From Clostridia bacterium (GTDB lineage: Bacteria; Bacillota; Clostridia; Oscillospirales; CAG-272): DNA of 64,000 nt. The notes under the pieces were generated by a model that did not search any database, was not told the DNA's origin, and saw nothing but the letters and a program-made list of their open reading frames with translations. The position numbers were made by a program, and so were the translations under genes. Of this stretch, positions 1 through 64,000 are shown one piece after another. Position 1 is the first letter of the stretch. Every line of letters begins with the position of its first letter. The DNA is taken from contig JAGASL010000025.1 of NCBI GenBank assembly GCA_017621755.1, forward strand, positions 1-64,000, read 5' to 3'.

Positions 1-35
1 TCGTTATCAAAAATACCCTTAAATATTGCATCCAT
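1..35 (-). CDS. Start of a probable DUF4956 membrane protein (partial)
   Basis: Only the first eleven codons (MDAIFKGIFDN) are inside the window. An ideal AAGGAG site lies seven bases before the ATG, and the reading frame overlaps the end of the VTC-domain gene by 17 bases, so the two are translationally coupled. In Firmicutes the gene following a VTC-domain gene is usually a DUF4956 membrane protein; that identity is inferred from position, not seen. Confidence 0.5.
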   Translation of the reverse strand, partial: MDAIFKGIFDN

Positions 36-771
36 TTGTTATGATCTCCTTATGTTTTATCGAATTTGGTAAATAGATTTCGGGAAAGATCAGCGTAGAG
101 TACGCCGTTCCGTACTTTGAGAATGAGGTTTTATAGATACGTTCACGGGATAACACCTCCACCATCCACAGAGGGATACCGCCCGAGCATTTCAGCTCCA
201 TCAAAACCTTGTCTTCGGGCAGGATTGGTGTACCATAGGTAGTTGAGCAAAGGGTTACATCTGTTTGGCGGCATAGTATGTTATCGTCAAAGGTCACTCG
301 AAAATCTCCGCCACCTTTATCATAATAGGCTTCTCGCTCGTAGGAGAGAAAGACGGTCGGATTTAGTTTTCCGTAAAAGTCAATAAAATAATCGATCTCA
401 CGGGATATCTGCGTATCAAAGGGACACGCTTTCTCTCGGCACACCCACGACATAGCATCTGCTTCGCACAGAGGAAGTCTGCGCTTATAGACCACCTTTT
501 CGTATTTCTTTTTCAGCTCCACAAACACCGTACTGTCAGCAGTGGCTTGGGAATAGCTTCGTATTCGTATCTTTTCTTTATAGGCAGGCTTCTCGATCGA
601 ACGCCGTATCAACCTATAATTGTCGGTATCGAAGTAGATGTTTCGTATCGTTGTCCGTCCGTATTTGTCAAGCTGCATATACGGAGACATCGCTTCAAGT
701 ATTTTCTCTCTCTGTTCGAGCGTGAGCATATATTTTAGTTCGTACCGCTTGAACACCGTTTGAAACGCCAT
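19..771 (-). CDS. VTC-domain polyphosphate polymerase-like protein
   Basis: 250 residues, the usual length of a stand-alone bacterial VTC domain. The family folds as a tunnel with a triphosphate-tunnel-like core; the eukaryotic relative Vtc4 makes polyphosphate from ATP. Visible family features are the N-terminal RYELKY segment, the basic KEKIRIRSY strand, the ELKKKYEKVVYKRR strand and the ELKCSGGIPLWM segment near the C-terminus. AAAGGAGG lies seven bases before the start codon. It is followed, with a 17-base overlap, by a gene that is probably a DUF4956 membrane protein. In bacteria this pair is often linked to cell-surface proteins; whether it makes polyphosphate here cannot be read from the sequence. 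Confidence 0.85.
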   Translation of the reverse strand: MAFQTVFKRYELKYMLTLEQREKILEAMSPYMQLDKYGRTTIRNIYFDTDNYRLIRRSIEKPAYKEKIRIRSYSQATADSTVFVELKKKYEKVVYKRRLPLCEADAMSWVCREKACPFDTQISREIDYFIDFYGKLNPTVFLSYEREAYYDKGGGDFRVTFDDNILCRQTDVTLCSTTYGTPILPEDKVLMELKCSGGIPLWMVEVLSRERIYKTSFSKYGTAYSTLIFPEIYLPNSIKHKEIITNGCNI

Positions 772-897
772 CCGAAATCCTCCTTTTCCAATTTTACGAG
801 AGAATTATATCACAGCTCGCTAAAGATAGGCTAAAGATTTGAGTTTTACGGATAAATATATACGGGCTGACGAAAAGCACTCCGCCAGCCCCGTTCG

Positions 898-1163
898 TTA
901 TTCAGTTAGTGTTTCAATAGCAAACTGCATACCAAGTTTGAAAGCGTATGTAAATATGGCTTCCTCGGCATAGCTTGCATACTCACTCCAACAATCGTCG
1001 AATTTCTCGAAGATCTCCTTTTGTTCATCGTTCAAAGTCTTGAGCAGATCGTCGTGATGCCAGCCATATATTCCATAAGTTCTTTCATTTCAAGAGAGTT
1101 GTTGCGGCTATCGGTCTGAGGGCAGATGTTTCCGTGCCACAGTTCCTTTATCATACTAATCAT
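898..1163 (-). pseudogene. DUF6809-like transposon accessory gene, frameshifted
   Basis: The ATG overlaps the tnpV stop codon as ATGA. The first part reads MISMIKELWHGNICPQTD and continues to MEYMAG, then the frame runs into an early stop. One base is missing near position 1061: in the neighbouring frame the protein resumes as HHDDLLKTLNDEQKEIFEKF and runs on intact to the TAA at 898. The joined product would be about 87 residues, the normal size of this small acidic family. It usually sits next to tnpV in Clostridia transposons. A sequencing error could also give a single-base gap, but decay fits the lone, transposase-less context. Confidence 0.7.
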
Positions 1164-1525
1164 ACATATACAACCTCCCGCAAAACGATTTCTTCCGCGC
1201 TTGCCTTGATGTTGTTCATCTCGGCTACCCAACGGAGCATATCGCGAGCTTTCATATTCTCGTCTATACCTCTTTCGGCAACAAGCAGGGTGATGATACT
1301 TTCTATCATTTGCTTGGCTTCAAGATCAATCTCATAGAGCCGTTGATTGAGCGTTCCTTCCGAGAGAAGATTGGTGTAACGCCCTTTGCGATGCTCTTTG
1401 AGATATTCGAGGTGCAATCTTCCGTACTTGCCGATCTCCTTCTGTTCGGGAAGTTCAAGCAAGGGGTAATATTGCTCGCCTCTGAGTTCATAGGTAATTC
1501 CGTTCTGTTCAATGTACTTTTTCAT
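1160..1525 (-). CDS. tnpV: TnpV family transposon-encoded protein
   Basis: 121 residues starting at MKKYIEQNG; a longer reading frame exists upstream, but this ATG has a good GGAAGG ribosome site. The family signature is clear: YELRGEQYYPLLELPE, then YGRLHLEYLKEHRKGRYTNL, and the C-terminal WVAEMNNIKASAEEIVLREV. TnpV is a small accessory protein of unknown role found on many Clostridia conjugative and mobilisable transposons. No transposase or integrase is nearby, so this appears to be a remnant of an older element. It overlaps the following DUF6809-like gene by four bases. Confidence 0.8.
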   Translation of the reverse strand: MKKYIEQNGITYELRGEQYYPLLELPEQKEIGKYGRLHLEYLKEHRKGRYTNLLSEGTLNQRLYEIDLEAKQMIESIITLLVAERGIDENMKARDMLRWVAEMNNIKASAEEIVLREVVYV

Positions 1526-1717
1526 CTTATTGCACCTTCCTTTCCTTTGGTGCTTTAAGTGTACTATAAAGACAGAAAATCTGCAAATGTGCAAAAAAGA
1601 AAAATACGAGAAACACCGAAATGTTCTCGTATCTTTCTTCGCCTCCGCAATGCTCGTTATTCTTAATTCTCGGAAACTGTCCTTAAGAACGAGCAGCAGA
1701 AGCTTGTCGATTTTTTT

Positions 1718-1731
1718 GCCTACCCGACAGG
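1718..1731 (+). repeat. 14-bp copy of the tRNA-Arg 3' end
   Basis: The bases GCCTACCCGACAGG occur here and again at 1897-1910, where they form the 3' acceptor/T-arm end of the tRNA-Arg gene. A duplicated tRNA 3' end in direct orientation is what an integrase attachment site would look like, but the enclosed 165 bp contain no integrase, so this may be a trace of a past insertion or part of a repeat family. Confidence 0.45.
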
Positions 1732-1752
1732 GTAACTACGCTACGCTCCGTG

Positions 1753-1805
1753 ATACGCGCGCCCTTCGCCTGGCAAGCAAGCTTGCCGATCTTCGGGCGG
1801 CGTAT
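1753..1805. repeat. Nested imperfect palindrome (REP-like)
   Basis: Outer arms ATACGCGCGCCC and GGGCGGCGTAT enclose a perfect inner hairpin GGCAAGC-AA-GCTTGCC. No open reading frame with a ribosome site is present. It lies in the 369-base stretch between tnpV and the tRNA, which otherwise holds only other repeats. Bases 1806-1850 on the minus strand (CTCTGAGAGAGGCTGG...) resemble the element at 5291-5430, suggesting a dispersed family. Confidence 0.5.
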
Positions 1806-1847
1806 GCGAACCTGCCACGCTCCTGCGTCGCGCCAGCCTCTCTCAGA

Positions 1848-1904
1848 GGGTAGGCCAAAAGGAAAGGGACGGTCCCAGACCGTCCCTTTCCTTTTGGCCT
1901 ACCC
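1848..1904. repeat. Perfect 27-bp inverted repeat overlapping the tRNA 3' end
   Basis: Arms 1848-1874 and 1878-1904 are exactly complementary with a three-base loop (CCA). The right arm includes the CCA end, the discriminator base and part of the acceptor stem of tRNA-Arg. On the minus strand the inner part (GGGACGGTC/GACCGTCCC then TTTCCTTTT) could act as the tRNA terminator, while the outer arms could compete with the tRNA acceptor stem. Confidence 0.8.
1862..1896 (-). terminator. Probable intrinsic terminator of tRNA-Arg
   Basis: On the minus strand, directly after the tRNA, a 9-bp GC-rich stem (1866-1874 with 1878-1886) is followed in the transcript by a pyrimidine tract. It is the core of the larger 27-bp inverted repeat. 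Confidence 0.5.
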
Positions 1905-1971
1905 GACAGGATTCGAACCTGCGACCTCGAGAGTCGGAGTCTCGCGCGCTATCCAGCTGAGCCACGGGTAG
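1895..1971 (-). tRNA. tRNA-Arg (anticodon CCG)
   Basis: A complete cloverleaf can be drawn: acceptor stem CTACCCG/CGGGTAG, D arm GCTCAGCTGGATAGCGC, anticodon stem CGAGA/TCTCG around the seven-base loop CTCCGAC, T arm with GGTTCGAATCC, discriminator G and an encoded CCA. Anticodon CCG reads the CGG arginine codon. The encoded CCA end lies inside a 27-bp inverted repeat. Confidence 0.95.
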
Positions 1972-2072
1972 ATGATATTCTTGCGAACACATCCAGTATT
2001 TTACCACAGAAAAAGCAAAAAGTAAAGGGGAATTTGAAATTTTTGAAAAAACGTAAAGATTTTTCTTTTTCG

Positions 2073-2101
2073 TTGACAACCCATATAAATCGTGCTAAGA
2101 T
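2073..2101 (+). promoter_or_regulatory. Sigma-A promoter of the MBL hydrolase/GH78 genes
   Basis: TTGACA at 2073-2078 and TAAGAT at 2096-2101 with a 17-base spacer, 50 bases before the hydrolase start. Confidence 0.65.
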
Positions 2102-2150
2102 AAAAACAAAAGACACCCACGTAATGTCTGCCTTTATGAAGGAGAGAGAT

Positions 2151-2981
2151 ATGTATAACCAAGCAAGCCCGCTGCTTTGTCAGCTAGGTAACAGTACACA
2201 CGAGCAAATGATGGGCTACGTGCTCCGCACGCCGGAGGGGAAGATCATCGTGATCGACGGTGGCACAGAGGGGGATACCGACAACCTGCTTGCCTGCATG
2301 CGCAGGGTCTCTGGGCAGGAGGTGCCGCATATCGATGCGTGGTTTCTGACCCACGCGCACCGTGACCATATCAATGCCTTTATGGAGATTATGCGTAACC
2401 GCCGTGAGACGGTGACGGTAGAACGGATCTATTATAATTTTCCTTCTATCCAATTCGTAGAGAGAAATGAGCCGCAAAGCACGGTTACAATACGTGATTT
2501 TTATGCGCTGCTACCGCTTTTTGCTGATCGCGCCTGCATCGTTACGGCGGGGGATTCTTATCAAGTCGGGGATGCGAAATTTGATGTCCTCTTTACCATG
2601 GATCCAACCTTGACCGATAATTGCGTCAATGATTCTACCAGCGTGTTCCGCCTGACGGTGGGGGGCAAGACCGTGCTGTTTTTGGGCGACCTCGGATGGG
2701 ATGGTGGCAAAAAGCTGCTTTCTATGCATGGTGACGCCCTGAAAAGTGATTATTGCCAGATGGCCCATCACGGCCAGCGCGGGGTAGAGGAGGATGTTTA
2801 TCAGGCGATCGCGCCTACGGTCTGCCTGTGGTGCGCGCCGGATTGGCTGTATGACAATAACGCCGGCAAGGGCTATAATACGCATATTTGGAAAACGGTG
2901 ACTGTTCGTTCCTGGATGGAGAAGCTGGGTGTTACGCAGCACGTGGTGGAAAAGGACGGCAATCAATTCATCGAGCTTTGA
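2151..2981 (+). CDS. MBL-fold metallo-hydrolase
   Basis: 276 residues from the ATG at 2151, chosen because AAGGAGAGAG lies just upstream; a longer frame has no ribosome site. The metal-binding signature THAHRDH (about residues 62-68) is the HxHxDH motif of the metallo-beta-lactamase superfamily, followed by a later GDLGWDGG segment and MAHHGQ, matching the ComEC/Rec2-like branch. No signal peptide, so it is cytoplasmic. The GH78 rhamnosidase follows after only seven bases. The substrate is unknown; the pairing with a glycosidase suggests a role in sugar-ester or sugar-phosphate metabolism but this is only inferred from context. Confidence 0.8.
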   Translation: MYNQASPLLCQLGNSTHEQMMGYVLRTPEGKIIVIDGGTEGDTDNLLACMRRVSGQEVPHIDAWFLTHAHRDHINAFMEIMRNRRETVTVERIYYNFPSIQFVERNEPQSTVTIRDFYALLPLFADRACIVTAGDSYQVGDAKFDVLFTMDPTLTDNCVNDSTSVFRLTVGGKTVLFLGDLGWDGGKKLLSMHGDALKSDYCQMAHHGQRGVEEDVYQAIAPTVCLWCAPDWLYDNNAGKGYNTHIWKTVTVRSWMEKLGVTQHVVEKDGNQFIEL

Positions 2982-2988
2982 GGGGAAT

Positions 2989-5187
2989 ATGAGTATTTTT
3001 ACCGCTAAATGGATCCAAGAAAAAAACGGGCATGAGAGCCCGGTCTTTCGCCGGCGCTTTGCGCTTGGCGAGGTAAAGGAGGCTACGCTGGATATCTGCG
3101 GCCTCGGCTGGTTTTACTGCTACGTTAACGGCAGCGCCGTGACCGATGCGATCTTTGAGCCGGCCATTTCTACCTATGAACGGCTAAAAGGCAGAAAGCT
3201 TGCCTACCCGATTGCGGACGTGTTTGCCCACCCGCGTGTGTATTACTGCCGCTATGACGTAACCGCACTTCTCCACGCGGGTGAAAACCTGCTTTCTGCC
3301 CACCTTGGTAACGGCTGGTTTAACCAGAGACGGCGTATCGGCGAGGGGGATTTTTCTGTAGGCGTACCCCGCCTATGTTATTCGCTTACCGTTACGTATG
3401 CCGATGGCAGCACCGTAACGATCGAAAGTGACGAATCCACGCTTGCCGCGCCGAGCGAGATCGAGGAAAATAATATCTACTACGGCGAGAGGCAAGATCT
3501 AGGAAAGCGTGCAGATTACCATACCCCTGGCTTTGATGAAAGCGACTTTGCCCCTGCCGTGCTTGCCCCTAAGCCGGAGGGCGAGCTTTCTTTGTATGAT
3601 TATCCGCGCGAACGCGTGACAAGACACGTTCTGCCAAGGCTTATCTCAAGGAAAGGTGGCGTTTCTCTTTATGATCTCGGTGAAAATCTTTCCGGTCGGT
3701 TGCGCTTTGAAACGGCCTATGCCGGTATGATTCGCATCCAGCACGCCGAGGAGCTAACGGCAGATGGGAAATTGGATTTCTCCTTTTCCGGCGGTGAGGG
3801 GCAGATACAGGCCTGTGAATATATAGGAGACGGCCGTCGGCACGAAAACGTGCACCCGCTGTTTTCCTATCAGTGCTGCCGCTACCTGGCCGTGATGGGA
3901 GAGATTGAAAATCCGGTATTTGAGGTCATTCATACCGACCTTGCGCGGACGGGCGATTTCCGCTGTGAGGATGAGCGCATCAACCGCCTGCTGGACGTCT
4001 ATACGCGCACACAGCTGAACGCTATTCACGGCTGCGTGCCGGTGGATTGCCCACACCGAGAGCGACTTGGCTATACCGGTGACGGGCAGATCACGGCCGA
4101 GACGGTGATGCACCTGTTTGATGCGCGTGGCTTTTACCGTAAATGGATGGATGATATTGCCGATTGCCAGAACCGTGAAAACGGCCGCATTCAGCACACG
4201 GCGCCCTTTGGCGGCGGTGGCGGTGGGCCTGCCGGCTGGGGTGGGGCGGCGATCGTGCTGCCGTATACCTATTTTGAGATGTACGGTGACGGTGATTTTG
4301 TGCGCCGCTATCTTGGCGTGATGCAGAGCTACCTTTCCTATATGGAGAGCCGGTGCGAGGATGGCCTCGTTACCTGGGAAGAGAGGGGAGGCTGGTTTTT
4401 AGGGGACTGGTGCTTTACGGACTGTAAGCCCAACGATGATACCTATCTGCCACCGATCTACGTCAATACCTGTTATCTGGTCAAATTCTATAGGCAGATG
4501 CTCACGTTGGATGCAGAGCTTTCTCTTGGCCTACCGCGAGACACCTATTTGGCGGCTATACAGATGCATGAGCAGGCAATTCTTGGCCGCTATTACAATG
4601 CCGCAACGGGTGATTTTTGCGGCAATTTGCGCGGTGCTAACCTCTTTGCGCTGGATATTGGGCTGGGCGACGCGCGTACCCGCGCTCACGTGATAGAGGC
4701 CTATTCGGCGCTTGGCGGCTTTGATACCGGCATCTTCGGTACAGAGATCCTTATTCGCTTGCTTGATGAGTGGGGCGAGATAGAGCTGCTTCACCGCCTG
4801 CTGACCTCCGAAAAAAAGGATGGCTCGTTCGGCTACATGATGGCCTCAGGCGCCACCACACTGTGGGAGGATTGGGATGGTGCCAATTCGCACTGCCACC
4901 CGATGTTTGGCGGCTGCTTAAAGGCGCTGTGGACGGCGTTCCTTGGGATACGCCGTGTGTCGGCCGGCTATCAGCGCATAGAGATTGCGCCGGCTGATCT
5001 GCCAGCTCTCGGCCGCATGGAGGGGTATATTACCACCCCCAATGGGCGGCTTTCTGTCACGCTTACGCGTGAGGAGGATGCCATCGCCATTTTGGTTAAC
5101 CTGCCACCCGCAACCGCGGCTACACTCACCTTCCGCGGTAAGCAGACCGATTTGGAGGAGGGCGAAAACATTTTTCTTTATTACTAA
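2989..5187 (+). CDS. GH78 alpha-L-rhamnosidase
   Basis: 732 residues with no signal peptide, so it likely works on imported oligosaccharides. The layout is that of bacterial alpha-L-rhamnosidases: an N-terminal beta-sandwich (SPVFRRRFAL, GLGWFYCYVNG), a second beta-domain, and an (alpha/alpha)6 barrel. The barrel carries the family's signature at about residues 353-372 (DCPHRERLGYTGDG), which includes acidic residues around the general acid, then AGWGGAAIVLPY and the late GATTLWEDWDG segment. The ATG at 2989 follows GAGGGGAA. It is co-transcribed with the upstream MBL hydrolase. The product, L-rhamnose, could feed the L-rhamnose isomerase at 29888-31132. Confidence 0.93.
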   Translation: MSIFTAKWIQEKNGHESPVFRRRFALGEVKEATLDICGLGWFYCYVNGSAVTDAIFEPAISTYERLKGRKLAYPIADVFAHPRVYYCRYDVTALLHAGENLLSAHLGNGWFNQRRRIGEGDFSVGVPRLCYSLTVTYADGSTVTIESDESTLAAPSEIEENNIYYGERQDLGKRADYHTPGFDESDFAPAVLAPKPEGELSLYDYPRERVTRHVLPRLISRKGGVSLYDLGENLSGRLRFETAYAGMIRIQHAEELTADGKLDFSFSGGEGQIQACEYIGDGRRHENVHPLFSYQCCRYLAVMGEIENPVFEVIHTDLARTGDFRCEDERINRLLDVYTRTQLNAIHGCVPVDCPHRERLGYTGDGQITAETVMHLFDARGFYRKWMDDIADCQNRENGRIQHTAPFGGGGGGPAGWGGAAIVLPYTYFEMYGDGDFVRRYLGVMQSYLSYMESRCEDGLVTWEERGGWFLGDWCFTDCKPNDDTYLPPIYVNTCYLVKFYRQMLTLDAELSLGLPRDTYLAAIQMHEQAILGRYYNAATGDFCGNLRGANLFALDIGLGDARTRAHVIEAYSALGGFDTGIFGTEILIRLLDEWGEIELLHRLLTSEKKDGSFGYMMASGATTLWEDWDGANSHCHPMFGGCLKALWTAFLGIRRVSAGYQRIEIAPADLPALGRMEGYITTPNGRLSVTLTREEDAIAILVNLPPATAATLTFRGKQTDLEEGENIFLYY

Positions 5188-5290
5188 TGTGAAAAACCCA
5201 AGCATTAGGAGCGTTCTCATAAGGATGTTTACAAATTTCGGCGGAGAACTTGTTTTCTCTGCCCGATTTGTGTTACATTGGGGCTAACAG

Positions 5291-5430
5291 AAAGTCTCCC
5301 TCCGAGAGGGAGGTGGCACGCGTAGCGTGACGGAAGGAGCCTGCGTGACTTTAGATTTGTACTAACTTCATTGTAACGCGCTCTCCCTCACCCGACTTCG
5401 TCGTGAGCTCCCTCCCAGAGGGAGCCTTTG
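5291..5430. repeat. MITE-like element with inverted ends
   Basis: The only content of the 326-base gap between the GH78 gene and the next gene. The left end TCTCCCTCCGAGAGGGAG (5295-5312) and right end CTCCCTCCCAGAGGGAG (5408-5424) are themselves palindromic. The left part continues GTGGCACGCGTAGCGTGA, and the right part carries a related sequence in opposite orientation. No coding sequence is visible. The same type of sequence occurs near 1806-1850. Confidence 0.6.
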
Positions 5431-5513
5431 GATATGTGCAACCATAGGGGTATGGGCTTTGACCGATGCATTTGTAAAACAAATGCGAAACTGGCGATAA
5501 AAGGAGACAAAAA

Positions 5514-5864
5514 ATGTTTTTCACAAAGAAAAAGAAAATACAGAAATACTTAGAGCAAAAAGCAGAGAGTGACAAAAATGCTTTTGATTTTCTTCTCTGC
5601 AATTATTTAGACGGAACATTAAAAACAGATCTTGAATTGCTTGGAATAACAAAAAATGAAATTCATATTGATTGGTTAGATGAAATAAAATGCATTGGCA
5701 TACAAGGACGATACAATAAATACTTTGCAGATATACAAATTTACCCTAATGAATTCAGCATTTCATTTGATTTGGACGAACCTGATGACGATATTTCATA
5801 TACCCTCGAAAGTAAAGAGCAGTTGTACCGTGTGATTTCAGAAACGATTGCCTTGTTAAAATAA
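5514..5864 (+). CDS. Small AT-rich hypothetical protein
   Basis: 116 residues, not recognised. AAAAGGAGA lies just before the ATG and an intrinsic terminator follows the stop, so it looks like a real single-gene unit. It begins with a lysine-rich helix (FFTKKKKIQKYLEQK), then alternates acidic and aromatic residues (HIDWLDEIKCIGIQGRY, SISFDLDEPDDDISYTL) as in small immunity-like alpha/beta proteins; this resemblance is weak. No membrane segment or signal. Base composition is much lower in GC than the neighbours and it sits beside a MITE-like repeat, so recent acquisition is likely. Confidence 0.65.
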   Translation: MFFTKKKKIQKYLEQKAESDKNAFDFLLCNYLDGTLKTDLELLGITKNEIHIDWLDEIKCIGIQGRYNKYFADIQIYPNEFSISFDLDEPDDDISYTLESKEQLYRVISETIALLK

Positions 5865-5875
5865 CTCAATATTAT

Positions 5876-5912
5876 AAAAGCCATCACGATATTTTAGTGA
5901 TGGCTTTTAACT
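5876..5912 (+). terminator. Intrinsic terminator
   Basis: Stem AAAAGCCATCAC (5876-5887) and GTGATGGCTTTT (5897-5908) with a nine-base loop, ending the small hypothetical gene. Confidence 0.8.
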
Positions 5913-5957
5913 TCCTTATGAGAAGGAGGCTTTGCTTGGGTTTTTCTTTTTTTTCTC

Positions 5958-5987
5958 TTGACAAACGCGCGGCTTTTATGGCATAAT
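5958..5987 (+). promoter_or_regulatory. Promoter of the GNAT/MIF/acyltransferase operon
   Basis: Perfect TTGACA at 5958-5963 and CATAAT at 5982-5987, spacer 18 bases, followed 28 bases later by the start codon of the first gene. Confidence 0.75.
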
Positions 5988-6015
5988 GAACATAACAAAA
6001 ACAAGGAGAATGGTC

Positions 6016-6768
6016 ATGAATACTCAAATAGATATTTATATTCCCGGCGAGCAGGAGCCAACTTCTAAAACGCTTCTGTGTGATGGGGTCAAGGACGTTG
6101 ACCCCGGCCAGTTCTATGCCGAGATGCTGCGCTGCCGCGCGGCCGGCAAGCTGCAGGATGTATGCACCGATATCTACTACATCGCCACGCGTGAGGGTGA
6201 AATGGTCTCTCGCCTTTGGAATGGGTGGGGCAAGCATAAGGATGCGATCGGCAATTTTGGCAATTTTCAGACGAAGGAGGCTCTGCGTGGGCAGGGCATT
6301 GGTCGGCAGATGCTGGGCGTGTGGCAGGAGCACGTGCGCGCAAGAGAGGATGCGCCCTTGGCGCTCTTCTGTAATGCGGGCGCGCCGCATCTTGTTAAGC
6401 TTTACGCGCCGTACGGCTTCCGTCTAGCGGTAGACGGTACCGAGGTAGGGCCGCTTTACTGCCCGCTTGGCAACAGCCCTGCCACCTTCCGTGAGTTTTG
6501 TGCCGGCTACTATGGCGCGGGGCAGGCGGTGACCGAGGTACCCGCCACGGTGGAATACCGCCACGAGATCGATTGTCTTTTGCGCTTTGCCTTGATGAAC
6601 GAGGGCGAGACGCTTGGCCTGCCCGGCGTTGGCAGCATGGAGGAGGCGTATTTGAAGGGAATGCTGTCGGATATGCTGCTCTATTTTAACGCTGCCGGTC
6701 ACGTTGTCGGTTGGGGGATCAAGACCGCAGACGGTGTTGCCCGTCAAATGTATAAAACCTATCGTTAA
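6016..6768 (+). CDS. GNAT-family N-acetyltransferase
   Basis: 250 residues. The ATG at 6016 sits seven bases after AAGGAG; an in-frame upstream start would overlap the ribosome site. The acetyl-CoA binding motif of GNAT enzymes is visible as TKEALRGQGIGRQMLG (about residues 88-103), followed by LFCNAGAPHLVKLYAPYGF, the typical strand-helix that ends the domain. The C-terminal 100 residues may form a second, degenerate domain. It is the first gene of an operon with a MIF-like tautomerase and a two-domain acyltransferase. The acceptor substrate cannot be told from sequence. Confidence 0.85.
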   Translation: MNTQIDIYIPGEQEPTSKTLLCDGVKDVDPGQFYAEMLRCRAAGKLQDVCTDIYYIATREGEMVSRLWNGWGKHKDAIGNFGNFQTKEALRGQGIGRQMLGVWQEHVRAREDAPLALFCNAGAPHLVKLYAPYGFRLAVDGTEVGPLYCPLGNSPATFREFCAGYYGAGQAVTEVPATVEYRHEIDCLLRFALMNEGETLGLPGVGSMEEAYLKGMLSDMLLYFNAAGHVVGWGIKTADGVARQMYKTYR

Positions 6769-6781
6769 CGGAGGAAAAGCA

Positions 6782-7126
6782 ATGCCTTATATGCACGTAC
6801 GTACCAACGTAGAAGTCAATGAAGAAAAGCGCCTTTCGCTGAAAAAGGCCTTTGGCGAGGCCATTTCCTTGCTGCCCGGCAAGAGTGAGACCTGGCTGAT
6901 GGTAGATATTGAGGATAAGGCCTGCCTGTTCTTTGCGGGGCAGGGCGACCGCCCGCTGGCCATGGTAGAGGCTGAGCTGCTTGGTAAAAGCACGCCTGCC
7001 GCTTATGAAAAACTGACCGCGCGGGTATGCGAGATCATGGAAAACGAGCTTTCTGTGGCGGCAGACGGCGTTTACGTCAAATATGCCGAGGTAGATCATT
7101 GGGGCTACAACGGCAGCAATTTTTAA
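6782..7126 (+). CDS. MIF-like tautomerase
   Basis: 114 residues, the size of macrophage migration inhibitory factor and its relatives. The start is Met-Pro, so removal of Met exposes the N-terminal proline that is the catalytic base in this family. Other matches to MIF are the MHVRTNV strand, GKSETWLMV with the active-site-region lysine, LFFAGQGDRP, the LLGK segment and the C-terminal WGYNGSNF, which parallels the WNNSTF ending of MIF. MIF proteins form trimers and tautomerise phenylpyruvate. GGAGG lies before the start, 13 bases after the GNAT gene. The natural role in bacteria is unsettled. Confidence 0.88.
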   Translation: MPYMHVRTNVEVNEEKRLSLKKAFGEAISLLPGKSETWLMVDIEDKACLFFAGQGDRPLAMVEAELLGKSTPAAYEKLTARVCEIMENELSVAADGVYVKYAEVDHWGYNGSNF

Positions 7127-7142
7127 GCAGGGGAGATAGGAA

Positions 7143-8012
7143 ATGATCACAGAGCTGGCCAAAAAACTGGAATTCCCCCAAGAGGCGATCAGCGAGCTGA
7201 ACGCCGCCCTTGACCGCGTGGTGGCAAGCGGCCTGCTTGGTACCATGTATGACGCGATGGATAAATGGTATTTTGATCAGATAGACGATTGGAATGCCCT
7301 GATGCAGCAGATCGCCGAAAAGGCGGGGGTCAACCGCTACACGGCCGATATGGTCTTTTTGCTGGTAGCGGCCAGGCCGCTTGCCTACGTATATAAGCAA
7401 AACGGCTTATCTGAGGAGCTGTACCTGGCAATCATGTCTGATTTGCGCAACAAGCTGATCGAATGCTACCATATGCATGGTGTGTGGGGCATCTTTGTTG
7501 CCTGGTGGTTCCCATGGCACTATCAGCTAAAGCGGTTTGCCCTTGGGCGGCTGCAGTACGAAGCGATTAGCGCCCGCTTTGATGACCCGACCTTGGGGGT
7601 AAAAAAGGGGGATATCGTTTATAACTGCCACATCCCATCGAGCGGCCCCTTAACGCCAGAGAGCATACAGGATTCCCTGCGCAAGGCGTACCAGTTCTAT
7701 AAAGGCGAGTTAAAGGGGGGCAGAATGGTGGTCACCTGCACCTCCTGGCTGCTGTATACGCCCATTGTAGAAAAGCTGGGAGAGCGCTCGAACATCAAAA
7801 AATTCCACGACCTGTTCCATATAGTCGACCTGCACCACAGCGAGAACAATCACGATTTTTGGCGTGTGTTCTACGTTGATTATAGCAAAGAGGCTCTTGA
7901 TACTGTCAAGGCAGAAAGTCACCTGCAAAGAACTCTGCTCGACCACCTGAAGGGTGGCGGCACAATGGGTGAGGGAAGCGGATACCTGATTTTGGACGAA
8001 AGCTTTTCATGA
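7143..8012 (+). CDS. Two-domain acyltransferase (NAT_N / GNAT_C type)
   Basis: 289 residues. The N-terminal half is helical and carries LVAARPLAYVYKQNGLSEEL and CYHMHGVWGIFVAWWFPWHY, typical of the N-terminal domain of a Firmicutes acyltransferase family formerly called DUF5596. The C-terminal half, from about residue 130, has FALGRLQYE, YNCHIPSSGPLTPE and the CTSWLLYTP strand, and ends in a GNAT-like fold. No signal peptide. It follows the MIF-like gene by 16 bases with GGGGAGATAGGAA as ribosome site, so all three genes form one unit. The substrate is unknown. Confidence 0.75.
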   Translation: MITELAKKLEFPQEAISELNAALDRVVASGLLGTMYDAMDKWYFDQIDDWNALMQQIAEKAGVNRYTADMVFLLVAARPLAYVYKQNGLSEELYLAIMSDLRNKLIECYHMHGVWGIFVAWWFPWHYQLKRFALGRLQYEAISARFDDPTLGVKKGDIVYNCHIPSSGPLTPESIQDSLRKAYQFYKGELKGGRMVVTCTSWLLYTPIVEKLGERSNIKKFHDLFHIVDLHHSENNHDFWRVFYVDYSKEALDTVKAESHLQRTLLDHLKGGGTMGEGSGYLILDESFS

Positions 8013-8057
8013 AGATAGCGTGTCCGGTTCTTTTTGACTATCACGAAGGAGGCCTTT

Positions 8058-8837
8058 ATGAAAAATCGAATTTTCCTGCTGCTTCTTGCCTGTGTGCTTT
8101 GCTGCACGATGCTGTTTGTCTCCTGTGGGCAGGTGCCTGCCATTGCGATCTCTCGTGCCATTGACAAAACGGCAGCGCTGGATTCTTATGCTGCCAAAAT
8201 GGAGATGGTAATCAGCATGATAACGCAAGGAAGCGGCTCGTCGCGATTGCCGATGACTATCGATATGAAGGTGCAGAACGCCCAAAGCGAAAAACCGATC
8301 TTTTCTGCCGACGTGTATATGAAGGTATCAAGCTTTGTCGGCGTGGAGATGGTTATGTATGGTGACGGCGAATGGGTTTACGCCCGTGCTATGGGAAAAG
8401 AGTTCAAAATGCGCATGGAGAACGCCGACGAGGAATATGACTATACCAATGACGTGTCCTCTATGATGCAGGTCCTGCCTGAGCTGTTATTTGCTGACGT
8501 AACGTACGAGTCCGGTGAAAACGGCGGTTATACCGCTACGGTTGATATCCCGGAAGCGACCTTCAAGACCGTATTTGCTGATCTGGTAGCGCAAACTGCC
8601 AAACGCATGACTCCGAATTCCGTAAGCGAATTGAAGATCAAGGATGCGAAGGTAGGCATTGTTGTAGAGGATGGATATCTCGAGGATTATGTTCTTCAGT
8701 TTACCATGGATATGGTTGCGGGAGGAAAAAGTATTTTGGGCGATGTAGAAATTAAGATCGCCTATCAAGATCCCGGTCAGCCGGTGACGGTTACCCCCAT
8801 CGAGGGGTGTGAGGCCTTCCCGGAACGAAAAAGCTGA
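8058..8837 (+). CDS. Predicted lipoprotein
   Basis: 259 residues. A lipoprotein signal is clear: MKNR, a hydrophobic stretch, then the lipobox FVSC with the lipidated cysteine at residue 23. AAGGAGG precedes the ATG by seven bases. The rest is a beta-rich domain with many YxxxMEM/VxMKV strands (SYAAKMEMVISMI, DVYMKVSSFVGVEMVMYGDGEWVY), similar in style to LppX/LolA-like and DUF6612 lipoproteins of Firmicutes, which bind hydrophobic molecules; that fold assignment is tentative. It ends at a strong terminator shared with the convergent AraC gene. Confidence 0.75.
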   Translation: MKNRIFLLLLACVLCCTMLFVSCGQVPAIAISRAIDKTAALDSYAAKMEMVISMITQGSGSSRLPMTIDMKVQNAQSEKPIFSADVYMKVSSFVGVEMVMYGDGEWVYARAMGKEFKMRMENADEEYDYTNDVSSMMQVLPELLFADVTYESGENGGYTATVDIPEATFKTVFADLVAQTAKRMTPNSVSELKIKDAKVGIVVEDGYLEDYVLQFTMDMVAGGKSILGDVEIKIAYQDPGQPVTVTPIEGCEAFPERKS

Positions 8838-8841
8838 TATA

Positions 8842-8877
8842 AAGGCGGCCGATCATTCATCGGCCGCCTTGCTTTTT
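8842..8877. terminator. Terminator between lipoprotein and AraC genes
   Basis: A 12-bp stem (8842-8853 with 8859-8870) with a five-base loop and GCTTTTTT downstream serves the plus-strand gene. It lies just inside the 3' end of the convergent AraC coding region's stop. Confidence 0.75.
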
Positions 8878-9593
8878 TCGTGAAATTGAGAGGGGGGGCA
8901 CCCAAACGCCTGCTTAAAGCGCTTGGAAAAATAGATTGGGTCCAGAAAGCCGCAGCGCTCACCTAACTCGGAAACGGAAAGTTCCTGACCGTAGATGGTA
9001 AGCAGCATGCGCGCGTGATCAAGCCGCAGGCGGGTCAGATAGGCAAGTGGTGTCAGCCCGGTCGCCGCATGAAACTGCGCGCGAATATAGTCCTCGGCGT
9101 AGCCGCTTTGGCATAGCAGGGCGGTTACGTTGATCTCTGGATCTGTAAAACGGTGAGAGAGGGTATCGACGATCGCTTGTACCGCCTGGGCGGTGTTGTT
9201 TTGTGGCGTGAGAGATTGCAATAGAAAACAGGCGTAGGCGCGGCATAGCGCATCTAAGTATTCTTCACCCGCATAGCGATTGCGGTAGATCGCTTGGGAG
9301 AGCATGCGGCCATCCCCTGCGGCATTGTCCTGCAGCACAAAGGGGCCGCTTATATGAAACAAATTTGAAAAATCGCCGCCTACCGAAATATTTTGAAAGC
9401 CAAGCACGGCCTGCGAGCCGTGCTTGATGCCGGGCGGCACGATGATCACCGTGCCAGGCGAGAAGGGAAGGCGGCCGCCTTCCAGCAGCAACGCGCCTTC
9501 TCCCTGCAGATAATACATGATCTCAAAATGATCGTGTGCGTGTAAGGGGTACTTAGTAACCCCCTGGTCGGTCTTGCTGATCTTGTAATGCAT
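8853..9593 (-). CDS. AraC-family transcription regulator
   Basis: 246 residues. The N-terminal 80 residues are an AraC-type cupin (HAHDHFEIMYYLQGEG, PGTVIIVPPGIKHGS) that would bind a sugar or sugar-derived ligand. The C-terminal 100 residues hold the two helix-turn-helix units: FTDPEINVTALLCQSGYAEDYIRAQF, and ELGERCGFLDPIYFSKRFKQAFGCPPSQF, the second being the canonical AraC signature. It is divergent from the GH5 gene, so it probably controls the GH5/transporter pair and perhaps its own gene. A promoter is seen at 9617-9645. Confidence 0.9.
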   Translation of the reverse strand: MHYKISKTDQGVTKYPLHAHDHFEIMYYLQGEGALLLEGGRLPFSPGTVIIVPPGIKHGSQAVLGFQNISVGGDFSNLFHISGPFVLQDNAAGDGRMLSQAIYRNRYAGEEYLDALCRAYACFLLQSLTPQNNTAQAVQAIVDTLSHRFTDPEINVTALLCQSGYAEDYIRAQFHAATGLTPLAYLTRLRLDHARMLLTIYGQELSVSELGERCGFLDPIYFSKRFKQAFGCPPSQFHEKSKAADE

Positions 9594-9616
9594 GGCATCC
9601 TCTCTTTCTTTTCTTC

Positions 9617-9645
9617 ATTGTATCACAAATCTATCTTTTATACAA
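9617..9645 (-). promoter_or_regulatory. Promoter of the AraC-family gene
   Basis: On the minus strand TTGTAT and TACAAT are spaced by 17 bases. A short inverted repeat ACAAG-AAGAA-CTTGT (9642-9656) overlaps the -35 region and could be an operator. A TATAAT for the divergent GH5 gene lies at 9688-9693 without a good -35, consistent with activator dependence. Confidence 0.6.
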
Positions 9646-9717
9646 GAAGAACTTGTTTTTTAACTATCCGTTTTTGCTGTGGCGCGGTATAATGAAGAAA
9701 AAAGAAAGGAAGATTTT

Positions 9718-10806
9718 ATGAAACGGTTTATCGGCTTTGAGCATGGCATGGGTATTGGCGGTTGGTTGACCAATTACAAGCGCTTTCACGTCCTGCCGGA
9801 GGAGAGAAGAAAGGATATAACCATTGGCGATCTGGAGCATTTTGCCACCTACATCACAGAGGCAGACGTAGCCTATATCGCCTCTCTCGGCATGGACCAT
9901 ATCCGTCTCGGTTTTGACCAGATCGTGGTTGAGGAAGCTCCCGGTGCTTTCCGTGAGGCGGTGATGGAGCGCATGGATGCCTTTGTTTCCTGGTGTGAGG
10001 CGCACGGTCTGAACGTGGTGCTTAATCTTCACAAGGCGGTAGGCAACTATTGCGATATCCGTGAGGAAGTGCACCTGCTGGATGACGAAGGTTTGCAGGC
10101 TGGCTTTGTGGATCTCTGGTGCCGCTTTGAGGATCGCTATGCGGACAAGCCTGGTGTCGCCTTTGAGCTGCTGAACGAGGTGGTGGACGTAGACCCCGCC
10201 AAGTGGAATACGCTGGTCGATAAGGCCGTTACCGCCCTGCGGGCAAAAAACGCAACGCGTAAGCTCATCATCGGCTCTACCTGCTGGAACAGCGTTGATC
10301 GTCTGAAGCATCTGCACGTCTATGACGATGACAATATCATATACACCTTCCATATGTACGCCCCGTTTGAGTTTACCCACCAGCGTGGCGTGCTGCAGGC
10401 AAACACCTTGTACTATAACCGTATCATGCCATACCCCTGCGATATCGAGCGCTACCGCGATTATGCCCGCACGGTATGTGGGGCAAAGGAGCCTTACGCG
10501 GGGTATGAGCGGATGGACGAGCGCTTTGTGCGTAATTGTCTGTATCCGGCTACGGTATTTTTGAAGGAGCACCCGAACGCCATTTTGTGGTGCGGTGAGT
10601 TTGGTACCATCCGCCATGCCGATATCCGCTGGCGGGAAAGCTATATGCGTGACGTGATCCGCTTCTTAAAGGACTACGAGATCCCCTATTGCGTTTGGAA
10701 CTATCTCAGCACGCCGAATGATGGAAACCGTTTTAGTCTGGTAGACGATGACAATCGCCGTATTCTCAGCGAGGAGATGGCGCGCATTATCCGAGGCGAG
10801 GTATGA
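9718..10806 (+). CDS. GH5-family glycoside hydrolase
   Basis: 362 residues, a cytoplasmic TIM-barrel enzyme with no signal peptide. GH5 landmarks are HIRLGFDQIV, the general acid in FELLNE (Glu154), HMYAPFEFTHQ and the nucleophile in LWCGEFG (Glu294). The start at 9718 follows AAGGAAGA; the codons before it would have no ribosome site. The family cleaves beta-linked glucans or mannans, and the intracellular location suggests it trims imported oligosaccharides. It shares a four-base ATGA overlap with the DMT transporter and is divergent from the AraC regulator. Confidence 0.88.
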   Translation: MKRFIGFEHGMGIGGWLTNYKRFHVLPEERRKDITIGDLEHFATYITEADVAYIASLGMDHIRLGFDQIVVEEAPGAFREAVMERMDAFVSWCEAHGLNVVLNLHKAVGNYCDIREEVHLLDDEGLQAGFVDLWCRFEDRYADKPGVAFELLNEVVDVDPAKWNTLVDKAVTALRAKNATRKLIIGSTCWNSVDRLKHLHVYDDDNIIYTFHMYAPFEFTHQRGVLQANTLYYNRIMPYPCDIERYRDYARTVCGAKEPYAGYERMDERFVRNCLYPATVFLKEHPNAILWCGEFGTIRHADIRWRESYMRDVIRFLKDYEIPYCVWNYLSTPNDGNRFSLVDDDNRRILSEEMARIIRGEV

Positions 10807-11672
10807 CGGCAGAGGCGCTGAATATCCTGCTCCTTTCCGCCAGCATTGTGCTGACGGTCGGGCGCAGTATCTTTTCAAAGGCTGTATCCAGCAATCCCTT
10901 TGGCACACGCCGCTTCTTTTTGGCGCAGGCACTTACCTTTGGCCTTGCCGCCATACTGATGCTACTCTTATCGCTTGGTGGTGTTACCGGGGCTTCGCCA
11001 TTGACCTGGCTGCTGGCGCTGCTATACGGTGTCTGCCTCATCTCCTCGCAATGGTGCTATACCATCGCACTGCGAGGGGGCAATACCTCGATCTGCGCTA
11101 CGGTCTATTCCTTTGGCTTTTTTCTGCCGGCGCTTTCGGGAATGCTCTTCTTTGGCGAGGCGCTAACGGTCTGTAAGATTCTTGGTCTGCTGCTTCTGAT
11201 ACCCGCCCTGCTTTGCTCAGTGCGCGGCGAGGGGGGATCTGGTGAAGGGAAGTATATCCTTCCGTTACTGATCGCCATGCTCTCGTCGGGTGGGCTGGGC
11301 CTTTTACAAAAGGTGCAGCAGCATTCGCCTGTCGCTGGGGAAAAGAACGTCTTTTTGCTGCTTGCCTTTTCTCTTGCGGCCCTTGTCTCGCTTGTAGCGG
11401 CATTCTTGCCGCGTGTGAAAGAAAAAGCACCCCTGTCGACACGCCATATGGCTGCTGGCGCGGCCATCGGCCTCTGCTTTGGCGCGGTCAATCTGCTGAA
11501 TACAACGCTGGCCGGGCGGATGGATAGTGCCGTATTCTTTCCGGTGCAAAACGTTTCGGTCATCGTGCTTTGCACGCTGCTTGGCATGCTGCTTTATCAC
11601 GAAAGGCTCCGCCGCCGCGATCTTGGCACCTTCATCTTCGGTATCGGTGCCATTCTGCTGTTGAATTTTTAA
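10803..11672 (+). CDS. EamA/DMT-superfamily transporter
   Basis: 289 residues with about ten hydrophobic membrane helices in two halves, the arrangement of the drug/metabolite transporter family. The first half has GRSIFSKAVSSNPFGTRRFF and the FGFFLPALSGMLFFGEAL helix with the conserved proline and glutamate; the second half repeats this as FFPVQNVSVIVLCTLLGMLLYHE. It overlaps the GH5 gene by ATGA, so the two are co-expressed. It could carry a sugar or glycoside related to the GH5 substrate, but the cargo is not visible. Confidence 0.85.
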   Translation: MTAEALNILLLSASIVLTVGRSIFSKAVSSNPFGTRRFFLAQALTFGLAAILMLLLSLGGVTGASPLTWLLALLYGVCLISSQWCYTIALRGGNTSICATVYSFGFFLPALSGMLFFGEALTVCKILGLLLLIPALLCSVRGEGGSGEGKYILPLLIAMLSSGGLGLLQKVQQHSPVAGEKNVFLLLAFSLAALVSLVAAFLPRVKEKAPLSTRHMAAGAAIGLCFGAVNLLNTTLAGRMDSAVFFPVQNVSVIVLCTLLGMLLYHERLRRRDLGTFIFGIGAILLLNF

Positions 11673-11681
11673 GAAAACCGT

Positions 11682-11709
11682 TTGCATTTTATAAAAATTG
11701 TGCTATAAT
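11682..11709 (+). promoter_or_regulatory. Promoter of the DUF362 gene
   Basis: TTGCAT at 11682-11687 and TATAAT at 11704-11709, spacer 16 bases, 44 bases before the start codon. Confidence 0.65.
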
Positions 11710-11752
11710 CAAAGCAGAATGATACGCCGCACGGCGAAAGGAGAACCCACCG

Positions 11753-12619
11753 ATGGAAAAGGCAAAGGTATATTTCTCAAAAATCATAACGCCCGAGCGG
11801 GCGCTTGATCTGTATCGCGCGCTTGGCAAGGCACTTCCCGGCAGGGTAGCGGTAAAGCTGCATTCCGGCGAGCCGGGCAACCAGAATTTCCTCCGCCCTG
11901 ATTTCTTCCGCCCCGTCATCACCGAGGTGCAGGGAACGGTTGTCGAGTGCAATACCGCCTATGACGGCGGTCGTAATCAGACGAAAAAGCATCTTGAAAC
12001 ACTCGAGAAGCATGGCTGGACAGAGTTTCCCGTAGACCTCCTCGATGCCGAGGGGCCCGATAAGGAGCTGCCGATCCCGAACGGAAAGATCATTCAAAAG
12101 AATTACGTGGGCAAGAATATCGAAAAATACGATAGCCTGCTCGTCTATTCGCATTTTAAGGGGCATCCCATGGGCGGCTTTGGCGGCGCGCTGAAGCAGC
12201 TTTCTATCGGCGTTGCCTCCTCGTTTGGCAAGGCCTATATCCACGGCGCCGGCGTGCCGGAGGAGATCTGGACGGCAGACCACGACCGCTTCCTCGCCTC
12301 TATGGCAGATGCCGCTTCCTCGGTCGTTGATTATTTTGGCGCCAATGCGGCGTATATCAACGTCATGAAGAACATGTCGGTCGATTGCGATTGCTGCGCC
12401 GTGGCAGAGGATCCCTGCATGGCCGATATCGGCATCCTGGCCTCTACCGACCCGGTCGCGCTTGACCGCGCCTGCTTAGACCTGGTGTATGCATCAACCG
12501 ACCCCGGCCGCGATCACCTGATCGAGCGTATTGAGTCGCGCAACGGCACCTACACCGTTGATTGCGCCGCCGCGCTCGGCATCGGCTCGCTTGACTATGA
12601 GCTGATTTGCATGGATTGA
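11753..12619 (+). CDS. DUF362 domain protein
   Basis: 288 residues. Visible family features are KLHSGEPGNQNFLRP, VECNTAYDGGRNQTKKHL, the SHFKGHPMGGFGGALKQLSIGV segment, a cysteine-rich DCDCCAVAEDPCMADIGI and ASTDPVALDRACLDLV near the end. This is a cytoplasmic Firmicutes family, sometimes next to a 4Fe-4S domain that is missing here. The clustered cysteines could hold a metal or iron-sulfur centre, but no reaction has been established for the family as far as I know. AAAGGAGAA precedes the start. It has its own promoter and stands alone. Confidence 0.85.
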   Translation: MEKAKVYFSKIITPERALDLYRALGKALPGRVAVKLHSGEPGNQNFLRPDFFRPVITEVQGTVVECNTAYDGGRNQTKKHLETLEKHGWTEFPVDLLDAEGPDKELPIPNGKIIQKNYVGKNIEKYDSLLVYSHFKGHPMGGFGGALKQLSIGVASSFGKAYIHGAGVPEEIWTADHDRFLASMADAASSVVDYFGANAAYINVMKNMSVDCDCCAVAEDPCMADIGILASTDPVALDRACLDLVYASTDPGRDHLIERIESRNGTYTVDCAAALGIGSLDYELICMD

Positions 12620-12688
12620 TAGAAAAAAGGGCTTCGAATGGGTGCCTTCCATAAAGCAGGTTTTACCTGCAAATACAAAATTAAAACT

Positions 12689-12738
12689 CGTAGGGGCGTT
12701 CTTTTAACGCCCGCGGGCGAACTCAGTTCGCCCCTACG
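12689..12738. repeat. Palindromic intergenic repeat
   Basis: Ten-base arms CGTAGGGGCG and CGCCCCTACG enclose an inner GCCCGCGGGC palindrome. Such GTAGGGGCG elements are common intergenic repeats in gut Firmicutes and Bacteroidota. Confidence 0.6.
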
Positions 12739-12740
12739 GC

Positions 12741-12777
12741 AAAAAGGACAGAGATTTTTTATCTCTGTCCTTTTTCA
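12741..12777 (+). terminator. Intrinsic terminator after the DUF362 gene
   Basis: Stem AAAAAGGACAGAGAT (12741-12755) and ATCTCTGTCCTTTTT (12761-12775) with a five-base loop and T tract. Confidence 0.8.
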
Positions 12778-12812
12778 CACGCCTTGCCCTGCAAAGGTGT
12801 AGTGTGTTATAC

Positions 12813-12841
12813 TTTACATTTTGAGTTATATGTGTTATAAT
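12813..12841 (+). promoter_or_regulatory. Promoter of the AT-rich membrane gene
   Basis: TTTACA at 12813-12818 and TATAAT at 12836-12841 with 17 bases between, followed by AAGGAGGTG and the start codon. Confidence 0.7.
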
Positions 12842-12861
12842 AAATTTAAGGAGGTGAATAT

Positions 12862-13578
12862 ATGGAATTTTATATTATACTTGCCTTGTTTGTTATAATG
12901 CCTTTAATATCAAGCATTTTTTACGGCACAACGAATAGAGGTCACCAACTAAAAAAATTTATAAACGAATATAATTATCAAGTTCTCGTAGTTGAAAACA
13001 AACTAATTGACAAATTATTGTGTGCATTATTTTCCCCCACAAAGAAAAAAGGCAGTAGATACATATATTACGCGCAGAGATTTTATTTTGTGTTAGCTAT
13101 ACTCCAAATTCCTATATGCTTAATTTTCTTTTTCAACACGAAATTTCCCGTTTGGTATTTTTTCTCATTAGCTATTGTTTGTCTAATACCCAAAATTATC
13201 TTTTGGGTTATGGTTGGTTTGCTTGAACGGAAATTGCACAAATATAATAAAAAAATGGGAATTGAAGAGGTTACAATTTGGAATTTCCTCAAGTTTGACA
13301 AAAAACTTAAGACTTTTGAGAAATATTACAAATACGAAAATCAAATTCGCGATGCAATTAACCCATATATTACGACATCAAATCCCAAAAAGAGAAAATC
13401 AACTATTTTAATTTGTGATGTTGATAAAGTCATTTCTTTAGTAGAAAAGGAGTTTCCTAAAGCATATACCGAACAGGTCAACGATGAAAAAGGGAACAGT
13501 ATATTAAACATATATATCAAGAGTGAGGATTATACGAAGTTAATTGTTACGGCATTTATTGTAAAATTAAAAAAGTAA
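12862..13578 (+). CDS. AT-rich membrane protein of unknown function
   Basis: 238 residues, not recognised. AAGGAGGTGAATAT gives a strong ribosome site and it has its own promoter and terminator. A hydrophobic helix lies at about residues 3-19, and two more at about 74-91 and 95-118, separated by a short loop; the C-terminal 110 residues are soluble and lysine-rich, ending in an alpha/beta domain. Low GC and frequent AAA and ATT codons set it apart from both neighbours, and a palindromic repeat precedes it, so it was probably acquired. Confidence 0.7.
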   Translation: MEFYIILALFVIMPLISSIFYGTTNRGHQLKKFINEYNYQVLVVENKLIDKLLCALFSPTKKKGSRYIYYAQRFYFVLAILQIPICLIFFFNTKFPVWYFFSLAIVCLIPKIIFWVMVGLLERKLHKYNKKMGIEEVTIWNFLKFDKKLKTFEKYYKYENQIRDAINPYITTSNPKKRKSTILICDVDKVISLVEKEFPKAYTEQVNDEKGNSILNIYIKSEDYTKLIVTAFIVKLKK

Positions 13579-13626
13579 TAACAAAAGCCCTTATGACGCC
13601 TTTTTACATCATAAGGGTTTTTGTTA
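13579..13626 (+). terminator. Intrinsic terminator
   Basis: Stem built on CCCTTATGA (13588-13596) and TCATAAGGG (13609-13617) with outer A/T pairs, followed by TTTTTG. Confidence 0.75.
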
Positions 13627-13666
13627 TATCTGCTTTACAGTAGGTAGCCCAACGAAGCCCTTTTTT

Positions 13667-13987
13667 CTATTTTATTTTACAATCTACCGCGCGGCAGGAA
13701 ATGCCCTCCGGCAGTGGGAATTCTTTGCCCCCCAGCTTGTCGGGGCAGGCAACCAGCAGCCGCTTTTTCTGCGCGGTCAGCTGCTTCAGGCGGTATTCGA
13801 CCCGCGCCGCGATCTGTAGGTCATCTGCCTCCCATAAGGCGGCAACCTCGATCGGCGGATGCGAGCGGGTGTATTTGGCCCCCACCCCCTTGCCCTCGGC
13901 ATGCTCGCGCAGGCGGCGGTTGATATCGGTGGTGATGCCGGTGTACAGGGAATTGCCCTTGCATCTGATCATATAGATATATGCCAT
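13667..13987 (-). CDS. GIY-YIG nuclease-superfamily protein
   Basis: 106 residues. MAYIYMIRCKGNSLYTGIT carries the GIY-YIG pair in the form YIY...YTG, then the conserved arginine in DINRRLREH and the catalytic-region glutamate in LWEADDLQIAARVEYRLK, as in the UPF0213/YhbQ group. The start is the ATG at 13987 after GGGAGG; an upstream extension lacks a ribosome site. These small single-domain proteins are structure-specific nucleases in some bacteria, but their cellular role is not well defined. It stands alone, convergent with the membrane gene. Confidence 0.88.
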   Translation of the reverse strand: MAYIYMIRCKGNSLYTGITTDINRRLREHAEGKGVGAKYTRSHPPIEVAALWEADDLQIAARVEYRLKQLTAQKKRLLVACPDKLGGKEFPLPEGISCRAVDCKIK

Positions 13988-14069
13988 CTCTTGCCTCCCA
14001 CCGTTTTTTTCAGTATAGCATATCTTGCTTTTCTTGTCAAAGCTTTTTGCCAAAAAACGTAAATAGCGA

Positions 14070-14098
14070 TTGACTTTTTTTCATAGATGCGGTAAAAT
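14070..14098 (+). promoter_or_regulatory. Promoter of the epimerase/GH43 operon
   Basis: TTGACT at 14070-14075 and TAAAAT at 14093-14098, spacer 17 bases. A small GCCC-ATAC-GGGC inverted repeat lies between it and the ribosome site. Confidence 0.7.
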
Positions 14099-14138
14099 AA
14101 GGATATCAATGCCCATACGGGCAAAAAGGAGAAAGCAA

Positions 14139-14864
14139 ATGGATTACGGATTGCAGTTATACAGCGTACGCGACCAGATGAAGGAGGATATGGAGGGCAC
14201 CATGGCCGCTGTTGCCGCCCTTGGCTACAGCGCTGTTGAGTTTGCCGGCTTCTTTGGCCAGAGCGCCGAAACGGTTGCCGCTTGGCTGAAAAAATATAAC
14301 CTGCGCGTCAGCGGTACGCATACCGGCGCCGGTGAGCTGACCCCGGATAAACTTGAGGAAACCATTGCCTACCACAAAACGATCGGCAATCAGAATATCA
14401 TCATCCCCGGCCACGATACCTCAACCAAGGAAAAGCTGGATGCCTTTATCGATCTGGTCAATGACGTACAGCCGAAGCTGGCTGCCGCCGGCATCAACCT
14501 CGGTTACCATAACCATTCACATGAGTTTTTGCTGCGTGCAGACGGTATTCGCGTGCATGACGAGCTGTGGAACCGCACCAACCTGTTCTTTGAGATCGAT
14601 ACCTATTGGGCGTACGTAGCCGGCCGCGACCCGGTTGCCATGCTAAAGGAGAAGGCAGCGCGTGTTCCCGTTATTCACCTCAAGGATGGTGATCTTTGCC
14701 ACAAGGGCAAATCGCTGGGTCTTGGCAATGCACCCGTTGCCGCCGTGCGCGAAACGGCTAAGGCGTTTGGCATGTACATGGTTGTTGAAAGCGAGGGGCA
14801 GGACCCCGACGGCCTTTCTGAGGTTGGCCGCTGCATCCGTTATCTTACAGAATTAGAGAAATAA
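14139..14864 (+). CDS. Sugar phosphate isomerase/epimerase (xylose-isomerase-like TIM barrel)
   Basis: 241 residues from the ATG at 14139, nine bases after AAAAGGAG; a longer frame lacks a ribosome site. The AP-endonuclease-2/IolE-type barrel is shown by GLQLYSVRDQM at the start, YSAVEFAGFFG, the metal-ligand segments NLGYHNHSHEF and FFEIDTYW, then HLKDGD and VVESEGQ at the end. Such enzymes interconvert keto sugars or inositol derivatives using a divalent metal. The GH43 gene follows after 16 bases, so the sugar released by GH43 may be the substrate. Confidence 0.88.
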   Translation: MDYGLQLYSVRDQMKEDMEGTMAAVAALGYSAVEFAGFFGQSAETVAAWLKKYNLRVSGTHTGAGELTPDKLEETIAYHKTIGNQNIIIPGHDTSTKEKLDAFIDLVNDVQPKLAAAGINLGYHNHSHEFLLRADGIRVHDELWNRTNLFFEIDTYWAYVAGRDPVAMLKEKAARVPVIHLKDGDLCHKGKSLGLGNAPVAAVRETAKAFGMYMVVESEGQDPDGLSEVGRCIRYLTELEK

Positions 14865-14880
14865 AGAGAGGCAGATCAAT

Positions 14881-15735
14881 ATGAAACTGAACGAAATCAA
14901 CATTCGTGACCCCTTTGTGCTGCCGGTAGACGGCAAGTATTATATGTACGGTACCCGTGGCTCCAAGAACTTTGGCGAGGCCTCCGGCTTTGACGTGTTC
15001 GTCAGCGAGGATCTTGAAAATTGGAGCGAGCCGCACGAGGTGTTTGCCGCATCCGAGGCATTCTGGGCAGACCAGAACTTCTGGGCCCCCGAGGTGCACG
15101 TTTACAACGGCAAGTATTATATGTTCGCCAGCTTCAAGGCAGACGGCGTTCGCCGTGGCTCGCAGGCGCTGGTGGCCGATACGCCCATGGGGCCGTTCGT
15201 TCCGCTGAAGAATGATGCTACCACCCCGCGCGATTGGGAGTGCTTAGACGGCACGCTGTATATCGCCAAGGATGGCAAGCCCTATATGGTCTTCTGCCAT
15301 GAGTGGGTGCAGGTCAAGGATGGTGAGATGTGCGCTGTAGAGCTGACACCGGATCTAAAGGATATGGCCGGCGAGCCGCGCCTTTTGTTCCATGCCTCTG
15401 AGCCGCATTGGGCGAATAAGGGGGCCGATAGCTACGTGACCGATGGCCCGTTTATGTACCGCATGCAGGATGGCCGCCTGCTGATGCTGTGGTCCAGCTT
15501 CTCGGGCAAGGACTACGTAGAGGCGCTGGCCGTTTCGGATAACGGTGATATCACCGGCAACTGGACACACCTGCCCGATCTCCTCTTTGAAAAGGATGGC
15601 GGTCATGGTATGATCTTCCGCACCTTTGAGGGCGAATTGCGCTTTATCATGCATTCCCCCAACCTACCGGCCGGCGATGAGCGCCCGCGCATGATCCCCT
15701 TGGTAGAAGAGAACGGTACGCTGAGAGCAAAATAA
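14881..15735 (+). CDS. GH43-family glycoside hydrolase
   Basis: 284 residues, cytoplasmic, a five-bladed beta-propeller enzyme acting on arabinose- or xylose-containing glycans. The general base is Asp10 in NIRDPFVL, and Asp123 in WECLDGTLY fits the residue that tunes the acid. The segment where the catalytic acid normally sits as Glu-Gly-Pro reads VTDGPFMY here (Asp188). Repeated propeller strands are YYMYGTRG, YYMFASF, PYMVFCHEW and LLMLWSSF. It forms an operon with the upstream epimerase and ends at a terminator shared with the convergent smsB. Confidence 0.85.
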   Translation: MKLNEINIRDPFVLPVDGKYYMYGTRGSKNFGEASGFDVFVSEDLENWSEPHEVFAASEAFWADQNFWAPEVHVYNGKYYMFASFKADGVRRGSQALVADTPMGPFVPLKNDATTPRDWECLDGTLYIAKDGKPYMVFCHEWVQVKDGEMCAVELTPDLKDMAGEPRLLFHASEPHWANKGADSYVTDGPFMYRMQDGRLLMLWSSFSGKDYVEALAVSDNGDITGNWTHLPDLLFEKDGGHGMIFRTFEGELRFIMHSPNLPAGDERPRMIPLVEENGTLRAK

Positions 15736-15739
15736 AGAA

Positions 15740-15777
15740 AAGCGCGTCTGCCAAAATGGCAGACGCGCTTGGTTTTT
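15740..15777. terminator. Terminator between GH43 and smsB
   Basis: A 14-bp stem (15740-15753 with 15757-15770) and GGTTTTTA downstream on the plus strand. Confidence 0.75.
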
Positions 15778-16702
15778 AGTGCAAAAAGCCCTCTACGATG
15801 ATCTTTTCAGCCTCTTCCTCATCCATGCCAAAGGTCATCAGCTTGGTGATCTGGTCGCCGTTGATCTTGCCAATAGCAGCCTCGTGCACCAGCTGTGCCT
15901 CGCTATCATTGGCGCGGATCTCAGGCACCGAGCTGATCTGTGCGCGATCCATAATGATCGAATCGCACTGTACGTGTGCGCGGCAGGGCGCGTTGCCGAT
16001 CACGCAGGGGTGGAACACCTGGCGGGAATCATCCTTGCCGATACTGCGGGAGATCACCTGGGTCACGGCATCCTTGCCATCCAGTGTGATGGTCATGTTG
16101 CTTTCAGCAAATTGCTCGCCGTGTGTCATCAGCCTCTCGGTCATGATCAGCTTGGCACCGGCACCTACGGTGGCCTCAGTATCGCGCAGGGTAGAGTCTA
16201 CACCCCGGATCTGGATCATCTCCATCTCGCAGTAAGAGCCCTCTTCCATGGTCACTACTGTCTTGGGGTTCAGCACGCGGCCACCCTTGCCGTCACCATC
16301 ACCGTAATGCTTCTCTACGTAGCGCACGCGGGCGCCACGCCCGATGTGGAAGGTATGAATACCGTCATGCTGGCTGGTTTGGTCGCCGCAGTTGTGAATG
16401 CCGCATCCGGCCACGATCAGCACGTCGGCATCCTCGCCGATGTAGAAATCGTTATACACCACGTCGTGCAGGCCACTCTCGGTCAGAATAACCGGAATGT
16501 GCAGGCTCTCGTTCTTGGTGCCGGGCTGCACGGTAATGTTAATACCAGGCTTGTCCGTCTTGGATTCAATTTGAATATTCGCGTTCGAGGCACGGCCAAA
16601 GAACTGGCCGTTCTTGCGGATGTTATAGGCCCCCTCGGGCACCTTGTGCAGGTCGGCAACTGCCTCTAACAGCGCGCTATCGATCTTGTTCATTTCAGCC
16701 AT
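15776..16702 (-). CDS. smsB: SufB/SufD-family scaffold protein (SmsB)
   Basis: 308 residues, shorter than the roughly 470 of classical SufB. It forms the right-handed beta-helix core on which iron-sulfur clusters are assembled. SufB-like residues near the C-terminus are Cys246 in HVQCDSI, Glu261 in SVPEIRAND and His273 in LVHEAAIGKI, followed by the helical end DQITKLMTFGMDEEEAEKIIVEGF. The start at 16702 is an ATG overlapping the smsC stop by eight bases, with AAGGAGG nine bases before it. With only SufC- and SufB-like proteins, this is the minimal two-gene SUF (SMS) type. SufS, SufD, SufU and SufE genes are absent from the window. Confidence 0.9.
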   Translation of the reverse strand: MAEMNKIDSALLEAVADLHKVPEGAYNIRKNGQFFGRASNANIQIESKTDKPGINITVQPGTKNESLHIPVILTESGLHDVVYNDFYIGEDADVLIVAGCGIHNCGDQTSQHDGIHTFHIGRGARVRYVEKHYGDGDGKGGRVLNPKTVVTMEEGSYCEMEMIQIRGVDSTLRDTEATVGAGAKLIMTERLMTHGEQFAESNMTITLDGKDAVTQVISRSIGKDDSRQVFHPCVIGNAPCRAHVQCDSIIMDRAQISSVPEIRANDSEAQLVHEAAIGKINGDQITKLMTFGMDEEEAEKIIVEGFLH

Positions 16703-17441
16703 TCTTCGCGCCCTCCTTTCCACTGCGGAAGCTGCAGCCGGAATTCACCTGGCTGATCAGCTTGGGGAAGATATCATCCTTCGGCCCCATCTCCTTGATC
16801 TTGCCATCGGCTAATACGATGATATCGTCTGCCAGCTGCATGATGCGTTCTTGGTGAGAGATAATGATGGTGCTTTCGTGACGGTTCTGCGAGATCGAGC
16901 GGAAGGATTTGATCAGCATCGTAAAGCTCCACAGGTCGATGCCGGCCTCCGGCTCGTCATAGATCGCTAGGCGCAGGTTGCGCGCCATCAGCGTAGCGAT
17001 CTCAATTCTCTTGACCTCACCACCCGAAAGAGAGGTGTCTACCTCGCGGTTGAGGTAATCGGCCGAGCAGAGACCTACGTTGGTCAGGTAGGTGCAGCAC
17101 TCGTCTACGGGCAGCTCGCTGCCGTGCGCCAGGCTTAGCAGGCGGCGCACCGTCAGCCCCTTAAATCGCGGCGGCTGCTGAAACCCGTAGCCGATGCCCA
17201 GCTTTGCGCGCTCGGCAATCGAAAGATCGGTAATATCCTGCCCATCTAAATAGATGCGGCCGGCAGTGGGCTTTTCAATGCCCATGATCAGCTTAGCCAG
17301 GGTAGATTTACCGCCACCGTTCGGGCCGGTGATTACGGTGAACTTGCCCGTATCAAGCTTCAGGGAAAGATCATCAATGATTTTGTTGATCCCGCCATCC
17401 TTGTCGGGAACGTGAAAATCTATATGTCTCAGTTCAAGCAT
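16695..17441 (-). CDS. smsC: SufC-family ABC ATPase (SmsC)
   Basis: 248 residues. The ABC ATPase motifs are Walker A GPNGGGKST (about residues 38-46), a Q-loop in YGFQQPPRF, the signature LSGGEVKR, Walker B in LRLAIYDEPEAGID and the H-loop in IIISHQE. The YDEPEAGID form is that of SufC rather than of transporters, whose Walker B reads DEP(T/F)xGLD. No membrane partner is adjacent. It would drive conformational changes of SmsB during cluster assembly. AAGGAG precedes the ATG, and a promoter plus palindrome lie upstream. Confidence 0.92.
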   Translation of the reverse strand: MLELRHIDFHVPDKDGGINKIIDDLSLKLDTGKFTVITGPNGGGKSTLAKLIMGIEKPTAGRIYLDGQDITDLSIAERAKLGIGYGFQQPPRFKGLTVRRLLSLAHGSELPVDECCTYLTNVGLCSADYLNREVDTSLSGGEVKRIEIATLMARNLRLAIYDEPEAGIDLWSFTMLIKSFRSISQNRHESTIIISHQERIMQLADDIIVLADGKIKEMGPKDDIFPKLISQVNSGCSFRSGKEGAKNG

Positions 17442-17467
17442 GTTGACGCTCCTTATTTGTTAGATTA

Positions 17468-17487
17468 GAATTGAAAATGTTCAATTC
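17468..17487. promoter_or_regulatory. Palindromic operator candidate in the smsCB leader
   Basis: Perfect eight-base arms GAATTGAA and TTCAATTC with a four-base centre (AATG), lying between the -10 of the sms promoter and the start codon. Its position would let a bound repressor block transcription. An Rrf2/IscR-type iron-sulfur sensor would be a natural candidate, but no such gene is in the window. Confidence 0.6.
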
Positions 17488-17492
17488 ATAGT

Positions 17493-17521
17493 ATTATATC
17501 ACAAGAAAATGGCGTTGTCTA
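17493..17521 (-). promoter_or_regulatory. Promoter of smsCB
   Basis: On the minus strand TAGACA and TATAAT are separated by 17 bases; the palindrome at 17468-17487 follows at once. Confidence 0.7.
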
Positions 17522-17571
17522 TACTTTTTTCAAAAATTGTTAAGAAAATATCAAAAACCTGAGGCCGGGGA

Positions 17572-17600
17572 TTGACAAAAGGGAAGAAAAGGGCTACAAT
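17572..17600 (+). promoter_or_regulatory. Promoter of luxS-mtnN
   Basis: TTGACA at 17572-17577 and TACAAT at 17595-17600 with a 17-base spacer, 26 bases before luxS. Confidence 0.8.
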
Positions 17601-17626
17601 ATAGGAAAGAAAGTGAGGGGGGCCTT

Positions 17627-18103
17627 ATGAACGAGATTAAAAAAATTACCAGCTTCACCGTAGACCATACCAAGCTGCGCGAGGGCATGTATATTTCCCG
17701 CGTGGATGGCGATATTACCACCTTTGACCTGCGCACCCGTGTGCCCAACGCAGGGGAGTATATGGACCACGCGACCATGCATACCCTTGAGCATTTGTTT
17801 GCTACCTATATCCGTAATAGCGAGATCGGGGCATCCGTGATTTATTTTGGCCCTATGGGGTGCCAGACCGGCTTTTATCTGCTCACGCGCGATCTTGCGC
17901 CTGAGGTGGTGCGGCAGGCGGTGATCTCTGTGCTTCGCCAGATCGTTGCCCATAGCGGCGAGGTGTTTGGCAACAGCGCCGTGGAATGCGGCAACTATAA
18001 AACGTTGGACCTTAAAGCGGGGCAGAACGAGGCAGAACGCTATTTGCGGGTTCTTCTTGCCCGTGGCGAATGCGGCTTTTCGTATGAAGGAGACAAGGCA
18101 TGA
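17627..18103 (+). CDS. luxS: S-ribosylhomocysteine lyase LuxS
   Basis: 158 residues. LuxS cleaves S-ribosylhomocysteine to homocysteine and DPD, the precursor of autoinducer-2, in the activated methyl cycle. The metal site is complete: His52 and His56 of HTLEH and Cys121 of ECGNYKTLDL; Glu55 and Cys79 (PMGCQTGFY) are the catalytic residues. GAGGGGGG precedes the ATG. Its stop overlaps the mtnN start as ATGA, so the two successive enzymes of SAH detoxification are coupled. Confidence 0.97.
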   Translation: MNEIKKITSFTVDHTKLREGMYISRVDGDITTFDLRTRVPNAGEYMDHATMHTLEHLFATYIRNSEIGASVIYFGPMGCQTGFYLLTRDLAPEVVRQAVISVLRQIVAHSGEVFGNSAVECGNYKTLDLKAGQNEAERYLRVLLARGECGFSYEGDKA

Positions 18104-18792
18104 TCGGTATTATTGGTGCTATGGAGATCGAAACGGCTGCGCTTGCCGCCGCCGTGGAAAAAAAGAGGATTGAGGTGATCAGCGGTATTACCTATACCAG
18201 CGGTCTGCTGGATGGGCAGGAGGTTGTGATCGCCACCTGCGGTATTGGTAAGGTGTATGCCGCCATTTGCGCGCAGACCATGATCCTGCATTATCACCCC
18301 GCCGTGATCATCAACACTGGTGTGGCCGGCACGCTGACCCCCGCGCTGGGCATCGGCGACGTGGCCGTGGCTACCAAGCTCTGTCAGCACGATATGGATA
18401 CCTCGCCCATTGGCGACCCGGTAGGCTTGGTTTCTGGAATTAGCAAGATATATTTCGAGGCAGATGAAAAAACAAGCCAGAGTCTTGCCGCCTGTGTAGA
18501 AGCGAGCGGTGCGAAAGCATTGGCCGGCTGTATTGCCTCAGGTGACCAGTTTGTGGCTACAGCAGAGAAAAAAGCCTATATCCGCGAGACCTTTGGCGCC
18601 ATCGCCTGCGAGATGGAGGGCGGCGCCATTGCCCATGTAGCCACCGTAAATGACGTTCCGTTTGCCGTGCTGCGTGCCATTTCTGATAGCGCGGATGGTG
18701 ATGCCACGATGGATTACCCCACCTTTGCCCGCATGGCGGCAGAACGCTCGGTTGCCGTGCTGCGTGCCTATCTTCGTTCACTTTCCGTCTGA
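18100..18792 (+). CDS. mtnN: 5'-methylthioadenosine/S-adenosylhomocysteine nucleosidase
   Basis: 230 residues. It hydrolyses SAH and MTA to release adenine, giving LuxS its substrate. The family signatures are MIGIIGAMEIE at the start with the catalytic-region glutamate, INTGVAGTL, ASGDQFVA, and ACEMEGGAIAHVA followed by ISDSADGDA, whose Asp is the general acid. AAGGAG lies in the end of luxS. The order luxS-mtnN makes the pathway run backwards along the operon, which is common in Firmicutes. Confidence 0.95.
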   Translation: MIGIIGAMEIETAALAAAVEKKRIEVISGITYTSGLLDGQEVVIATCGIGKVYAAICAQTMILHYHPAVIINTGVAGTLTPALGIGDVAVATKLCQHDMDTSPIGDPVGLVSGISKIYFEADEKTSQSLAACVEASGAKALAGCIASGDQFVATAEKKAYIRETFGAIACEMEGGAIAHVATVNDVPFAVLRAISDSADGDATMDYPTFARMAAERSVAVLRAYLRSLSV

Positions 18793-18805
18793 GAGGTGAT
18801 ATGGG

Positions 18806-19975
18806 ATGAGTAAAAGGAAGCTGCTGGCTTGTATTCTCATTTCGGTATTGATCGTTGGAAGCATTTTCCTTTTTCGATATCTCGCACAGCCGGCAAATAC
18901 GCTTTCTTTGACGAGGCAGGTGCAGGATATACGGTATGAGGATGGGGCGGCCTATATCCGCTTTGTTGATGACGAGGTGCCGTACGTATTTCGTGGCTTT
19001 CGAGATGTGCCAGCCGAGTGTCTGCGGCCGTTGAAGCAGGGAGACACGGTATCGATCATTGTTTTTGAAGGCTATCAAAATTCGGAGCTCGCATCCCTTC
19101 ACGGTGTGATCCATAATGGCGAAGAACTTTTTTGTTCCGTCGAGCATGATCAGATGTATTACCAAAGCATTCCAATGATCCTTGCCATCGGTTTGATATC
19201 GGCCCTGCTGTCTCTTTTGCTGATGATCTTATTTTATCCGCAGCAAGAGAAAGAGAATAGCGGAAAAGCCTTTGTGATCGGTGTACCGTTTTGGCAAAGA
19301 TGTCTGATGGTGACCTTCACGATCGCAGGCACCGCTTGCTTCTTGTCATTTTGGCTGCTGTACCGGCTTGGCAAAATCGATTATGAGGTCACGTCATATA
19401 GCTACATATTTCTCCTGTTTGATAGTATTGGCGCGCTTGGTCTGTATGCGATGCACCGGGAAAAATTCGTGCTTGAGGACGGCATATATACGATCTACAA
19501 GGTTTTTAAGCACAAGCAATCCGCCCATGCACGCGATATCCGATGTGTCAAAATCGAAAGCAAGGGGAAATACATAACGATTGCGCTGCTGGACCGGGAG
19601 GGAAATAAGCGAATTCATTTTATGGATGATGGTACCGTTTCGCGTGATCGTGCATTTTTGAGCTCCTTGGCGATTTATCATATTCCGCACGCCACGCCTA
19701 TGTCAAAATGCAGCCTCGAAAATGTTAAGCATCTTCTCATCAAGGAGCTGCCGGGACAGTTCTCGCAAATCGCTATTTGGCTACACGGGCAAGAATACCG
19801 AATTGGGGAAAGGGCAGATGGCTGGGTTCTTTCCAAATATGCACCGCTGGGCGAAGAGGAGATGAAGCATCCCTCGCTCGATACACTTTTTTCAACCGAA
19901 GGGCCGGATGGCATTGTGTTGAAAAAAGCATGGCCGCAGATAGAACGCATGGAACTGTTGAATCCCTTTTGGTAA
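18806..19975 (+). CDS. Membrane protein of unknown function
   Basis: 389 residues, not recognised. A first membrane helix or uncleaved signal lies at about residues 8-25. The next 100 residues form an external beta-domain (QVQDIRYEDGAAYIRFVDDEVPYVFRGF). Two or more helices follow at about 124-146, 164-187 and 196-211, and the last 170 residues are a soluble domain with GIYTIYKVFKHKQSAHARDI. The ribosome site is GAGAGGTGAT. It lies 13 bases after mtnN and may be read through from the luxS promoter. Its function cannot be inferred from the context. Confidence 0.7.
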   Translation: MSKRKLLACILISVLIVGSIFLFRYLAQPANTLSLTRQVQDIRYEDGAAYIRFVDDEVPYVFRGFRDVPAECLRPLKQGDTVSIIVFEGYQNSELASLHGVIHNGEELFCSVEHDQMYYQSIPMILAIGLISALLSLLLMILFYPQQEKENSGKAFVIGVPFWQRCLMVTFTIAGTACFLSFWLLYRLGKIDYEVTSYSYIFLLFDSIGALGLYAMHREKFVLEDGIYTIYKVFKHKQSAHARDIRCVKIESKGKYITIALLDREGNKRIHFMDDGTVSRDRAFLSSLAIYHIPHATPMSKCSLENVKHLLIKELPGQFSQIAIWLHGQEYRIGERADGWVLSKYAPLGEEEMKHPSLDTLFSTEGPDGIVLKKAWPQIERMELLNPFW

Positions 19976-19999
19976 GCATAAGCTACAAAACGAACATCT

Positions 20000-20043
20000 A
20001 AAGAAAGCAGCACAACGAAAAAAACGTTGTGCTGCTTTCTTTA
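20000..20043. terminator. Bidirectional terminator between membrane gene and glmS
   Basis: An 18-bp stem (20000-20017 with 20025-20042) whose A- and T-rich ends can serve both converging genes. Confidence 0.85.
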
Positions 20044-21864
20044 TTCGACAGTAACCGATTTTGCCAGATTGCGCGGCTTATCCACATCGCAGCCGCGTAG
20101 CCTTGCCGTGTGGTAGGCAAGCAGCTGCATAGCGGTCATTGCCGCAAAGACGGTTTCCTCGTCACTTTCAAAGCACAGGGGAAAAACCAAGGCAGATCCG
20201 GTAAACAGGGAAGCACAGCTTGCCTTGCACAGTACGGTCACGTGTGCGCCGCGGCTGGCCACCTCGCGCACGTTGCTGCTGATCTTTTCAGCCAGCCTAT
20301 CGTCAGTACAAAGCGCGATCACCGGCGTGCCCTCCTCGATCAAAGAGATCGTTCCATGCTTCAGCTCGCCCGCCGCGTAGGCCTCACTATGCAGGTACGA
20401 GATCTCCTTCAGCTTCAGCGAGCCCTCCATGGCCAACGCATAGTCTCGCCCACGGCCAATGTAGAAAAGCCGCTCGGCGCTTGCCAGGGTGGCGGCCAGC
20501 TGCAAAAGCTCCCCCTCGCGGGCGATCGTGGCCGAAATAGCAGCCGGCACGCTCTTTTGCCAACGTGCTGAAAGAGATGCTGATGCTGCATTTTTGCACC
20601 TTGAATTTATAAAATCGGAGATAATCCAAAGCAGAGCAATCTGCGTGCAATACCCCTTGGTGGTCGCCACAGCGATTTCCGGCCCGGCGTGCGTATAAAG
20701 AACAAGGTCTGCCTCCCGCGCGATCGAGCTGTTTTCAGCGTTTACAATCGCCAGCACAGGGGTGCCTCTTGCCCGCGCAGCACGCAGGGCGGCCAGCGTG
20801 TCTGCCGTTTCGCCCGACTGCGAAATGGCAATAAGCAGCACGCCCTCCTCCTTGGGCGGCATGTGATAGCGGTATTCGGAGGCGATAAAAACAAATGTGG
20901 GGATGCCTGCCTTCTCTTCGATCAGTCTTGCCCCCAAAAGCCCCGCATGCATGGCCGAGCCGCAGGCCACCATGTGAACGCGGCGTACACGGTCAAAGAA
21001 ATTTACCGGCAGCCCGTCTTTTGAAAAATCGGGCAGGCCGTTTTGTATTCTACCATTCAGCAAGGCTAAAACAGCCTGCGGCTGCTCACAGATCTCCTTT
21101 TTCATAAAGGTCTCATAATCGTTAAGGTCTGTTTTTTCGTATGACGTATTTATGCGCACAAGCAAGGGGGCTTTCCGCTCACCGCTTTTGTGGCATAGCC
21201 GCACTCCTTCCTTGGTGAGGCGAAGGACCACCCCCTCTTCCACGAGAGCGTATTTCTTAGCAAATACAGCCAGCGCTGCCACGTCAGAGGCAAGATAGCA
21301 GCCGTCTTTTCCCTGCGCCACCAGCAAGGGGCTATCCCGTCGCACGGCGTAGATCTCGCCGGGGCGATCTGCAAACAGCATGGCAAAGGCATAGCTGCCA
21401 CGCAAAAGCGGCAGCGCCTGATAGATCGCTTGAACCGGATCTTTCGCTTCTCGGTATGCGCGGTCAAAAAGAGCGGCAGCAATCTCTGTATCCGTTTCGG
21501 AAGAGAAGTGGTAGCCCTCACCTGTCAGCTGCTCGCGCCAATCCTGCTCGTTTTCAATAATACCGTTGTGCACCAGCGTAACGCCCCCTGCCGTGTGCGG
21601 GTGGGCGTTTTCGTCTGTTACGCTGCCGTGCGTTGCCCAGCGTGTGTGTCCGATGGCACAGCAGCTTTGTGGTGAATTGGGCTCCTGCCTTAATTTTTCC
21701 TCCAAATTTTTTATGCGCCCGCGGCATTTGACGGTGGTAACGTGCCGCTCGCCCATAACAGCCAGCCCGGCTGAATCATAGCCGCGGTATTCTAAAACAG
21801 AAAGCCCCTTCATGATCTTGGGGGTGGCTTCTTTTGTTCCGGTATAACCAATAATTCCGCACAT
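20041..21864 (-). CDS. glmS: Glucosamine-6-phosphate synthase GlmS
   Basis: 607 residues, the usual length. It makes glucosamine-6-phosphate from fructose-6-phosphate and glutamine, the first step of UDP-GlcNAc and peptidoglycan synthesis. The start is fixed by MCGIIGYTG: after Met removal Cys1 is the glutaminase nucleophile. Further marks are the glutaminase HTRWATHG segment, two SIS sugar-isomerase domains (CGSAMHAGLL, SQSGETADTLAALR, ATTKGYCTQ) and the C-terminal DKPRNLAKSVTVE. GGGGAAG precedes the ATG. Expression is likely controlled by the glmS ribozyme 120 bases upstream, and it follows the glmM operon. Confidence 0.97.
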   Translation of the reverse strand: MCGIIGYTGTKEATPKIMKGLSVLEYRGYDSAGLAVMGERHVTTVKCRGRIKNLEEKLRQEPNSPQSCCAIGHTRWATHGSVTDENAHPHTAGGVTLVHNGIIENEQDWREQLTGEGYHFSSETDTEIAAALFDRAYREAKDPVQAIYQALPLLRGSYAFAMLFADRPGEIYAVRRDSPLLVAQGKDGCYLASDVAALAVFAKKYALVEEGVVLRLTKEGVRLCHKSGERKAPLLVRINTSYEKTDLNDYETFMKKEICEQPQAVLALLNGRIQNGLPDFSKDGLPVNFFDRVRRVHMVACGSAMHAGLLGARLIEEKAGIPTFVFIASEYRYHMPPKEEGVLLIAISQSGETADTLAALRAARARGTPVLAIVNAENSSIAREADLVLYTHAGPEIAVATTKGYCTQIALLWIISDFINSRCKNAASASLSARWQKSVPAAISATIAREGELLQLAATLASAERLFYIGRGRDYALAMEGSLKLKEISYLHSEAYAAGELKHGTISLIEEGTPVIALCTDDRLAEKISSNVREVASRGAHVTVLCKASCASLFTGSALVFPLCFESDEETVFAAMTAMQLLAYHTARLRGCDVDKPRNLAKSVTVE

Positions 21865-21892
21865 ATTCTTCCCCTGCGGGCGGCATGATGAT

Positions 21893-21926
21893 AAAAAGAG
21901 AGCCGACATGTGTTCAACTCTCTTTT
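21893..21926 (-). terminator. Hairpin with T tract between ribozyme and glmS (possible attenuator)
   Basis: On the minus strand AAAAGAGAG (21918-21926) pairs with CTCTCTTTT, then the run continues as T residues. It lies inside the leader, 28 bases before glmS. It looks like a weak intrinsic terminator, which would add transcriptional control to the ribozyme. Confidence 0.45.
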
Positions 21927-21984
21927 GGTCATATCGAAGAGACGGAAACCTGGTCGCTCCGCGCTTTCGTTATAAATTTTGTGA

Positions 21985-22118
21985 AAAACCCTTGCATTTT
22001 GTCCGTCGGTTACCCGCCGATTTGTTACAAGGTACGGCATTTTTCGTGCCGGAGAGACATCCGCCGAATGTTCGATCATCTCTCGCCTCGTTAACCATAT
22101 GATGGTCTGGCGCTATCC
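21985..22118 (-). ncRNA. glmS ribozyme
   Basis: The leader of glmS carries the glmS ribozyme core on the minus strand: AGCGCCAGACC (cleavage expected between A at 22114 and G at 22113), then AACGAGG, ATCGAACATTCGGCGGATG with the conserved catalytic-core GGCGGATG, a hairpin GGCACGAAAAATGCC, and the closing CCTTG...CAAGG stem with its inner CGG hairpin. Glucosamine-6-phosphate, the product of GlmS, acts as cofactor for self-cleavage, and the cleaved mRNA is degraded in Firmicutes. It occupies most of the 308 bases between the acyltransferase gene and glmS. A TATAAA at about 22131 could be a local -10 box, but no clear -35 is seen. Confidence 0.93.
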
Positions 22119-22172
22119 TTGACCCGGATTTATAGGGGACTTTCTTTTTCTTTTTCGGGTGCATGTGCTTTT

Positions 22173-22844
22173 TTAGTTCTTTTTTATGATTTGGTTGCTT
22201 GCTTTGTAAATGTGATCGCCCGGCACGTAGCCGCGCACCGAGGAAAGGGGGTAAACCTGGGCGTTTCTGCCGACCACGGTGCCGGGGTTCAGCACGCAGT
22301 TGCAGCCGATCTCGGCATAGTCACCCAAGATGGCGCCCAGCTTCCTTCGGCCTGTTTCCATTCCTTCACCATCTATCCGTACCGTAACAAGTGACTTGTT
22401 GCCCTTGACGTTAGAGGTAACGGCACCGGCACCCATATGTGCGCGGTAGCCAAGGATGGAATCACCCACGTAGTTATAATGCGGTACCTGTGCCCCATCA
22501 AAAAGAATGCAATTTTTCAGCTCAACCGAATTACCTACCACTGCGCCGCGGCCAACGATCGCTGCCCCGCGTATAAAGGCACCGTGGCGAATCTCGGCCT
22601 CCTCACAGATGATGCAGGGGACTCCGATATAGGCGCTGGGAGCCACCTTGGCCGTTTTGGCGATCCATACGCCTGAGCTGTGCTCCTCATACACGTCTGT
22701 CGGCAGGTCGCGCGCAAGCGCCTCGATGATTGCCGTGATATGGTCAAGCGCCTCCCATGGGTACGTATAGGCTGATAGGTACCGATAGGCGATTGAGCGC
22801 TCCGGCTCGCAGAATAGGGAAGAAAAGGTCAACTCATTTCTCAT
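22173..22844 (-). CDS. Left-handed beta-helix acyltransferase-like protein (GlmU C-terminal type)
   Basis: 223 residues. About 60 N-terminal residues are helical, then hexapeptide repeats run from residue 61 to the end (VAPSAYIGVPCIIC, GAFIRGAAIVGRGAVVGNSV, AHMGAGAVTSNV, AEIGCNCVLNPGTVVGRNAQVYP), forming a left-handed beta-helix. It resembles the C-terminal half of sugar nucleotidyltransferases such as GlmU, but the nucleotidyltransferase domain is missing. The start overlaps the end of glmM by 11 bases. Position between glmM and glmS suggests a part in UDP-GlcNAc synthesis, for example acetylation of glucosamine-1-phosphate; activity is inferred. Confidence 0.8.
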   Translation of the reverse strand: MRNELTFSSLFCEPERSIAYRYLSAYTYPWEALDHITAIIEALARDLPTDVYEEHSSGVWIAKTAKVAPSAYIGVPCIICEEAEIRHGAFIRGAAIVGRGAVVGNSVELKNCILFDGAQVPHYNYVGDSILGYRAHMGAGAVTSNVKGNKSLVTVRIDGEGMETGRRKLGAILGDYAEIGCNCVLNPGTVVGRNAQVYPLSSVRGYVPGDHIYKASNQIIKKN

Positions 22845-24216
22845 GATCTACCCCCTCAAGCCCAAGTGTGCGGATCTTGTTGATCACAGCATCTACGTGC
22901 CGCTCGCAGGTGGCCATCGTTTCTGCCTCTACCATCACGCGTACCACAGGCTCGGTGCCGCTCTCGCGCAGTAGAATACGGCCACCGTCTCCCAGCTCAT
23001 GCCGTATCCGCTCCACCTCGGTTTGCACGGCGGTGTTTTCGCGCACGGCGCTTTTGTTGGTCACGCGAATGCTTTTCAGTACCTGTGGGTACATCTTGAC
23101 CGGTGCTGCCAGCCGGCTGAGCGGCTGCTTAGCGGAAATGACAGCTTCCATAATTTTAATAGCCGTTAAAATTCCATCACCGGTGGTGGCATATTTGCTG
23201 AGAATAATGTGCCCCGATTGCTCACCGCCGATACCGTTTCCGGTCTTTATCATGTTTTCATAAACGTACTTATCGCCTACCTTCGTTTGCACATAGGCAA
23301 TGCCGCTTTCATCCAATGCACGATAAAGCCCTAGGTTGGACATGACGGTGGTAACCACCGTGTTGTTTGGTAGCATGTCGTGCCGCTTCATTTCGGTAGC
23401 CAGCAAATACATAATGTGGTCACCGTTGACCACGTTGCCGTTTTCATCCACCGCCAGGCAGCGGTCGGCATCTCCATCAAAGGCAAAGCCAATGTCCAGG
23501 TGATTTTCCTGCACGAAGCGTGAAAGCACCTCAATGTGGGTAGAGCCGGCATGGCGATTGATGTTCAGCCCGTCTGGCGAGACATTGATGACGTGCGTTT
23601 TTGCTCCCAACGCATCAAACACGCTTTTGGCGATCATCCAAGCACTACCGTTGGCACAGTCAAGACCAATGTTGTACTGCTTGAAGGAATAGAGCGAAAG
23701 CGAGATCAGGTATCCGATGTAACGGTTTCGCCCTGCCGCGTAGTCCACGATCCGGCCGATCCTATCGCCGCTGGCAAAAGGAAGGTCGCTTTGACCGCTT
23801 GGCAAGGGATAGCAACCGTCCAGATAGGCCTCGATCTGTTCAAGCGTGCCATCGTCCATCTTCTCGCCGTGAGCATTGACCAGCTTGATACCGTTGTCCT
23901 GATAGGGGTTGTGGCTGGCCGAGATCATAATGCCGCCGTCAAAGCTCTCGCTTGCCGTGACGTAAGAGACACTCGGCGTGGTGGTTACGTGCAGCATGTA
24001 GGCGTCCGCCCCCGAGGCAGTCAGCCCTGCCACGATGGCATATTCCAGCATGTAGCTTGAGCGCCGCGTATCCTTGCCAATCACCATGCGAACGCGGCGT
24101 TTGCCGTTTTCGCTGTAATACCAGCCAAGAAATCGCCCGATTTTGTAGGCATGCTCAGAAGTTAGGGTAACGCCGGCTTCGCCACGAAAGCCGTCGGTTC
24201 CAAAGTACTTAGACAT
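22834..24216 (-). CDS. glmM: Phosphoglucosamine mutase GlmM
   Basis: 460 residues. It converts glucosamine-6-phosphate to glucosamine-1-phosphate. The phosphoserine loop is MISASHNPYQDNG with Ser101, the metal loop is AFDGDADRCLAVD, the sugar-binding loop is GGEQSGHII, and the phosphate-binding loop near the C-terminus is LRESGTEPVVRVMVE. The N-terminal KYFGTDGFRGEAGV is the standard opening. GGAGGAAC lies before the ATG, and a strong promoter is present at 24291-24319. It heads the glmM - acyltransferase - (ribozyme) glmS block. Confidence 0.96.
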   Translation of the reverse strand: MSKYFGTDGFRGEAGVTLTSEHAYKIGRFLGWYYSENGKRRVRMVIGKDTRRSSYMLEYAIVAGLTASGADAYMLHVTTTPSVSYVTASESFDGGIMISASHNPYQDNGIKLVNAHGEKMDDGTLEQIEAYLDGCYPLPSGQSDLPFASGDRIGRIVDYAAGRNRYIGYLISLSLYSFKQYNIGLDCANGSAWMIAKSVFDALGAKTHVINVSPDGLNINRHAGSTHIEVLSRFVQENHLDIGFAFDGDADRCLAVDENGNVVNGDHIMYLLATEMKRHDMLPNNTVVTTVMSNLGLYRALDESGIAYVQTKVGDKYVYENMIKTGNGIGGEQSGHIILSKYATTGDGILTAIKIMEAVISAKQPLSRLAAPVKMYPQVLKSIRVTNKSAVRENTAVQTEVERIRHELGDGGRILLRESGTEPVVRVMVEAETMATCERHVDAVINKIRTLGLEGVDHEK

Positions 24217-24290
24217 AGTTGTTCCTCCGTTTTGTTTTTTTAGAATGCACCCGGAAGCAGGCTATGCCGTCAGAAAAAGGTCCAATAAAT

Positions 24291-24319
24291 AGTATATCAC
24301 AAATATAAAAAAATGTCAA
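24291..24319 (-). promoter_or_regulatory. Promoter of the glmM operon
   Basis: On the minus strand a perfect TTGACA (24314-24319) and TATACT (24291-24296) with 17 bases between. Confidence 0.8.
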
Positions 24320-24337
24320 CAAAGCAGAAAAAGTTAC

Positions 24338-24371
24338 AAAACAGGCGGTACCCGCGGGTACCGCCTGTTTT
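24338..24371 (-). terminator. Terminator of the ylxM-ffh-rpsP-khpA operon
   Basis: A 16-bp perfect stem (24338-24353 with 24356-24371), minus-strand transcript ending in TTTTG. The loop is only two bases, so the innermost pairs probably open. Confidence 0.75.
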
Positions 24372-24373
24372 CT

Positions 24374-24607
24374 TTATCGGATCTCTACTGTAATTCGCTT
24401 ACCGCTGTTTGCTGCGGCTGCCTTCATAAGCGAACGAATCGCCTTTGCAATTTTGCCGTGGCGGCCGATCACCATGCCCATGTCGTCAGGGGCAACAGAG
24501 AGGGTCAGCTCAATGTTGTCGCCGTCTATCTGCTCGGTGACCGATACGCTTTCTGGCGTATCAACAATTGCGCGCGCGATGTCAGCAAGAATCTGCTTAT
24601 AATCCAT
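24374..24607 (-). CDS. khpA: KH-domain RNA-binding protein KhpA
   Basis: 77 residues, a single KH domain of the KhpA type. The RNA-binding loop is IGRHGKIAKAIRSLM, matching the GxxG pattern as GRHG. KhpA pairs with KhpB/Jag and regulates cell division and elongation in Gram-positive bacteria. As in other Firmicutes it follows rpsP. In many genomes rimM, trmD and rplS come next, but here the operon stops at a terminator. AGGCGGGG lies upstream of the ATG. Confidence 0.93.
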   Translation of the reverse strand: MDYKQILADIARAIVDTPESVSVTEQIDGDNIELTLSVAPDDMGMVIGRHGKIAKAIRSLMKAAAANSGKRITVEIR

Positions 24608-24657
24608 ATCGCTTCATCGGGGAATATCCCCGCCTTTCTGACGCGGCGCGTCGCTTT

Positions 24658-24900
24658 TTACTTCAGAATCTCAGACTTCTTGAGCAGGGCTCTTACCGTG
24701 TCAGTGGGCTGTGCACCCTTGCCGATCCAGGCAGTAGCCTTCTCAGCATCGATCTTTACCTCAGCAGGGTTGGTCATGGGATTGTAGTAACCAATCTCCT
24801 CGATGAATCTGCCGTCGCGGGCATATCTGCCATCAGCAACGACAACGCGGTAGAAGGGCGCCTTCTTTGCGCCGATTCTCTTCAGACGAATCTTAACCAT
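24658..24900 (-). CDS. rpsP: 30S ribosomal protein S16
   Basis: 80 residues, standard length. [20 protein letters not shown], then [20 protein letters not shown] and the C-terminal [18 protein letters not shown] are the conserved S16 sequence. It binds 16S rRNA early in 30S assembly. The ATG is preceded by GGAGGACAC. It lies between ffh and khpA in the same operon. Confidence 0.98.
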
Positions 24901-24950
24901 TCTTTGTGTCCTCCAAATATGATAAAATAAATTATTTATAAAAATCCGGG

Positions 24951-26288
24951 TTAAAACGGAATTTTCATCTTTCCCTTGCCAAAGCCGCCTCTTTTTTCCA
25001 TAGAAGAGAACTGCTTCATCATTTTCTTGGTCTGCTCAAACTGGCGAAGCAGGCGGTTTACATCCTCAACCGAGGTGCCGGAGCCGGCTGCGATGCGCTT
25101 GCGGCGCGAGCCGTTGATCAGGTCGGGGTTGTTGCGCTCCTTCTGCGTCATCGAAAGAATGATCGCCTCGGTACGCGCCATCTGCTTTTCGTCTACGTTC
25201 ACGTCCTTCAAGGCGCCGGGCTTAACGCCGGGCATCATGGAAACCAGCTGCTCGATATTACCCATCTTGCGTAGCTGCTTGAACTGATCAAGAAAATCCT
25301 CTAAGGTGAAGGAAGCCTCGCGGATCTTTTTCTCCAGCTCGGCGGCGTTCTTTTCATCATAAGCCGCCTCGGCCTTTTCGATCAGCGAAAGAATATCACC
25401 CATGCCAAGAATACGGGATGCCAGCCGGTCGGGGTGGAATTGCTCGATCGCATCCAGCTTTTCGCCCGTGCCGATCAGCTTGATCGGCTTGCCGGTCACG
25501 TAGCGAACAGAGAGTGCCGCGCCACCGCGCGTATCGCCATCCATCTTGGTCAGCACCACGCCGGTAATGTCCAGCAGGTTGTTAAAGCTTTCGGCTACGT
25601 TAACGGCATCCTGGCCGAGCATGGCGTCAATGGTGAGCAGAATCTCGGTAGGGCTTACCGCTGCCTTGATCTTCTTTAACTCCTCCATCAACTCCTCATC
25701 GATGTGCAGGCGGCCTGCCGTATCGATGATCACCATGTCATGCGCGTTCTTTTTCGCGTGCTCAACACCCGCGCGGGCAATCTCTACCGGGCTGACCTTG
25801 TTGCCCATAGAAAAGACCGGAATGCCAAGCGACTCGCCAACCACCTCTAACTGCTGAATAGCGGCAGGACGGTATACGTCACAGGCGACCAGCAAGGGGC
25901 GCTTGCCCTTCTTTTTATACATCCCGGCGATCTTGCCGGCATGCGTGGTCTTACCCGCACCCTGTAGGCCTACCATCATAAATACGGTGGGCGGGGCGGG
26001 GGAGATCTCTAATTTTGGGCTGTCCGAGCCCATCAGCTTGATCAGCTCTTCGTTTACGATCTTAACGATCTGTTGGGCAGGCAACAGGCTCTCCAGCACC
26101 GTTTCGCCCACGGCACGCTCGGTCACACTCTTGACAAAATCGCGTACCACCTTATAGTTTACGTCCGCCTCTAGCAGTGCAAGCTTGATCTCGCGCATGC
26201 CCTCGCGCACGTCAGCCTCTGTCAGCTTTCCCTTGTTGCGAAATTTCTTAAAGGCATTGGCCAGCTTGTCAGTTAAGCTCTGAAACAA
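24951..26288 (-). CDS. ffh: Signal recognition particle protein Ffh
   Basis: 445 residues if translation begins at the TTG at 26288, giving the usual [13 protein letters not shown] opening; AGGAGG lies exactly nine bases before that TTG. An in-frame ATG at 26306 would overlap this ribosome site and add six odd residues. The N domain is followed by the GTPase G domain ([25 protein letters not shown]) and the methionine-rich M domain with [14 protein letters not shown]-like segment and the [13 protein letters not shown]-binding motif. It targets membrane proteins to the translocon together with FtsY. The start lies inside ylxM, so the two are coupled. Confidence 0.96.
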
Positions 26289-26661
26289 TACCGGTATCCT
26301 CCTCATCGGTTTCTGATAGGATCAGCGAGGCGCAGCGCCGTGCCTCCTCTGCCAGCGCGCGCGCGGCAGGCTCGCTTTCCGCTCCTATGCGCGCGGCCAG
26401 CGCGCGCAGCTTGCCGGCCGTGTCCTTCAGCGCAAAGAACTGCGCCGCCAGGCCGAGCTGCTTTTCTAAAAAGCGAAGCTCCTCTTCGCCCTTTTTGATG
26501 GCGTGTCGCACCCCCTGGCGAGAGATGCCGGCGCTTTCAGCAATCTCGGCAAGCGAAAGATCCTCGCCGTAATACATCGAAAGCAGTGAGCGCGTATGCT
26601 CGGAAAGAACATCGCCGTAGAAATCCAGCAGAAAACCAACGGTCATATCCTTCTCAAACAT
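26269..26661 (-). CDS. ylxM: YlxM-family DNA-binding regulator of ffh
   Basis: 130 residues. The ATG at 26661 follows AAGGAG; the frame upstream lacks a site. The N-terminal half is a sigma-70 region-4-like helix-turn-helix (FLLDFYGDVLSEHTRSLLSMYYGEDLSLAEIAESAGISRQGVRHAI), the rest is a coiled helix. YlxM sits just before ffh in most Firmicutes and is thought to affect SRP function. It ends inside the ffh ribosome-binding region. A strong promoter with a palindrome just downstream drives the operon. Confidence 0.93.
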   Translation of the reverse strand: MFEKDMTVGFLLDFYGDVLSEHTRSLLSMYYGEDLSLAEIAESAGISRQGVRHAIKKGEEELRFLEKQLGLAAQFFALKDTAGKLRALAARIGAESEPAARALAEEARRCASLILSETDEEDTGIVSELN

Positions 26662-26678
26662 GGTGCCTCTCCTTGGGG

Positions 26679-26699
26679 TGTAAAGCAAATTACTTTACA
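26679..26699. promoter_or_regulatory. Inverted-repeat operator candidate before ylxM
   Basis: Perfect arms TGTAAAG (26679-26685) and CTTTACA (26693-26699) with a seven-base centre, placed directly downstream of the -10 box at 26700-26705. Its position suggests a repressor site or an RNA hairpin at the very 5' end of the transcript. Confidence 0.55.
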
Positions 26700-26728
26700 A
26701 GTATACCATGATTCTCGTTGCCTGTCAA
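26700..26728 (-). promoter_or_regulatory. Promoter of ylxM-ffh-rpsP-khpA
   Basis: On the minus strand a perfect TTGACA (26723-26728) and TATACT (26700-26705) with 17 bases between. Confidence 0.85.
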
Positions 26729-26778
26729 GGGTTTTTCGATAAAAAATAAAAAAACTTCAAAAATTTTTCAAAAAACCC

Positions 26779-26807
26779 TTGCTATTTTGTGCCGAATATG
26801 TTATGAT
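26779..26807 (+). promoter_or_regulatory. Promoter of rpsT
   Basis: TTGCTA at 26779-26784 and TATGAT at 26802-26807 with a 17-base spacer. About 70 bases of leader follow, long enough for ribosomal-protein autoregulation, though no definite structure is recognised. Confidence 0.7.
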
Positions 26808-26887
26808 ATACAGGTGATAAAAATACGCCACACGCACTTCCTCTCAGGTGCAAGGGGCGAACCTAATATGTTATAGGAGGTTTTGAC

Positions 26888-27151
26888 ATGCCGAATATCA
26901 AGTCCGCGAAGAAGCGCGTAAAGGTTATCAAGGTAAAGACTCTGCAGAACCAGATGTTCCGTTCTCAGATGCGTACCATGATTAAGAAGTACGATGCAGC
27001 GCTGGAATCCGGTGATAAGGAAATGGCAATGGCTGCTTACAAGGTTGCTGTTAAGAAGATCGACCAGGCAGTTGGCCGTGGTATTCTTCATAAGAATGCC
27101 GCCGCTCGTAAAAAGAGCCAGTTCACCGTAAAGCTGAACAAGATGGCGTAA
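26888..27151 (+). CDS. rpsT: 30S ribosomal protein S20
   Basis: 87 residues. MPNIKSAKKRVKVIKVKTLQNQ, the helical, lysine-rich body, and the C-terminal GRGILHKNAAARKKSQFTVKLN are characteristic of S20, which binds 16S rRNA. TAGGAGG precedes the start. It is a single-gene unit with its own promoter and terminator, divergent from ylxM. Confidence 0.97.
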   Translation: MPNIKSAKKRVKVIKVKTLQNQMFRSQMRTMIKKYDAALESGDKEMAMAAYKVAVKKIDQAVGRGILHKNAAARKKSQFTVKLNKMA

Positions 27152-27160
27152 GTCAAACAA

Positions 27161-27190
27161 AAACCGAGAAGAAGCGCTTCTCGGTTTTTC
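27161..27190 (+). terminator. Terminator of rpsT
   Basis: Stem ACCGAGAAG (27163-27171) and CTTCTCGGT (27177-27185) followed by TTTTTC. Confidence 0.85.
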
Positions 27191-27292
27191 TTTTATGCTG
27201 ACGGTTTTTACATGTTTTTTGACGAAAAAAGCATATCCATTTCTTTTTATTTGTGCTATAATACGGGTATCAAGAAAAGAAAGGTAGCAATT

Positions 27293-28585
27293 ATGACACA
27301 GCTACATAACCGTTTTCCGAATAGAGTGTATACGATCACCGATTTTGGCGCCCGCTGCTGCGACCGGCCGCAGACAGCAGAAATTCAAGCGGCACTTGAC
27401 CGCTGCTTTCTTGATGGTGGCGGCCGCGTTGTGATTCCTGCCGGCATCTTTTTGACCGGTGGCCTGCGCCTGCGCTCTAACACCGTTTTGTACTTAGAGG
27501 CGGGTGCTATCCTGAAGGGCAGCCGCGACTCCGAGGATTATACCGGCTATATTCACGATGAGATCGAGCCGATCAACGAGCCGGATGACGGTACGGTCGG
27601 TCGTTCTGTCTATCCCTTCAGCCGGTGGAACAACGCCATCATTCGCGTCATCGATGCCAAAAACGTAGCTATCGTGGGCGAGAGGGGCTCATATATTGAC
27701 GGCAGCAACTGCTTTGACGTGCAAGGTGAGGAGGAGTACCGCGGCCCGCACGCGATCAACATCCAGCGCAGCGAGGATATCCTGCTGGAGGGGTATACCA
27801 TCGTGGATAGCGGCAACTGGGCACACGCCATCTTCATCACCAACCACATCGTGGCGCGTGAGTTGACCGTGTATGGCGGGCACGATGGCTTTGACGTGCG
27901 CACGTGCGATGACGTATTGATCGAGGGCTGCCAATTCTACACCGGTGATGATTGCATTGCCGGCTTTGATAACTGCGACGTGGTGATCCGTGATTGCATT
28001 CTCAATTCCTCCTGCAGCGCCCTCCGCTTTGGTGGCAATCACGTGCTGGTGGAAGGCTGCCATGCCTATGCTCCCGGGCTGTACGGCTTCCGCGGTAATC
28101 TTTCACCTGAAAAGAAGATGGCTGGTGCCGTAACGGATGAGTCCTGCCGCCACAATATGCACAATGTATTCCTTTACTATTGCGACAATCGCGCTGTGAT
28201 CCGCAAAACGCCGGGCGATATTCTCATTCGCCATTGCACGTTTGAAAATGCGGATACGCTTTTTCGGTTGCCGTGGGGGCATAAGTGGTGCTGTAACCGT
28301 TCTCTTGCCACGATCCGGTTTGAAGATTGCCGTGTCAGCGGCTTATGTGAGCCGATTACGATCGACGGCTGCGCCGAGGAGCCTCTGACGCTGGAGCTGG
28401 AAAACGTAGAGATTGGCGCGCGAGAGGGCTTTGAAGACGTGGCTGTGATCGACACGTGCCATCACGAAAGGATCGCCCTGCACGGCGTAACGCTCAAGGG
28501 CTATCACGCGCCCACCCTGCTTGCCAAAACGCAGGGGCAGATCGATATTTGCAACAGTACAGACATTATTATAAAAGAAGGATAA
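27293..28585 (+). CDS. GH28-like right-handed beta-helix glycosidase
   Basis: 430 residues from the ATG at 27293, placed after AAAGGTAG; no signal peptide, so intracellular. The N-terminus (FPNRVYTITDFGARCCDRPQTAEIQAAL) is the classical opening of polygalacturonase-like proteins, followed by GGGRVVIPAGIFLTGGLRLRSNTVLYLEAGA. The GH28 core is visible as GHDGFDVRTCDDVLIEGC and YTGDDCIAGFDNCD, the latter with the paired Asp residues of the active site. The RIK and GHG segments of typical polygalacturonases are not obvious, so the exact reaction is open. The MFS transporter follows 10 bases later, suggesting uptake of the substrate. Confidence 0.8.
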   Translation: MTQLHNRFPNRVYTITDFGARCCDRPQTAEIQAALDRCFLDGGGRVVIPAGIFLTGGLRLRSNTVLYLEAGAILKGSRDSEDYTGYIHDEIEPINEPDDGTVGRSVYPFSRWNNAIIRVIDAKNVAIVGERGSYIDGSNCFDVQGEEEYRGPHAINIQRSEDILLEGYTIVDSGNWAHAIFITNHIVARELTVYGGHDGFDVRTCDDVLIEGCQFYTGDDCIAGFDNCDVVIRDCILNSSCSALRFGGNHVLVEGCHAYAPGLYGFRGNLSPEKKMAGAVTDESCRHNMHNVFLYYCDNRAVIRKTPGDILIRHCTFENADTLFRLPWGHKWCCNRSLATIRFEDCRVSGLCEPITIDGCAEEPLTLELENVEIGAREGFEDVAVIDTCHHERIALHGVTLKGYHAPTLLAKTQGQIDICNSTDIIIKEG

Positions 28586-28595
28586 CGATATTCCC

Positions 28596-29840
28596 ATGAA
28601 AAGCTATGCTCGCTTAAAATACGCCTGCTATATGACCAACGTGTCGCAGGCACTCGTATGTAATTTGTCCCCGCTTTTGTTCATCACCTTCCGCACCATG
28701 TACGGCATCTCCTATTCCTTGCTCGGCCTCTTGGTGCTGATCGGCTTTTTCACCCAGCTGCTGATCGATCTTGTCTTCTCCTTCTTCTCGCACAAGTTTA
28801 ATATTCCGCTGGCGGTAAAGCTTACGCCGGTGCTCACGGCGGTTGGTCTTTTCGTGTATGCTTGCTTTCCCTTTGTTTTTTCCGACCACGTGTATCTTGG
28901 CCTTGTTATCGGCACGCTGATCTTTTCTGCCTCCGGCGGTCTTGCCGAGGTACTGATCAGCCCTACCATTGCCGCCATTCCCAGTGAGAACCCGGAGCGG
29001 GAGATGAGCAAGCTGCACTCCATTTACGCCTGGGGCGTGGTGTTTGTGATCATCTCTGCCACGCTGCTGCTCCTTTGGTGGGGCAATATTCATTGGCAAT
29101 GGATCGCCCTGCTGTTCACGCTGGTGCCGCTGTTTGCCTGCCTGCTGTTTGCCGGGGTAGAGATCCCGCATATGGATACGCCCGAAAAAACGTCCGGCGC
29201 GCTGAGCCTGTTAAAGAACAGTGGGCTGTGGCTCTGCTTTTTTGCCATTTTTCTTGGCGGCGCGGCCGAATGCACCATGGCGCAATGGTGCTCTGGTTAT
29301 TTAGAGCAGGCCATTGGTCTGCCTAAGGTATGGGGCGATGTGTTTGGCGCAGCCCTCTTCGGTCTGACGCTGGGGCTTGGCCGTACCCTGTATTCCAAAA
29401 TCGGCAAGAATATCGCCCGCGTGCTGTTCTTTGGCGCGATCGGCGCCACGCTGTGCTATCTCCTGGCCGCGCTTTCGCCGTGGCCGATCCTTGGTCTTGC
29501 TGCCTGCGCCTTTACCGGCTTTTGCGTATCCATGCTGTGGCCCGGTAGCCTGATCGTAGGCTCTGACCGGTTCCCGCAGGGCGGCGTGTTCATCTTTGCC
29601 ATGATGGCCGCCGGCGGCGATATGGGCGCCTCGGTCGGCCCGCAGCTGGTCGGCCTCGTGACCGATGCGATCGCCTCCTCCGCGTGGGGAAGCACGCTTG
29701 CGGCGCAAATGGCGCTGGCACCTGATCAGCTGGGTATGAAGGCCGGCATGCTGCTCGGCGCGATCTTCCCCTTGATCGCGATCTTCGTGTATGCCGTCAT
29801 ATGGCGCGCAAGAAGGAAAACCGTAAACAACGAAGCATAA
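28596..29840 (+). CDS. MFS transporter
   Basis: 414 residues with about twelve hydrophobic helices. The N-terminal half begins YARLKYACYMTNVSQALVCNLSPLLF and includes the loop after helix 2, FSHKFNIPLAVKL. The second half starts near residue 205 with KNSGLWLCFFAIFLGGAAECTMAQW, and the pore-lining helices contain GRTLYSKIGKNIARV. It lies 10 bases after the GH28-like gene and ends at a terminator shared with rhaA. It most likely imports galacturonide or rhamnose-type sugars; the cargo is inferred from neighbours. Confidence 0.88.
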   Translation: MKSYARLKYACYMTNVSQALVCNLSPLLFITFRTMYGISYSLLGLLVLIGFFTQLLIDLVFSFFSHKFNIPLAVKLTPVLTAVGLFVYACFPFVFSDHVYLGLVIGTLIFSASGGLAEVLISPTIAAIPSENPEREMSKLHSIYAWGVVFVIISATLLLLWWGNIHWQWIALLFTLVPLFACLLFAGVEIPHMDTPEKTSGALSLLKNSGLWLCFFAIFLGGAAECTMAQWCSGYLEQAIGLPKVWGDVFGAALFGLTLGLGRTLYSKIGKNIARVLFFGAIGATLCYLLAALSPWPILGLAACAFTGFCVSMLWPGSLIVGSDRFPQGGVFIFAMMAAGGDMGASVGPQLVGLVTDAIASSAWGSTLAAQMALAPDQLGMKAGMLLGAIFPLIAIFVYAVIWRARRKTVNNEA

Positions 29841-29841
29841 G

Positions 29842-29880
29842 AAAAGAAGCGCACGGCCTAATCCGTGCGCTTCTTTTTAT
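29842..29880. terminator. Terminator between MFS gene and rhaA
   Basis: A 15-bp stem (29842-29856 with 29863-29877), T-rich on both strands; serves both convergent genes. Confidence 0.85.
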
Positions 29881-29887
29881 GATAAGA

Positions 29888-31132
29888 TTACTTTCTAAGC
29901 GAAAGAACTTCCTTTTCGTAGGTGCGGACCTCTTCGTACCAGGAGGCATCAGCCGGAACACCCTGGCTCTCGCAGTAGGACTCCCAAATGTCGCCAAAGG
30001 GCAGGGTCTTGCACTCCTCCTGCAGCATCATCATCTCGGTAAAGTTGCCGCTATCCTGCAGCGCCTTCAGCTTGGCGTGCGGCATCAGCAGTGCGTTCAG
30101 CAGCGCCTTCTCCATGTTGCGGGTACCGATGACCCAAGCGGCCACACGGTTGATCGAGGCATCAAAATAGTCAAGGCCGATCAGCACCTTGTCCAGCGCG
30201 TCACAGCGAACGATCTCGGTAGCGATCTCCTTCAGCTCGTCATCCAGCAGAACAACGTGGTCAGAGTCCCAGCGTACCGGGTGGGTAACGTGCAGCGGCA
30301 CCTTGTCAAAGAAGGTAAGCAGGGCAGGGATCTTGTCGCTGACAACCTCGGTCGGGTGGTAGTGGCCATTGTCCAGCAGGTTGTAAACACCGGGGTGGCT
30401 TGCAGCATAGGACATGTAGAACTCGTTCGAGCCGGTGGTGTAGGACTCTACGCCAATGCCGAACACCTTGCTTTCTACACAGTCGATCACGCCGTCCAGC
30501 TTTTCAGCAAAGATCTCATCCAGCGCGGCAGCCAGGCGCACGCGCGGGCCAAGGCGGTCTGCCGGGATGTGCTTGTAGCCATCTGGGATCCATACGTTGT
30601 TCAGCACAGGCTCGCCCAGCTCCTTCGCGATGTAGGCAGCAATGCGGCGGCAGGCGATGCAATGGTCGATCCAAAAACGGCGCACCTCCTCATCAGGCGA
30701 GGAAAGGGTCAGGCCGTCCTTAACCATCGGGTGGCTGAAGCAGGTAGGGTTAAAGTCGATGCCGTAGCCACGCTCCTTGGCGTAGGCGATCCAGGCATCA
30801 AAATGCTCGGGCAGCAGCTTGTCGCGATCTACGCGCTCGCCGGTGAAGATGGCGTAGGAGGCGTGCAGGTTGATACGCTTTTTGCCAGGGATCAGAGAGG
30901 CAGCCTTATCAAAATCGGCCATCAGCTCAGCAGGGGTGCGTGCCTTGCCGGGGTAGTTACCGGTGGTCTGAATACCGCCGGAAAGCGCCTCGCCGCTGTT
31001 TTCAAAGCCGGTTACGTCATCGCCCTGCCAGCAGTGAATGCTGATTGCCTTGCCGGCCAGCAGCGCCAGCGCACGGTCTACGTCAACACCAAGGGCGGCA
31101 TATTTTGCCTTTGCACTTTCAAAACGTGTCAT
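29888..31132 (-). CDS. rhaA: L-rhamnose isomerase
   Basis: 414 residues, normal RhaA length. It converts L-rhamnose to L-rhamnulose with Mn/Zn at the top of a TIM barrel. Diagnostic segments are ISIHCWQGDDVTGFE at the start, GIDFNPTCFSHPMVKDGLTLSSPD, the metal-binding PVLNNVWIPDG and VESKVFGIGVESYTTGS, HPGVYNLLDNGHYHPTEVVSDKI, and HVTHPVRWDSDHVVLL. The start follows AAGGAGAC. A 19-bp palindrome overlaps its -35 box. It is monocistronic here, with no RhaB or RhaD-type gene alongside. Confidence 0.97.
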   Translation of the reverse strand: MTRFESAKAKYAALGVDVDRALALLAGKAISIHCWQGDDVTGFENSGEALSGGIQTTGNYPGKARTPAELMADFDKAASLIPGKKRINLHASYAIFTGERVDRDKLLPEHFDAWIAYAKERGYGIDFNPTCFSHPMVKDGLTLSSPDEEVRRFWIDHCIACRRIAAYIAKELGEPVLNNVWIPDGYKHIPADRLGPRVRLAAALDEIFAEKLDGVIDCVESKVFGIGVESYTTGSNEFYMSYAASHPGVYNLLDNGHYHPTEVVSDKIPALLTFFDKVPLHVTHPVRWDSDHVVLLDDELKEIATEIVRCDALDKVLIGLDYFDASINRVAAWVIGTRNMEKALLNALLMPHAKLKALQDSGNFTEMMMLQEECKTLPFGDIWESYCESQGVPADASWYEEVRTYEKEVLSLRK

Positions 31133-31172
31133 AATAGTCTCCTTTAATGGAATGTTTTCTTTTTTCCCTTAT

Positions 31173-31201
31173 ATTATAGCAGTTGACTGATTATCTGTCA
31201 A
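31173..31201 (-). promoter_or_regulatory. Promoter of rhaA
   Basis: On the minus strand TTGACA (31196-31201) and TATAAT (31173-31178) with a 17-base spacer, a perfect consensus promoter that would need repression when rhamnose is absent. Confidence 0.85.
31183..31201. promoter_or_regulatory. 19-bp palindromic operator candidate of rhaA
   Basis: TTGAC-GAT and ATC-GTCAA arms are symmetrical around a central T, with one unmatched base in each arm: TTGACtGATtATCtGTCAA. It covers the -35 box and spacer. The arrangement fits a sugar-responsive repressor of the LacI or DeoR type; the regulator is not in the window. Confidence 0.65.
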
Positions 31202-31263
31202 TGCCCCAGGTCATTTTATTTTTTATAGGTAAACAGATTCCATCATTTTCCACGGCAAAGGAA

Positions 31264-31292
31264 TTGACAAGTTAAGAAAAATATGCTACAAT
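31264..31292 (+). promoter_or_regulatory. Promoter of the TerB-BrxD-BrxHI operon
   Basis: Perfect TTGACA at 31264-31269 and TACAAT at 31287-31292 with a 17-base spacer, 33 bases before the TerB gene. There is no obvious operator, suggesting constant expression. Confidence 0.8.
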
Positions 31293-31324
31293 AATTTGAT
31301 ACAACATTGAAAGGGGGATGCGGT

Positions 31325-32914
31325 ATGGGAATTGGATACGCAGATAGCGACAAGGATTCCTTTTGGGAGCTTGATATGCTTCTTCCCAAAAAGAAGAGCA
31401 AGCCGACCATGAAGCCGTTTGCCTCCTCTATTCAAACGGCCGAGGTGGTGCAGGGTGATGCCACCGGGCAGAGCACCGTGCGCGAGGAGCTACGCTTGAC
31501 CACGCCGCCGGCGTCCGAAGGGAGCGAGGTAGAGGAATATACCCCCACCGCAAACCGCCTGCTTTTGCGCGTGCGCATTACGCGCCGCCGCTCGGAATAT
31601 AATTTTTACGGCCAGTTTCGCCGTGATGCACAGAAGTACCTGACACAGGAGGGAGAAGCATGTGCCTTTGCCCCCTTCTTCTCCTATATTCCGCAATATG
31701 CCCAACTGGGGAAGGAGCAGCTTGCCTACTACCTCTATTGGCGCAGCGCGCTTCGCCGTGGGGAATACCTGCAAACAGAGGAAAGCTATTTTTACCTCTA
31801 CGTGTATGAAATTATCAATCTGCCGGATGTTATTCCTCCGAAAGAGGGCGTGGTTCTTTTGTGTAAGGCCTGGCAGGCATACCGTGATCGCTTTCCGCGT
31901 ATTGATAAATATATGGCTGAATGGGTGGCAGATTACTGTCTGGTCCACGGCCTGCCATGCCCAGAGGAGCACGTTCGCCCATTTTTGGCAAAGATCCTGC
32001 CCTTTGCAGGCCTGCGCGAATTTTATTTAGGCGGCATGGGTGATTTTTCACCCCGCGGGGTAGAGATGGCGCTGGCCTTCTTCAGCGATTACCGCTGGCA
32101 GGGCAGCCGGTATGCCGCGCAGCATCGCGCGTTGTTTGAGCGGCACATTCCCGCCGCGGTGACCCCGGTGTTAGAGCGCCTGTTCACCGATAATCAGCTG
32201 TTTCGCGAATCGGCCCGCTCGCGCAAGGCGCACGATGCCTTTTGCGGCTCGCTGTGCGCGCACAACATCAAATGTCGCATAGAGATCGAGTATTACGCGC
32301 TGCAGGATATTGCTGCCGTGCGTGCCGGCGCTACCGCCGCCGTCAAATATATCGAAAACAAGCTGCGCGCCCTGCTTTCTATCAAAAGCCGCTTGGCCGT
32401 GCAGGGGTTAGACGAGAGCTCGCGCGCCATCATTGACCGCTACTTTGCCGAAAAGGACGGGCAAATTCTGCCCCCCGCTACCAAAGAAAGCCCCGCCTAC
32501 GAACGGCTGTATGATGCCCCTACCCGCGGGGTCGATTTTGCCCGCGCCACCTCAATCGAGGAGCAATCCTGGGATACCACGCGCATCCTGGTTCTTGAGG
32601 AAGAAGAGCAGTCGGCTGCTGTTGAAACCGAAAAAACAATTGAAAAAATCGTGGCAGATCCCGTCTCCACCTCTGGCACACCGGATAGTGGCCTTCTTTT
32701 GGAGGAGATGCAATATCTGCGGCTGCTGCTGGCAGATGACCACACCGCCCTTCGCGCGTTTCTTGCCGGGCTTTCGGCCCTGGAGGAGGAGCTGGCCGCA
32801 GGGATCAACGAAAAGGCACTTGAACGCTTAGGTGACGTGGTTTTAGAGCCGGGGGCGGATGGTTATTGCCTGATTGAGGATTATACCGAGGAGGTTACCC
32901 AATGGATCAAATAA
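31325..32914 (+). CDS. TerB_N/TerB_C-domain protein
   Basis: 529 residues; the ATG at 31325 is seven bases after AGGGGG. A short acidic N-terminus with FWELDMLLPKKK precedes a TerB_N-type domain at about residues 78-220 (EYNFYGQFRRDAQKY, FFSYIPQYAQLGKEQLAYYLYWRSALRRGEY, YLYVYEIINLPD). A helical middle follows, then a hydrophilic linker, and a TerB_C-like end at about 460-529 (GINEKALERLGDVVLE, YCLIEDYTEEV). These domains are named after tellurite-resistance operons but are also found next to DNA-processing ATPases and helicases. It overlaps the ATPase gene by 13 bases, so the products probably work together. Possibly the sensor or scaffold of the trio. Confidence 0.85.
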   Translation: MGIGYADSDKDSFWELDMLLPKKKSKPTMKPFASSIQTAEVVQGDATGQSTVREELRLTTPPASEGSEVEEYTPTANRLLLRVRITRRRSEYNFYGQFRRDAQKYLTQEGEACAFAPFFSYIPQYAQLGKEQLAYYLYWRSALRRGEYLQTEESYFYLYVYEIINLPDVIPPKEGVVLLCKAWQAYRDRFPRIDKYMAEWVADYCLVHGLPCPEEHVRPFLAKILPFAGLREFYLGGMGDFSPRGVEMALAFFSDYRWQGSRYAAQHRALFERHIPAAVTPVLERLFTDNQLFRESARSRKAHDAFCGSLCAHNIKCRIEIEYYALQDIAAVRAGATAAVKYIENKLRALLSIKSRLAVQGLDESSRAIIDRYFAEKDGQILPPATKESPAYERLYDAPTRGVDFARATSIEEQSWDTTRILVLEEEEQSAAVETEKTIEKIVADPVSTSGTPDSGLLLEEMQYLRLLLADDHTALRAFLAGLSALEEELAAGINEKALERLGDVVLEPGADGYCLIEDYTEEVTQWIK

Positions 32915-34266
32915 ATCGTGAATCTGTTAAGGTTCCCAAAAGAATATTAAATACGCTCCTTGCCTCGCTCGGTGCCGGTGTGGTGCCGCGCTCCGGGGCG
33001 CCGTATATTGCCATCGGCCGCAAGGAAGAGATTGCCAGCCTGCTTTCGGGGTTAGAAACGGTTGCGGCCGGTGGTGCTACCGTTCGCTTTCTGATCGGCC
33101 GTTACGGCAGCGGCAAGAGCTTTTTGCTGCAGCTTTTGCGCGGCTACGCCTTGGATCGCGGGTTTTTAACGGCAGATGCCGACCTCTCGCCAGAGCGGCG
33201 GCTGTGCGGCGGTTCCGATTACGGCTTAGCCACCTATCGCGAGCTGATGCGCAATCTTGCCTCGCGCGCCGCGCCGGATGGCGGCGCGCTGCCGGTCATT
33301 CTTTCGCGTCATTATGCCGCTCTCCGCTCTGAGCTGGCTGCCTCTGGCATCCTGCCGGAATCCGAGGAGTTTGAAAAGCAGCTTCGCATGCGCATCTACG
33401 CCACGCTTTCCGAGTTAGAGGGCGGCGTTGGAGGCTTTGATTTTGCGCGCGTTTTAGGGGAATATTACGCGGCAGCTATGGCAGATGATCGCGAAAAGAT
33501 GAGTGCCTGCCTACGCTGGCTGCGCGGTGAATTTGCCAGCAAGACCGAGGCGCGGCGCGAGCTTGGCTTCTCGGTCAGCCTGGTGATCGACGATGATAAC
33601 TGGTATGATTTTATCAAGCTGTGGGCAGTGTTTGCCACACATCTTGGCTATCAGGGCTTGATCCTTTATGTCGACGAGTGCGTCAATCTTTATAAGATCC
33701 CCAACCGCATCTCGCGTGATGCCAATTATGAAAAGCTGCTTGCCATCTTTAACGATACGCTGCAGGGGCGTGCAGCCGGCCTGGGCGTGATCTTTGGCGG
33801 TACGCCGCAATTCTTAGAGGATACCCGCCGTGGCCTGTTCAGCTATGAGGCGCTGCGCAGCCGCCTGGCTGATAGCCGCTTTGCCGAACAGGGCTATACC
33901 ACGCTTTCCTCTCCCGTTATTCGCCTGCGCCGCCTTTCAGATGACGAGCTGCTGGCGCTGATCGCGCGCCTGACCCATCTGCATGCCGAGCAGGTGGGTG
34001 GTGAGGATGCTGTGAGCCCAGAGGAGATGATCACCTTCCTGCAGGCCGCGCTGGCGCGTGCCGGGGCAGAGGAGCTGGTTACCCCGCGTGAGATCATTCG
34101 TGATTATCTCACGCTCTTGAGCATTCTGCATGAAAACCCCGGCCTGCGCTTTGCGGATCTGTTGCAGGAAAAGGCCGCCGCGCGCGAGGCAACTGTTAAT
34201 GCGGAGGAAACATCATCTGCCGAGAAACAAACCAGGAAATTTGAACCGGCAGACCTTGATTTTTAA
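32902..34266 (+). CDS. BrxD-like P-loop ATPase (DUF2791 family)
   Basis: 454 residues. Walker A is GRYGSGKS (residues 66-73), Walker B is LILYVDE (253-259), followed by NRISRDANYEKLLAIFNDTLQGRAAGLGVIFGGTPQFLED, the sensor region of this family. The opening SVKVPKRILNTLLASLGAGVVPRSGAPYIAIGRKEEI is the standard DUF2791 N-terminus. In BREX type 2 phage-defence systems this family is called BrxD. GAGGAGGTT precedes the ATG inside the TerB gene. An Asp/Glu-rich linker and a FEPADLDF ending close the protein. Here it acts without the other BREX subunits, so its partner is most likely the adjacent helicase. Confidence 0.88.
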   Translation: MDQINRESVKVPKRILNTLLASLGAGVVPRSGAPYIAIGRKEEIASLLSGLETVAAGGATVRFLIGRYGSGKSFLLQLLRGYALDRGFLTADADLSPERRLCGGSDYGLATYRELMRNLASRAAPDGGALPVILSRHYAALRSELAASGILPESEEFEKQLRMRIYATLSELEGGVGGFDFARVLGEYYAAAMADDREKMSACLRWLRGEFASKTEARRELGFSVSLVIDDDNWYDFIKLWAVFATHLGYQGLILYVDECVNLYKIPNRISRDANYEKLLAIFNDTLQGRAAGLGVIFGGTPQFLEDTRRGLFSYEALRSRLADSRFAEQGYTTLSSPVIRLRRLSDDELLALIARLTHLHAEQVGGEDAVSPEEMITFLQAALARAGAEELVTPREIIRDYLTLLSILHENPGLRFADLLQEKAAAREATVNAEETSSAEKQTRKFEPADLDF

Positions 34267-34293
34267 GAAAATACACACAAAGGAGATAACGCC

Positions 34294-36555
34294 GTGACAG
34301 AGGCTGACCGTGTTTTTCAACGCTTCCCGCCCTTCATTCGTGAATATATTTATCGTCACGGCTGGGATAGCCTGCGTGAAGCGCAGCTGTTTGCCGCCCG
34401 TGTGATCCTTGAAGGTGAGGACAACCTGCTCCTGACCGGCGCAACCGCTTCCGGCAAGACAGAGGCAGCCTTCTTTCCCATCTTAGCTGACCTGTGTGAC
34501 AATCCGCCGGTGGCTGAAAGTGTCTCGGTCCTTTATATCGCGCCGCTGAAAAGTCTGATCAACGATCAGTTTCTTCGCATGGAGGAGCTTTTGACGGAAA
34601 GCGGCATTCCCGTGACCCATTGGCACGGCGACGTTGGCATTTCGCAAAAGGAGCGGCTGCTGCGTAATCCGCGCGGTATTCTGCAGATCACGCCCGAGTC
34701 GCTTGAGAGCATGCTGATGAAGCGGGGGAGCGATATCATTCGCCTGTTCTGTTCGCTGCGCTACGTGATCGTTGATGAGATCCATACCTTGATCGGGGCA
34801 GATCGCGGCAACCAGATCCTTTGCCAGCTGGCACGCCTTTCCCGCCTGTTGGGGCATTCACCGCGCCGTATCGGCCTATCGGCTACCATTGGTGACGCCA
34901 CGCTGGCGGCCAATTGGCTGGGGGCCGGCAGCGGCCGTGCCACGCAGATTTCGCGTCCGGAAAATGAAAAGCTGCGTTGGCGCCTGGGCTTTGAGCATTT
35001 TTATATCCAAAACCCGGCAGAGAATCAGCTGCCTGATCCCGCCCTTGCTACGGCAGCACCCGCCAAGCGCGGTGGGAACGCGCAATTAGACCCCGGCTAT
35101 GAATTTCTCTACGATGCGGTAAAGGATAAGCGTGCGCTTGTTTTTTCCAATTCGCGTGAAGAAACCGAGTACGTGACCGCCACCCTGCGCCAGATCGCCA
35201 AAAAGCGTGGGGAAAAGGATGTGTTTTTGATCCACCACGGCAATCTCTCCGCCGCCCTGCGTGAGGATGCAGAGCGTAAGATGAAGGAGGGGGATGAGCG
35301 TGCTGTTACCTGCGCCACCGTAACGATGGAGCTGGGTATTGATATCGGCCGGCTGGAGCGCGTGGCGCAGGTAGATGCCCCTAACTCGGTTTCCGGCTTT
35401 TTACAGCGGCTTGGCCGCTCGGGCCGGCGCGGCGCACCGCCTGAAATGATCGAGGTGTTCCGCGAGGAAACGCCGCTGCCGAACACGCCGCTGCCACAGC
35501 TGATTCCGTGGGGGCTTTTGCGTGCCATTGCTATCGTAGAGCTTTATACCGGCGAGCGATTCGTAGAGCCGCCGCGCGTCAAGCGCATGCCCTTTAGCCT
35601 GGCCTTTCATCAAACGCTGAGCGTGCTGGCCGCCTCCGGCGAGCTGACGGCAAAGGCGCTGGCAGATCGTATTTTGAATCTGCCGCCATTTATCCATATT
35701 GAAAAAGAGGATTATCGCACGCTGCTGCTCTCTATGCTGGAAAACGAGTGGATCGAAATGACCGAGGAAAAGGGTCTGATCATCGGTCTGCGTGGCGAGC
35801 GCGTGATCAATAGCTATCAGTTTTTTGCCGTCTTTAAGGATAGCGAGGATTATACCGTTCGCTGTGAATCGGATGAGATCGGCACCATTACCAACCCACC
35901 GCCGGTGGGCGACCGCTTTGCCTTGGCCGGCCGCGTATGGGAGGTGACCGAGGCTGACCTTCCGCGCCGCCTGATCTACGTAAAGCCGGTGGATGGCAAG
36001 ATGGAGATTTCCTGGCCCGGCGACAGCGGCGAGATCCATACCCGCCTGCTGGAAAAAATGCGTGAGGTGCTGTTTGGCACCAAGACCTATCCTTACCTGA
36101 TGCCCAATGCCGCCGCCCGCTTAGAAACGGCGCGGCACCTGGCCAAAAATACGGGGATGGAGGAAAGCATGCTGGTCTCGCTTGGCGGCAGCAGCTTTTG
36201 CCTGTTCCCCTGGCTTGGCACACGTGCCTTCCGCACGCTGCGCCGCCTGCTTTTGCAGCACGCCAAGCGCCTTGGCATCAGCGAGCTGGAATGTGAGGGG
36301 TGCTGCTACATGACCTTTAAGGCCTGGCAGAGCGATGGCCGCGCAATGCTTGACCGGCTTTGCGCTATCCTGCGGACAGAGGGCATCGATGCTGACCGTC
36401 TGGTTGGTGCGGCAGAAAACCCTGCCTATGACAAATTTGATGCTTATATCCCGGCAGAGCTATTGCGCCGTGCATACGTGGTTGATCGCCTATGTCCGGA
36501 AGAGGTGCTGAACCGGTTCCTTGGTAACACGTGGGAGGAGGAAGAGAATGGATAA
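34294..36555 (+). CDS. BrxHI-like Lhr-type DEAD/DEAH helicase
   Basis: 753 residues starting with GTG, nine bases after AAGGAG. A complete superfamily 2 helicase core is present: Q-motif region RHGWDSLREAQ, Walker A TGATASGKT (48-56), motif Ib TPESLE, DEIH (161-164), SAT (196-198) and the motif VI QRLGRSGRRG (371-380). The region after 390 is the Lhr-like winged-helix and beta-domain part, ending in NPAYDKFDAYIPAELLRRAYVVD, typical of BrxHI of BREX type 2. It probably unwinds or translocates on DNA. The methyltransferase gene starts within its last codons. Confidence 0.9.
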   Translation: MTEADRVFQRFPPFIREYIYRHGWDSLREAQLFAARVILEGEDNLLLTGATASGKTEAAFFPILADLCDNPPVAESVSVLYIAPLKSLINDQFLRMEELLTESGIPVTHWHGDVGISQKERLLRNPRGILQITPESLESMLMKRGSDIIRLFCSLRYVIVDEIHTLIGADRGNQILCQLARLSRLLGHSPRRIGLSATIGDATLAANWLGAGSGRATQISRPENEKLRWRLGFEHFYIQNPAENQLPDPALATAAPAKRGGNAQLDPGYEFLYDAVKDKRALVFSNSREETEYVTATLRQIAKKRGEKDVFLIHHGNLSAALREDAERKMKEGDERAVTCATVTMELGIDIGRLERVAQVDAPNSVSGFLQRLGRSGRRGAPPEMIEVFREETPLPNTPLPQLIPWGLLRAIAIVELYTGERFVEPPRVKRMPFSLAFHQTLSVLAASGELTAKALADRILNLPPFIHIEKEDYRTLLLSMLENEWIEMTEEKGLIIGLRGERVINSYQFFAVFKDSEDYTVRCESDEIGTITNPPPVGDRFALAGRVWEVTEADLPRRLIYVKPVDGKMEISWPGDSGEIHTRLLEKMREVLFGTKTYPYLMPNAAARLETARHLAKNTGMEESMLVSLGGSSFCLFPWLGTRAFRTLRRLLLQHAKRLGISELECEGCCYMTFKAWQSDGRAMLDRLCAILRTEGIDADRLVGAAENPAYDKFDAYIPAELLRRAYVVDRLCPEEVLNRFLGNTWEEEENG

Positions 36556-37312
36556 TTTGTATCAAGCGTTAGCCCCCTTTTACGATGCCCTGAATCGTGA
36601 CGTGGACTACAAGACCTGGGCCGATTATGCTGAGGCCTGCTTTACGAAATATTTCCCGGGAAAGGTAGATGCCGTTCTTGATCTGGCCTGCGGCACCGGG
36701 CGTATGACGCTGGAGCTTGCCGGGCGCGGCTATGATATGATTGGCGTAGATGCCTCGCCTGAGATGCTTTCTGTGGCGCGTGAGCGGACCGAGGAGGCAG
36801 GTCTTTCTGACCGGGTCCTGTATCTATGTCAGGATATGTGTGAATTTGAGCTCTACGGCACGGTAGAGGCGGTGGTTTGCTGCTTGGATGCCGTGAACCA
36901 CGTCACCGACCGCGCAGCGCTTTCACGCTGCTTTCATTGGGTGCACAACTATCTGGTACCTGGCGGCATCTTTTTGTTTGACGTCAATACCCCCTATAAA
37001 TTTGAAAACGTCTATGGAGACCGTGCCTATTTATTAGAGGAGGAGGGCGTGGTGTGCGCCTGGCAGAACGATTACCACCCGCGTTCGCACACCTGTGATT
37101 TTCTGATCAGTTTGTTTTGCGAGGAGGGGGATGGCCGCTACACACGGCAGGACGTATGCCAGCGCGAGCGCATGTACTCGTTGCGCTCTCTTCGTCGCCT
37201 GCTTTCTGAGAACGGATTGGAGCTTCTGTCCGTATCCGGCAATTTTAATTTTGATGAGCCGCGCGCCGATTGTGAGCGTTATTACATCGCCGCCCGCGCT
37301 GTAAAGGAGTAA
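36548..37312 (+). CDS. Class I SAM-dependent methyltransferase
   Basis: 254 residues. The SAM motif LDLACGTGRM begins near residue 44, followed by the acidic loop IGVDASPEML and CCLDAVNHV. The protein resembles the YjhP/UbiE-like small-molecule methyltransferases found in Clostridia, not a DNA methylase: there is no NPPY or DPPY. Eight bases overlap the helicase stop, and GGAGGAAGAG lies inside the helicase gene, so it is coupled to the trio. It is followed at once by hslO, a pairing that is common in these bacteria, so functional connection to the helicase is not certain. Confidence 0.85.
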   Translation: MDNLYQALAPFYDALNRDVDYKTWADYAEACFTKYFPGKVDAVLDLACGTGRMTLELAGRGYDMIGVDASPEMLSVARERTEEAGLSDRVLYLCQDMCEFELYGTVEAVVCCLDAVNHVTDRAALSRCFHWVHNYLVPGGIFLFDVNTPYKFENVYGDRAYLLEEEGVVCAWQNDYHPRSHTCDFLISLFCEEGDGRYTRQDVCQRERMYSLRSLRRLLSENGLELLSVSGNFNFDEPRADCERYYIAARAVKE

Positions 37313-37314
37313 CT

Positions 37315-38205
37315 ATGAAGGAAAACGAAACCTCGCTTATGCTGCGCGGCATGACGCGTGACGGCAGCGCCCGTGTTACGGTGCTTAATTCCCGCGCGAT
37401 CGTCAATCAGGCGATCGCCTATCATCAAACCGCCCCCACCGCCACGGCAGCACTTGGCCGCCTGTTAACGGCTACCTCGATGATCGGCGTGATGCTGCCG
37501 GAGAAAAATGATACGGTTACCGTATCCATCGCCGGGGATGGTGAGGCTGGCCGCCTGCTTTGCGTAGGCGATTATTATGGCAACGTGCGCGGGTATATTC
37601 AAAACCCGCTGGTTGATCCGCCGCGTAAATCGAGCGGCAAACTGGACGTTGGCGCCGCCGTTGGGCAGGGAAGCCTGTCGCTGATCCGTCAGATCGAGGG
37701 GGCAGAGCTGCCGCAAAGCGGCACGGTGCCGCTTGTTAGTGGTGAGATCGCTGAGGATATTGCCTCATATTTTGCCAATAGCGAGCAGCTGCCCACCATC
37801 TGCGCCTTAGGCGTTTTGGTGGATGTAGACTACACCTGCCTGGCTGCCGGTGGCGTGCTGATCCAGCTGCTGCCCTTTGCCGCTGAGGAAACGATCACGC
37901 TGCTTGAGCGAAACGTAAAAGAGCTTGCCAACCTTTCCGATTGCTTCCGTCGTGGCATGAGCAATATGGAGATCACCGAGCTGGCGCTGAAGGATATCCC
38001 ATTTGACCCGTTTGACGAGTTAGAGGTAGAATACCGCTGCACCTGTAGCCGCGAGCGGATGCACAAGACCCTGCTGAGCCTTGGCGAACAGCAGCTGTGC
38101 ACCCTGCTTGCCGAGCAGGAGGCAGAGGGCAAGGCGCGTGAGCTGGAGATCTGCTGCCGCTTCTGCAACAGCCGCTACGTGTTCAAGGAAAAAGAGCTTT
38201 TATGA
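37315..38205 (+). CDS. hslO: Redox-regulated chaperone Hsp33
   Basis: 296 residues. The C-terminal zinc switch is complete: CxC at Cys242/Cys244 and CxxC at Cys281/Cys284. Oxidative stress forms two disulfides, releases zinc and activates holdase activity against unfolded proteins. The N-terminal domain carries NSRAIVNQAIAYHQTAPTATAALGRLLTAT and DGEAGRLLC, typical of the family. AAAGGAG precedes the ATG two bases after the methyltransferase, and the stop overlaps the VanZ gene as ATGA. Confidence 0.97.
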   Translation: MKENETSLMLRGMTRDGSARVTVLNSRAIVNQAIAYHQTAPTATAALGRLLTATSMIGVMLPEKNDTVTVSIAGDGEAGRLLCVGDYYGNVRGYIQNPLVDPPRKSSGKLDVGAAVGQGSLSLIRQIEGAELPQSGTVPLVSGEIAEDIASYFANSEQLPTICALGVLVDVDYTCLAAGGVLIQLLPFAAEETITLLERNVKELANLSDCFRRGMSNMEITELALKDIPFDPFDELEVEYRCTCSRERMHKTLLSLGEQQLCTLLAEQEAEGKARELEICCRFCNSRYVFKEKELL

Positions 38206-38663
38206 AGAAAAAGGGCTTGACCGTTTGGCAAGGTATTCTGGCTGCTTTTGTATTGCTAACGGTGCTGTTCATCTGGTCTAACTCTCTAAAGACCGGAACG
38301 GCATCCGGCGCGCAAAGCGGATATTTCAAAGATATTTTTCGACAGATGTTTGATATCACCAAAGAGCCCTTTCAGTTTCTTTACAACAACCTGCGAAAGG
38401 TAGCCCATTTTGCCGAATTTGCCTTGCTGGGGGCAGAGACGGCTGCGCTTGCCACCTCCTGCCGCACGCGCCGGCTTTGGCGTGGTGTCGCAGGCCTTGC
38501 CTTTTGCGTGACGGTCGCGGCGATCGATGAGGGGATACAGCTGCTGGTGCCCGGTCGGGCCGGCGCCTTGGTTGACGTGGGCATTGATGCGGCAGGTGCT
38601 TTGCTTGGTACGCTGTGCGTTGCCTGCTTGGTCGGTCTTGTGCGCTTGTTTAAGAAAAAGTAA
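38202..38663 (+). CDS. VanZ-family membrane protein
   Basis: 153 residues with four membrane helices. VanZ features are FIWSNSLKTG after helix 1, the NNLRKVAHFAEFALLGAE segment, and the AAIDEGIQLLVPGRAGALVDVGIDAAGALLG region with the conserved D-E-x-x-Q and the D-x-G-x-D pair. VanZ raises teicoplanin resistance in Enterococcus; roles of the many chromosomal relatives are mostly unknown. The gene overlaps hslO by four bases and closes the operon. Confidence 0.92.
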   Translation: MKKKGLTVWQGILAAFVLLTVLFIWSNSLKTGTASGAQSGYFKDIFRQMFDITKEPFQFLYNNLRKVAHFAEFALLGAETAALATSCRTRRLWRGVAGLAFCVTVAAIDEGIQLLVPGRAGALVDVGIDAAGALLGTLCVACLVGLVRLFKKK

Positions 38664-38684
38664 CAGAAGCTGCGCCGCTTTGGA

Positions 38685-38713
38685 TTGACAGCGGCGCCGC
38701 CCTGTGGTAAAAT
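38685..38713 (+). promoter_or_regulatory. Promoter of the LRR lipoprotein gene
   Basis: Perfect TTGACA at 38685-38690 and TAAAAT at 38708-38713 with 17 bases between. Confidence 0.8.
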
Positions 38714-38777
38714 AATAATATGATAATTTCCGTTATCTGCGCTGCCTGCGCGGAAAAACGGTTCCCGGAGTGTTTAC

Positions 38778-41285
38778 ATGAAAAGAATTCAAAAGATCCT
38801 GCTTGCCTGCCTGTGCGCCGTGGCGCTTTGCCTTACGCTTGCCGCCTGTGCCAAGCCTCGCCTGAACCACGAGGCAAAGCCAGAGGAGCCGGACGTTGTA
38901 TTGACTAAAATAACGGTAGGGGATATCACCTATCAGGATCTTGGCGATCAGCTGCATGTATATGCCTACTCAGGCGAAGAGGCGGCGCTGGTCATTCCCG
39001 CAACGGTAGAGGTCGTGCGTGAGGCGGGGAAGGAGACGCTACCCGTTACCGGCCTGGCTTCTTATGCGCTTGCCGATTGCGGCGGCCTGGTATCCGTCAC
39101 GCTTCCGTCCTCTGTCAAAGAGATTGGCAGCGATGCCTTCTCCGGCTGTACGGCGCTGCAGGAGGTAAGCGGCCTTTCCTCTGTCACCAAGCTTGGCGAC
39201 CGTGCCTTTGCCGGCTGCACCTCGCTTCGCAGCTTTACCGTTCCCGCCTCGATCGGCAGCCTGCCGCGCAGCATGTTTTACGGCTGCACGGCGCTTGAAA
39301 CGGTAGAGATCGAAAGTGGCATTGTCGCCATTGGCCGCGATGCCTTTGAAAAATGTACCGCGCTGACCGAGGTGAGCATTCCCGATAGTGTAAAAAGCAT
39401 CAGCAAATTTGCTTTTCATCAATGCACGTCGCTCCGGTCATTGACCCTGCCCGCGGGCCTGACGGTGCTGGATAGCAGTCTTTTTGAGGGCTGCTCCGCT
39501 TTGACCTCTATTCACGTTCCCACCACGGTCAGCGTGATTCGTGACCGTGTGTTTGCGGGGTGTACCGCCTTGGCCGATATTGCTTTTTCTGAAGAGACCC
39601 AAGAGATCGACGGTACGGCCTTGACCGATACCCTGTGGTACTATCGGCAGCCTGATGGTGCCGTATATGCCGGCGCGGTGCTTTATCGCTATAAGGGCGT
39701 GCCTGCCGAGCTGACAGACGTTGCTGTAAAGGATGGCACCGTTTCTATTTCGGATAGTGCCTTTTACGGTCTTTCCAACATTCGCTCCATCACTCTGCCC
39801 GAGGGGCTGTTGACGATCGGGCGCGATGCCTTCCGTGAATGCAGCGCGCTTGAAGCGCTCGCGCTCCCCTCTACGGTAAGGGAGATCGGCGTTTCCGCCT
39901 TCCGCTCCTGTGCGGTGCTGACCAGCGTTAGCCTACCGTCTGCCTTGCGCGTGGTGCCAAACTATGCCTTTGCTGCCTGCCCGGCGCTTGAGCAGATCAC
40001 CATTCCAAATGGCGTTCAAACGGTAGACAGTTATGCGTTTTATCAGTGCACCGCGCTACGCAGCGCCTTTCTGCCGGAAAGCGTAAGCACGGTCAATGCT
40101 TATGCCTTTAGCGGCTGCACTGCCTTGGCTGAGGCCTATTTGCCCGCATCGGTCACCACCATTGCCGACCGCGCCTTTTATCAGTGCCCCCGCTTGATTA
40201 TCTACGCTGCGATCAACGAAAAGCCGAATGGATGGGCCACCCGTTGGACAGATGCGATCGAGGATGCCATCTATTACGGTTATTCACGCGAGGAGCTACT
40301 TTCTCACGGCTCCTTCCGTTACGTGCTGTATCGGATAGATGAAGCGACCACCTACGCCATGATCACCCGTTACTACGGTAGTGAGACAAAGGTGACCATT
40401 CCTTCCAAGATCGGTGACTATGAGGTGGGTATGATCGGTGCCCGCGCGTTTTCGAACAATACCACCCTGCGCAGTATGACCGTGCCTTCCTCTGTTCGTA
40501 TGGTGTTTGCCTACGCCTTTGAGGGATGCTCTTCGCTTGAAGAATTGAATTTGGCCTACGGCGTGGCCTACCTTGGCTCCTACGCCTTCCGAAATTGCGA
40601 TTCGCTGACCACGGTCACGCTGCCGGAAAGCATGACCTACCTGTACGAGGGCGTTTTTTCTGGCTGTGACAAGCTGGAAACGGTTTCCGTACCACGTAAT
40701 GTGGCCGCCCTTCCTGACGGTGCGTTCTCCGGCTGTGTGGCGCTGAAAAACGTGCAGCTTGGCGCCGGGATCGAAAGCATTGGCGAGGGCGCCTTTGCCG
40801 GCTGTGTGAAGCTGGCTACGCTTACCATTCCCACCAGTGTGACCTATATCGGTAACCAGGCCTTTTACAGCTGCTTAGCGCTGCAAAGCGTCTCTTTCCC
40901 TAAATACGTAACGGTGATCGGGGAATACGCCTTCTTTGGCTGCATCAGCCTCAAGGAGGTGAAGTTTGCTACCGCCAACACGGTATCGGAGATCGGTGCC
41001 TATGCCTTTGCCGGCTGCTTGACGCTGAAGGAGATCAGCCTGCCGAACAAGCTAACGACCTTGAAAGAGGGAACCTTTGAAAACTGCATTGCGCTGCAGT
41101 CGGTCAGCCTACCGCGTGCCCTGACCGCGATCGAAACACACGCGTTTTATTCCTGCAGCAAGTTAGAGAAGGTAATCTATCGTGGCACGATGGCAGAATT
41201 TGCCGCCATTAGCCTGGTATCCTCCGGCAACGGCGTGTTAGAAACGATTGAAATGGTGTACCGCGGAGAAGAAGCCGCCTCGTAA
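38778..41285 (+). CDS. BspA-type leucine-rich-repeat lipoprotein
   Basis: 835 residues. A lipoprotein signal ends in LTLAAC, so Cys24 is lipidated. The mature protein is almost entirely BspA/LRR_5 repeats of about 23 residues, with the pattern xLxxVxLPxSVxxIGxxAFxGCxxL, from residue 90 to the end. A non-repeat spacer with WYYRQPDGAVYAGAVLYRYKG lies near 290, and another with WATRWTDAIEDAIYYGY near 490. The repeats divide it into three solenoids. BspA proteins mediate adhesion to host or to other bacteria. Translation start follows CGGAGTG. The gene has its own promoter. Confidence 0.93.
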   Translation: MKRIQKILLACLCAVALCLTLAACAKPRLNHEAKPEEPDVVLTKITVGDITYQDLGDQLHVYAYSGEEAALVIPATVEVVREAGKETLPVTGLASYALADCGGLVSVTLPSSVKEIGSDAFSGCTALQEVSGLSSVTKLGDRAFAGCTSLRSFTVPASIGSLPRSMFYGCTALETVEIESGIVAIGRDAFEKCTALTEVSIPDSVKSISKFAFHQCTSLRSLTLPAGLTVLDSSLFEGCSALTSIHVPTTVSVIRDRVFAGCTALADIAFSEETQEIDGTALTDTLWYYRQPDGAVYAGAVLYRYKGVPAELTDVAVKDGTVSISDSAFYGLSNIRSITLPEGLLTIGRDAFRECSALEALALPSTVREIGVSAFRSCAVLTSVSLPSALRVVPNYAFAACPALEQITIPNGVQTVDSYAFYQCTALRSAFLPESVSTVNAYAFSGCTALAEAYLPASVTTIADRAFYQCPRLIIYAAINEKPNGWATRWTDAIEDAIYYGYSREELLSHGSFRYVLYRIDEATTYAMITRYYGSETKVTIPSKIGDYEVGMIGARAFSNNTTLRSMTVPSSVRMVFAYAFEGCSSLEELNLAYGVAYLGSYAFRNCDSLTTVTLPESMTYLYEGVFSGCDKLETVSVPRNVAALPDGAFSGCVALKNVQLGAGIESIGEGAFAGCVKLATLTIPTSVTYIGNQAFYSCLALQSVSFPKYVTVIGEYAFFGCISLKEVKFATANTVSEIGAYAFAGCLTLKEISLPNKLTTLKEGTFENCIALQSVSLPRALTAIETHAFYSCSKLEKVIYRGTMAEFAAISLVSSGNGVLETIEMVYRGEEAAS

Positions 41286-41306
41286 ATACAATCGAAGGAG
41301 ACAACT

Positions 41307-42551
41307 ATGGAAAAGCAATTGTTTGGGAATGCGATCGTTGGGCAATCCGGCGGTCCTACCGCCGCCATCAACGCCACGCTTGCCGGCGTGATCGAGGGTG
41401 TTTTTGCCGCGCAGGCCGAAAAAAGGATTGGCAAGCTGTACGGCATGCAAAACGGGATGGAGGGGCTGCTTGCTGAGCGCCTCATCGATTTAGACGAGGC
41501 CTTTGCCGACCGTGATAGGCTGCAGCTGCTGAAGAATACGCCGGCATCCGCCCTGGGCTCTTGCCGCAAAAAGCTGCCGCTGCCGGAAAAGGACCCGGCC
41601 ACGTATGCCGAGATCCTGCGCATCTTCCGCAAATTTGATATTCGTTATTTCTTTTACATCGGTGGCAACGATTCGATGGATGCTGTTGCAAAGCTGTCTG
41701 CCTATTTTCAGCAAAACGATTACGAGATCCGCATTATTGGTGTGCCGAAAACGATCGATAATGACCTGGTCATGACCGATCATACCCCCGGCTTTGGCTC
41801 TGCCGCCAAATATATCGCCACCACGGTGCAGGAGATTTTGCGTGACTGCGCGGTCTATACCGTTCGCGCCGTTACCATCGTTGAGATCATGGGGCGTGAT
41901 GCCGGCTGGCTGACAACGGCGGCCGCGCTGCCCGGCGCCCTGACCGGGATCGGGGTGGATTATCTTTATCTGCCCGAGCGTGACTTTGATCAAAAGGCTT
42001 TTCTTGCCGATATTGCCGCCGCCTTTGAGCGGCACCCCAACGTTGTGATCGCCGTGTCTGAGGGGCTTCGTGATGCCGATGGGCATTACGTAGGCGAGGG
42101 CACGCAAAGCGGCGTAGCCGATGCCTTTGGCCACCGCTACCTGGCCGGAACGGGCAAGGCGCTTGAGCTGGCCGTGAAGGAGGCCTTTGGCTGCAAGGTG
42201 CGCTCTATCGAGTTGAATTTGCCGCAGCGCTGCGCGTCTCATCTAGCCTCTGCTACCGATATTGCTGAATCGGTTGCCGTTGGCAGCCATGCCGTATCCT
42301 TGGCGCTTGCGGGCGAGAGCGGCTGCATGGCCACCATCCTTCGTAAGGAGGGTGAGAGCTACGCTGCCACCTACGGCTCCTCACCCGTATCGCAGATCGC
42401 CAATGCCGTCAAGCACGTGCCGGACGAATTTATCAACGAGGCAGGGAACGGCGTGACCGAGGCCTGTGTGCAGTACCTGCGCCCCCTGATCGTGGGTGAG
42501 GTCGCACCGGCCTATGAAAACGGCCTGCCGGTGCATTGTATTTTGATGTAA
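41307..42551 (+). CDS. 6-phosphofructokinase, PPi-dependent type
   Basis: 414 residues. The phosphofructokinase fold shows GQSGGPTAAINATLAG at the start, GGNDSMDA (Asp122 in GGxDS), PKTIDNDL (Lys148), TDHTPGFGSAAKY, and EIMGRDAGWLT. In ATP-using enzymes the first two read GGDGS and PGTIDND; the Asp and Lys found here are the marks of pyrophosphate-using phosphofructokinases. It would make fructose-1,6-bisphosphate reversibly and save ATP, as is common in anaerobes. AAGGAG lies before the ATG, 21 bases after the LRR gene. The terminator follows directly. Confidence 0.92.
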   Translation: MEKQLFGNAIVGQSGGPTAAINATLAGVIEGVFAAQAEKRIGKLYGMQNGMEGLLAERLIDLDEAFADRDRLQLLKNTPASALGSCRKKLPLPEKDPATYAEILRIFRKFDIRYFFYIGGNDSMDAVAKLSAYFQQNDYEIRIIGVPKTIDNDLVMTDHTPGFGSAAKYIATTVQEILRDCAVYTVRAVTIVEIMGRDAGWLTTAAALPGALTGIGVDYLYLPERDFDQKAFLADIAAAFERHPNVVIAVSEGLRDADGHYVGEGTQSGVADAFGHRYLAGTGKALELAVKEAFGCKVRSIELNLPQRCASHLASATDIAESVAVGSHAVSLALAGESGCMATILRKEGESYAATYGSSPVSQIANAVKHVPDEFINEAGNGVTEACVQYLRPLIVGEVAPAYENGLPVHCILM

Positions 42552-42595
42552 ACAGAAAGCCGAAGAAGCAATGCTTCTTCGGCTTTCTGTTTTTG
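42550..42595. terminator. Terminator between phosphofructokinase and transaldolase genes
   Basis: A 20-bp stem (42550-42569 with 42573-42592) with T-rich ends on both strands; serves both convergent genes. Confidence 0.85.
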
Positions 42596-43306
42596 TTATT
42601 CTGCAAGGCCGGAAAGCTTGATCCGTTCCTTCATGTAGCTGACGTCCTCGCCTTTTACGTTCTCCCAGTTCTTAGCAAACAGGGCCTCGGCCTTGGTCGT
42701 CAAAACGTGCTGCATCATGCCCTGAAGCAGGGGGTAACGGAGTGCCACCGCATCTGCACCGGAAACAAAGGCCTCGTTGACGTCTGCCGTGCTTTTCAGG
42801 CTGGCGGCTAAGATCTTCGGTGCATCCGGCATGTCCGCATAGCAGTTCTTGATCGAGCGGATGATACCACCCATGTCCATGCCGATCTCGGTTGCGCGGG
42901 TGATAAAGGGGCAGATCGCCTGCGCGCCTACCATGGCGGCTACGGCTGCCTGGGAAACAGAGAACAGGCAGGTTGCCACGCAAAGAATACCCTTTTCACG
43001 TAGCTTTTTAATGGCACGAAAGCCCTTTTCATCAGCAATGATCTTGCCGCGTACGCGGGGGGATTGCTCGTGCAGCTCCTCTACACGATAGGCGATCTCC
43101 TCAGCATCTCTGCCGTGAACCTGAATGTAAACGGGAATGTTTCTGCCATCGTCACTTGCCTTCAACAGGGCAGCGGTAATTTCGGGAAGGGTCATCTTGC
43201 CCTGATAGTACTGCTCAAAGCCCTGGGGGTTGGTCAGAATGCCGGTAACACCCAGCTCTGTGCAAATTCTTACGTCCTCCAGTGAGCCTGCGCCATAGAT
43301 TTCCAT
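42596..43306 (-). CDS. Transaldolase/fructose-6-phosphate aldolase-family protein
   Basis: 236 residues, the size of the short transaldolases (TalC/FSA group). The start ATG at 43306 is eight bases after GGAGG. Family marks are EIYGAGSLEDVRICTELGVTGILTNP, YIQVHGRDAEEI, the strand VRGKIIADEKGFRAIKKL whose GKI lysine aligns with the Schiff-base lysine, then ATCLFSVSQAAVAAMVGAQAICPFITR. Motif details differ from true FSA (for example the missing KIPxT). It is last in an operon with a PfkB kinase and an iron alcohol dehydrogenase, so it probably cleaves the phosphorylated sugar made there. Confidence 0.85.
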   Translation of the reverse strand: MEIYGAGSLEDVRICTELGVTGILTNPQGFEQYYQGKMTLPEITAALLKASDDGRNIPVYIQVHGRDAEEIAYRVEELHEQSPRVRGKIIADEKGFRAIKKLREKGILCVATCLFSVSQAAVAAMVGAQAICPFITRATEIGMDMGGIIRSIKNCYADMPDAPKILAASLKSTADVNEAFVSGADAVALRYPLLQGMMQHVLTTKAEALFAKNWENVKGEDVSYMKERIKLSGLAE

Positions 43307-43330
43307 ATTGTATTCCTCCAAATATAATGA

Positions 43331-44548
43331 TTATTGATTGGTTCTTCCATTGTACATCATCTCTACAAGGGTAATAAGGTCGCCTTCTTCTACCTGGCGG
43401 GGGTTCTTGGCACGGTAATAGTCGGCATACAGTGTGTGGGCAAAGGCGGGGATATCTGCTTCGTTATAGCCAAGCTCGGCAAGCGTTGCGGGGGAACCTA
43501 CTGCCTTTACCAGTGCTAAAAACGCCGCAGGTACCTCGCTCGCTGTGCGCGGTGTGGCAATGCCGCTGCGCGTAATGGCCGGGATAAAGCCCTCAAGCAG
43601 TGCTTTAATGCTATCCATGTTCATTGCCAGCGTATAGGGAAGCGTCAAGCCGCAGCCAAGGCCGTGGGGCATGTTTTTAGAAAGGGTCAGAATGTAGGAT
43701 GCGCTGTGTGCGTAAAGGCCGCCACCCAATGTGTAGGCCATCATGCCCAGCACCGAGGCGTATGCCATCTTGGTGCGGGCATATAGATCCGTGCCGTCCT
43801 TTACGGCGGCCGGTAAGGCCTCAAATGCCAGCTCGACTGCCTGAACAGCCAGGGCCTTGGCAAACGGGTTAGCACAGCCGCAGGCGCCCTCTACGGCGTG
43901 GGTCAGGGCATCTAATCCCGTGAATGCCGTTACCTTAGGCGGCATGGTAGCCGTCATCAGCGGGTCAACCAGCGCTATGTCGGCAATGGCCTCGGGCGAA
44001 CTGATAAACAGCTTTTTGCCATTGTGGCTTGCCACGGCGTAGGGGCTTACCTCGCTGCCCGTGCCGGAGGTGGTCGGTAGCAGGATCAGCGGCACGTGGC
44101 GGTGAAAGGCGACCTTGCCCGTCATGATATCGGCGGCAGAGGCGTTTTCCGTCAGCATGCATGCCGTTACCTTGGCCGTATCCAGCGAGCTGCCGCCGCC
44201 AATGCCAAGCACGGCATCGGCGCCAAAGTCGCGTGCGGCTCGGCCGGCAGCATCTAAATCAGCGGTGTGCGGCTCAGGCGCGATATCTGAAAAGATGCAA
44301 TAGGCGATCTGCTGCTCATCAAGTGCCTTGGTAAGTGGGGAAAGCATATCTAACTGCAGCAGGATCTTATCGGCTATGATGGCAAGGCGGCTTGCGCCAA
44401 GACTCTTGGCGTAGCCACCGGCCTGCGTAGCACAGCCACAGGCAATGACCGTGCCGCGGCTTGCTTCACACGCACCGGGGAAGCGAAGCGTGGCGGGTAC
44501 CCTTAGCCCCTCGGGCGTTTTTTCTAACAAATCGTCATAGATCGACAT
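43331..44548 (-). CDS. Iron-containing alcohol dehydrogenase
   Basis: 405 residues, slightly longer than the usual 380. The NAD-binding GIGGGSSLDTAK and PTTSGTGSEVSPYAV segments are clear. The metal-binding site is formed by TGLDALTHAVEG and two later histidines, in LYAHSASY and NMPHG, as in lactaldehyde reductase FucO and glycerol dehydrogenase relatives. The ATG follows the kinase stop with no gap, and GGAGGAGG lies within the kinase end. It would oxidise or reduce a short sugar or aldehyde produced in the same operon. Confidence 0.9.
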   Translation of the reverse strand: MSIYDDLLEKTPEGLRVPATLRFPGACEASRGTVIACGCATQAGGYAKSLGASRLAIIADKILLQLDMLSPLTKALDEQQIAYCIFSDIAPEPHTADLDAAGRAARDFGADAVLGIGGGSSLDTAKVTACMLTENASAADIMTGKVAFHRHVPLILLPTTSGTGSEVSPYAVASHNGKKLFISSPEAIADIALVDPLMTATMPPKVTAFTGLDALTHAVEGACGCANPFAKALAVQAVELAFEALPAAVKDGTDLYARTKMAYASVLGMMAYTLGGGLYAHSASYILTLSKNMPHGLGCGLTLPYTLAMNMDSIKALLEGFIPAITRSGIATPRTASEVPAAFLALVKAVGSPATLAELGYNEADIPAFAHTLYADYYRAKNPRQVEEGDLITLVEMMYNGRTNQ

Positions 44549-45490
44549 TTATTCCTCCTCCATGACATGGCGCAGCACTATCCCGTCTGCCATGCCGCTT
44601 CTTGCGCCGTAAGCGGTGCAATTGATGCCGCCGCAAACCGTACCGCACCGAACGGCCTCGGCTAAGTCCATGCCACAAACCAGCCCGTATACCAGGCCGC
44701 CGTGAAAGGCATCCCCTGCGCCAACGGTGTCTACCACCGTGACCGCATGCGCCGGTACGTTTTTAGCGCCGGTCTCGTCCTCACAGTAATAGGCCCCCTC
44801 GCCACCGGCGGAAACGATGCAGGGCTTGCGATAGATGGCGTACATATGATCTGCCAGCGTAGCGGCCGTCATGCTGGGGTATATCGTGGTCATAGAGACC
44901 ACATTAGGGATCAAGATATCACACAGCCGGCACACCGTATCAAATTCATCAGGTGTGAAGCCGCATTGGCGAACCGGGTCAAGATCCACGTCTATATAAA
45001 TGGTAGCGCCCTTGGCACGTACGGCGCGTGCAAAGGCGATAACCTGCGCCGGGGGGACCTCGCCGATTTCGATCATCACGTGGTCCTCTGCCGTGATCGG
45101 GGTGGTCAGCGCAAAAATATCCTTCTCGGTCAGGCTTGCCAGGCTGTTGGGCAGCAAAAAGCCGCCACGGCGGCGCATTTCCTCACCGGTGTATACAGCC
45201 AGATTGAAGGGGGAAGGGTACTCGTCTGTCCTGACTACGTGTGAGCAATCGATCCCCTCCTCGCGCAGCAGCGCGGTGATCATGCTGCCGACCACGTCAT
45301 TCCCCAGCTTGCCAAGAAAGGCAGTAGAAAGGCCAAGACGGGAAGCCTGTGTTAGGAAGTTGGCAACGGCACCGCCACCCAGCGCACGGCAGGTTTGCGC
45401 CAGTAGCTTGTCCTTGTATAGATCGCCGTAATCGGCCGTTTTGATGCGGAAGTCGACAGTGGCGCTTCCAAACCCATATATGATCGACAT
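44549..45490 (-). CDS. PfkB-family sugar kinase
   Basis: 313 residues. The ribokinase-fold signatures are GGGAVANFLTQASRLGLSTAFLGKLGNDVVG and the C-terminal VDTVGAGDAFHGGLVYGL, which contains the catalytic Asp and anion hole. The middle has IYIDVDLDPVRQCGF and GEGAYYCEDETG. PfkB enzymes phosphorylate sugars or nucleosides at a hydroxymethyl group; a specific sugar cannot be named. The ATG is preceded by AGAGGG. It is first of three genes with an iron alcohol dehydrogenase and a transaldolase-family protein. Confidence 0.9.
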   Translation of the reverse strand: MSIIYGFGSATVDFRIKTADYGDLYKDKLLAQTCRALGGGAVANFLTQASRLGLSTAFLGKLGNDVVGSMITALLREEGIDCSHVVRTDEYPSPFNLAVYTGEEMRRRGGFLLPNSLASLTEKDIFALTTPITAEDHVMIEIGEVPPAQVIAFARAVRAKGATIYIDVDLDPVRQCGFTPDEFDTVCRLCDILIPNVVSMTTIYPSMTAATLADHMYAIYRKPCIVSAGGEGAYYCEDETGAKNVPAHAVTVVDTVGAGDAFHGGLVYGLVCGMDLAEAVRCGTVCGGINCTAYGARSGMADGIVLRHVMEEE

Positions 45491-45584
45491 AATCCCTCTT
45501 ATATATAATTGATGCTATTATTTTAACACGATAGGGGAAGGGGTATCAATATCCTGAACTGACGGATAAATGTCATTTTCAGAC

Positions 45585-45614
45585 AAAAAGGCGCTGCAGA
45601 AATTCTGCAGCGCC
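45585..45614 (-). terminator. Terminator of ftsZ
   Basis: Perfect 12-bp stem (45590-45601 with 45603-45614) with T tract on the minus strand, closing the cell-division cluster. Confidence 0.85.
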
Positions 45615-45630
45615 TTGCATGCTATGTAGA

Positions 45631-46800
45631 TCAGAACCTTCTCGGTGCGTTGTTGTTCTTCGACTTCTTCAGAATGCTCATGATATCGCTGAAGTCGGTG
45701 TCGCTGATCGTGGGATCCTCCGGCTCGGGCTTCTTCTTTACCGGTGCAACCTCGGCAATCGGCTCGTCATCCTTTTCCTCGGTCATCGGGGCAGGGGCGG
45801 GCTCAGCAACGGTCTCGCGTACGGGCATCTCAGCCGCGCGGTTGCTATCAAATCCAGTAGCGATGATGGTAACGCGCATCTCATCCTCCAGGGAAGGATC
45901 AAAGGCGGCACCCCAAATGATATTAGCATCCGGATGGGCCTCCTCTGCGATCATGGTAGAGGCCAGGTCGATGTCCTCTAACCCGATGTCAGGCGAGGCA
46001 GTAATGCTTACCAGAATACCGGTAGCACCTGCGATCGAGGTCTCCAGCAGGGGAGAGGAGATGGCAGCCTTAGCAGCCAGGGTAGCCTTGTCAGCACCGC
46101 TGGCAGAGCCAACGCCCATGTGTGCGTAGCCGGCATCCTTCATGATCGAGGTAACGTCTGCAAAGTCAAGGTTAACGAAGCCGGGTACGTTGATCAGCTC
46201 GGAAACGCTCTGTACGCCGCGGCGAAGAACCTCGTCGGCGATCTCAAAGGCGTTAGCCAGCGTGATACGGGTGTCGGAAACCTGCTTCAGTCTCTCGTTC
46301 GGGATGATGATCAGGGAGTCAACGTACTCCTTCAGGGTATCGATACCCATCTCGGCCTGTACCATTCTCTTCTTGCCCTCAAAGGCGAAGGGCTTGGTTA
46401 CGATACCGATGGTCAAAATGCCCATTTCGTGGGCGATCTTAGCCACAACAGGGGCAGCACCGGTACCGGTACCGCCACCCATACCGGTGGTGATAAATAC
46501 CATGTCAGCGCCCTCGATGGCCTGGCGAATCTCTTCAATGTTCTCTTCGGCAGAGCGCTTGCCAACCTCAGGGTTAGCGCCGGCGCCGAAGCCGCTGGTG
46601 ATCTTTTCACCAATGATGAGCTTGGTGCTCGCATTTGAGGTGCGCAGCGCCTGAGAGTCGGTATTAACGGCAATGAATTCCACGCCGCGGATGTTGGTGG
46701 CGATCATGCGGTTTACGGCGTTATTACCGCCGCCGCCAACGCCAATGACCTTGATGTTGACACCACTGCCAAACAGATCGTCTTCAAACTGTACGTTCAT
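45631..46800 (-). CDS. ftsZ: Cell division GTPase FtsZ
   Basis: 389 residues. Tubulin-like GTPase that forms the division ring. The G-box is [15 protein letters not shown] (GGGTGTG at residues 108-114); the N-terminal [18 protein letters not shown] and the T7 loop [10 protein letters not shown] are present. A variable linker rich in Glu, Pro and Ala leads to a basic tail [15 protein letters not shown] that would bind FtsA- or SepF-type partners. FtsA and FtsQ genes are absent from this cluster. GCGAGGATAAAA lies before the ATG. A 132-base gap separates it from murG, with no gene in it. Confidence 0.97.
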
Positions 46801-46932
46801 TTTTTATCCTCGCTTCCGCTGTTTTTTTACGTCTCTTTTCGCGCCGCCGACAGCAGTCTGCGGCATATCTGAATATATAATACTAAAAAAACAAAATAAT
46901 TGCAACAGGGCAAGGATACTTTTAACAATTTG

Positions 46933-48060
46933 TTAACAATTTCGGTCTGCCTTTGTTTTTTCTGCGAGAAGAAGAATTTGTTGGTAGATTTTGGCATTTG
47001 CATCCGGCGTAGCGAATTTTTTGATCTTTTTTTGCATCGAAACCCGTTCTTTTTCGCTTTTTAATAGTGAAAATATCAAATTTTCGAGTTTATTTCTTGG
47101 CAGATTTTGCTCTTCGAGAAGGCAGGCAGCACCGTTGTTGACAAGAAGCTCGGCGTTTTTGCGCTGGTGGTCCCCCGCCACGTGGGGTGAGGGCACCAAA
47201 ATGGCGCACTTTCCACACAGGGCAAGCTCGGAAATGGTCATAGCGCCTGCTCGGCATACGATAATGTCAGCTGCCGACATATAAGTAGCCATTTTTGATA
47301 TATACGGCAGCAAAACGCAGCGGTCGCTTTTTTTCTCCCCCAGCACCTGGCGGCAGGCCTCATAATGCTTTTCGCCACATGCGTGCACGTGGTAAAGCTG
47401 CGGGTGCTGCGGCAGACTGCTTTTCATAAAATGCAGGGCGGCATCGTTTAGCGCCTCAGCCCCGCGCGAGCCACCAAAGGATAAGATCATAAAATCCTGC
47501 TCGCGCAGCTTAAGCTCTTGCCGGGCCACCGCGCGCGAAACGGAGGAAAAGCCCTGTCGCAATGGGTTGCCTACCTGCAAGGGGGAAACGCAATGTGCCG
47601 GTAGGGCATTTGCCGTTTCCTTAAAATTCAGCCATATGGCATCCATGTAGGGGGCCAATCGCCGCGTTGCTAAGCCTGGCACGGCATTGGATTCATGCAG
47701 CGCGGTGGGAATACCCATGCGTGCCGCCGCACGTAAAAGCGGCCAGCAGACGTAGCCGCCCGTGCCTATGACCAGCGAGGGGCAAAAATCGGTAATAATG
47801 CCGGCTGCCGCGCGCGGCGAGGTCAGCGCCAGCCAGGCTGCCTGTAGGTTCTTGAGCGAAAGGGAGCGCTGAAAGCCCTGGACTCGAACAGGAAAGAAGG
47901 AGTAACCGGCCTCCTTGACCAGCCTGCGCTCCATACCCTCCGGCGTGCCCACAAAGGCTATCTCGGCCTCCTTGCAATTCCTTTTGATCGTATCGGCAAT
48001 GGCAATGGCCGGGTTGATATGGCCCGCCGTGCCACCGCCTGTTAGTAATATGCGCATCAT
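46933..48060 (-). CDS. murG: MurG, UDP-GlcNAc:lipid-I GlcNAc transferase
   Basis: 375 residues from the ATG at 48060; the following in-frame ATG at 48057 is an alternative. It adds GlcNAc to lipid I at the inner membrane face to give lipid II. Motifs are RILLTGGGTAGHINPAIAIAD (glycine-rich loop 1), GTGGYVCWPLLRAAARMGIPTALHESNAVPGLATR, LSFGGSRGAEALN, and ICRAGAMTISELALCGKCAILVPSPHVAGDHQ with the UDP-GlcNAc-binding His. Its start lies 17 bases after ftsW. Confidence 0.96.
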   Translation of the reverse strand: MMRILLTGGGTAGHINPAIAIADTIKRNCKEAEIAFVGTPEGMERRLVKEAGYSFFPVRVQGFQRSLSLKNLQAAWLALTSPRAAAGIITDFCPSLVIGTGGYVCWPLLRAAARMGIPTALHESNAVPGLATRRLAPYMDAIWLNFKETANALPAHCVSPLQVGNPLRQGFSSVSRAVARQELKLREQDFMILSFGGSRGAEALNDAALHFMKSSLPQHPQLYHVHACGEKHYEACRQVLGEKKSDRCVLLPYISKMATYMSAADIIVCRAGAMTISELALCGKCAILVPSPHVAGDHQRKNAELLVNNGAACLLEEQNLPRNKLENLIFSLLKSEKERVSMQKKIKKFATPDANAKIYQQILLLAEKTKADRNC

Positions 48061-48077
48061 GACGGATTTTCCTTCAT

Positions 48078-49256
48078 TTATGATTGTATATGAGAAGAGC
48101 GAGAAATCGAAAGCAAAATACCCATTTCGGCAAACAGCATGACAAGCGAGGAGCCGCCATAGCTGAAAAAGGGAAGCGAGATGCCGGTATTGGGGATCGA
48201 GTTGGTAACCACCGCTACGTTTAAGACGACCTGTAGGGCAATTTTGGTGGTGATGCCAAAGGCGGCCAATCCGCAAAACGGATGGGGATGCCGCAGGGCA
48301 ATGGTGTAGCCACGGTAGACAAAGGCGGCAAACAGCAAAAGGATCACCGTGGCGCCAAGAAAGCCAAGCTCCTCACAGGTGATGGTGAAAATAAAATCAT
48401 TCTGCGGCTCAGAAACGTAGCTGAATTTCAGCCGGCTGTTGCCCAGCCCCAAGCCAAAGAGACCACCAGAGCCGATGGCCATCATGCCCTGTAGGGTTTG
48501 CCAGCCGCCGTCAAGCGGGTAGGCGGCCGGGTTTTGCCAGATCAGAATACGGCGCTTGGTATAGTCAGTAAAAAGAGCCAGCGCCGCCACGGCGGCTCCG
48601 CCTGCCGCGCCAAACAGCGCCAGGTAACGCCCACGGCTGCCGCCTACAAACATCATACCAACGCCTAAGAGCCCAAGAATGATGATGCAGGAAAGATGCT
48701 TTTCAAGTGCCACCAGACCGCATACCAGCCCTATGTAGCCAAGCGGTGCCAGGGTACCAACGAGAAAGTTTCTGCCCGCCTTCGTTGTAGTCATAACGGT
48801 GTGGCGGTGGCGTGCAAAATGTCGCGCCAGCATCAGCACCAGGGTGGTCTTGGCCAATTCAGAGGGCTGAAAGGTTAGCGAGCCAATGGCGATCCAGCGT
48901 TTGGCACCGCCGCCGCTTTCGCCAACCAGCAGCACCGCTAGCAGCAGCACCAGCGTGACGGCAAAGGCGAGTGGCGTATACATTCGATAAAAATCGGGTG
49001 ACGGGCGTGAAAAGAGCAGCATGGCCAGAATACCGAGCAGCAGCCATATGACCTGGCGCTTCACGTAATACAGGCTGTCCCCATACCGCACGGCGGCATT
49101 GGCATAACTGGCGCTAAAGATCATAATCGAGCCGATCAGCGAGAGCAGCAGGATCAGTATTAATAGCCTTTTATCTATGGGTTGACGGTGTAAAACCTCC
49201 CTGTTTGCGTGGTTATTTTCAGGCAGATCTTGAATTTTTGCTTTTTGATCAGTCAC
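48078..49256 (-). CDS. ftsW: Lipid II polymerase FtsW
   Basis: 392 residues with about ten membrane helices, a SEDS glycosyltransferase that polymerises septal peptidoglycan. It starts with GTG, with AAGGGGGG upstream. The signature AKRWIAIGSLTFQPSELAKTTLVL and, near the C-terminus, SIPNTGISLPFFSYGGSSLVMLFAEMGILLSI are the classic FtsW/RodA motifs; the catalytic-region Asp/Glu lies in RWIA...QPSE. A polar N-terminal tail of 25 residues precedes helix 1. It lies directly after mraY; murD, which often separates them, is missing. Confidence 0.95.
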   Translation of the reverse strand: MTDQKAKIQDLPENNHANREVLHRQPIDKRLLILILLLSLIGSIMIFSASYANAAVRYGDSLYYVKRQVIWLLLGILAMLLFSRPSPDFYRMYTPLAFAVTLVLLLAVLLVGESGGGAKRWIAIGSLTFQPSELAKTTLVLMLARHFARHRHTVMTTTKAGRNFLVGTLAPLGYIGLVCGLVALEKHLSCIIILGLLGVGMMFVGGSRGRYLALFGAAGGAAVAALALFTDYTKRRILIWQNPAAYPLDGGWQTLQGMMAIGSGGLFGLGLGNSRLKFSYVSEPQNDFIFTITCEELGFLGATVILLLFAAFVYRGYTIALRHPHPFCGLAAFGITTKIALQVVLNVAVVTNSIPNTGISLPFFSYGGSSLVMLFAEMGILLSISRSSHIQS

Positions 49257-49271
49257 GCGGCTGCACCCCCC

Positions 49272-50255
49272 TTACGGTAAAAACCAGCATAGCAGGCAGG
49301 AAAGCAGCGTGAGCGCAGAGAAAACGGCAACGATCTTGTTTTCGCTCCAGCCGCATTTTTCAAAGTGGTGGTGGATCGGTGCCATCAGAAACAGGCGTTT
49401 GTGCGTCGCCTTGTAGTATACAACCTGCAGGATAACGGAAACGCCCTCCAAAACATAAACAATCCCGCAAATAATTGCGAGCAGATGCCTGCCGTGCAGC
49501 ATGGCACAGGCCACGGCGGATGCGCCTAAAAAGAGAGAACCGGTGTCCCCCATGAAGATTTTGGCCGGGTGCCGATTAAAGAACAAAAAGGCAAGCGCGC
49601 AGCCAAGAGAGATGGCAGCCAGCATGGCCGGGGCCGGCATGCCGACATGAACGGAAAACAGGGTGTAAAAGGCAAGCATGACCGCTGCCACAGCCGATGC
49701 CAGACCGTCTATCCCATCCGTCAGGTTAGCGCAGTTGACGATCCCTAAGATCAGCACCATAAAAACGAAATAGGTAGCGAAGCCAAGCCGTAGACTGCCA
49801 AAAAACGCGAGATGCAGCTCGTCTGTCAGAATGCCGGATAGGCGCAAAAGCGCCAGGTAGGCGGCCGCAAAGGTGCTTTGCAGCACCAGCTTTTGTGTGG
49901 GTGTTAGCCCCTCGTTGCGATGATGGCGTAGCTTGGTCATATCATCGATAATACCGATGGCACCGTTGGCCACGCAAAACAAAAGCGAGATCAAAAAAGG
50001 GTATATAACGCCTTCGCCGACCTCCCCTACCCAAAATGGTGAAAGGAGCAAGGCGGCCAGTAGGGCGGCTGCCAAAAAGGAGATGCCACCCATGGTAGGC
50101 GTGCCCTCCTTTTTGGCGTGCCAGACCGGTCCGATCTCTAAGATCCGTTGCCCCATCTTCATGGCGCGCAGGCGGGGGATCAGCAGCGCCGTCATGACGC
50201 CACAGCCGATAAAGGCGATCAAAAAGCCCCATAGGCAATAGGTGTAGGCGTTCAT
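49272..50255 (-). CDS. mraY: MraY, phospho-MurNAc-pentapeptide transferase
   Basis: 327 residues with ten membrane helices. It transfers phospho-MurNAc-pentapeptide to undecaprenyl phosphate, making lipid I. Active-site motifs are KKEGTPTMGGISFL, IGIIDDMTKLRHHRNEGLTPTQKL (the DDxxK pair), NCANLTDGIDGLA and MGDTGSLFLGA, and APIHHHFEKCGWSENKIV with the triple-His loop. The ATG overlaps murF's stop as ATGA. Confidence 0.97.
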   Translation of the reverse strand: MNAYTYCLWGFLIAFIGCGVMTALLIPRLRAMKMGQRILEIGPVWHAKKEGTPTMGGISFLAAALLAALLLSPFWVGEVGEGVIYPFLISLLFCVANGAIGIIDDMTKLRHHRNEGLTPTQKLVLQSTFAAAYLALLRLSGILTDELHLAFFGSLRLGFATYFVFMVLILGIVNCANLTDGIDGLASAVAAVMLAFYTLFSVHVGMPAPAMLAAISLGCALAFLFFNRHPAKIFMGDTGSLFLGASAVACAMLHGRHLLAIICGIVYVLEGVSVILQVVYYKATHKRLFLMAPIHHHFEKCGWSENKIVAVFSALTLLSCLLCWFLP

Positions 50256-51670
50256 TTTGTTGCTTCCTTTTCTTCGGTATTTGGAAAGTGCAGATACGAT
50301 AGGATCCGCTCACTGGCCATTGCGCGTGATGCCTTTAGCAAAAGCACGTCGCCCGGGCGGAGCACGGCATTGATCTGGGCGGCGCTGGCTTGCGGGCTTG
50401 CCGGGTCGGGGTTGCTGTAAATGTGCTCTGCCGGCATGCCGGCGCGACGCGCGCCGGTGCCGATGTTTTCTGCTGCCGCGCCAAAGGTAAACAGCAGATC
50501 AACGCCTTGCTTTGCGTAATAGGTGCCGACCTCCTCGTGCAGCCTGCGCGTTTCCTCGCCCAGCTCCAGCATGTCGCCCAGCAGTGCCAAGCCTCGGCCG
50601 CCCGTTTCGTGCGCCATGGTACATAGCGTTTGCGCGGCGGCGCGGGTCGATTCGGGTGAGGCGTTGTAGCAATCCACGATCATGGTAATGCCGTTTTTGC
50701 GAATGATCTCCTGCCGCATGGCCTCGTTTTTCACCGTGCTGAGCGCCCGGCAGATCTTACCGTGCGGTATACCAAGCGTTTGCCCGATTGTGAGCGCAAA
50801 GGCGGCGCAGATCGTCAAATGCCGGCCGATGCCGGGCAGGGGAATGCCCTCGTAAGAAACGGTGTGGCAGAGAAAATCGGCAAGTGTCGTGTTGCTGCCC
50901 ATCGAAACCGTTTTGTAGCGGCAATCGCAGCCAGGCCGCTCGCCTATCCGCATGATATGCAGTCCATCTGGGATGGCCTTTTCCAACAGCGGCTCTCCAG
51001 CCGGGATCAGGCAAAGGGCCCCCGGTGAGCAGCCCTGCAGGATCTCAGCCTTGGCGGCGGCAATGCCCGCGCGGCTGCCAAGATTGCCAATGTGCGCCCG
51101 GCCGATGTTGGTGATTACGGCAATATCCGGCGTGGCAATGTGGGATAGCGAGGCGATCTCGCCTGCGTGGTTCATCCCCATCTCCACCACCAGCATCTCG
51201 GTATCTGCCGGCATAGAAAGCAGCGTCAGGCACAGACCAAGAAAATTGTTTTGGTTTTTTTGCGTTTTGTGCGTGCGAAAGCCGCTTTCCAGTACGGCGG
51301 CGATCATGTTTTTGGTTGTGGTTTTCCCGGCGCTGCCGGTAATGCCGATCACGGTGGGCGCGATGCGGGCTCTTGCCGCGCCGGCCAGCAGACCAAGCGC
51401 CTGCCACGTATCCGGCACGCAGACGGTGCAGGCTGCGCTGTCTGCGTCATGCTCTGCCAGTAGAATGACGGCGCCCCGCCGCGCGGCGTCTGCCACGTAG
51501 CGGTTGCCATCTATCGTCTCGCCACGCAGCGCCACGAACAGGTCGCCGGGCTCTACCTCGCGCGAATCGGTCGTTAGATGGGTAACGCCGGCACCTTTTC
51601 CTAGTATTTTTCCGTTAGTGACGTGCGCCAGCTCCTCTGCTGTGTAGGTATGGTCAAGTCGGATCCTCAT
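50252..51670 (-). CDS. murF: MurF, UDP-MurNAc-tripeptide D-Ala-D-Ala ligase
   Basis: 472 residues. It adds D-Ala-D-Ala to UDP-MurNAc-tripeptide. The P-loop is GITGSAGKTTTKNMIAAVL, followed by KTQKNQNNFLGLCLTLL and VEMGMNHAGEI; the C-terminal domain carries DCYNASPESTRAAA and LLGDMLELG. AAAGGAG precedes the start, and the gene overlaps murE by 17 bases and mraY by four. Confidence 0.96.
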   Translation of the reverse strand: MRIRLDHTYTAEELAHVTNGKILGKGAGVTHLTTDSREVEPGDLFVALRGETIDGNRYVADAARRGAVILLAEHDADSAACTVCVPDTWQALGLLAGAARARIAPTVIGITGSAGKTTTKNMIAAVLESGFRTHKTQKNQNNFLGLCLTLLSMPADTEMLVVEMGMNHAGEIASLSHIATPDIAVITNIGRAHIGNLGSRAGIAAAKAEILQGCSPGALCLIPAGEPLLEKAIPDGLHIMRIGERPGCDCRYKTVSMGSNTTLADFLCHTVSYEGIPLPGIGRHLTICAAFALTIGQTLGIPHGKICRALSTVKNEAMRQEIIRKNGITMIVDCYNASPESTRAAAQTLCTMAHETGGRGLALLGDMLELGEETRRLHEEVGTYYAKQGVDLLFTFGAAAENIGTGARRAGMPAEHIYSNPDPASPQASAAQINAVLRPGDVLLLKASRAMASERILSYLHFPNTEEKEATK

Positions 51671-53171
51671 AGCTCTCCTTTGCTGTAGGTGGGGTGGCTA
51701 AGGCCTCCCAAACAATGCTTTTTTCATGAAAGGGCTGCTCGCCGCTTTCGGTAAACTCGTAATCCTCATGCCCCTTGCCGACAAGAAGAATGATGTCGTT
51801 TTCCTTGGCTGTATGTATGGCGTAGTGTATTGCCCGGCGGCGGTTCACGATTACCCGGCGCTTTTCGGGCCGGTGCATGCCGCGCAGAATATCGTGTATG
51901 ATTTTCGTTGGCTCCTCGGTACGGCTGTTATCAGAGGTGATGATGATAAAATCAGCCAGCTCCTCAGCCGTTTTTCCCATAGGCGCACGCTTGCCTGCAT
52001 CTCTGTCCCCACCACAGCCAAAGACCAGCACGATCCGCTCTCCGCCACGGCGAAATTGCCGTACCGTAGTCAGCAGGTTGCGCAGCGCCGCCTCGGTATG
52101 GGCATAGTCGATAAAGACCGAAAAGGGGTGCCCCTCGGGCAAGGGGAGCCGCTCTAATCTTCCCGGCACGCCGGACATGCGCTGCAGCGCCTCCTTGGCT
52201 GTCAGCGGTGGAATGCCAAGCTGCAGGGCGCAGGTGAGTGCCAGCAGGGAGTTATATACGGTAAAGGCACCGGGAATGGGGAGCGATACGCCCATGCGCA
52301 CGCGCGGTGTGGCATAGGTGTAGGCAACGCCGGCAGCGCCCAGCATGCGGATCTCCTCGGCGTTATATTGCTCGTGATAAACGGCACCGCAGCGCAGCAC
52401 GCGGCAGGTGGCAGCGCGGGCCAGCTCCTCGGCGTATTCGCTATCAAAATTTAGGATACCACAATCGCATTGCGAAAAAAGTCGCGCCTTGGCAGCAAGA
52501 TAATTTTTCATCGTGCCGTGAAAATCTAAATGCTCGGGCGAAAGGTTGGTAAAGAGCGCCACGTCAAAGTGCAGCGGTGCCAGCTTTTCAAGCGCCAGCG
52601 CGTGCGAGGAGGTCTCCATGACGACGTATTCAATACCGTCCCTGCGCATTTCAGCCAGCATGGGGTACAGCACATCCGGGTCGGGTGTGGTCATGGCGTG
52701 CTTTTTTTCGCTGCCGCGCTTGCCGTAGTTCTTTGTCTCGCTACGGCAGGCCACGGTGCCGATCACGGCGGCGCGTAGTCCATGCGCGCAAAGGATGGTG
52801 TAGATCATGGTGGCGGTAGACGTTTTGCCGTTCGTGCCGGTAACGGCGATCAGGTGCATGCCGCTTGCCGGAGAATGGTGCAGGCGATTATAGGCCAGCG
52901 CCATGGCGCGCCGCGTGCTGGGAACGGAAAAAACAGGAAAGCCCTCCGGCACCTCGCACCTCACCCCCTCCTCGATCAGCGCGGCGGCGGCGCCGCCCGC
53001 CTGCGCTGCGCGCAGAAGGATGTGAGAATCGTAGCGTGTGCCCTGTATGCAAATAAACAGGCAGCCCGGGGTGATCTGATCGCCCCGCTGGCAGATCGAT
53101 GTGATCTCTATATCGCGCGCACGGTAAAGGGATGTATATTCGTCTTGAAAAAGAAGCGCAGAAAGCTCCAT
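51654..53171 (-). CDS. murE: MurE, UDP-MurNAc-dipeptide ligase
   Basis: 505 residues. It adds the third amino acid to UDP-MurNAc-L-Ala-D-Glu. The P-loop is VTGTNGKTSTATMIYTIL, then TTPDPDVLYPMLAEM and VVMETSSHALALEKL. The specificity motif at the C-terminus reads ITSDNSRTEEP, close to the DNPR of enzymes that use meso-diaminopimelate, so mDAP is the likely substrate, but the third position differs. GAGGTGGAG precedes the start. Confidence 0.95.
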   Translation of the reverse strand: MELSALLFQDEYTSLYRARDIEITSICQRGDQITPGCLFICIQGTRYDSHILLRAAQAGGAAAALIEEGVRCEVPEGFPVFSVPSTRRAMALAYNRLHHSPASGMHLIAVTGTNGKTSTATMIYTILCAHGLRAAVIGTVACRSETKNYGKRGSEKKHAMTTPDPDVLYPMLAEMRRDGIEYVVMETSSHALALEKLAPLHFDVALFTNLSPEHLDFHGTMKNYLAAKARLFSQCDCGILNFDSEYAEELARAATCRVLRCGAVYHEQYNAEEIRMLGAAGVAYTYATPRVRMGVSLPIPGAFTVYNSLLALTCALQLGIPPLTAKEALQRMSGVPGRLERLPLPEGHPFSVFIDYAHTEAALRNLLTTVRQFRRGGERIVLVFGCGGDRDAGKRAPMGKTAEELADFIIITSDNSRTEEPTKIIHDILRGMHRPEKRRVIVNRRRAIHYAIHTAKENDIILLVGKGHEDYEFTESGEQPFHEKSIVWEALATPPTAKESYEDPT

Positions 53172-53213
53172 GCTCCACCTCGCAAATCGTATTTTGTGTG
53201 TTTTGTGTGGGAT

Positions 53214-55451
53214 TTATTCAGAGCTGTCCTGATCAAGATGACGAAAGGTAACGGTGATCACGCTGCCGGGGGCTACGTATTCCCCCGCCGCATGGGAAAC
53301 GGCCACTACTCTGGCTGTGCTTTCCAGCAGGCCGTTCCGCGCGCCTGTGATCTCTATATTCAGCCCGGCATCCAGCAGCAAGACGTTCGCCTCCTGCGCT
53401 GTTTTGCCAAGCAGAGAGGGCACCTGCACCGTTTCTCGCGGGCTGCCGCCGGTATAGAGGATCACCCGCCCACCCTCGCGCAGGACGGCGGTACCGGCGC
53501 TTGGCACCTGTGCGGTGATCGTATCGCCACCGTTTTCATCGGAAAACGTGGGGGTAAGACCAAGGGCCCGGATCCTTTTTGCTGCCTCTGCACGGGTCAG
53601 GCCGATATAGTCCTCTACGGTAACCGGGGCGGTTTTTTCATCCTCGGCCGTATAGCTTGGCGCGTAGCCCAGGTAGGGAAGAATGTTGGCAAGCAGGTCG
53701 GATACGTAAGGCGCGGCTACCACGCTGCCGTAAACCATGCCGGAGGTCGGCTCGTCAACCATGATGATCACGGCGATCTTGGGGGCGTTGGCCGGCGCGT
53801 AGGCTACGCATGAGCCTATGCGCTTGCCGTTCAGTTTTTCGCTGGTGCCTGTTTTAGCAGCGATCTGATAGCCGCATACATAGGCGTTTTTGGCACCGCC
53901 ACCGCCCGAAACACCCGCCTCAAGAATCTCGCTGACCGTCTTGCAGGTCGCCTCGCTTACCGCTTGCCCACGCTCCTTGGTGGCATAGGCTAAGATAGTA
54001 GCTCCCTCTTCGTTTTTGAAGGAGGAGAGCAGATGCGGGGTAACCAGAGTGCCACCGTTTGCTACGGCCGCCACCGCCGTTATCTGCTGCATGACCGAAA
54101 CGTTAAAGCGCTGGCCAAAGGCAGCAGTTGCCAGCTCTACCTCGTGAATGCTGGCCAGCTGGTGAAAGATGCTGCCCGTTTCACTGGGAAGATCGATTCC
54201 CGTTTTGCGCAGGTAACCAAATGCCTGCACGTATTGATAAAAGCGCTCGACCCCCAGACGGGCTGCTACCTGCATAAAGACCGGATTGCAGGATTGCTGT
54301 AGACCTGTGGAAAAATCCAAGGATCCATGGCCGGTTCTTTTGTGGCAGCGGATGATCACGCCGCCTACGTGAAAGGCGCCTGTGCAATGAAAGGGATCAG
54401 CGGGGGTAACGACCCCCTCCTCGATTCCCATGGCTGAGGTGATGATCTTGAAGGTAGAGCCCGGTTCATAGGTCTCGGTGATGGTCTTGTTGTTCCACAT
54501 CTCATATAGCAGCTCGTTCCTTTTTGCGCGGTATTCCTCGCTCCCCTCCTCGTAGGCGGCAAGCTGTGAGAGGGCAGCCTCGCTTAGCGTGTAGGGGCTG
54601 TTGAGATCATAGGAGGGAAGGGTAGCCATGCCAAGGATCGCGCCAGTATCCACCTCCATCACCACGCCGCAAACGCGATTGGCAGCCCCGGCATCATCGG
54701 CGGCATCCTGTAGCACACGCTCTAATTGTGTTTGTATGTACAGATCCAGCGTGGTATGCATGTCAAGCCCATCCTCAGCCGGTAGATAGCCTGTGTAGCC
54801 GTTTGGCATATCCCGCCCGCCGGCATCCTTGGCGGTGACATATTTACCGTCTGTACCGGCCAGATATTGGTCATAGTACAGCTCAAGGCCAAATAGCCCC
54901 TGTCCATCACCGCCGGTAAAGCCGATTGTCTGGGCGGCAAGCGAGGTGTACGGATAATAGCGCTTGGTGGTTGCTTCACGATGGATCATGGTGGTGTAGC
55001 CACGGTCCTTGGCAAACTGCAATACCTCGTCTGCCAGCGCCTTTTCTACGTTCTTTTGGATCGTTTCATCCAGCAGATAATAACGCTGCGTTTTTTTGTA
55101 GATCGTTTCCTCGTCTTTAGAAAGGATGCGGGATAGCCCCTTGGCAATCTCGGCGGCAGCACCGGCGCCGTTCTTCTTTTCATAGGCACGGATATCTACG
55201 GGGGATATATAGATGCGGTAGGTGGTGATGCTGGTAGCCAACAGATTGCCGTTTCTGTCATAAATGTTGCCGCGCTCGGCCTTTAATGAGGAGCCAACGG
55301 TGATCTGATCAAGCACTTTTTGCTGATATGTCTCGTAGCCAAAGACCTGCATGCGCAGCAGAATGGCAAGAAGCCCAAGCATCACGCCAACGAAGAGAAA
55401 AAACAAAATAACGCCTCTTTGCCGAAAAAGGGAATGAAAGCTCCTTTTCAA
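53214..55451 (-). CDS. Penicillin-binding protein with PASTA domains (FtsI/SpoVD type)
   Basis: 745 residues, starting at TTG with GGAGG six bases upstream. A short cytoplasmic tail and one membrane helix (residues 12-33) precede a dimerisation domain and a transpeptidase domain: SxxK at Ser332-Lys335 (PGSTFK), SCN in LQQSCNPVFMQ and KTGT in AAKTGTSEK. Two PASTA domains follow (VEDYIGLTRAEAAKRI and VQVPSLLGKTAQEANVLL), as in septal or spore PBPs of Firmicutes. It cross-links peptidoglycan at the septum. A terminator hairpin lies just before it. Confidence 0.95.
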   Translation of the reverse strand: MKRSFHSLFRQRGVILFFLFVGVMLGLLAILLRMQVFGYETYQQKVLDQITVGSSLKAERGNIYDRNGNLLATSITTYRIYISPVDIRAYEKKNGAGAAAEIAKGLSRILSKDEETIYKKTQRYYLLDETIQKNVEKALADEVLQFAKDRGYTTMIHREATTKRYYPYTSLAAQTIGFTGGDGQGLFGLELYYDQYLAGTDGKYVTAKDAGGRDMPNGYTGYLPAEDGLDMHTTLDLYIQTQLERVLQDAADDAGAANRVCGVVMEVDTGAILGMATLPSYDLNSPYTLSEAALSQLAAYEEGSEEYRAKRNELLYEMWNNKTITETYEPGSTFKIITSAMGIEEGVVTPADPFHCTGAFHVGGVIIRCHKRTGHGSLDFSTGLQQSCNPVFMQVAARLGVERFYQYVQAFGYLRKTGIDLPSETGSIFHQLASIHEVELATAAFGQRFNVSVMQQITAVAAVANGGTLVTPHLLSSFKNEEGATILAYATKERGQAVSEATCKTVSEILEAGVSGGGGAKNAYVCGYQIAAKTGTSEKLNGKRIGSCVAYAPANAPKIAVIIMVDEPTSGMVYGSVVAAPYVSDLLANILPYLGYAPSYTAEDEKTAPVTVEDYIGLTRAEAAKRIRALGLTPTFSDENGGDTITAQVPSAGTAVLREGGRVILYTGGSPRETVQVPSLLGKTAQEANVLLLDAGLNIEITGARNGLLESTARVVAVSHAAGEYVAPGSVITVTFRHLDQDSSE

Positions 55452-55468
55452 GGCCCACCTCCGGGTAC

Positions 55469-55500
55469 AAAAAAATAGCGATAGCCTAAGCTATCGCTAT
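55469..55500 (-). terminator. Intrinsic terminator between ftsL and the PBP gene
   Basis: On the minus strand an 11-bp perfect stem (55490-55500 with 55475-55485) and seven T residues. It lies inside the dcw operon, 30 bases after ftsL, so it would lower expression of the downstream genes or be bypassed by read-through or antitermination. Confidence 0.8.
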
Positions 55501-55529
55501 AGTATACGTAGGTGGGGAAGAAAAAATGT

Positions 55530-56060
55530 TTATTCCCCGGAAAACGCGCGATGAAGATTGGAAGAGCTGACCTCATCCAGGTTGTCACCGTTATTGCGAG
55601 CCCCCTCTGCTGCAAAATTTCCAATGTCGGCGACGGAAAGAGTCAGGTTCCGATCTTCAGCGCGCAGCTCGTTGGCGTTGTAATGAAGACCGTTTAATTC
55701 GCTATTCAGCTCCGAAATGCGCATGCCGGAGAAGAGAAGAAATAGAAGAAGCACGACACAAAGCACCAAAATGGTGACTGCGCTGCCGGAAATACCGGAT
55801 TGACGAACCGAGGAATGCTTGCTCTTCGCTTCGCTTGGCAGAGAGTTTGCGCGTGTTACGTGGCGCTCGGCGGTGCTCTTCTTGACGCTGGCAGGACGGC
55901 GCGCAGGCGTTGCGTACGGCTCGTAGCCGTCACGAATGGCTTCTTGTGCCTTCACCTCACCAATCGTACGGTCGCCCGGGCATGCAAAGCGACGGCGGAG
56001 CTTAATATATAAAGGATTGATTTCGGGTGTGGTGCCGCCGATGGCGATCGTCTGCGTCAT
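55530..56060 (-). CDS. ftsL: FtsL-like division protein
   Basis: 176 residues from the ATG at 56060, which has a perfect AAGGAGG site. Its role is inferred from position between rsmH and the PBP gene. A long, basic cytoplasmic N-terminus of about 90 residues leads to one membrane helix (SGSAVTILVLCVVLLLFLLF), then a coiled-coil segment (MRISELNSELNGLHYNANELRAED) as in FtsL/DivIC. It would scaffold the PBP and FtsW at the septum. Low sequence conservation is normal for this family. Confidence 0.8.
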   Translation of the reverse strand: MTQTIAIGGTTPEINPLYIKLRRRFACPGDRTIGEVKAQEAIRDGYEPYATPARRPASVKKSTAERHVTRANSLPSEAKSKHSSVRQSGISGSAVTILVLCVVLLLFLLFSGMRISELNSELNGLHYNANELRAEDRNLTLSVADIGNFAAEGARNNGDNLDEVSSSNLHRAFSGE

Positions 56061-56071
56061 GATGTGCCTCC

Positions 56072-57016
56072 TTATAGCTTTTCGCAAACACGAAGCTTAG
56101 CGCTGCGAGAGCGCGGATTAATGATCAGCTCGTGCTCGCTCGGTAATATCGGTTTTTTGGTAAGAATATCTACGGCGGCCTTCTTGCCGCACACGCAGAC
56201 GGGGAAGTCGCGCGGGCATTCACAGCCGGAGGAAAGCTTGGCAAAGGTTTGCTTAACGATGCGATCCTCTAACGAATGGAAAGAGATTAGTGAAATCCTG
56301 CCGCCCGGCAGCATTCTGGCTGCCGCCGCTTCTATCATGGGTGCAATGGCATCCAGCTCGGCGTTTACTTCGATGCGAATGGCTTGGAAGGTACGCTTAG
56401 CTGGGTGTGGGCCGTTTTCACGCGCCTTTTGCGGAATGGCCGCACGAATCAAATCGGTAAGCTGCCCGGTCGTAGCGATCGGTGCCTGTTGCCGTGCCTC
56501 GCAGATCCTCTGCGCAATGCGTGGGGCAAAGCGCTCCTCACCGTATTCAAAAATAATACGGCGAAGCTCTTGCTCCGAATAGGTATTAACAACGGTGTAA
56601 GCGGTTTTTTCGGCTCCCGTATCCATGCGCATATCCAGCGGTGCGTTGTGCTGATAAGAAAAGCCGCGCTCGGGTGTATCAAACTGGTGGGAGGAGCAGC
56701 CAAGATCGGCCAGCACGCCACCAAGATCGTTGATTTTCAGCTCGTCCAGTACGCTGCCAAGCTCGTTGAAGTTGGCGTGGCAGAAGGTAATGCGGTCAAG
56801 AAACGGGGTAAGCCGCTCCCGTGCCGCCGCTAAGGCTGCCTCATCACGGTCAAAGCAGATCAGGCGCCCCTTGCCGGAAAGACGTGCGGCGATCTCATAG
56901 GAGTGGCCGCCGCCGCCAGTCGTACAGTCAACGTAGGTTCGGTCCGGTTGGATGGAAAGAGAATCAATACATTCCTCGAGCAGGACCGAGACGTGTGAGA
57001 AATGAGTCGTATTCAT
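56072..57016 (-). CDS. rsmH: 16S rRNA (cytosine-1402-N4) methyltransferase RsmH
   Basis: 314 residues. It methylates N4 of C1402 in the decoding centre. Motifs are HVSVLLEECIDSL at the start, VDCTTGGGGHSYEIA (SAM loop), DRDEAALAAARERL, LADLGCSSHQFDTPERGFSYQHNAPLDMRMD and the C-terminal LLPGGRISLISFHSLEDRIVKQTF. The ribosome site is weak. It follows mraZ by 27 bases, the standard order. Confidence 0.97.
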   Translation of the reverse strand: MNTTHFSHVSVLLEECIDSLSIQPDRTYVDCTTGGGGHSYEIAARLSGKGRLICFDRDEAALAAARERLTPFLDRITFCHANFNELGSVLDELKINDLGGVLADLGCSSHQFDTPERGFSYQHNAPLDMRMDTGAEKTAYTVVNTYSEQELRRIIFEYGEERFAPRIAQRICEARQQAPIATTGQLTDLIRAAIPQKARENGPHPAKRTFQAIRIEVNAELDAIAPMIEAAAARMLPGGRISLISFHSLEDRIVKQTFAKLSSGCECPRDFPVCVCGKKAAVDILTKKPILPSEHELIINPRSRSAKLRVCEKL

Positions 57017-57043
57017 ATATTATGTAACCAGGTACCTTGTTGA

Positions 57044-57466
57044 TCAAAGACCAAACAGACGAAGCTGCTCCATGAGCTTTTCGGTGTCGATGGCATTTTC
57101 CTTTTCGGTCCACAGCGTGTCGGACCAAATCTGCAGGTGGTCGCCAACACCGATGATCACGGCGTTTTTATCGATCTGTGCATAGCCAAGCAGCTCAGGC
57201 GTGATAACAACGCGCCCTTGCGAATCAGGTGAAACGCTGATGGTTTTGGAATACAGGAACTGCTTAATGGCGCCTACAGAGGAATCTGGCAGGGTATTGA
57301 GCTTTTCTGTCAGCTTGGTCCACTCTTCTTCTGAGTAGATGGCAAGGCACTTTTCCATTTTTCTTGTGATATAGAAGGTATCGCCGAGCATCTCGCGGTA
57401 CTTCGCGGGGATAAAAAGCCTGTTCTTGGCATCCAGCGAATGCCGATATTCACCGACAAAAAGCAT
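57044..57466 (-). CDS. mraZ: Transcription regulator MraZ
   Basis: 140 residues starting MLFVGEYRHSLDAKNRLFIP at the ATG at 57466, which follows GGGAGG; an extension to 57532 lacks a ribosome site. Two AbrB/SpoVT-like SwapD domains are visible, the second with SVSPDSQGRVVITPELLGYAQ. MraZ forms a ring and binds repeats just upstream of its own gene to regulate the dcw cluster. The expected boxes are present in the promoter region. Confidence 0.96.
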   Translation of the reverse strand: MLFVGEYRHSLDAKNRLFIPAKYREMLGDTFYITRKMEKCLAIYSEEEWTKLTEKLNTLPDSSVGAIKQFLYSKTISVSPDSQGRVVITPELLGYAQIDKNAVIIGVGDHLQIWSDTLWTEKENAIDTEKLMEQLRLFGL

Positions 57467-57499
57467 GACCCTCGGTCCTCCCTTCCATGAATTGTGGCC

Positions 57500-57540
57500 C
57501 ACGGGGATGAATTTTCCCCCACTTTTCACCACTTTGATAA
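57500..57540 (-). promoter_or_regulatory. MraZ-binding repeats in the mraZ leader
   Basis: On the minus strand GTGG repeats recur with a spacing of ten bases (GTGGTGAAAAGTGGGGG), with another GTGGG nearer the gene. MraZ typically recognises TGGG-type repeats with a ten-base period. A related GTGGGGG pair on the plus strand lies at 57683-57707, farther from the gene. Confidence 0.6.
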
Positions 57541-57541
57541 T

Positions 57542-57570
57542 ATTATACCCCTATCCACCCCAAAAATCAA
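57542..57570 (-). promoter_or_regulatory. Promoter of the dcw cluster
   Basis: On the minus strand TTGATT and TATAAT are separated by 17 bases, and the spacer itself holds GGGGTGGATAGGGG, resembling MraZ boxes. Confidence 0.75.
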
Positions 57571-57850
57571 GTGTTTTTCAAAATTTTTCAAAAAAATAGT
57601 GCACAAAATTTTGCGTCGATTTTTGGTATATATGCACAAAAAACCGAGAAAACAGATGGTGAAAGTACGCCAAAAAGCCCCAGTGGGGGGGAAAGTGGGG
57701 GAATTTGTTCTCAAAAACGGCCGTTTTTGACCGAGAGATAGCTGCCGCGTAAAAAAAGAGTTCAGACATGCAAAAAATAATCAACACGGCTATTCCTTTT
57801 TTGCGAAAATGTGGTATAATGAGATAAGAAAACGTGTGGGAGGCAAAGAG

Positions 57851-58186
57851 ATGTCTCTTTTCAAAAAGCTGTTCAAGCCCAAAAATCCCAATAGCCGCGC
57901 CTACCGTGAGGAGCGCGCGAGGGAGCTGCACGGTCAAGCCATTCGCTACGTGACCGAGCGGCATGATAACGTAGATGAGATCGTTGGCCGTGGCGGCTGC
58001 CTCGCTGTGCGAAACGGCGAGCTTCTTCTGCTCACCTCGGGTGATATTTTGCTTCGCGTACGGGTAGAGGAGCTGCAGGCCAGCTATCTGATGTCGGGTG
58101 ACGGGGTCGTTCTTACCGGCCCGAATATGGAAGAGGGCGGGCGTGAACGCTCGCTGATCGCCTATTTTGTATATTACAGGAAGTAA
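57851..58186 (+). CDS. Small hypothetical protein upstream of ispD
   Basis: 111 residues, not recognised. It begins MSLFKKLFKPKNPNSRAYREERARELHGQ, a basic, helical lead, followed by a beta-rich part with GGCLAVRNGELLLLTSGDILLRVRVEELQASYLMSGDGVVLTGPNMEEGG, which has the look of a small PH-like or swapped-hairpin beta domain. GGGAGGCAAAGAG precedes the ATG. A TATAAT lies at 57815-57820 without a clear -35. It is divergent from the dcw cluster and closely followed by ispD-ispF. Confidence 0.7.
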   Translation: MSLFKKLFKPKNPNSRAYREERARELHGQAIRYVTERHDNVDEIVGRGGCLAVRNGELLLLTSGDILLRVRVEELQASYLMSGDGVVLTGPNMEEGGRERSLIAYFVYYRK

Positions 58187-58188
58187 GC

Positions 58189-58953
58189 ATGAGTAAAACC
58201 TATCATATCTGCCGCGTTTTACGACTGATTAGTCGCAGAAAACGGCCGCGTACAACAGCCATTCTGCTTGCGGGGGGCGTTGGTAGCCGCATGCAGAGCG
58301 CAGGCGAGACCAAGCAGCTGATGCAGGTGTGCGGTCTGCCCCTTATCGTGCATGCCGCGCTGGCCTTTGAGCAATGCCCGTATATTGACGATATCGTGGT
58401 GGTTGCCCGGCGTGAGGAGCTGAAAACAGTGTATGACCTGATGGAGCAGCACGGCATTCGCAAGTGCCGCCGTGTAGTGCCGGGTGGGGAAACACGTCAG
58501 CTTTCCGCCATTGCCGGCTTTGAGGCCATTGATGGTGAAAAAACAAAATTCGTGGCGATCCACGATGCGGCACGCTGCCTGATCACACCCGGGCAGATTG
58601 CCGACGTGGTTGCTGCCGCGTATGCCGAGCGTGCCGCCGCGGCCGCCTGCCGCGTTTTTGATACGGTAAAAAGAGCAAACGCGGCCGGCTACGTGACCGA
58701 AACGGTAGACCGCGAAGCGCTCTGGCTGGCGCAAACGCCACAGGTGTTTGATGCTACGCTCTATCGGGCCGCTGCCTATACCGCCATGCAGGCGAAATTC
58801 GTGGCAACCGATGATATGATGCTGTGTGAGCGCATCGGTCAAACGGTCAAGCTGATCGATTGCGGTACCGATAATTTTAAGGTAACGACCCCCGGCGACC
58901 TGCTGCGTGCCGCAGCCGTGTTGCAGGGGCGCAGAAAGGATGGGCAGGCATGA
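58189..58953 (+). CDS. ispD: IspD, 2-C-methyl-D-erythritol 4-phosphate cytidylyltransferase
   Basis: 254 residues. It activates MEP with CTP in the non-mevalonate isoprenoid pathway, which supplies undecaprenyl phosphate for cell-wall synthesis. The nucleotide-binding [23 protein letters not shown] and the [14 protein letters not shown] motif are visible, with [28 protein letters not shown] near the end. A 20-residue basic N-terminal extension is unusual. AGGAAG precedes the start, two bases after the small gene, and ispF overlaps by four bases. Confidence 0.95.
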
Positions 58954-59426
58954 TGCGCATTGGCCATGGCTATGACGTGCACCGGCTGGTAGAGGGGCGC
59001 CCCTTGATCATAGGCGGTGTTGAGATCCCCTACGAGCGGGGGCTGCTTGGTCATTCAGATGCTGACGTGCTACTGCACGCCGTGATGGATGCGGTGCTGG
59101 GCGCCATGGGCGCGCCGGATATCGGCCACCTGTTTCCGGATAAGGATGAGCGGTATCGCGGTATCTCCAGCATGAAGCTGGCCGCTTGCGTGGGCGAGCG
59201 CATGCGCGAAGAGGGCTATGCCGTTGGAAATATCGATGTGACGGTGATCGCGCAGCGGCCTAAAATGGCACCCTATCTGGCAGAGATGAAGAAGAACGTT
59301 GCAAAGGCCCTTGGCTGTGACCTGTCGGCGGTGAATATCAAGGCCACCACCGAAGAGGGGCTTGGCTTTACCGGCACCGGCGAGGGGATTGCCGCGCATG
59401 CCGTTTGCTTGCTGGTTTCCTTGTAG
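58950..59426 (+). CDS. ispF: IspF, 2-C-methyl-D-erythritol 2,4-cyclodiphosphate synthase
   Basis: 158 residues. It forms the cyclodiphosphate in the same pathway, one step after the IspE kinase. Zinc ligands are the Asp and His of GHGYDVHRL and the second His in [21 protein letters not shown]; the C-terminal [25 protein letters not shown] closes the active site. The start shares ATGATG with the IspD stop. The trimeric enzyme's partner IspE is not in the window. Confidence 0.97.
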
Positions 59427-59434
59427 TAAAGAAA

Positions 59435-59461
59435 GGGTGCAGCGAGAGAATCGCTGCACCC
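59435..59461. repeat. Hairpin in the ispF-rpe gap
   Basis: Arms GGGTGCAGCGA and TCGCTGCACCC with a five-base loop. No T tract follows, so it is not a typical terminator. Nothing else recognisable lies between 59462 and 59640. Confidence 0.5.
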
Positions 59462-59649
59462 CTACGCCTATGCCCGGTGATGCTATCGTTCACGGCCTGT
59501 ATCTTTTTTCTCCCTTCGCCGGGCCGGGGCGGCATTGTCGCCTCTTTTACAGAATATGGTGTCCCGGCGCTTTTGGATAGTCGCTACACACCATCGGTAT
59601 TATGAAAATTTCGCTCAATTTGATTTTTATTTGAGAAAGGACCTTGATT

Positions 59650-60297
59650 ATGATCAAAATTTCTCCCTCTGTTCTCGCTTGTGATTTTTCTCGCCTGGCT
59701 GAGGAGGTGCAGGCTGTGCAGAACGCCGGCGCCGATTACATCCATCTGGATGTGATGGACGGTGTGTTCGTGCCTAACATCAGCTTTGGCTTTCCGGTGA
59801 TCGCCTCACTGAAAAAGCATTCCTCGATGGTTTTTGACGTGCATTTGATGATCACGAAGCCCGAGCGGTACGTTGACCGCTTTATCGATGCCGGTGCAGA
59901 CATTTTGACCATTCATGAGGAAAGCTGTGATTGCGTTGGTGAAACGCTGCAGGCCATTCGCGCACGTGGTGTGCGCGCCGCGCTGTGTGTCAATCCGCGC
60001 ACGCCAATCGAAAAGGTGTATCCGTATCTTGACCTTTGCGATATGGTTCTGGTGATGACGGTGGAGGCCGGCTACGGCGGGCAGAAGCTGATTCCCGAAA
60101 CGCTGGATAAGGTACGCGCCCTGTGCGCAGAGCGCGCCGCACGCTCTCTTTCGTTTGAGATCGAGGTAGATGGCGGCATCAATGCCGAGAATGCTGCTAC
60201 CGCCGTTGCCGCCGGTGCTGACGTGCTGGTGGCCGGTAGCGCCGTGTTCGGCGCCCCTGACCGTGCCGAGGCTGTTCGCCGCCTGCGCGGTGAGTAA
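59650..60297 (+). CDS. rpe: Ribulose-phosphate 3-epimerase
   Basis: 215 residues. It interconverts ribulose-5-phosphate and xylulose-5-phosphate in the pentose phosphate pathway. The ATG at 59650, eight bases after AAGGA, is preferred over a TTG at 59644 that is too near the site. Family motifs are ISPSVLACDFSRL, IHLDVMDGVFVPNISFGFPV, VHLMITKPERYVDRFIDAGAD, VMTVEAGYGGQKLIPETL and EVDGGINAENA. It is cytoplasmic and monocistronic. Confidence 0.97.
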   Translation: MIKISPSVLACDFSRLAEEVQAVQNAGADYIHLDVMDGVFVPNISFGFPVIASLKKHSSMVFDVHLMITKPERYVDRFIDAGADILTIHEESCDCVGETLQAIRARGVRAALCVNPRTPIEKVYPYLDLCDMVLVMTVEAGYGGQKLIPETLDKVRALCAERAARSLSFEIEVDGGINAENAATAVAAGADVLVAGSAVFGAPDRAEAVRRLRGE

Positions 60298-60303
60298 TAT
60301 GAC

Positions 60304-60345
60304 AATAAAAGAAGAAGCGACACACCGTGTCGCTTCTTCTTTTGT
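60304..60345. terminator. Bidirectional terminator between rpe and the membrane gene
   Basis: A stem of about 16 bp from AAAAGAAGAAGCGACAC and its complement, T-rich on both strands. Confidence 0.85.
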
Positions 60346-60347
60346 TT

Positions 60348-60971
60348 TTATTCGGTAACGGCAATTTTCAGCTGTATGCCGTGGCTTGTTTCAACCAATA
60401 CGGGGAAACCCACACATACCGTTTTCGCGTTGTCGCTATAAAAGGAAAAGGTGGTTTTCGTGATAAGTAACCGTCCGTCTTGTACCTTGAAGGCATAATC
60501 GTGATAGAAGCGGTGCGCCAAGGAATAGCTCTTTTGTGCGATGATATCGTGCACAAAGATGCGGTGATCTACGATGCCAGAGCCGACGCTTTGCGTTGTG
60601 CACAGCTCCGGAAAACCATCTCCGTTTAGATCGCATAGATAAGCGTTCATAAACGCGCCGCGTATGATTTCTTCATGAGTGCCGTTTTGCAGACGGATAA
60701 ACAGGCCATGCTCATTATCATATTGAAGGGTGACGAAGGGCTCTTGCGCTACCGTCATAGGTGGGACGCCCTCCGTCAAGCTGGGGCGCTTTTCAAACCA
60801 CGTTGTGATAGCAGGTGCCTGCCCGATTGTTTTTTCATCGTATGGCACCGTGTCATAGGATTGCCCTGTGATCCGGTGCAGGAGAACCAGCGAGAAAACG
60901 ATCATTGCAAGGGCGCATAGTGCCGCTATTGTGTGAGCGAGGCGGTCGTTTTTCCTTTTAATGCTATTCAA
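60348..60971 (-). CDS. Membrane-anchored protein with an FG-GAP-like segment
   Basis: 207 residues, not assigned to a named family. Translation probably begins at the TTG at 60971, seven bases after AAGGAG; the longer frame runs back into the kinase gene. One membrane helix lies at about residues 14-35. The outside part has YLCDLNGDGFPELCTTQSVGSGIVDHRIFVHD, an FG-GAP/VCBS-like turn also seen at the C-termini of some BlaR1-type sensor peptidases, and ends in a beta-rich region. It lies 19 bases downstream of the sensor kinase gene and could be an accessory sensor. Confidence 0.7.
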   Translation of the reverse strand: MNSIKRKNDRLAHTIAALCALAMIVFSLVLLHRITGQSYDTVPYDEKTIGQAPAITTWFEKRPSLTEGVPPMTVAQEPFVTLQYDNEHGLFIRLQNGTHEEIIRGAFMNAYLCDLNGDGFPELCTTQSVGSGIVDHRIFVHDIIAQKSYSLAHRFYHDYAFKVQDGRLLITKTTFSFYSDNAKTVCVGFPVLVETSHGIQLKIAVTE

Positions 60972-60990
60972 TAAGTATCTCCTTTGTCGT

Positions 60991-62442
60991 TTAATTTGCC
61001 CGCTTGATGGTAAAGGTGAAGGCGCAGAATTTGCCTTCCTCGCTTTCCACGCGGATGGTTTCGCCGCAGGCGTTGAGCATGGTCTTGACGATATACAGCC
61101 CAAGCCCCACACCGATCTTGTCTAAGCCGCGGCTCTTGTCGCTCTTGTAGAAGCGGTCGAATACGTAGGGAAGATCCTCGGCGGCAATGCCATTTCCTTC
61201 ATTATACACGGTGACCTGATATTTGCCGCGCTCGCCATGCGTGATCGAGATCCTCAGCAGGCCGCCCTCGTTCGAGAATTTGATGGCGTTTTCACAGATG
61301 TTATAAAAGATCTGATGAATGGCATCCTTGTCCGCCAGCACCGGCATCCGGTCCTCGTCTGTTTCAAATTCCACCTCCAGATGCTTGGCGTCGATCTTGC
61401 TTTCAAAGGAGATAAGAATAATTCTGGCCAGCTCACAAATATCAAACTCTGTCGGGTTGAATTGCCGCATACCGGCCTCCATGCGGGAGATGTCCAGCAG
61501 TTGGGAAACCAGGCGAGAGAGACGGTGCGTTTCGCTGGAAACGATCTGCAGATAGTATTCCTGCTTGTCGGGCGGAATGGCACCGCTGAGAATGCCGTCT
61601 ACGTACCCGGCAATGGTGGTCATCGGTGTGCGCAGATCGTGCGAAACGTTGGCAAGAAAGGTGGAGCGCAGGTTTTCGGATTTGGCAAGAGATTCGGCCA
61701 TGCTGTTAAAGGTCATTGAAAAGTCGGCGATCTCGTCACAGCCGGTTACCTGAATACGGGTGTTGAAGTTGCCGTTTGCAAATTCCTTGGCGGCCTGCCG
61801 CATCTCACGCAGCGGTGCAAGCATACGCTCGGTGATAAAGTAAACGGCGATCATCATCGCCAGCATGACCCACAGGTTTGCCAGCAAAATGCTCTTGTTC
61901 ATCACCGCCACCAGCGCATCGGCGCGCGCATCTGTCGAGCAGGCGAACACCGTGCCGATGGCGTTACTATTTTCATCCTTGATGATGCTGGCGCAAACCA
62001 GATGCGATTTTGCGAGCAGACCATTCAGTCGCCCGTAGGATTGATGGCCGCTGTTTTTGAGAACCTCGTCGATCAGCGAGGCAGGTAACTCGTTTAATTC
62101 CCCAATGCCATCGGTGCGGATGCAGCTAGCAAGAACCTTGCCGCTTGTGTCTGTGACGAGAAAGGAGATCTCTTCATCGTCATCTCGTGAGATCGCTTCC
62201 AAAACACCTTCAAGCGGGGCCTCCGCGCGGTTGGCGAACTCGGCAAACGAAAGGTCGGGGGCACTTTCGTATTCATCCTTGATCACGGCAGCGGCGATCT
62301 TAGAGATCAGGGTCACGTCATCTCGCCGCGCATCGGTGGCAAAATCGTCAATACTGACCGAGATGATAGAGGAGAGCATCAGAAAACTGACCAGCATGAT
62401 CACGGCTACGGCGGTGATGTGTTTTACAAACAAGCTTTTCAT
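60991..62442 (-). CDS. Sensor histidine kinase
   Basis: 483 residues from the ATG at 62442, eight bases after AAGG; upstream coding potential is antisense to gltX. Membrane helices at about 9-30 and 186-205 bracket an extracellular sensor domain. A HAMP linker follows, then the phosphoacceptor helix FLANVSHDLRTPMTTIAGY with His268, and an ATPase domain with NICENAIKFSNEGG (N box), YVFDRFYKSDKSRGLDKIGVGLGLYIV (F and G2 boxes). No response regulator gene is adjacent. A perfect promoter lies upstream. The downstream FG-GAP-like membrane gene is likely co-transcribed. Confidence 0.93.
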   Translation of the reverse strand: MKSLFVKHITAVAVIMLVSFLMLSSIISVSIDDFATDARRDDVTLISKIAAAVIKDEYESAPDLSFAEFANRAEAPLEGVLEAISRDDDEEISFLVTDTSGKVLASCIRTDGIGELNELPASLIDEVLKNSGHQSYGRLNGLLAKSHLVCASIIKDENSNAIGTVFACSTDARADALVAVMNKSILLANLWVMLAMMIAVYFITERMLAPLREMRQAAKEFANGNFNTRIQVTGCDEIADFSMTFNSMAESLAKSENLRSTFLANVSHDLRTPMTTIAGYVDGILSGAIPPDKQEYYLQIVSSETHRLSRLVSQLLDISRMEAGMRQFNPTEFDICELARIILISFESKIDAKHLEVEFETDEDRMPVLADKDAIHQIFYNICENAIKFSNEGGLLRISITHGERGKYQVTVYNEGNGIAAEDLPYVFDRFYKSDKSRGLDKIGVGLGLYIVKTMLNACGETIRVESEEGKFCAFTFTIKRAN

Positions 62443-62475
62443 AGGCATTTCCTTGTAGTTTTTGTTTCTAGCTTC

Positions 62476-62504
62476 ATTATACCGCATTTTTTTTAGCCTG
62501 TCAA
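62476..62504 (-). promoter_or_regulatory. Promoter of the sensor kinase
   Basis: On the minus strand TTGACA and TATAAT with a 17-base spacer. Confidence 0.85.
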
Positions 62505-62536
62505 ATAAATAATTGTGCCGAAAGTGTGAATTTCCG

Positions 62537-62565
62537 TTGACGAATGCTAAAAAACGTGCTATAAT
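62537..62565 (+). promoter_or_regulatory. Promoter of gltX
   Basis: TTGACG at 62537-62542 and TATAAT at 62560-62565 with a 17-base spacer; a short leader with no T-box elements follows. Confidence 0.8.
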
Positions 62566-62601
62566 TAATTGATAAAATATAAATGAAGGATGGTTTTTGC
62601 C

Positions 62602-64000
62602 GTGGAAAAGCAACCTGTTGTTACACGCTTTGCTCCTAGCCCGACCGGCTATATGCATATTGGTAACCTGCGCACTGCGCTTTACGCGTATCTCATTGCC
62701 CGCCATGATGGCGGCCGCTTTATCCTGCGTATTGAAGATACCGACCGTGAGCGCTTGGTAGAGGGCGCGACTGACGTGATCATGCGTACGCTGGCTGTGA
62801 CGGGGCTTTCTTATGACGAAGGGCCTATTGTAGGCGGTGAGCATGGGCCATATGTGCAGAGTGAGCGCAAGCCGATCTATATGGAATATGCCAAAAGGCT
62901 GATCGAGCTTGGCGCTGCCTACTACTGCTTCTGCACCAAGGAGCGGCTTGAGCAGCTGCATGAGGAAGATGCCACTGGCGGCTACGATCGCCATTGCCGC
63001 GATCTTTCGCCTGAGGAGGTCGAAAAGAATCTGGCAGCCGGCATTCCTTATGTAATTCGCCAGAAGATGCCGCTTGAGGGAACTACCTCGTACGTGGATG
63101 CCGTATTCGGTGAGGTGTCGGTAGAGAATAAGGAGCTGCAGGATCAGATCCTGATGAAGGCAGACGGTTATCCGACCTACAATTTTGCTCACGTGGTCGA
63201 TGACTATCTGATGGGTGTTACACATGTGGTACGTGGTAGTGAATACGTTACCTCTACGCCGAAATACGCACTGCTTTATGATGCCTTTGGTTGGCAGCGC
63301 CCGACCTACGTGCACTTGCCGCTTTTGATGGGCAAGAATGCAGACGGCTCTGTCTCTAAGCTTTCTAAGCGCCATGGCGCCGTTAGCTTTGAGGATCTGG
63401 TAAATGACGGCTTCCTGCCCGAGGCGATTATCAACTATATTGCCCTGCTTGGTTGGGGCCCGAAGGGTGAGAATGCAGAAGTAGAGTTCTTTACGCTGTC
63501 CGAGCTTGAAAAGGCCTTCTCGATCACCGGTGTCAACAAATCCCCCGCCGTTTTTGATTTTGATAAGCTGTGCTGGTTTAATGGTGAATACATTAAGAAG
63601 CTGGATTTTGCTACCTTTAAGGAGAAGGCAATGCCGTTCTTGCACGCTGCTTTTCCAGCAGAGGTTGATGTAGATGCTGTTCTGCGCCTGCTACAGGGGC
63701 GTGTGAGCAAGTTGACCGAGGTAGAAGGGAAGAGCCAGCTCTTCCGCGAGCTTTGCGAGTACGATAAAGCGCTGTTTGAAAATAAGAAAAACAAGGTCAC
63801 CGTTGAGAGTGCTGAGGCGCTTCTAAAGGCGGCTTTGCCTTGCCTGCAGGCGCTTGACTCCTGGGATAATGACACTCTGTATGCCGCCCTGCTGCAGCTT
63901 TCTGAGCAGCTTGGCTGTAAGAGTGGCGCCGTGCTGTGGTGTCTGCGTATTGCTGCCTCTGGCATGTCGGTAACGCCTGGTGGCGCGACCGAGATCATGG
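62602..64000 (+). CDS. gltX: Glutamyl-tRNA synthetase (3' end outside window)
   Basis: 466 codons are present and the frame is open at the window edge. GTG at 62602 is the likely start (EKQPVVTRFAPSPTGYMHIG), 11 bases after AAGGA; an in-frame ATG at 62590 directly abuts that site and is less likely. The class I signatures are YMHIGNLRTALY (HIGH form) and SVSKLSKRHG (KMSKS form). LRIEDTDRERLVEG, AADGYPTYNFAHVVDDYLMGVTHVVRG-type segment and the anticodon-binding C-terminal part are standard. It charges tRNA-Glu (and often tRNA-Gln in Firmicutes). Confidence 0.96.
   Translation, partial: MEKQPVVTRFAPSPTGYMHIGNLRTALYAYLIARHDGGRFILRIEDTDRERLVEGATDVIMRTLAVTGLSYDEGPIVGGEHGPYVQSERKPIYMEYAKRLIELGAAYYCFCTKERLEQLHEEDATGGYDRHCRDLSPEEVEKNLAAGIPYVIRQKMPLEGTTSYVDAVFGEVSVENKELQDQILMKADGYPTYNFAHVVDDYLMGVTHVVRGSEYVTSTPKYALLYDAFGWQRPTYVHLPLLMGKNADGSVSKLSKRHGAVSFEDLVNDGFLPEAIINYIALLGWGPKGENAEVEFFTLSELEKAFSITGVNKSPAVFDFDKLCWFNGEYIKKLDFATFKEKAMPFLHAAFPAEVDVDAVLRLLQGRVSKLTEVEGKSQLFRELCEYDKALFENKKNKVTVESAEALLKAALPCLQALDSWDNDTLYAALLQLSEQLGCKSGAVLWCLRIAASGMSVTPGGATEIM

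Follow-up and report, generated by a model that had tools for sequence, protein, structure and literature searches.

The 64,000-nt stretch of DNA analysed here (the window; contig JAGASL010000025.1 of a Clostridia bacterium) contains a single tRNA gene called by ARAGORN, a tRNA-Arg(CCG) at 1895–1971 on the minus strand, whose CCA end, as read from the sequence, is encoded in the gene. The last ten bases of this gene (1895–1904) sit inside one arm of an inverted repeat, the two arms of which (1848–1874 and 1878–1904; 27 nt each) were 100% complementary in a repeat search and are separated by 3 nt. The runner-up within the 1.8 kb searched was an inverted repeat of 16 nt at 94%, and 27 perfect pairs appear to be far above chance expectation. 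A direct repeat was also returned (1713–1731 and 1892–1910; 19 nt, 95%), within which the bases 1718–1731 match the tRNA bases 1897–1910 exactly over 14 nt. An earlier note on this DNA had claimed both that the tRNA-Arg 3′ end lies within a perfect 27-bp inverted repeat with a loop of three bases and that a 14-base copy of the tRNA end occurs at 1718; both observations were confirmed. The hairpin and the 14-nt copy are two pieces of one larger unit, spanning about 1700–1904 (Table 1), and the RNA fold of 1700–1971 lies 6.9 standard deviations below those of shuffled sequences.

Table 1. Features of the tRNA-Arg(CCG) locus and of the composite unit beside it
Feature	Position	Strand	Remark
Promoter-like site upstream of the tRNA	1998..2026	-	9/12 consensus matches; consensus match only
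tRNA-Arg(CCG)	1895..1971	-	intact, CCA encoded
Arm A, perfect 27-bp hairpin	1848..1904	-	loop 1875-1877
S′, reverse copy of tRNA 3′ end	1848..1857	+	clear for only these 10 nt
Arm B, second hairpin region (X)	1815..1847	-	between reverse and direct T-stem copies
S1, 8-nt copy of tRNA positions 50-57, CAGGTTCG	1807..1814	-	directly before core hairpin
Arm C, conserved 55-nt core hairpin	1752..1806	-	model R1 spans 1752-1813
Arm D, small hairpin region, ACGnAG type	1737..1751	-	type seen in 12/83 units
S2, displaced tRNA 3′ end	1718..1736	-	14 nt (1718-1731) identical to tRNA
Probable remnant of old tRNA-Arg terminator	1700..1717	-	likeness by eye

In related gut bacteria, units of this kind, approximately 180 bases long, adjoin tRNA genes of many kinds. 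Read from the tRNA outwards, they consist of the tRNA tail, a terminator-like hairpin, a reverse copy of the tail (S′), a second hairpin, an 8-base copy of tRNA positions 50–57 (S1), a 55-base core hairpin, a small hairpin and the displaced tail (S2). Ten base pairs of Arm A are made by the tRNA end and the reverse copy; the remaining pairs form a terminator-like stem that contains A and U tracts. Its inner part has terminator character; the U tract falls inside the 3′ side of the stem, and the terminator scan did not list the arm. In the window, S′ is decayed beyond its clear bases, towards 1833, as is Arm B, which is clearer in other units. The core hairpin begins with CAT on the minus strand, and its symmetric internal loop and CUUG/CUCG end loop are found in nearly all aligned copies. 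Arm D is of the ACGnAG type in 12 of 83 units and TTCG-like in 60. Beyond S2, the segment 1700–1717 resembles, by eye, the start of the terminator lying directly behind tRNA-Arg(CCG) in four other loci (L019, L025, L028 and L029), and is a probable remnant of the old tRNA-Arg terminator. Open reading frames touching the ~180-nt insert, all of them mechanical listings, reach at most 113 aa, and no integrase gene lies between the tRNA and its displaced end.

The interior of the region matched other places in a BLAST search of 59 genomes (its own and those of relatives), many of which adjoin other tRNAs. The core structure has 17 pairs and was fitted by 20 gap-free cores, one truncated copy being left out of the alignment; 96.8% of the core cells were paired (shuffled, 85.1; slid, 17–49), a percentage biased towards the structure, which was drawn by eye from the same alignment. 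Better evidence comes from two-sided changes, which affected 8 pairs and 35 cells. A covariance model of the core (R1) matched 47 of 60 genomes of the genus at E ≤ 0.001, with up to 14 matches per genome when diverged sister kinds of core are included, and 6 of 197 genomes of the order, among them the own genome and two with weak matches. The own genome has two core copies, the second of which lies behind a tRNA-Glu. An exact pattern was found in 107 stretches of genome contigs; among the 80 of these that were listed, all were metagenome-assembled genomes (MAGs) titled Clostridia, Oscillospiraceae or Ruminococcus, and a ruminant gut sample was named for 52 by our own count. The pattern had no exact match in viral contigs, and the core no blastn match among plasmids or phages. 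With Rfam, the gathering score was reached in 1400–2300 by the tRNA only, the core belonging to no family; the other 20 matches in this region were below gathering and mostly miRNA models on the hairpin. Diverged cores were seen at further tRNAs. In L222, L218 and L247, three or four cores follow one another in tandem at intervals of 134–171 nt.

The position of the cores was determined in two samples, drawn from genomes that are mostly drafts or MAGs in many contigs, with several units near contig ends. The first comprised 119 of 135 fetched matches, each scoring at least 50 bits (14 matches below 50 bits, L098, which had been fetched twice, and L105, cut by a contig end at 1–54, were left out). 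Of these cores 75 lay within 450 nt downstream of a same-strand tRNA, 9 adjoined a tRNA-Ser at its 5′ end, 1 was placed otherwise, and 34 had no tRNA that near. The second, a pattern sample of 91 cores that was not chosen by tRNA and shares some genomes with the first, had 52 cores downstream of a same-strand tRNA, at 14 tRNA kinds, 9 beside a tRNA-Ser 5′ end and 30 without a tRNA, 20 of the last having less than 450 nt of upstream sequence. Random positions in the same loci fell downstream of a same-strand tRNA in 133 of 4000 cases.

Units in L071, L079, L128, L130, L162, L163, L165, L166 and L176 stand beside the 5′ end of an opposite-strand tRNA-Ser(cga/tga); where the sequence was inspected, the part that is split corresponds to the tRNA-Ser 5′ part in reverse complement (CGCTTCG, then ATACCTCTGC), and a palindrome has arisen ahead of the gene. 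Some cores without a tRNA carry only a tRNA 3′ half, and L060 has what is by appearance a tmRNA 3′ end, absent from the ARAGORN calls. The tRNA 3′ halves in L058, L126, L223 and L260 begin near the anticodon, with similar sequence ahead (..GAAAGCATCGTTTTCGGAC..); they are likely island ends, the island having gone into a tRNA and moved away a tail that already bore the unit. The tRNA-less units of L057, L137, L149, L217 and L225 are preceded by boundary sequences resembling one another (GCATCTTTTTTGTCAACACG and variants), which may mark where another mobile element ends.

The flanks of the core match the tRNA beside which they lie. Over 85 distinct first units, the mean scores against the own tRNA were 12.2 for S′, 8.7 for S1 and 9.4 for S2, versus 6.4, 6.6 and 5.8 against other isotypes, and the 95th percentile of the control was exceeded in 61, 17 and 49 units, respectively, the figure for S1 being low because 12 nt were scored. 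S1 was identical to the own tRNA over 9 nt in 23 of 83 units and over 5 nt in 30, and had at most one mismatch in 9 nt in 67. When the comparison was narrowed to T-stem positions 50–53 ahead of the core, a choice made after seeing that the match began at position 50, identity with the own tRNA was found in 76 of 83 units versus 26 of 6296 comparisons with other stems. Per-position identity of S1 is 0.96–0.99 at 50–53 and at most 0.39 just before; that of the reverse copy, for which 60 of the 85 units were used, falls from 0.73 at position 50 to 0.53 at 49 and 0.07 at 48. Of the 61 units in which S2 is clear, 23 have a terminator-like hairpin behind it (shuffled, 1); the other 38, the window's unit included, showed none in our test.

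The cores themselves are shared across tRNAs. On different isotypes, 73 pairs of cores had no more than 4 differences in 55 positions and 16 pairs no more than 2, and an identical core (0/55) occurs at tRNA-Cys and tRNA-Gly (L252 and L270) and at tRNA-Gln(ttg) and tRNA-Gln(ctg) (L208 and L267), with S1 local at each. Flanks and terminators differ between the members of near-identical pairs, and the small hairpin is common to L208 and L267 and different in L208 and L259; the core is thus the shared part, and the tRNA-derived remainder follows the site. For 56 of 83 units the nearest core stands at another tRNA kind. When only cores adjoining tRNAs are considered, the closest counterpart from another genome was at the same tRNA in 46% of cases versus 9% when shuffled, which means that descent or homologous exchange explains much of the pattern; much of it may have been inherited together with the tRNA. 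The closest cores were those of the same tRNA in other genomes (mean of 14.0 differences in 62). Spread within one genome was considered and rejected, as cores at different tRNAs were hardly closer there (mean 15.9/62) than between genomes (16.7).

Strong covariation in the core also speaks for a functional structured RNA, i.e. a regulatory or processing RNA attached to tRNA genes, in which the reverse copy would have two possible pairing partners, the tRNA tail and the displaced copy (a four-way junction), and could so switch read-through transcripts. This reading gains from the minimum-energy folds of the 85 units, in which arms A, B, C and D were present in 66, 69, 59 and 69 cases and all four in 36 (counts without a shuffled control), and from the predicted destruction of the acceptor stem by read-through. 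Predicted acceptor-stem pairing is 0 for transcripts that include the right arm in full (ends at 1848 or further), 0.88 at end 1856 and 0.11 at ends 1858 or 1860; for the mature tRNA-Arg alone it is 0.19, so that the plain folder misfolds the tRNA itself and little weight can be put on the predicted damage. The idea of the earlier note that the hairpin could compete with the acceptor stem is accordingly weak. Against a structured RNA, the unit sits behind a terminator-like hairpin, R1 misses 13 of the 60 congeners, and S′ and S2 drift from the tRNA independently: over 1096 aligned positions, S′ alone differs at 221, S2 alone at 119 and both at 40, 12 of them alike, where we estimate that independent drift would give about 38 double differences, 13 alike. 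There is therefore no sign of selected pairing between these copies, and a switch kept by compensatory selection was rejected; the core, in contrast to the drifting S′ and S2, keeps its structure. Altogether, we consider a functional RNA improbable as the explanation of the unit.

Comparison with relatives bears on another reading, in which an ordinary intrinsic terminator reaches by chance into the tRNA and is accompanied by a chance duplicate. The inner stem does have terminator character, and behind tRNA-Arg(CCG) most congeners carry a terminator whose sequence varies. Among 33 distinct tRNA-Arg(CCG) loci, the own included (33 of 34 were compared, one being too short), a reverse copy was detected in 8 and a displaced tail in 7 at z ≥ 3; the window locus has z of 2.7 for the reverse copy and 6.5 for the displaced tail. 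At this tRNA, 27 perfect pairs are likewise present in the relative G065, where the inner stem is unrelated. Given that stem and the presence of copies in a minority of loci, the hairpin is not the constant terminator of tRNA-Arg(CCG), and the pattern that the earlier note had named as contrary evidence, the same hairpin serving as an ordinary terminator in all relatives, did not appear. As the duplicated pieces, the core and their order recur at many tRNA kinds, a chance terminator is already contradicted and can be regarded as highly improbable. No other copy of the 27-bp arm emerged in the own genome: apart from the query site and its own inverse, BLAST of the region returned just the second core and another tRNA. 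The inner 12-mer of the arm had 11 matches with up to one mismatch, of which the two window arms alone were exact, versus 26 matches for a reversed control.

A search for two sites with conserved flanks, one bearing an R1-core unit and the other empty, yielded none: the flanking genes have been rearranged between G000 and G065, and the flanks of the G065 site map to other G000 contigs. A tRNA-Cys/Gly cluster of the genus was used for the comparison instead. In L329–L333, tRNA-Gly and tRNA-Cys are 35–53 nt apart with a plain terminator between them, L329, L332 and L333 serving as tRNA-Gly sites without an insert. L338, the site with an insert, has an intact tRNA-Gly, the insert, a second tRNA-Gly tail (one base shorter), a terminator resembling that of L329 and L332, and then tRNA-Cys. 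The old tail and terminator have thus been displaced at tRNA-Gly by a related insert, and the arrangement is the outcome expected from an insertion into the T loop with a new tail supplied. The insert of L338 is without the R1 core, and shows the process for a wider kind of insert, not for the core of the window. In L328 the spacer between tRNA-Gly and tRNA-Cys is longer, and no second tail is visible.

Several other arrangements were noticed around these genes. Inserts at tRNA-Arg with the same outline and different hairpins were seen by eye in L014, L016, L022 and L030. Upstream of the intact tRNA-Arg(CCG), by up to about 230 nt, an interrupted copy of the tRNA 5′ half occurs in L022, L026, L034 and L037, with the break in the anticodon loop (CTCCG, then CATACCGC or CATTCCGC.., later AACTCTGAAG); judged from these sequences, the anticodon loop may be a second target for a similar hairpin insert. 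Arrays of short hairpins (TATATCATCACGC.., CATGTAATCACGC..) found directly 3′ of the tRNA terminators in L017, L020, L023, L026, L328 and L331 represent a different kind of repeat.

The unit could also be a mutational scar in which no mobile element took part: a replication fold-back at the terminator hairpin, that is, a small tandem inversion duplication, would have made the tail, the reverse copy and the second copy, and the core would have come by recombination. The direct-reverse-direct order with hairpins at both junctions, the arms of G000 and G065, perfect in both but with inner stems unrelated to each other, and the tandem units present in L043, L044, L052 and L218 are all in agreement with such an origin. 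Random template switching, however, predicts neither an edge at position 50 that recurs at many different tRNAs nor a core at the same T-loop position in the units shown, and we think a scar of this type unlikely.

Our preferred reading, which we consider probable though well short of certain, is that the window holds a site occupied by a small insertion element that encodes no protein, is built of several hairpins and is directed at the T loop of tRNA genes. The note's suggestion of a scar of mobile DNA that uses the tRNA as a target is in this sense supported, by the recurrence of the composite repeat at many tRNA kinds and by the tRNA-Gly comparison. The entry point would be between tRNA positions 57 and 58 (TTCG^A). 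The left end of the element would supply a new T-loop-to-CCA tail and a terminator-like hairpin, so that the tRNA stays functional, and the corresponding part of tRNA-Arg(CCG) in the window would be such a restored copy; the old tail and the old terminator would have been shifted about 180 nt downstream. The insert would consist of the reverse copy of approximately tRNA positions 50–76, the 8-nt direct copy of 50–57, the core hairpin and one further hairpin. Within it, the core hairpin would be the mobile part, and the target may have served as template for the tRNA-derived flanks, either during insertion or later, with fold-back synthesis or an RNA intermediate as the route; some enzyme acting in trans would carry this out. 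Mobility is proposed here from sequence comparison, no movement having been observed.

No recombinase, transposase or reverse transcriptase could be linked to the element, the Y1 transposase being the only one tested. Mobilisation by IS200/605 or RAYT was rejected, as Y1 (PF01797) does not co-occur with the units: it was present in 12 of 36 genomes, and among unit-bearing genomes it was absent from G000, G002, G006 and G011, present once each in G012 and G022 and twice in G005, while G004 has one Y1 and no R1 match. A bolder possibility, about which we are rather doubtful, is that of a new gene-less bacterial mobile element, a four-hairpin unit that would recognise the T loop by its structure and transfer positions 50–76 of whichever tRNA it enters to its own flanks, perhaps through copying primed by the tRNA or by the unit itself, each insertion thereby repairing its target.

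If the insertion reading is true, it would show a way for non-coding DNA to enter essential tRNA genes time and again while the cell survives, each target being rebuilt from itself. The units, found at many tRNA kinds in many gut Clostridia, represent a large natural data set on the movement of hairpin elements in bacteria, and they explain odd copies of tRNA tails that could be mistaken for island attachment sites. No earlier description of the repeat was found in the titles and abstract openings of the open-access papers that the searches returned.

Among known systems, REP/RAYT and IS200/IS605 elements are palindromic, non-coding and dispersed; unlike them, the units show no association with Y1 transposase genes. 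Tandem inversion duplications, or fold-back triplications, comprise direct, reverse and direct copies with palindromic junctions. The unit has the same order of copies and similar junctions, but differs in its recurrent edge at position 50 and in the conserved core within the third copy. GC clusters are grouped with short, repetitive, hairpin-forming and potentially mobile elements. To our knowledge, neither tRNA islands nor mitochondrial hairpin elements copy their flanks from the target.

In tRNA islands of the Islander type (PMC4383910), the target gene is regenerated and the displaced fragment lies at the far end, and likewise the window's unit has an intact tRNA and a displaced 3′ fragment (S2 exceeding the 95th percentile of the control in 49 of 85 units, thus not in all). 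In contrast to these integrase-mediated islands, it is only about 180 nt long, has no integrase gene, occurs at many tRNA kinds, has a tail copy that matches the local tRNA and contains a reverse copy inside. A T-loop attB is described for phage Ms6 (PMC1762012). Mitochondrial repetitive or double hairpin elements are characterised in PMC2800124 as short, repetitive, hairpin-forming, potentially mobile and of no known function. The unit resembles them in being composed of short non-coding hairpins with near-identical copies at different tRNAs. The mitochondrial elements, in that same account, are organellar and not tied to tRNA tails, whereas the flanks of our unit appear to be copied from the target and its core has a conserved internal loop.
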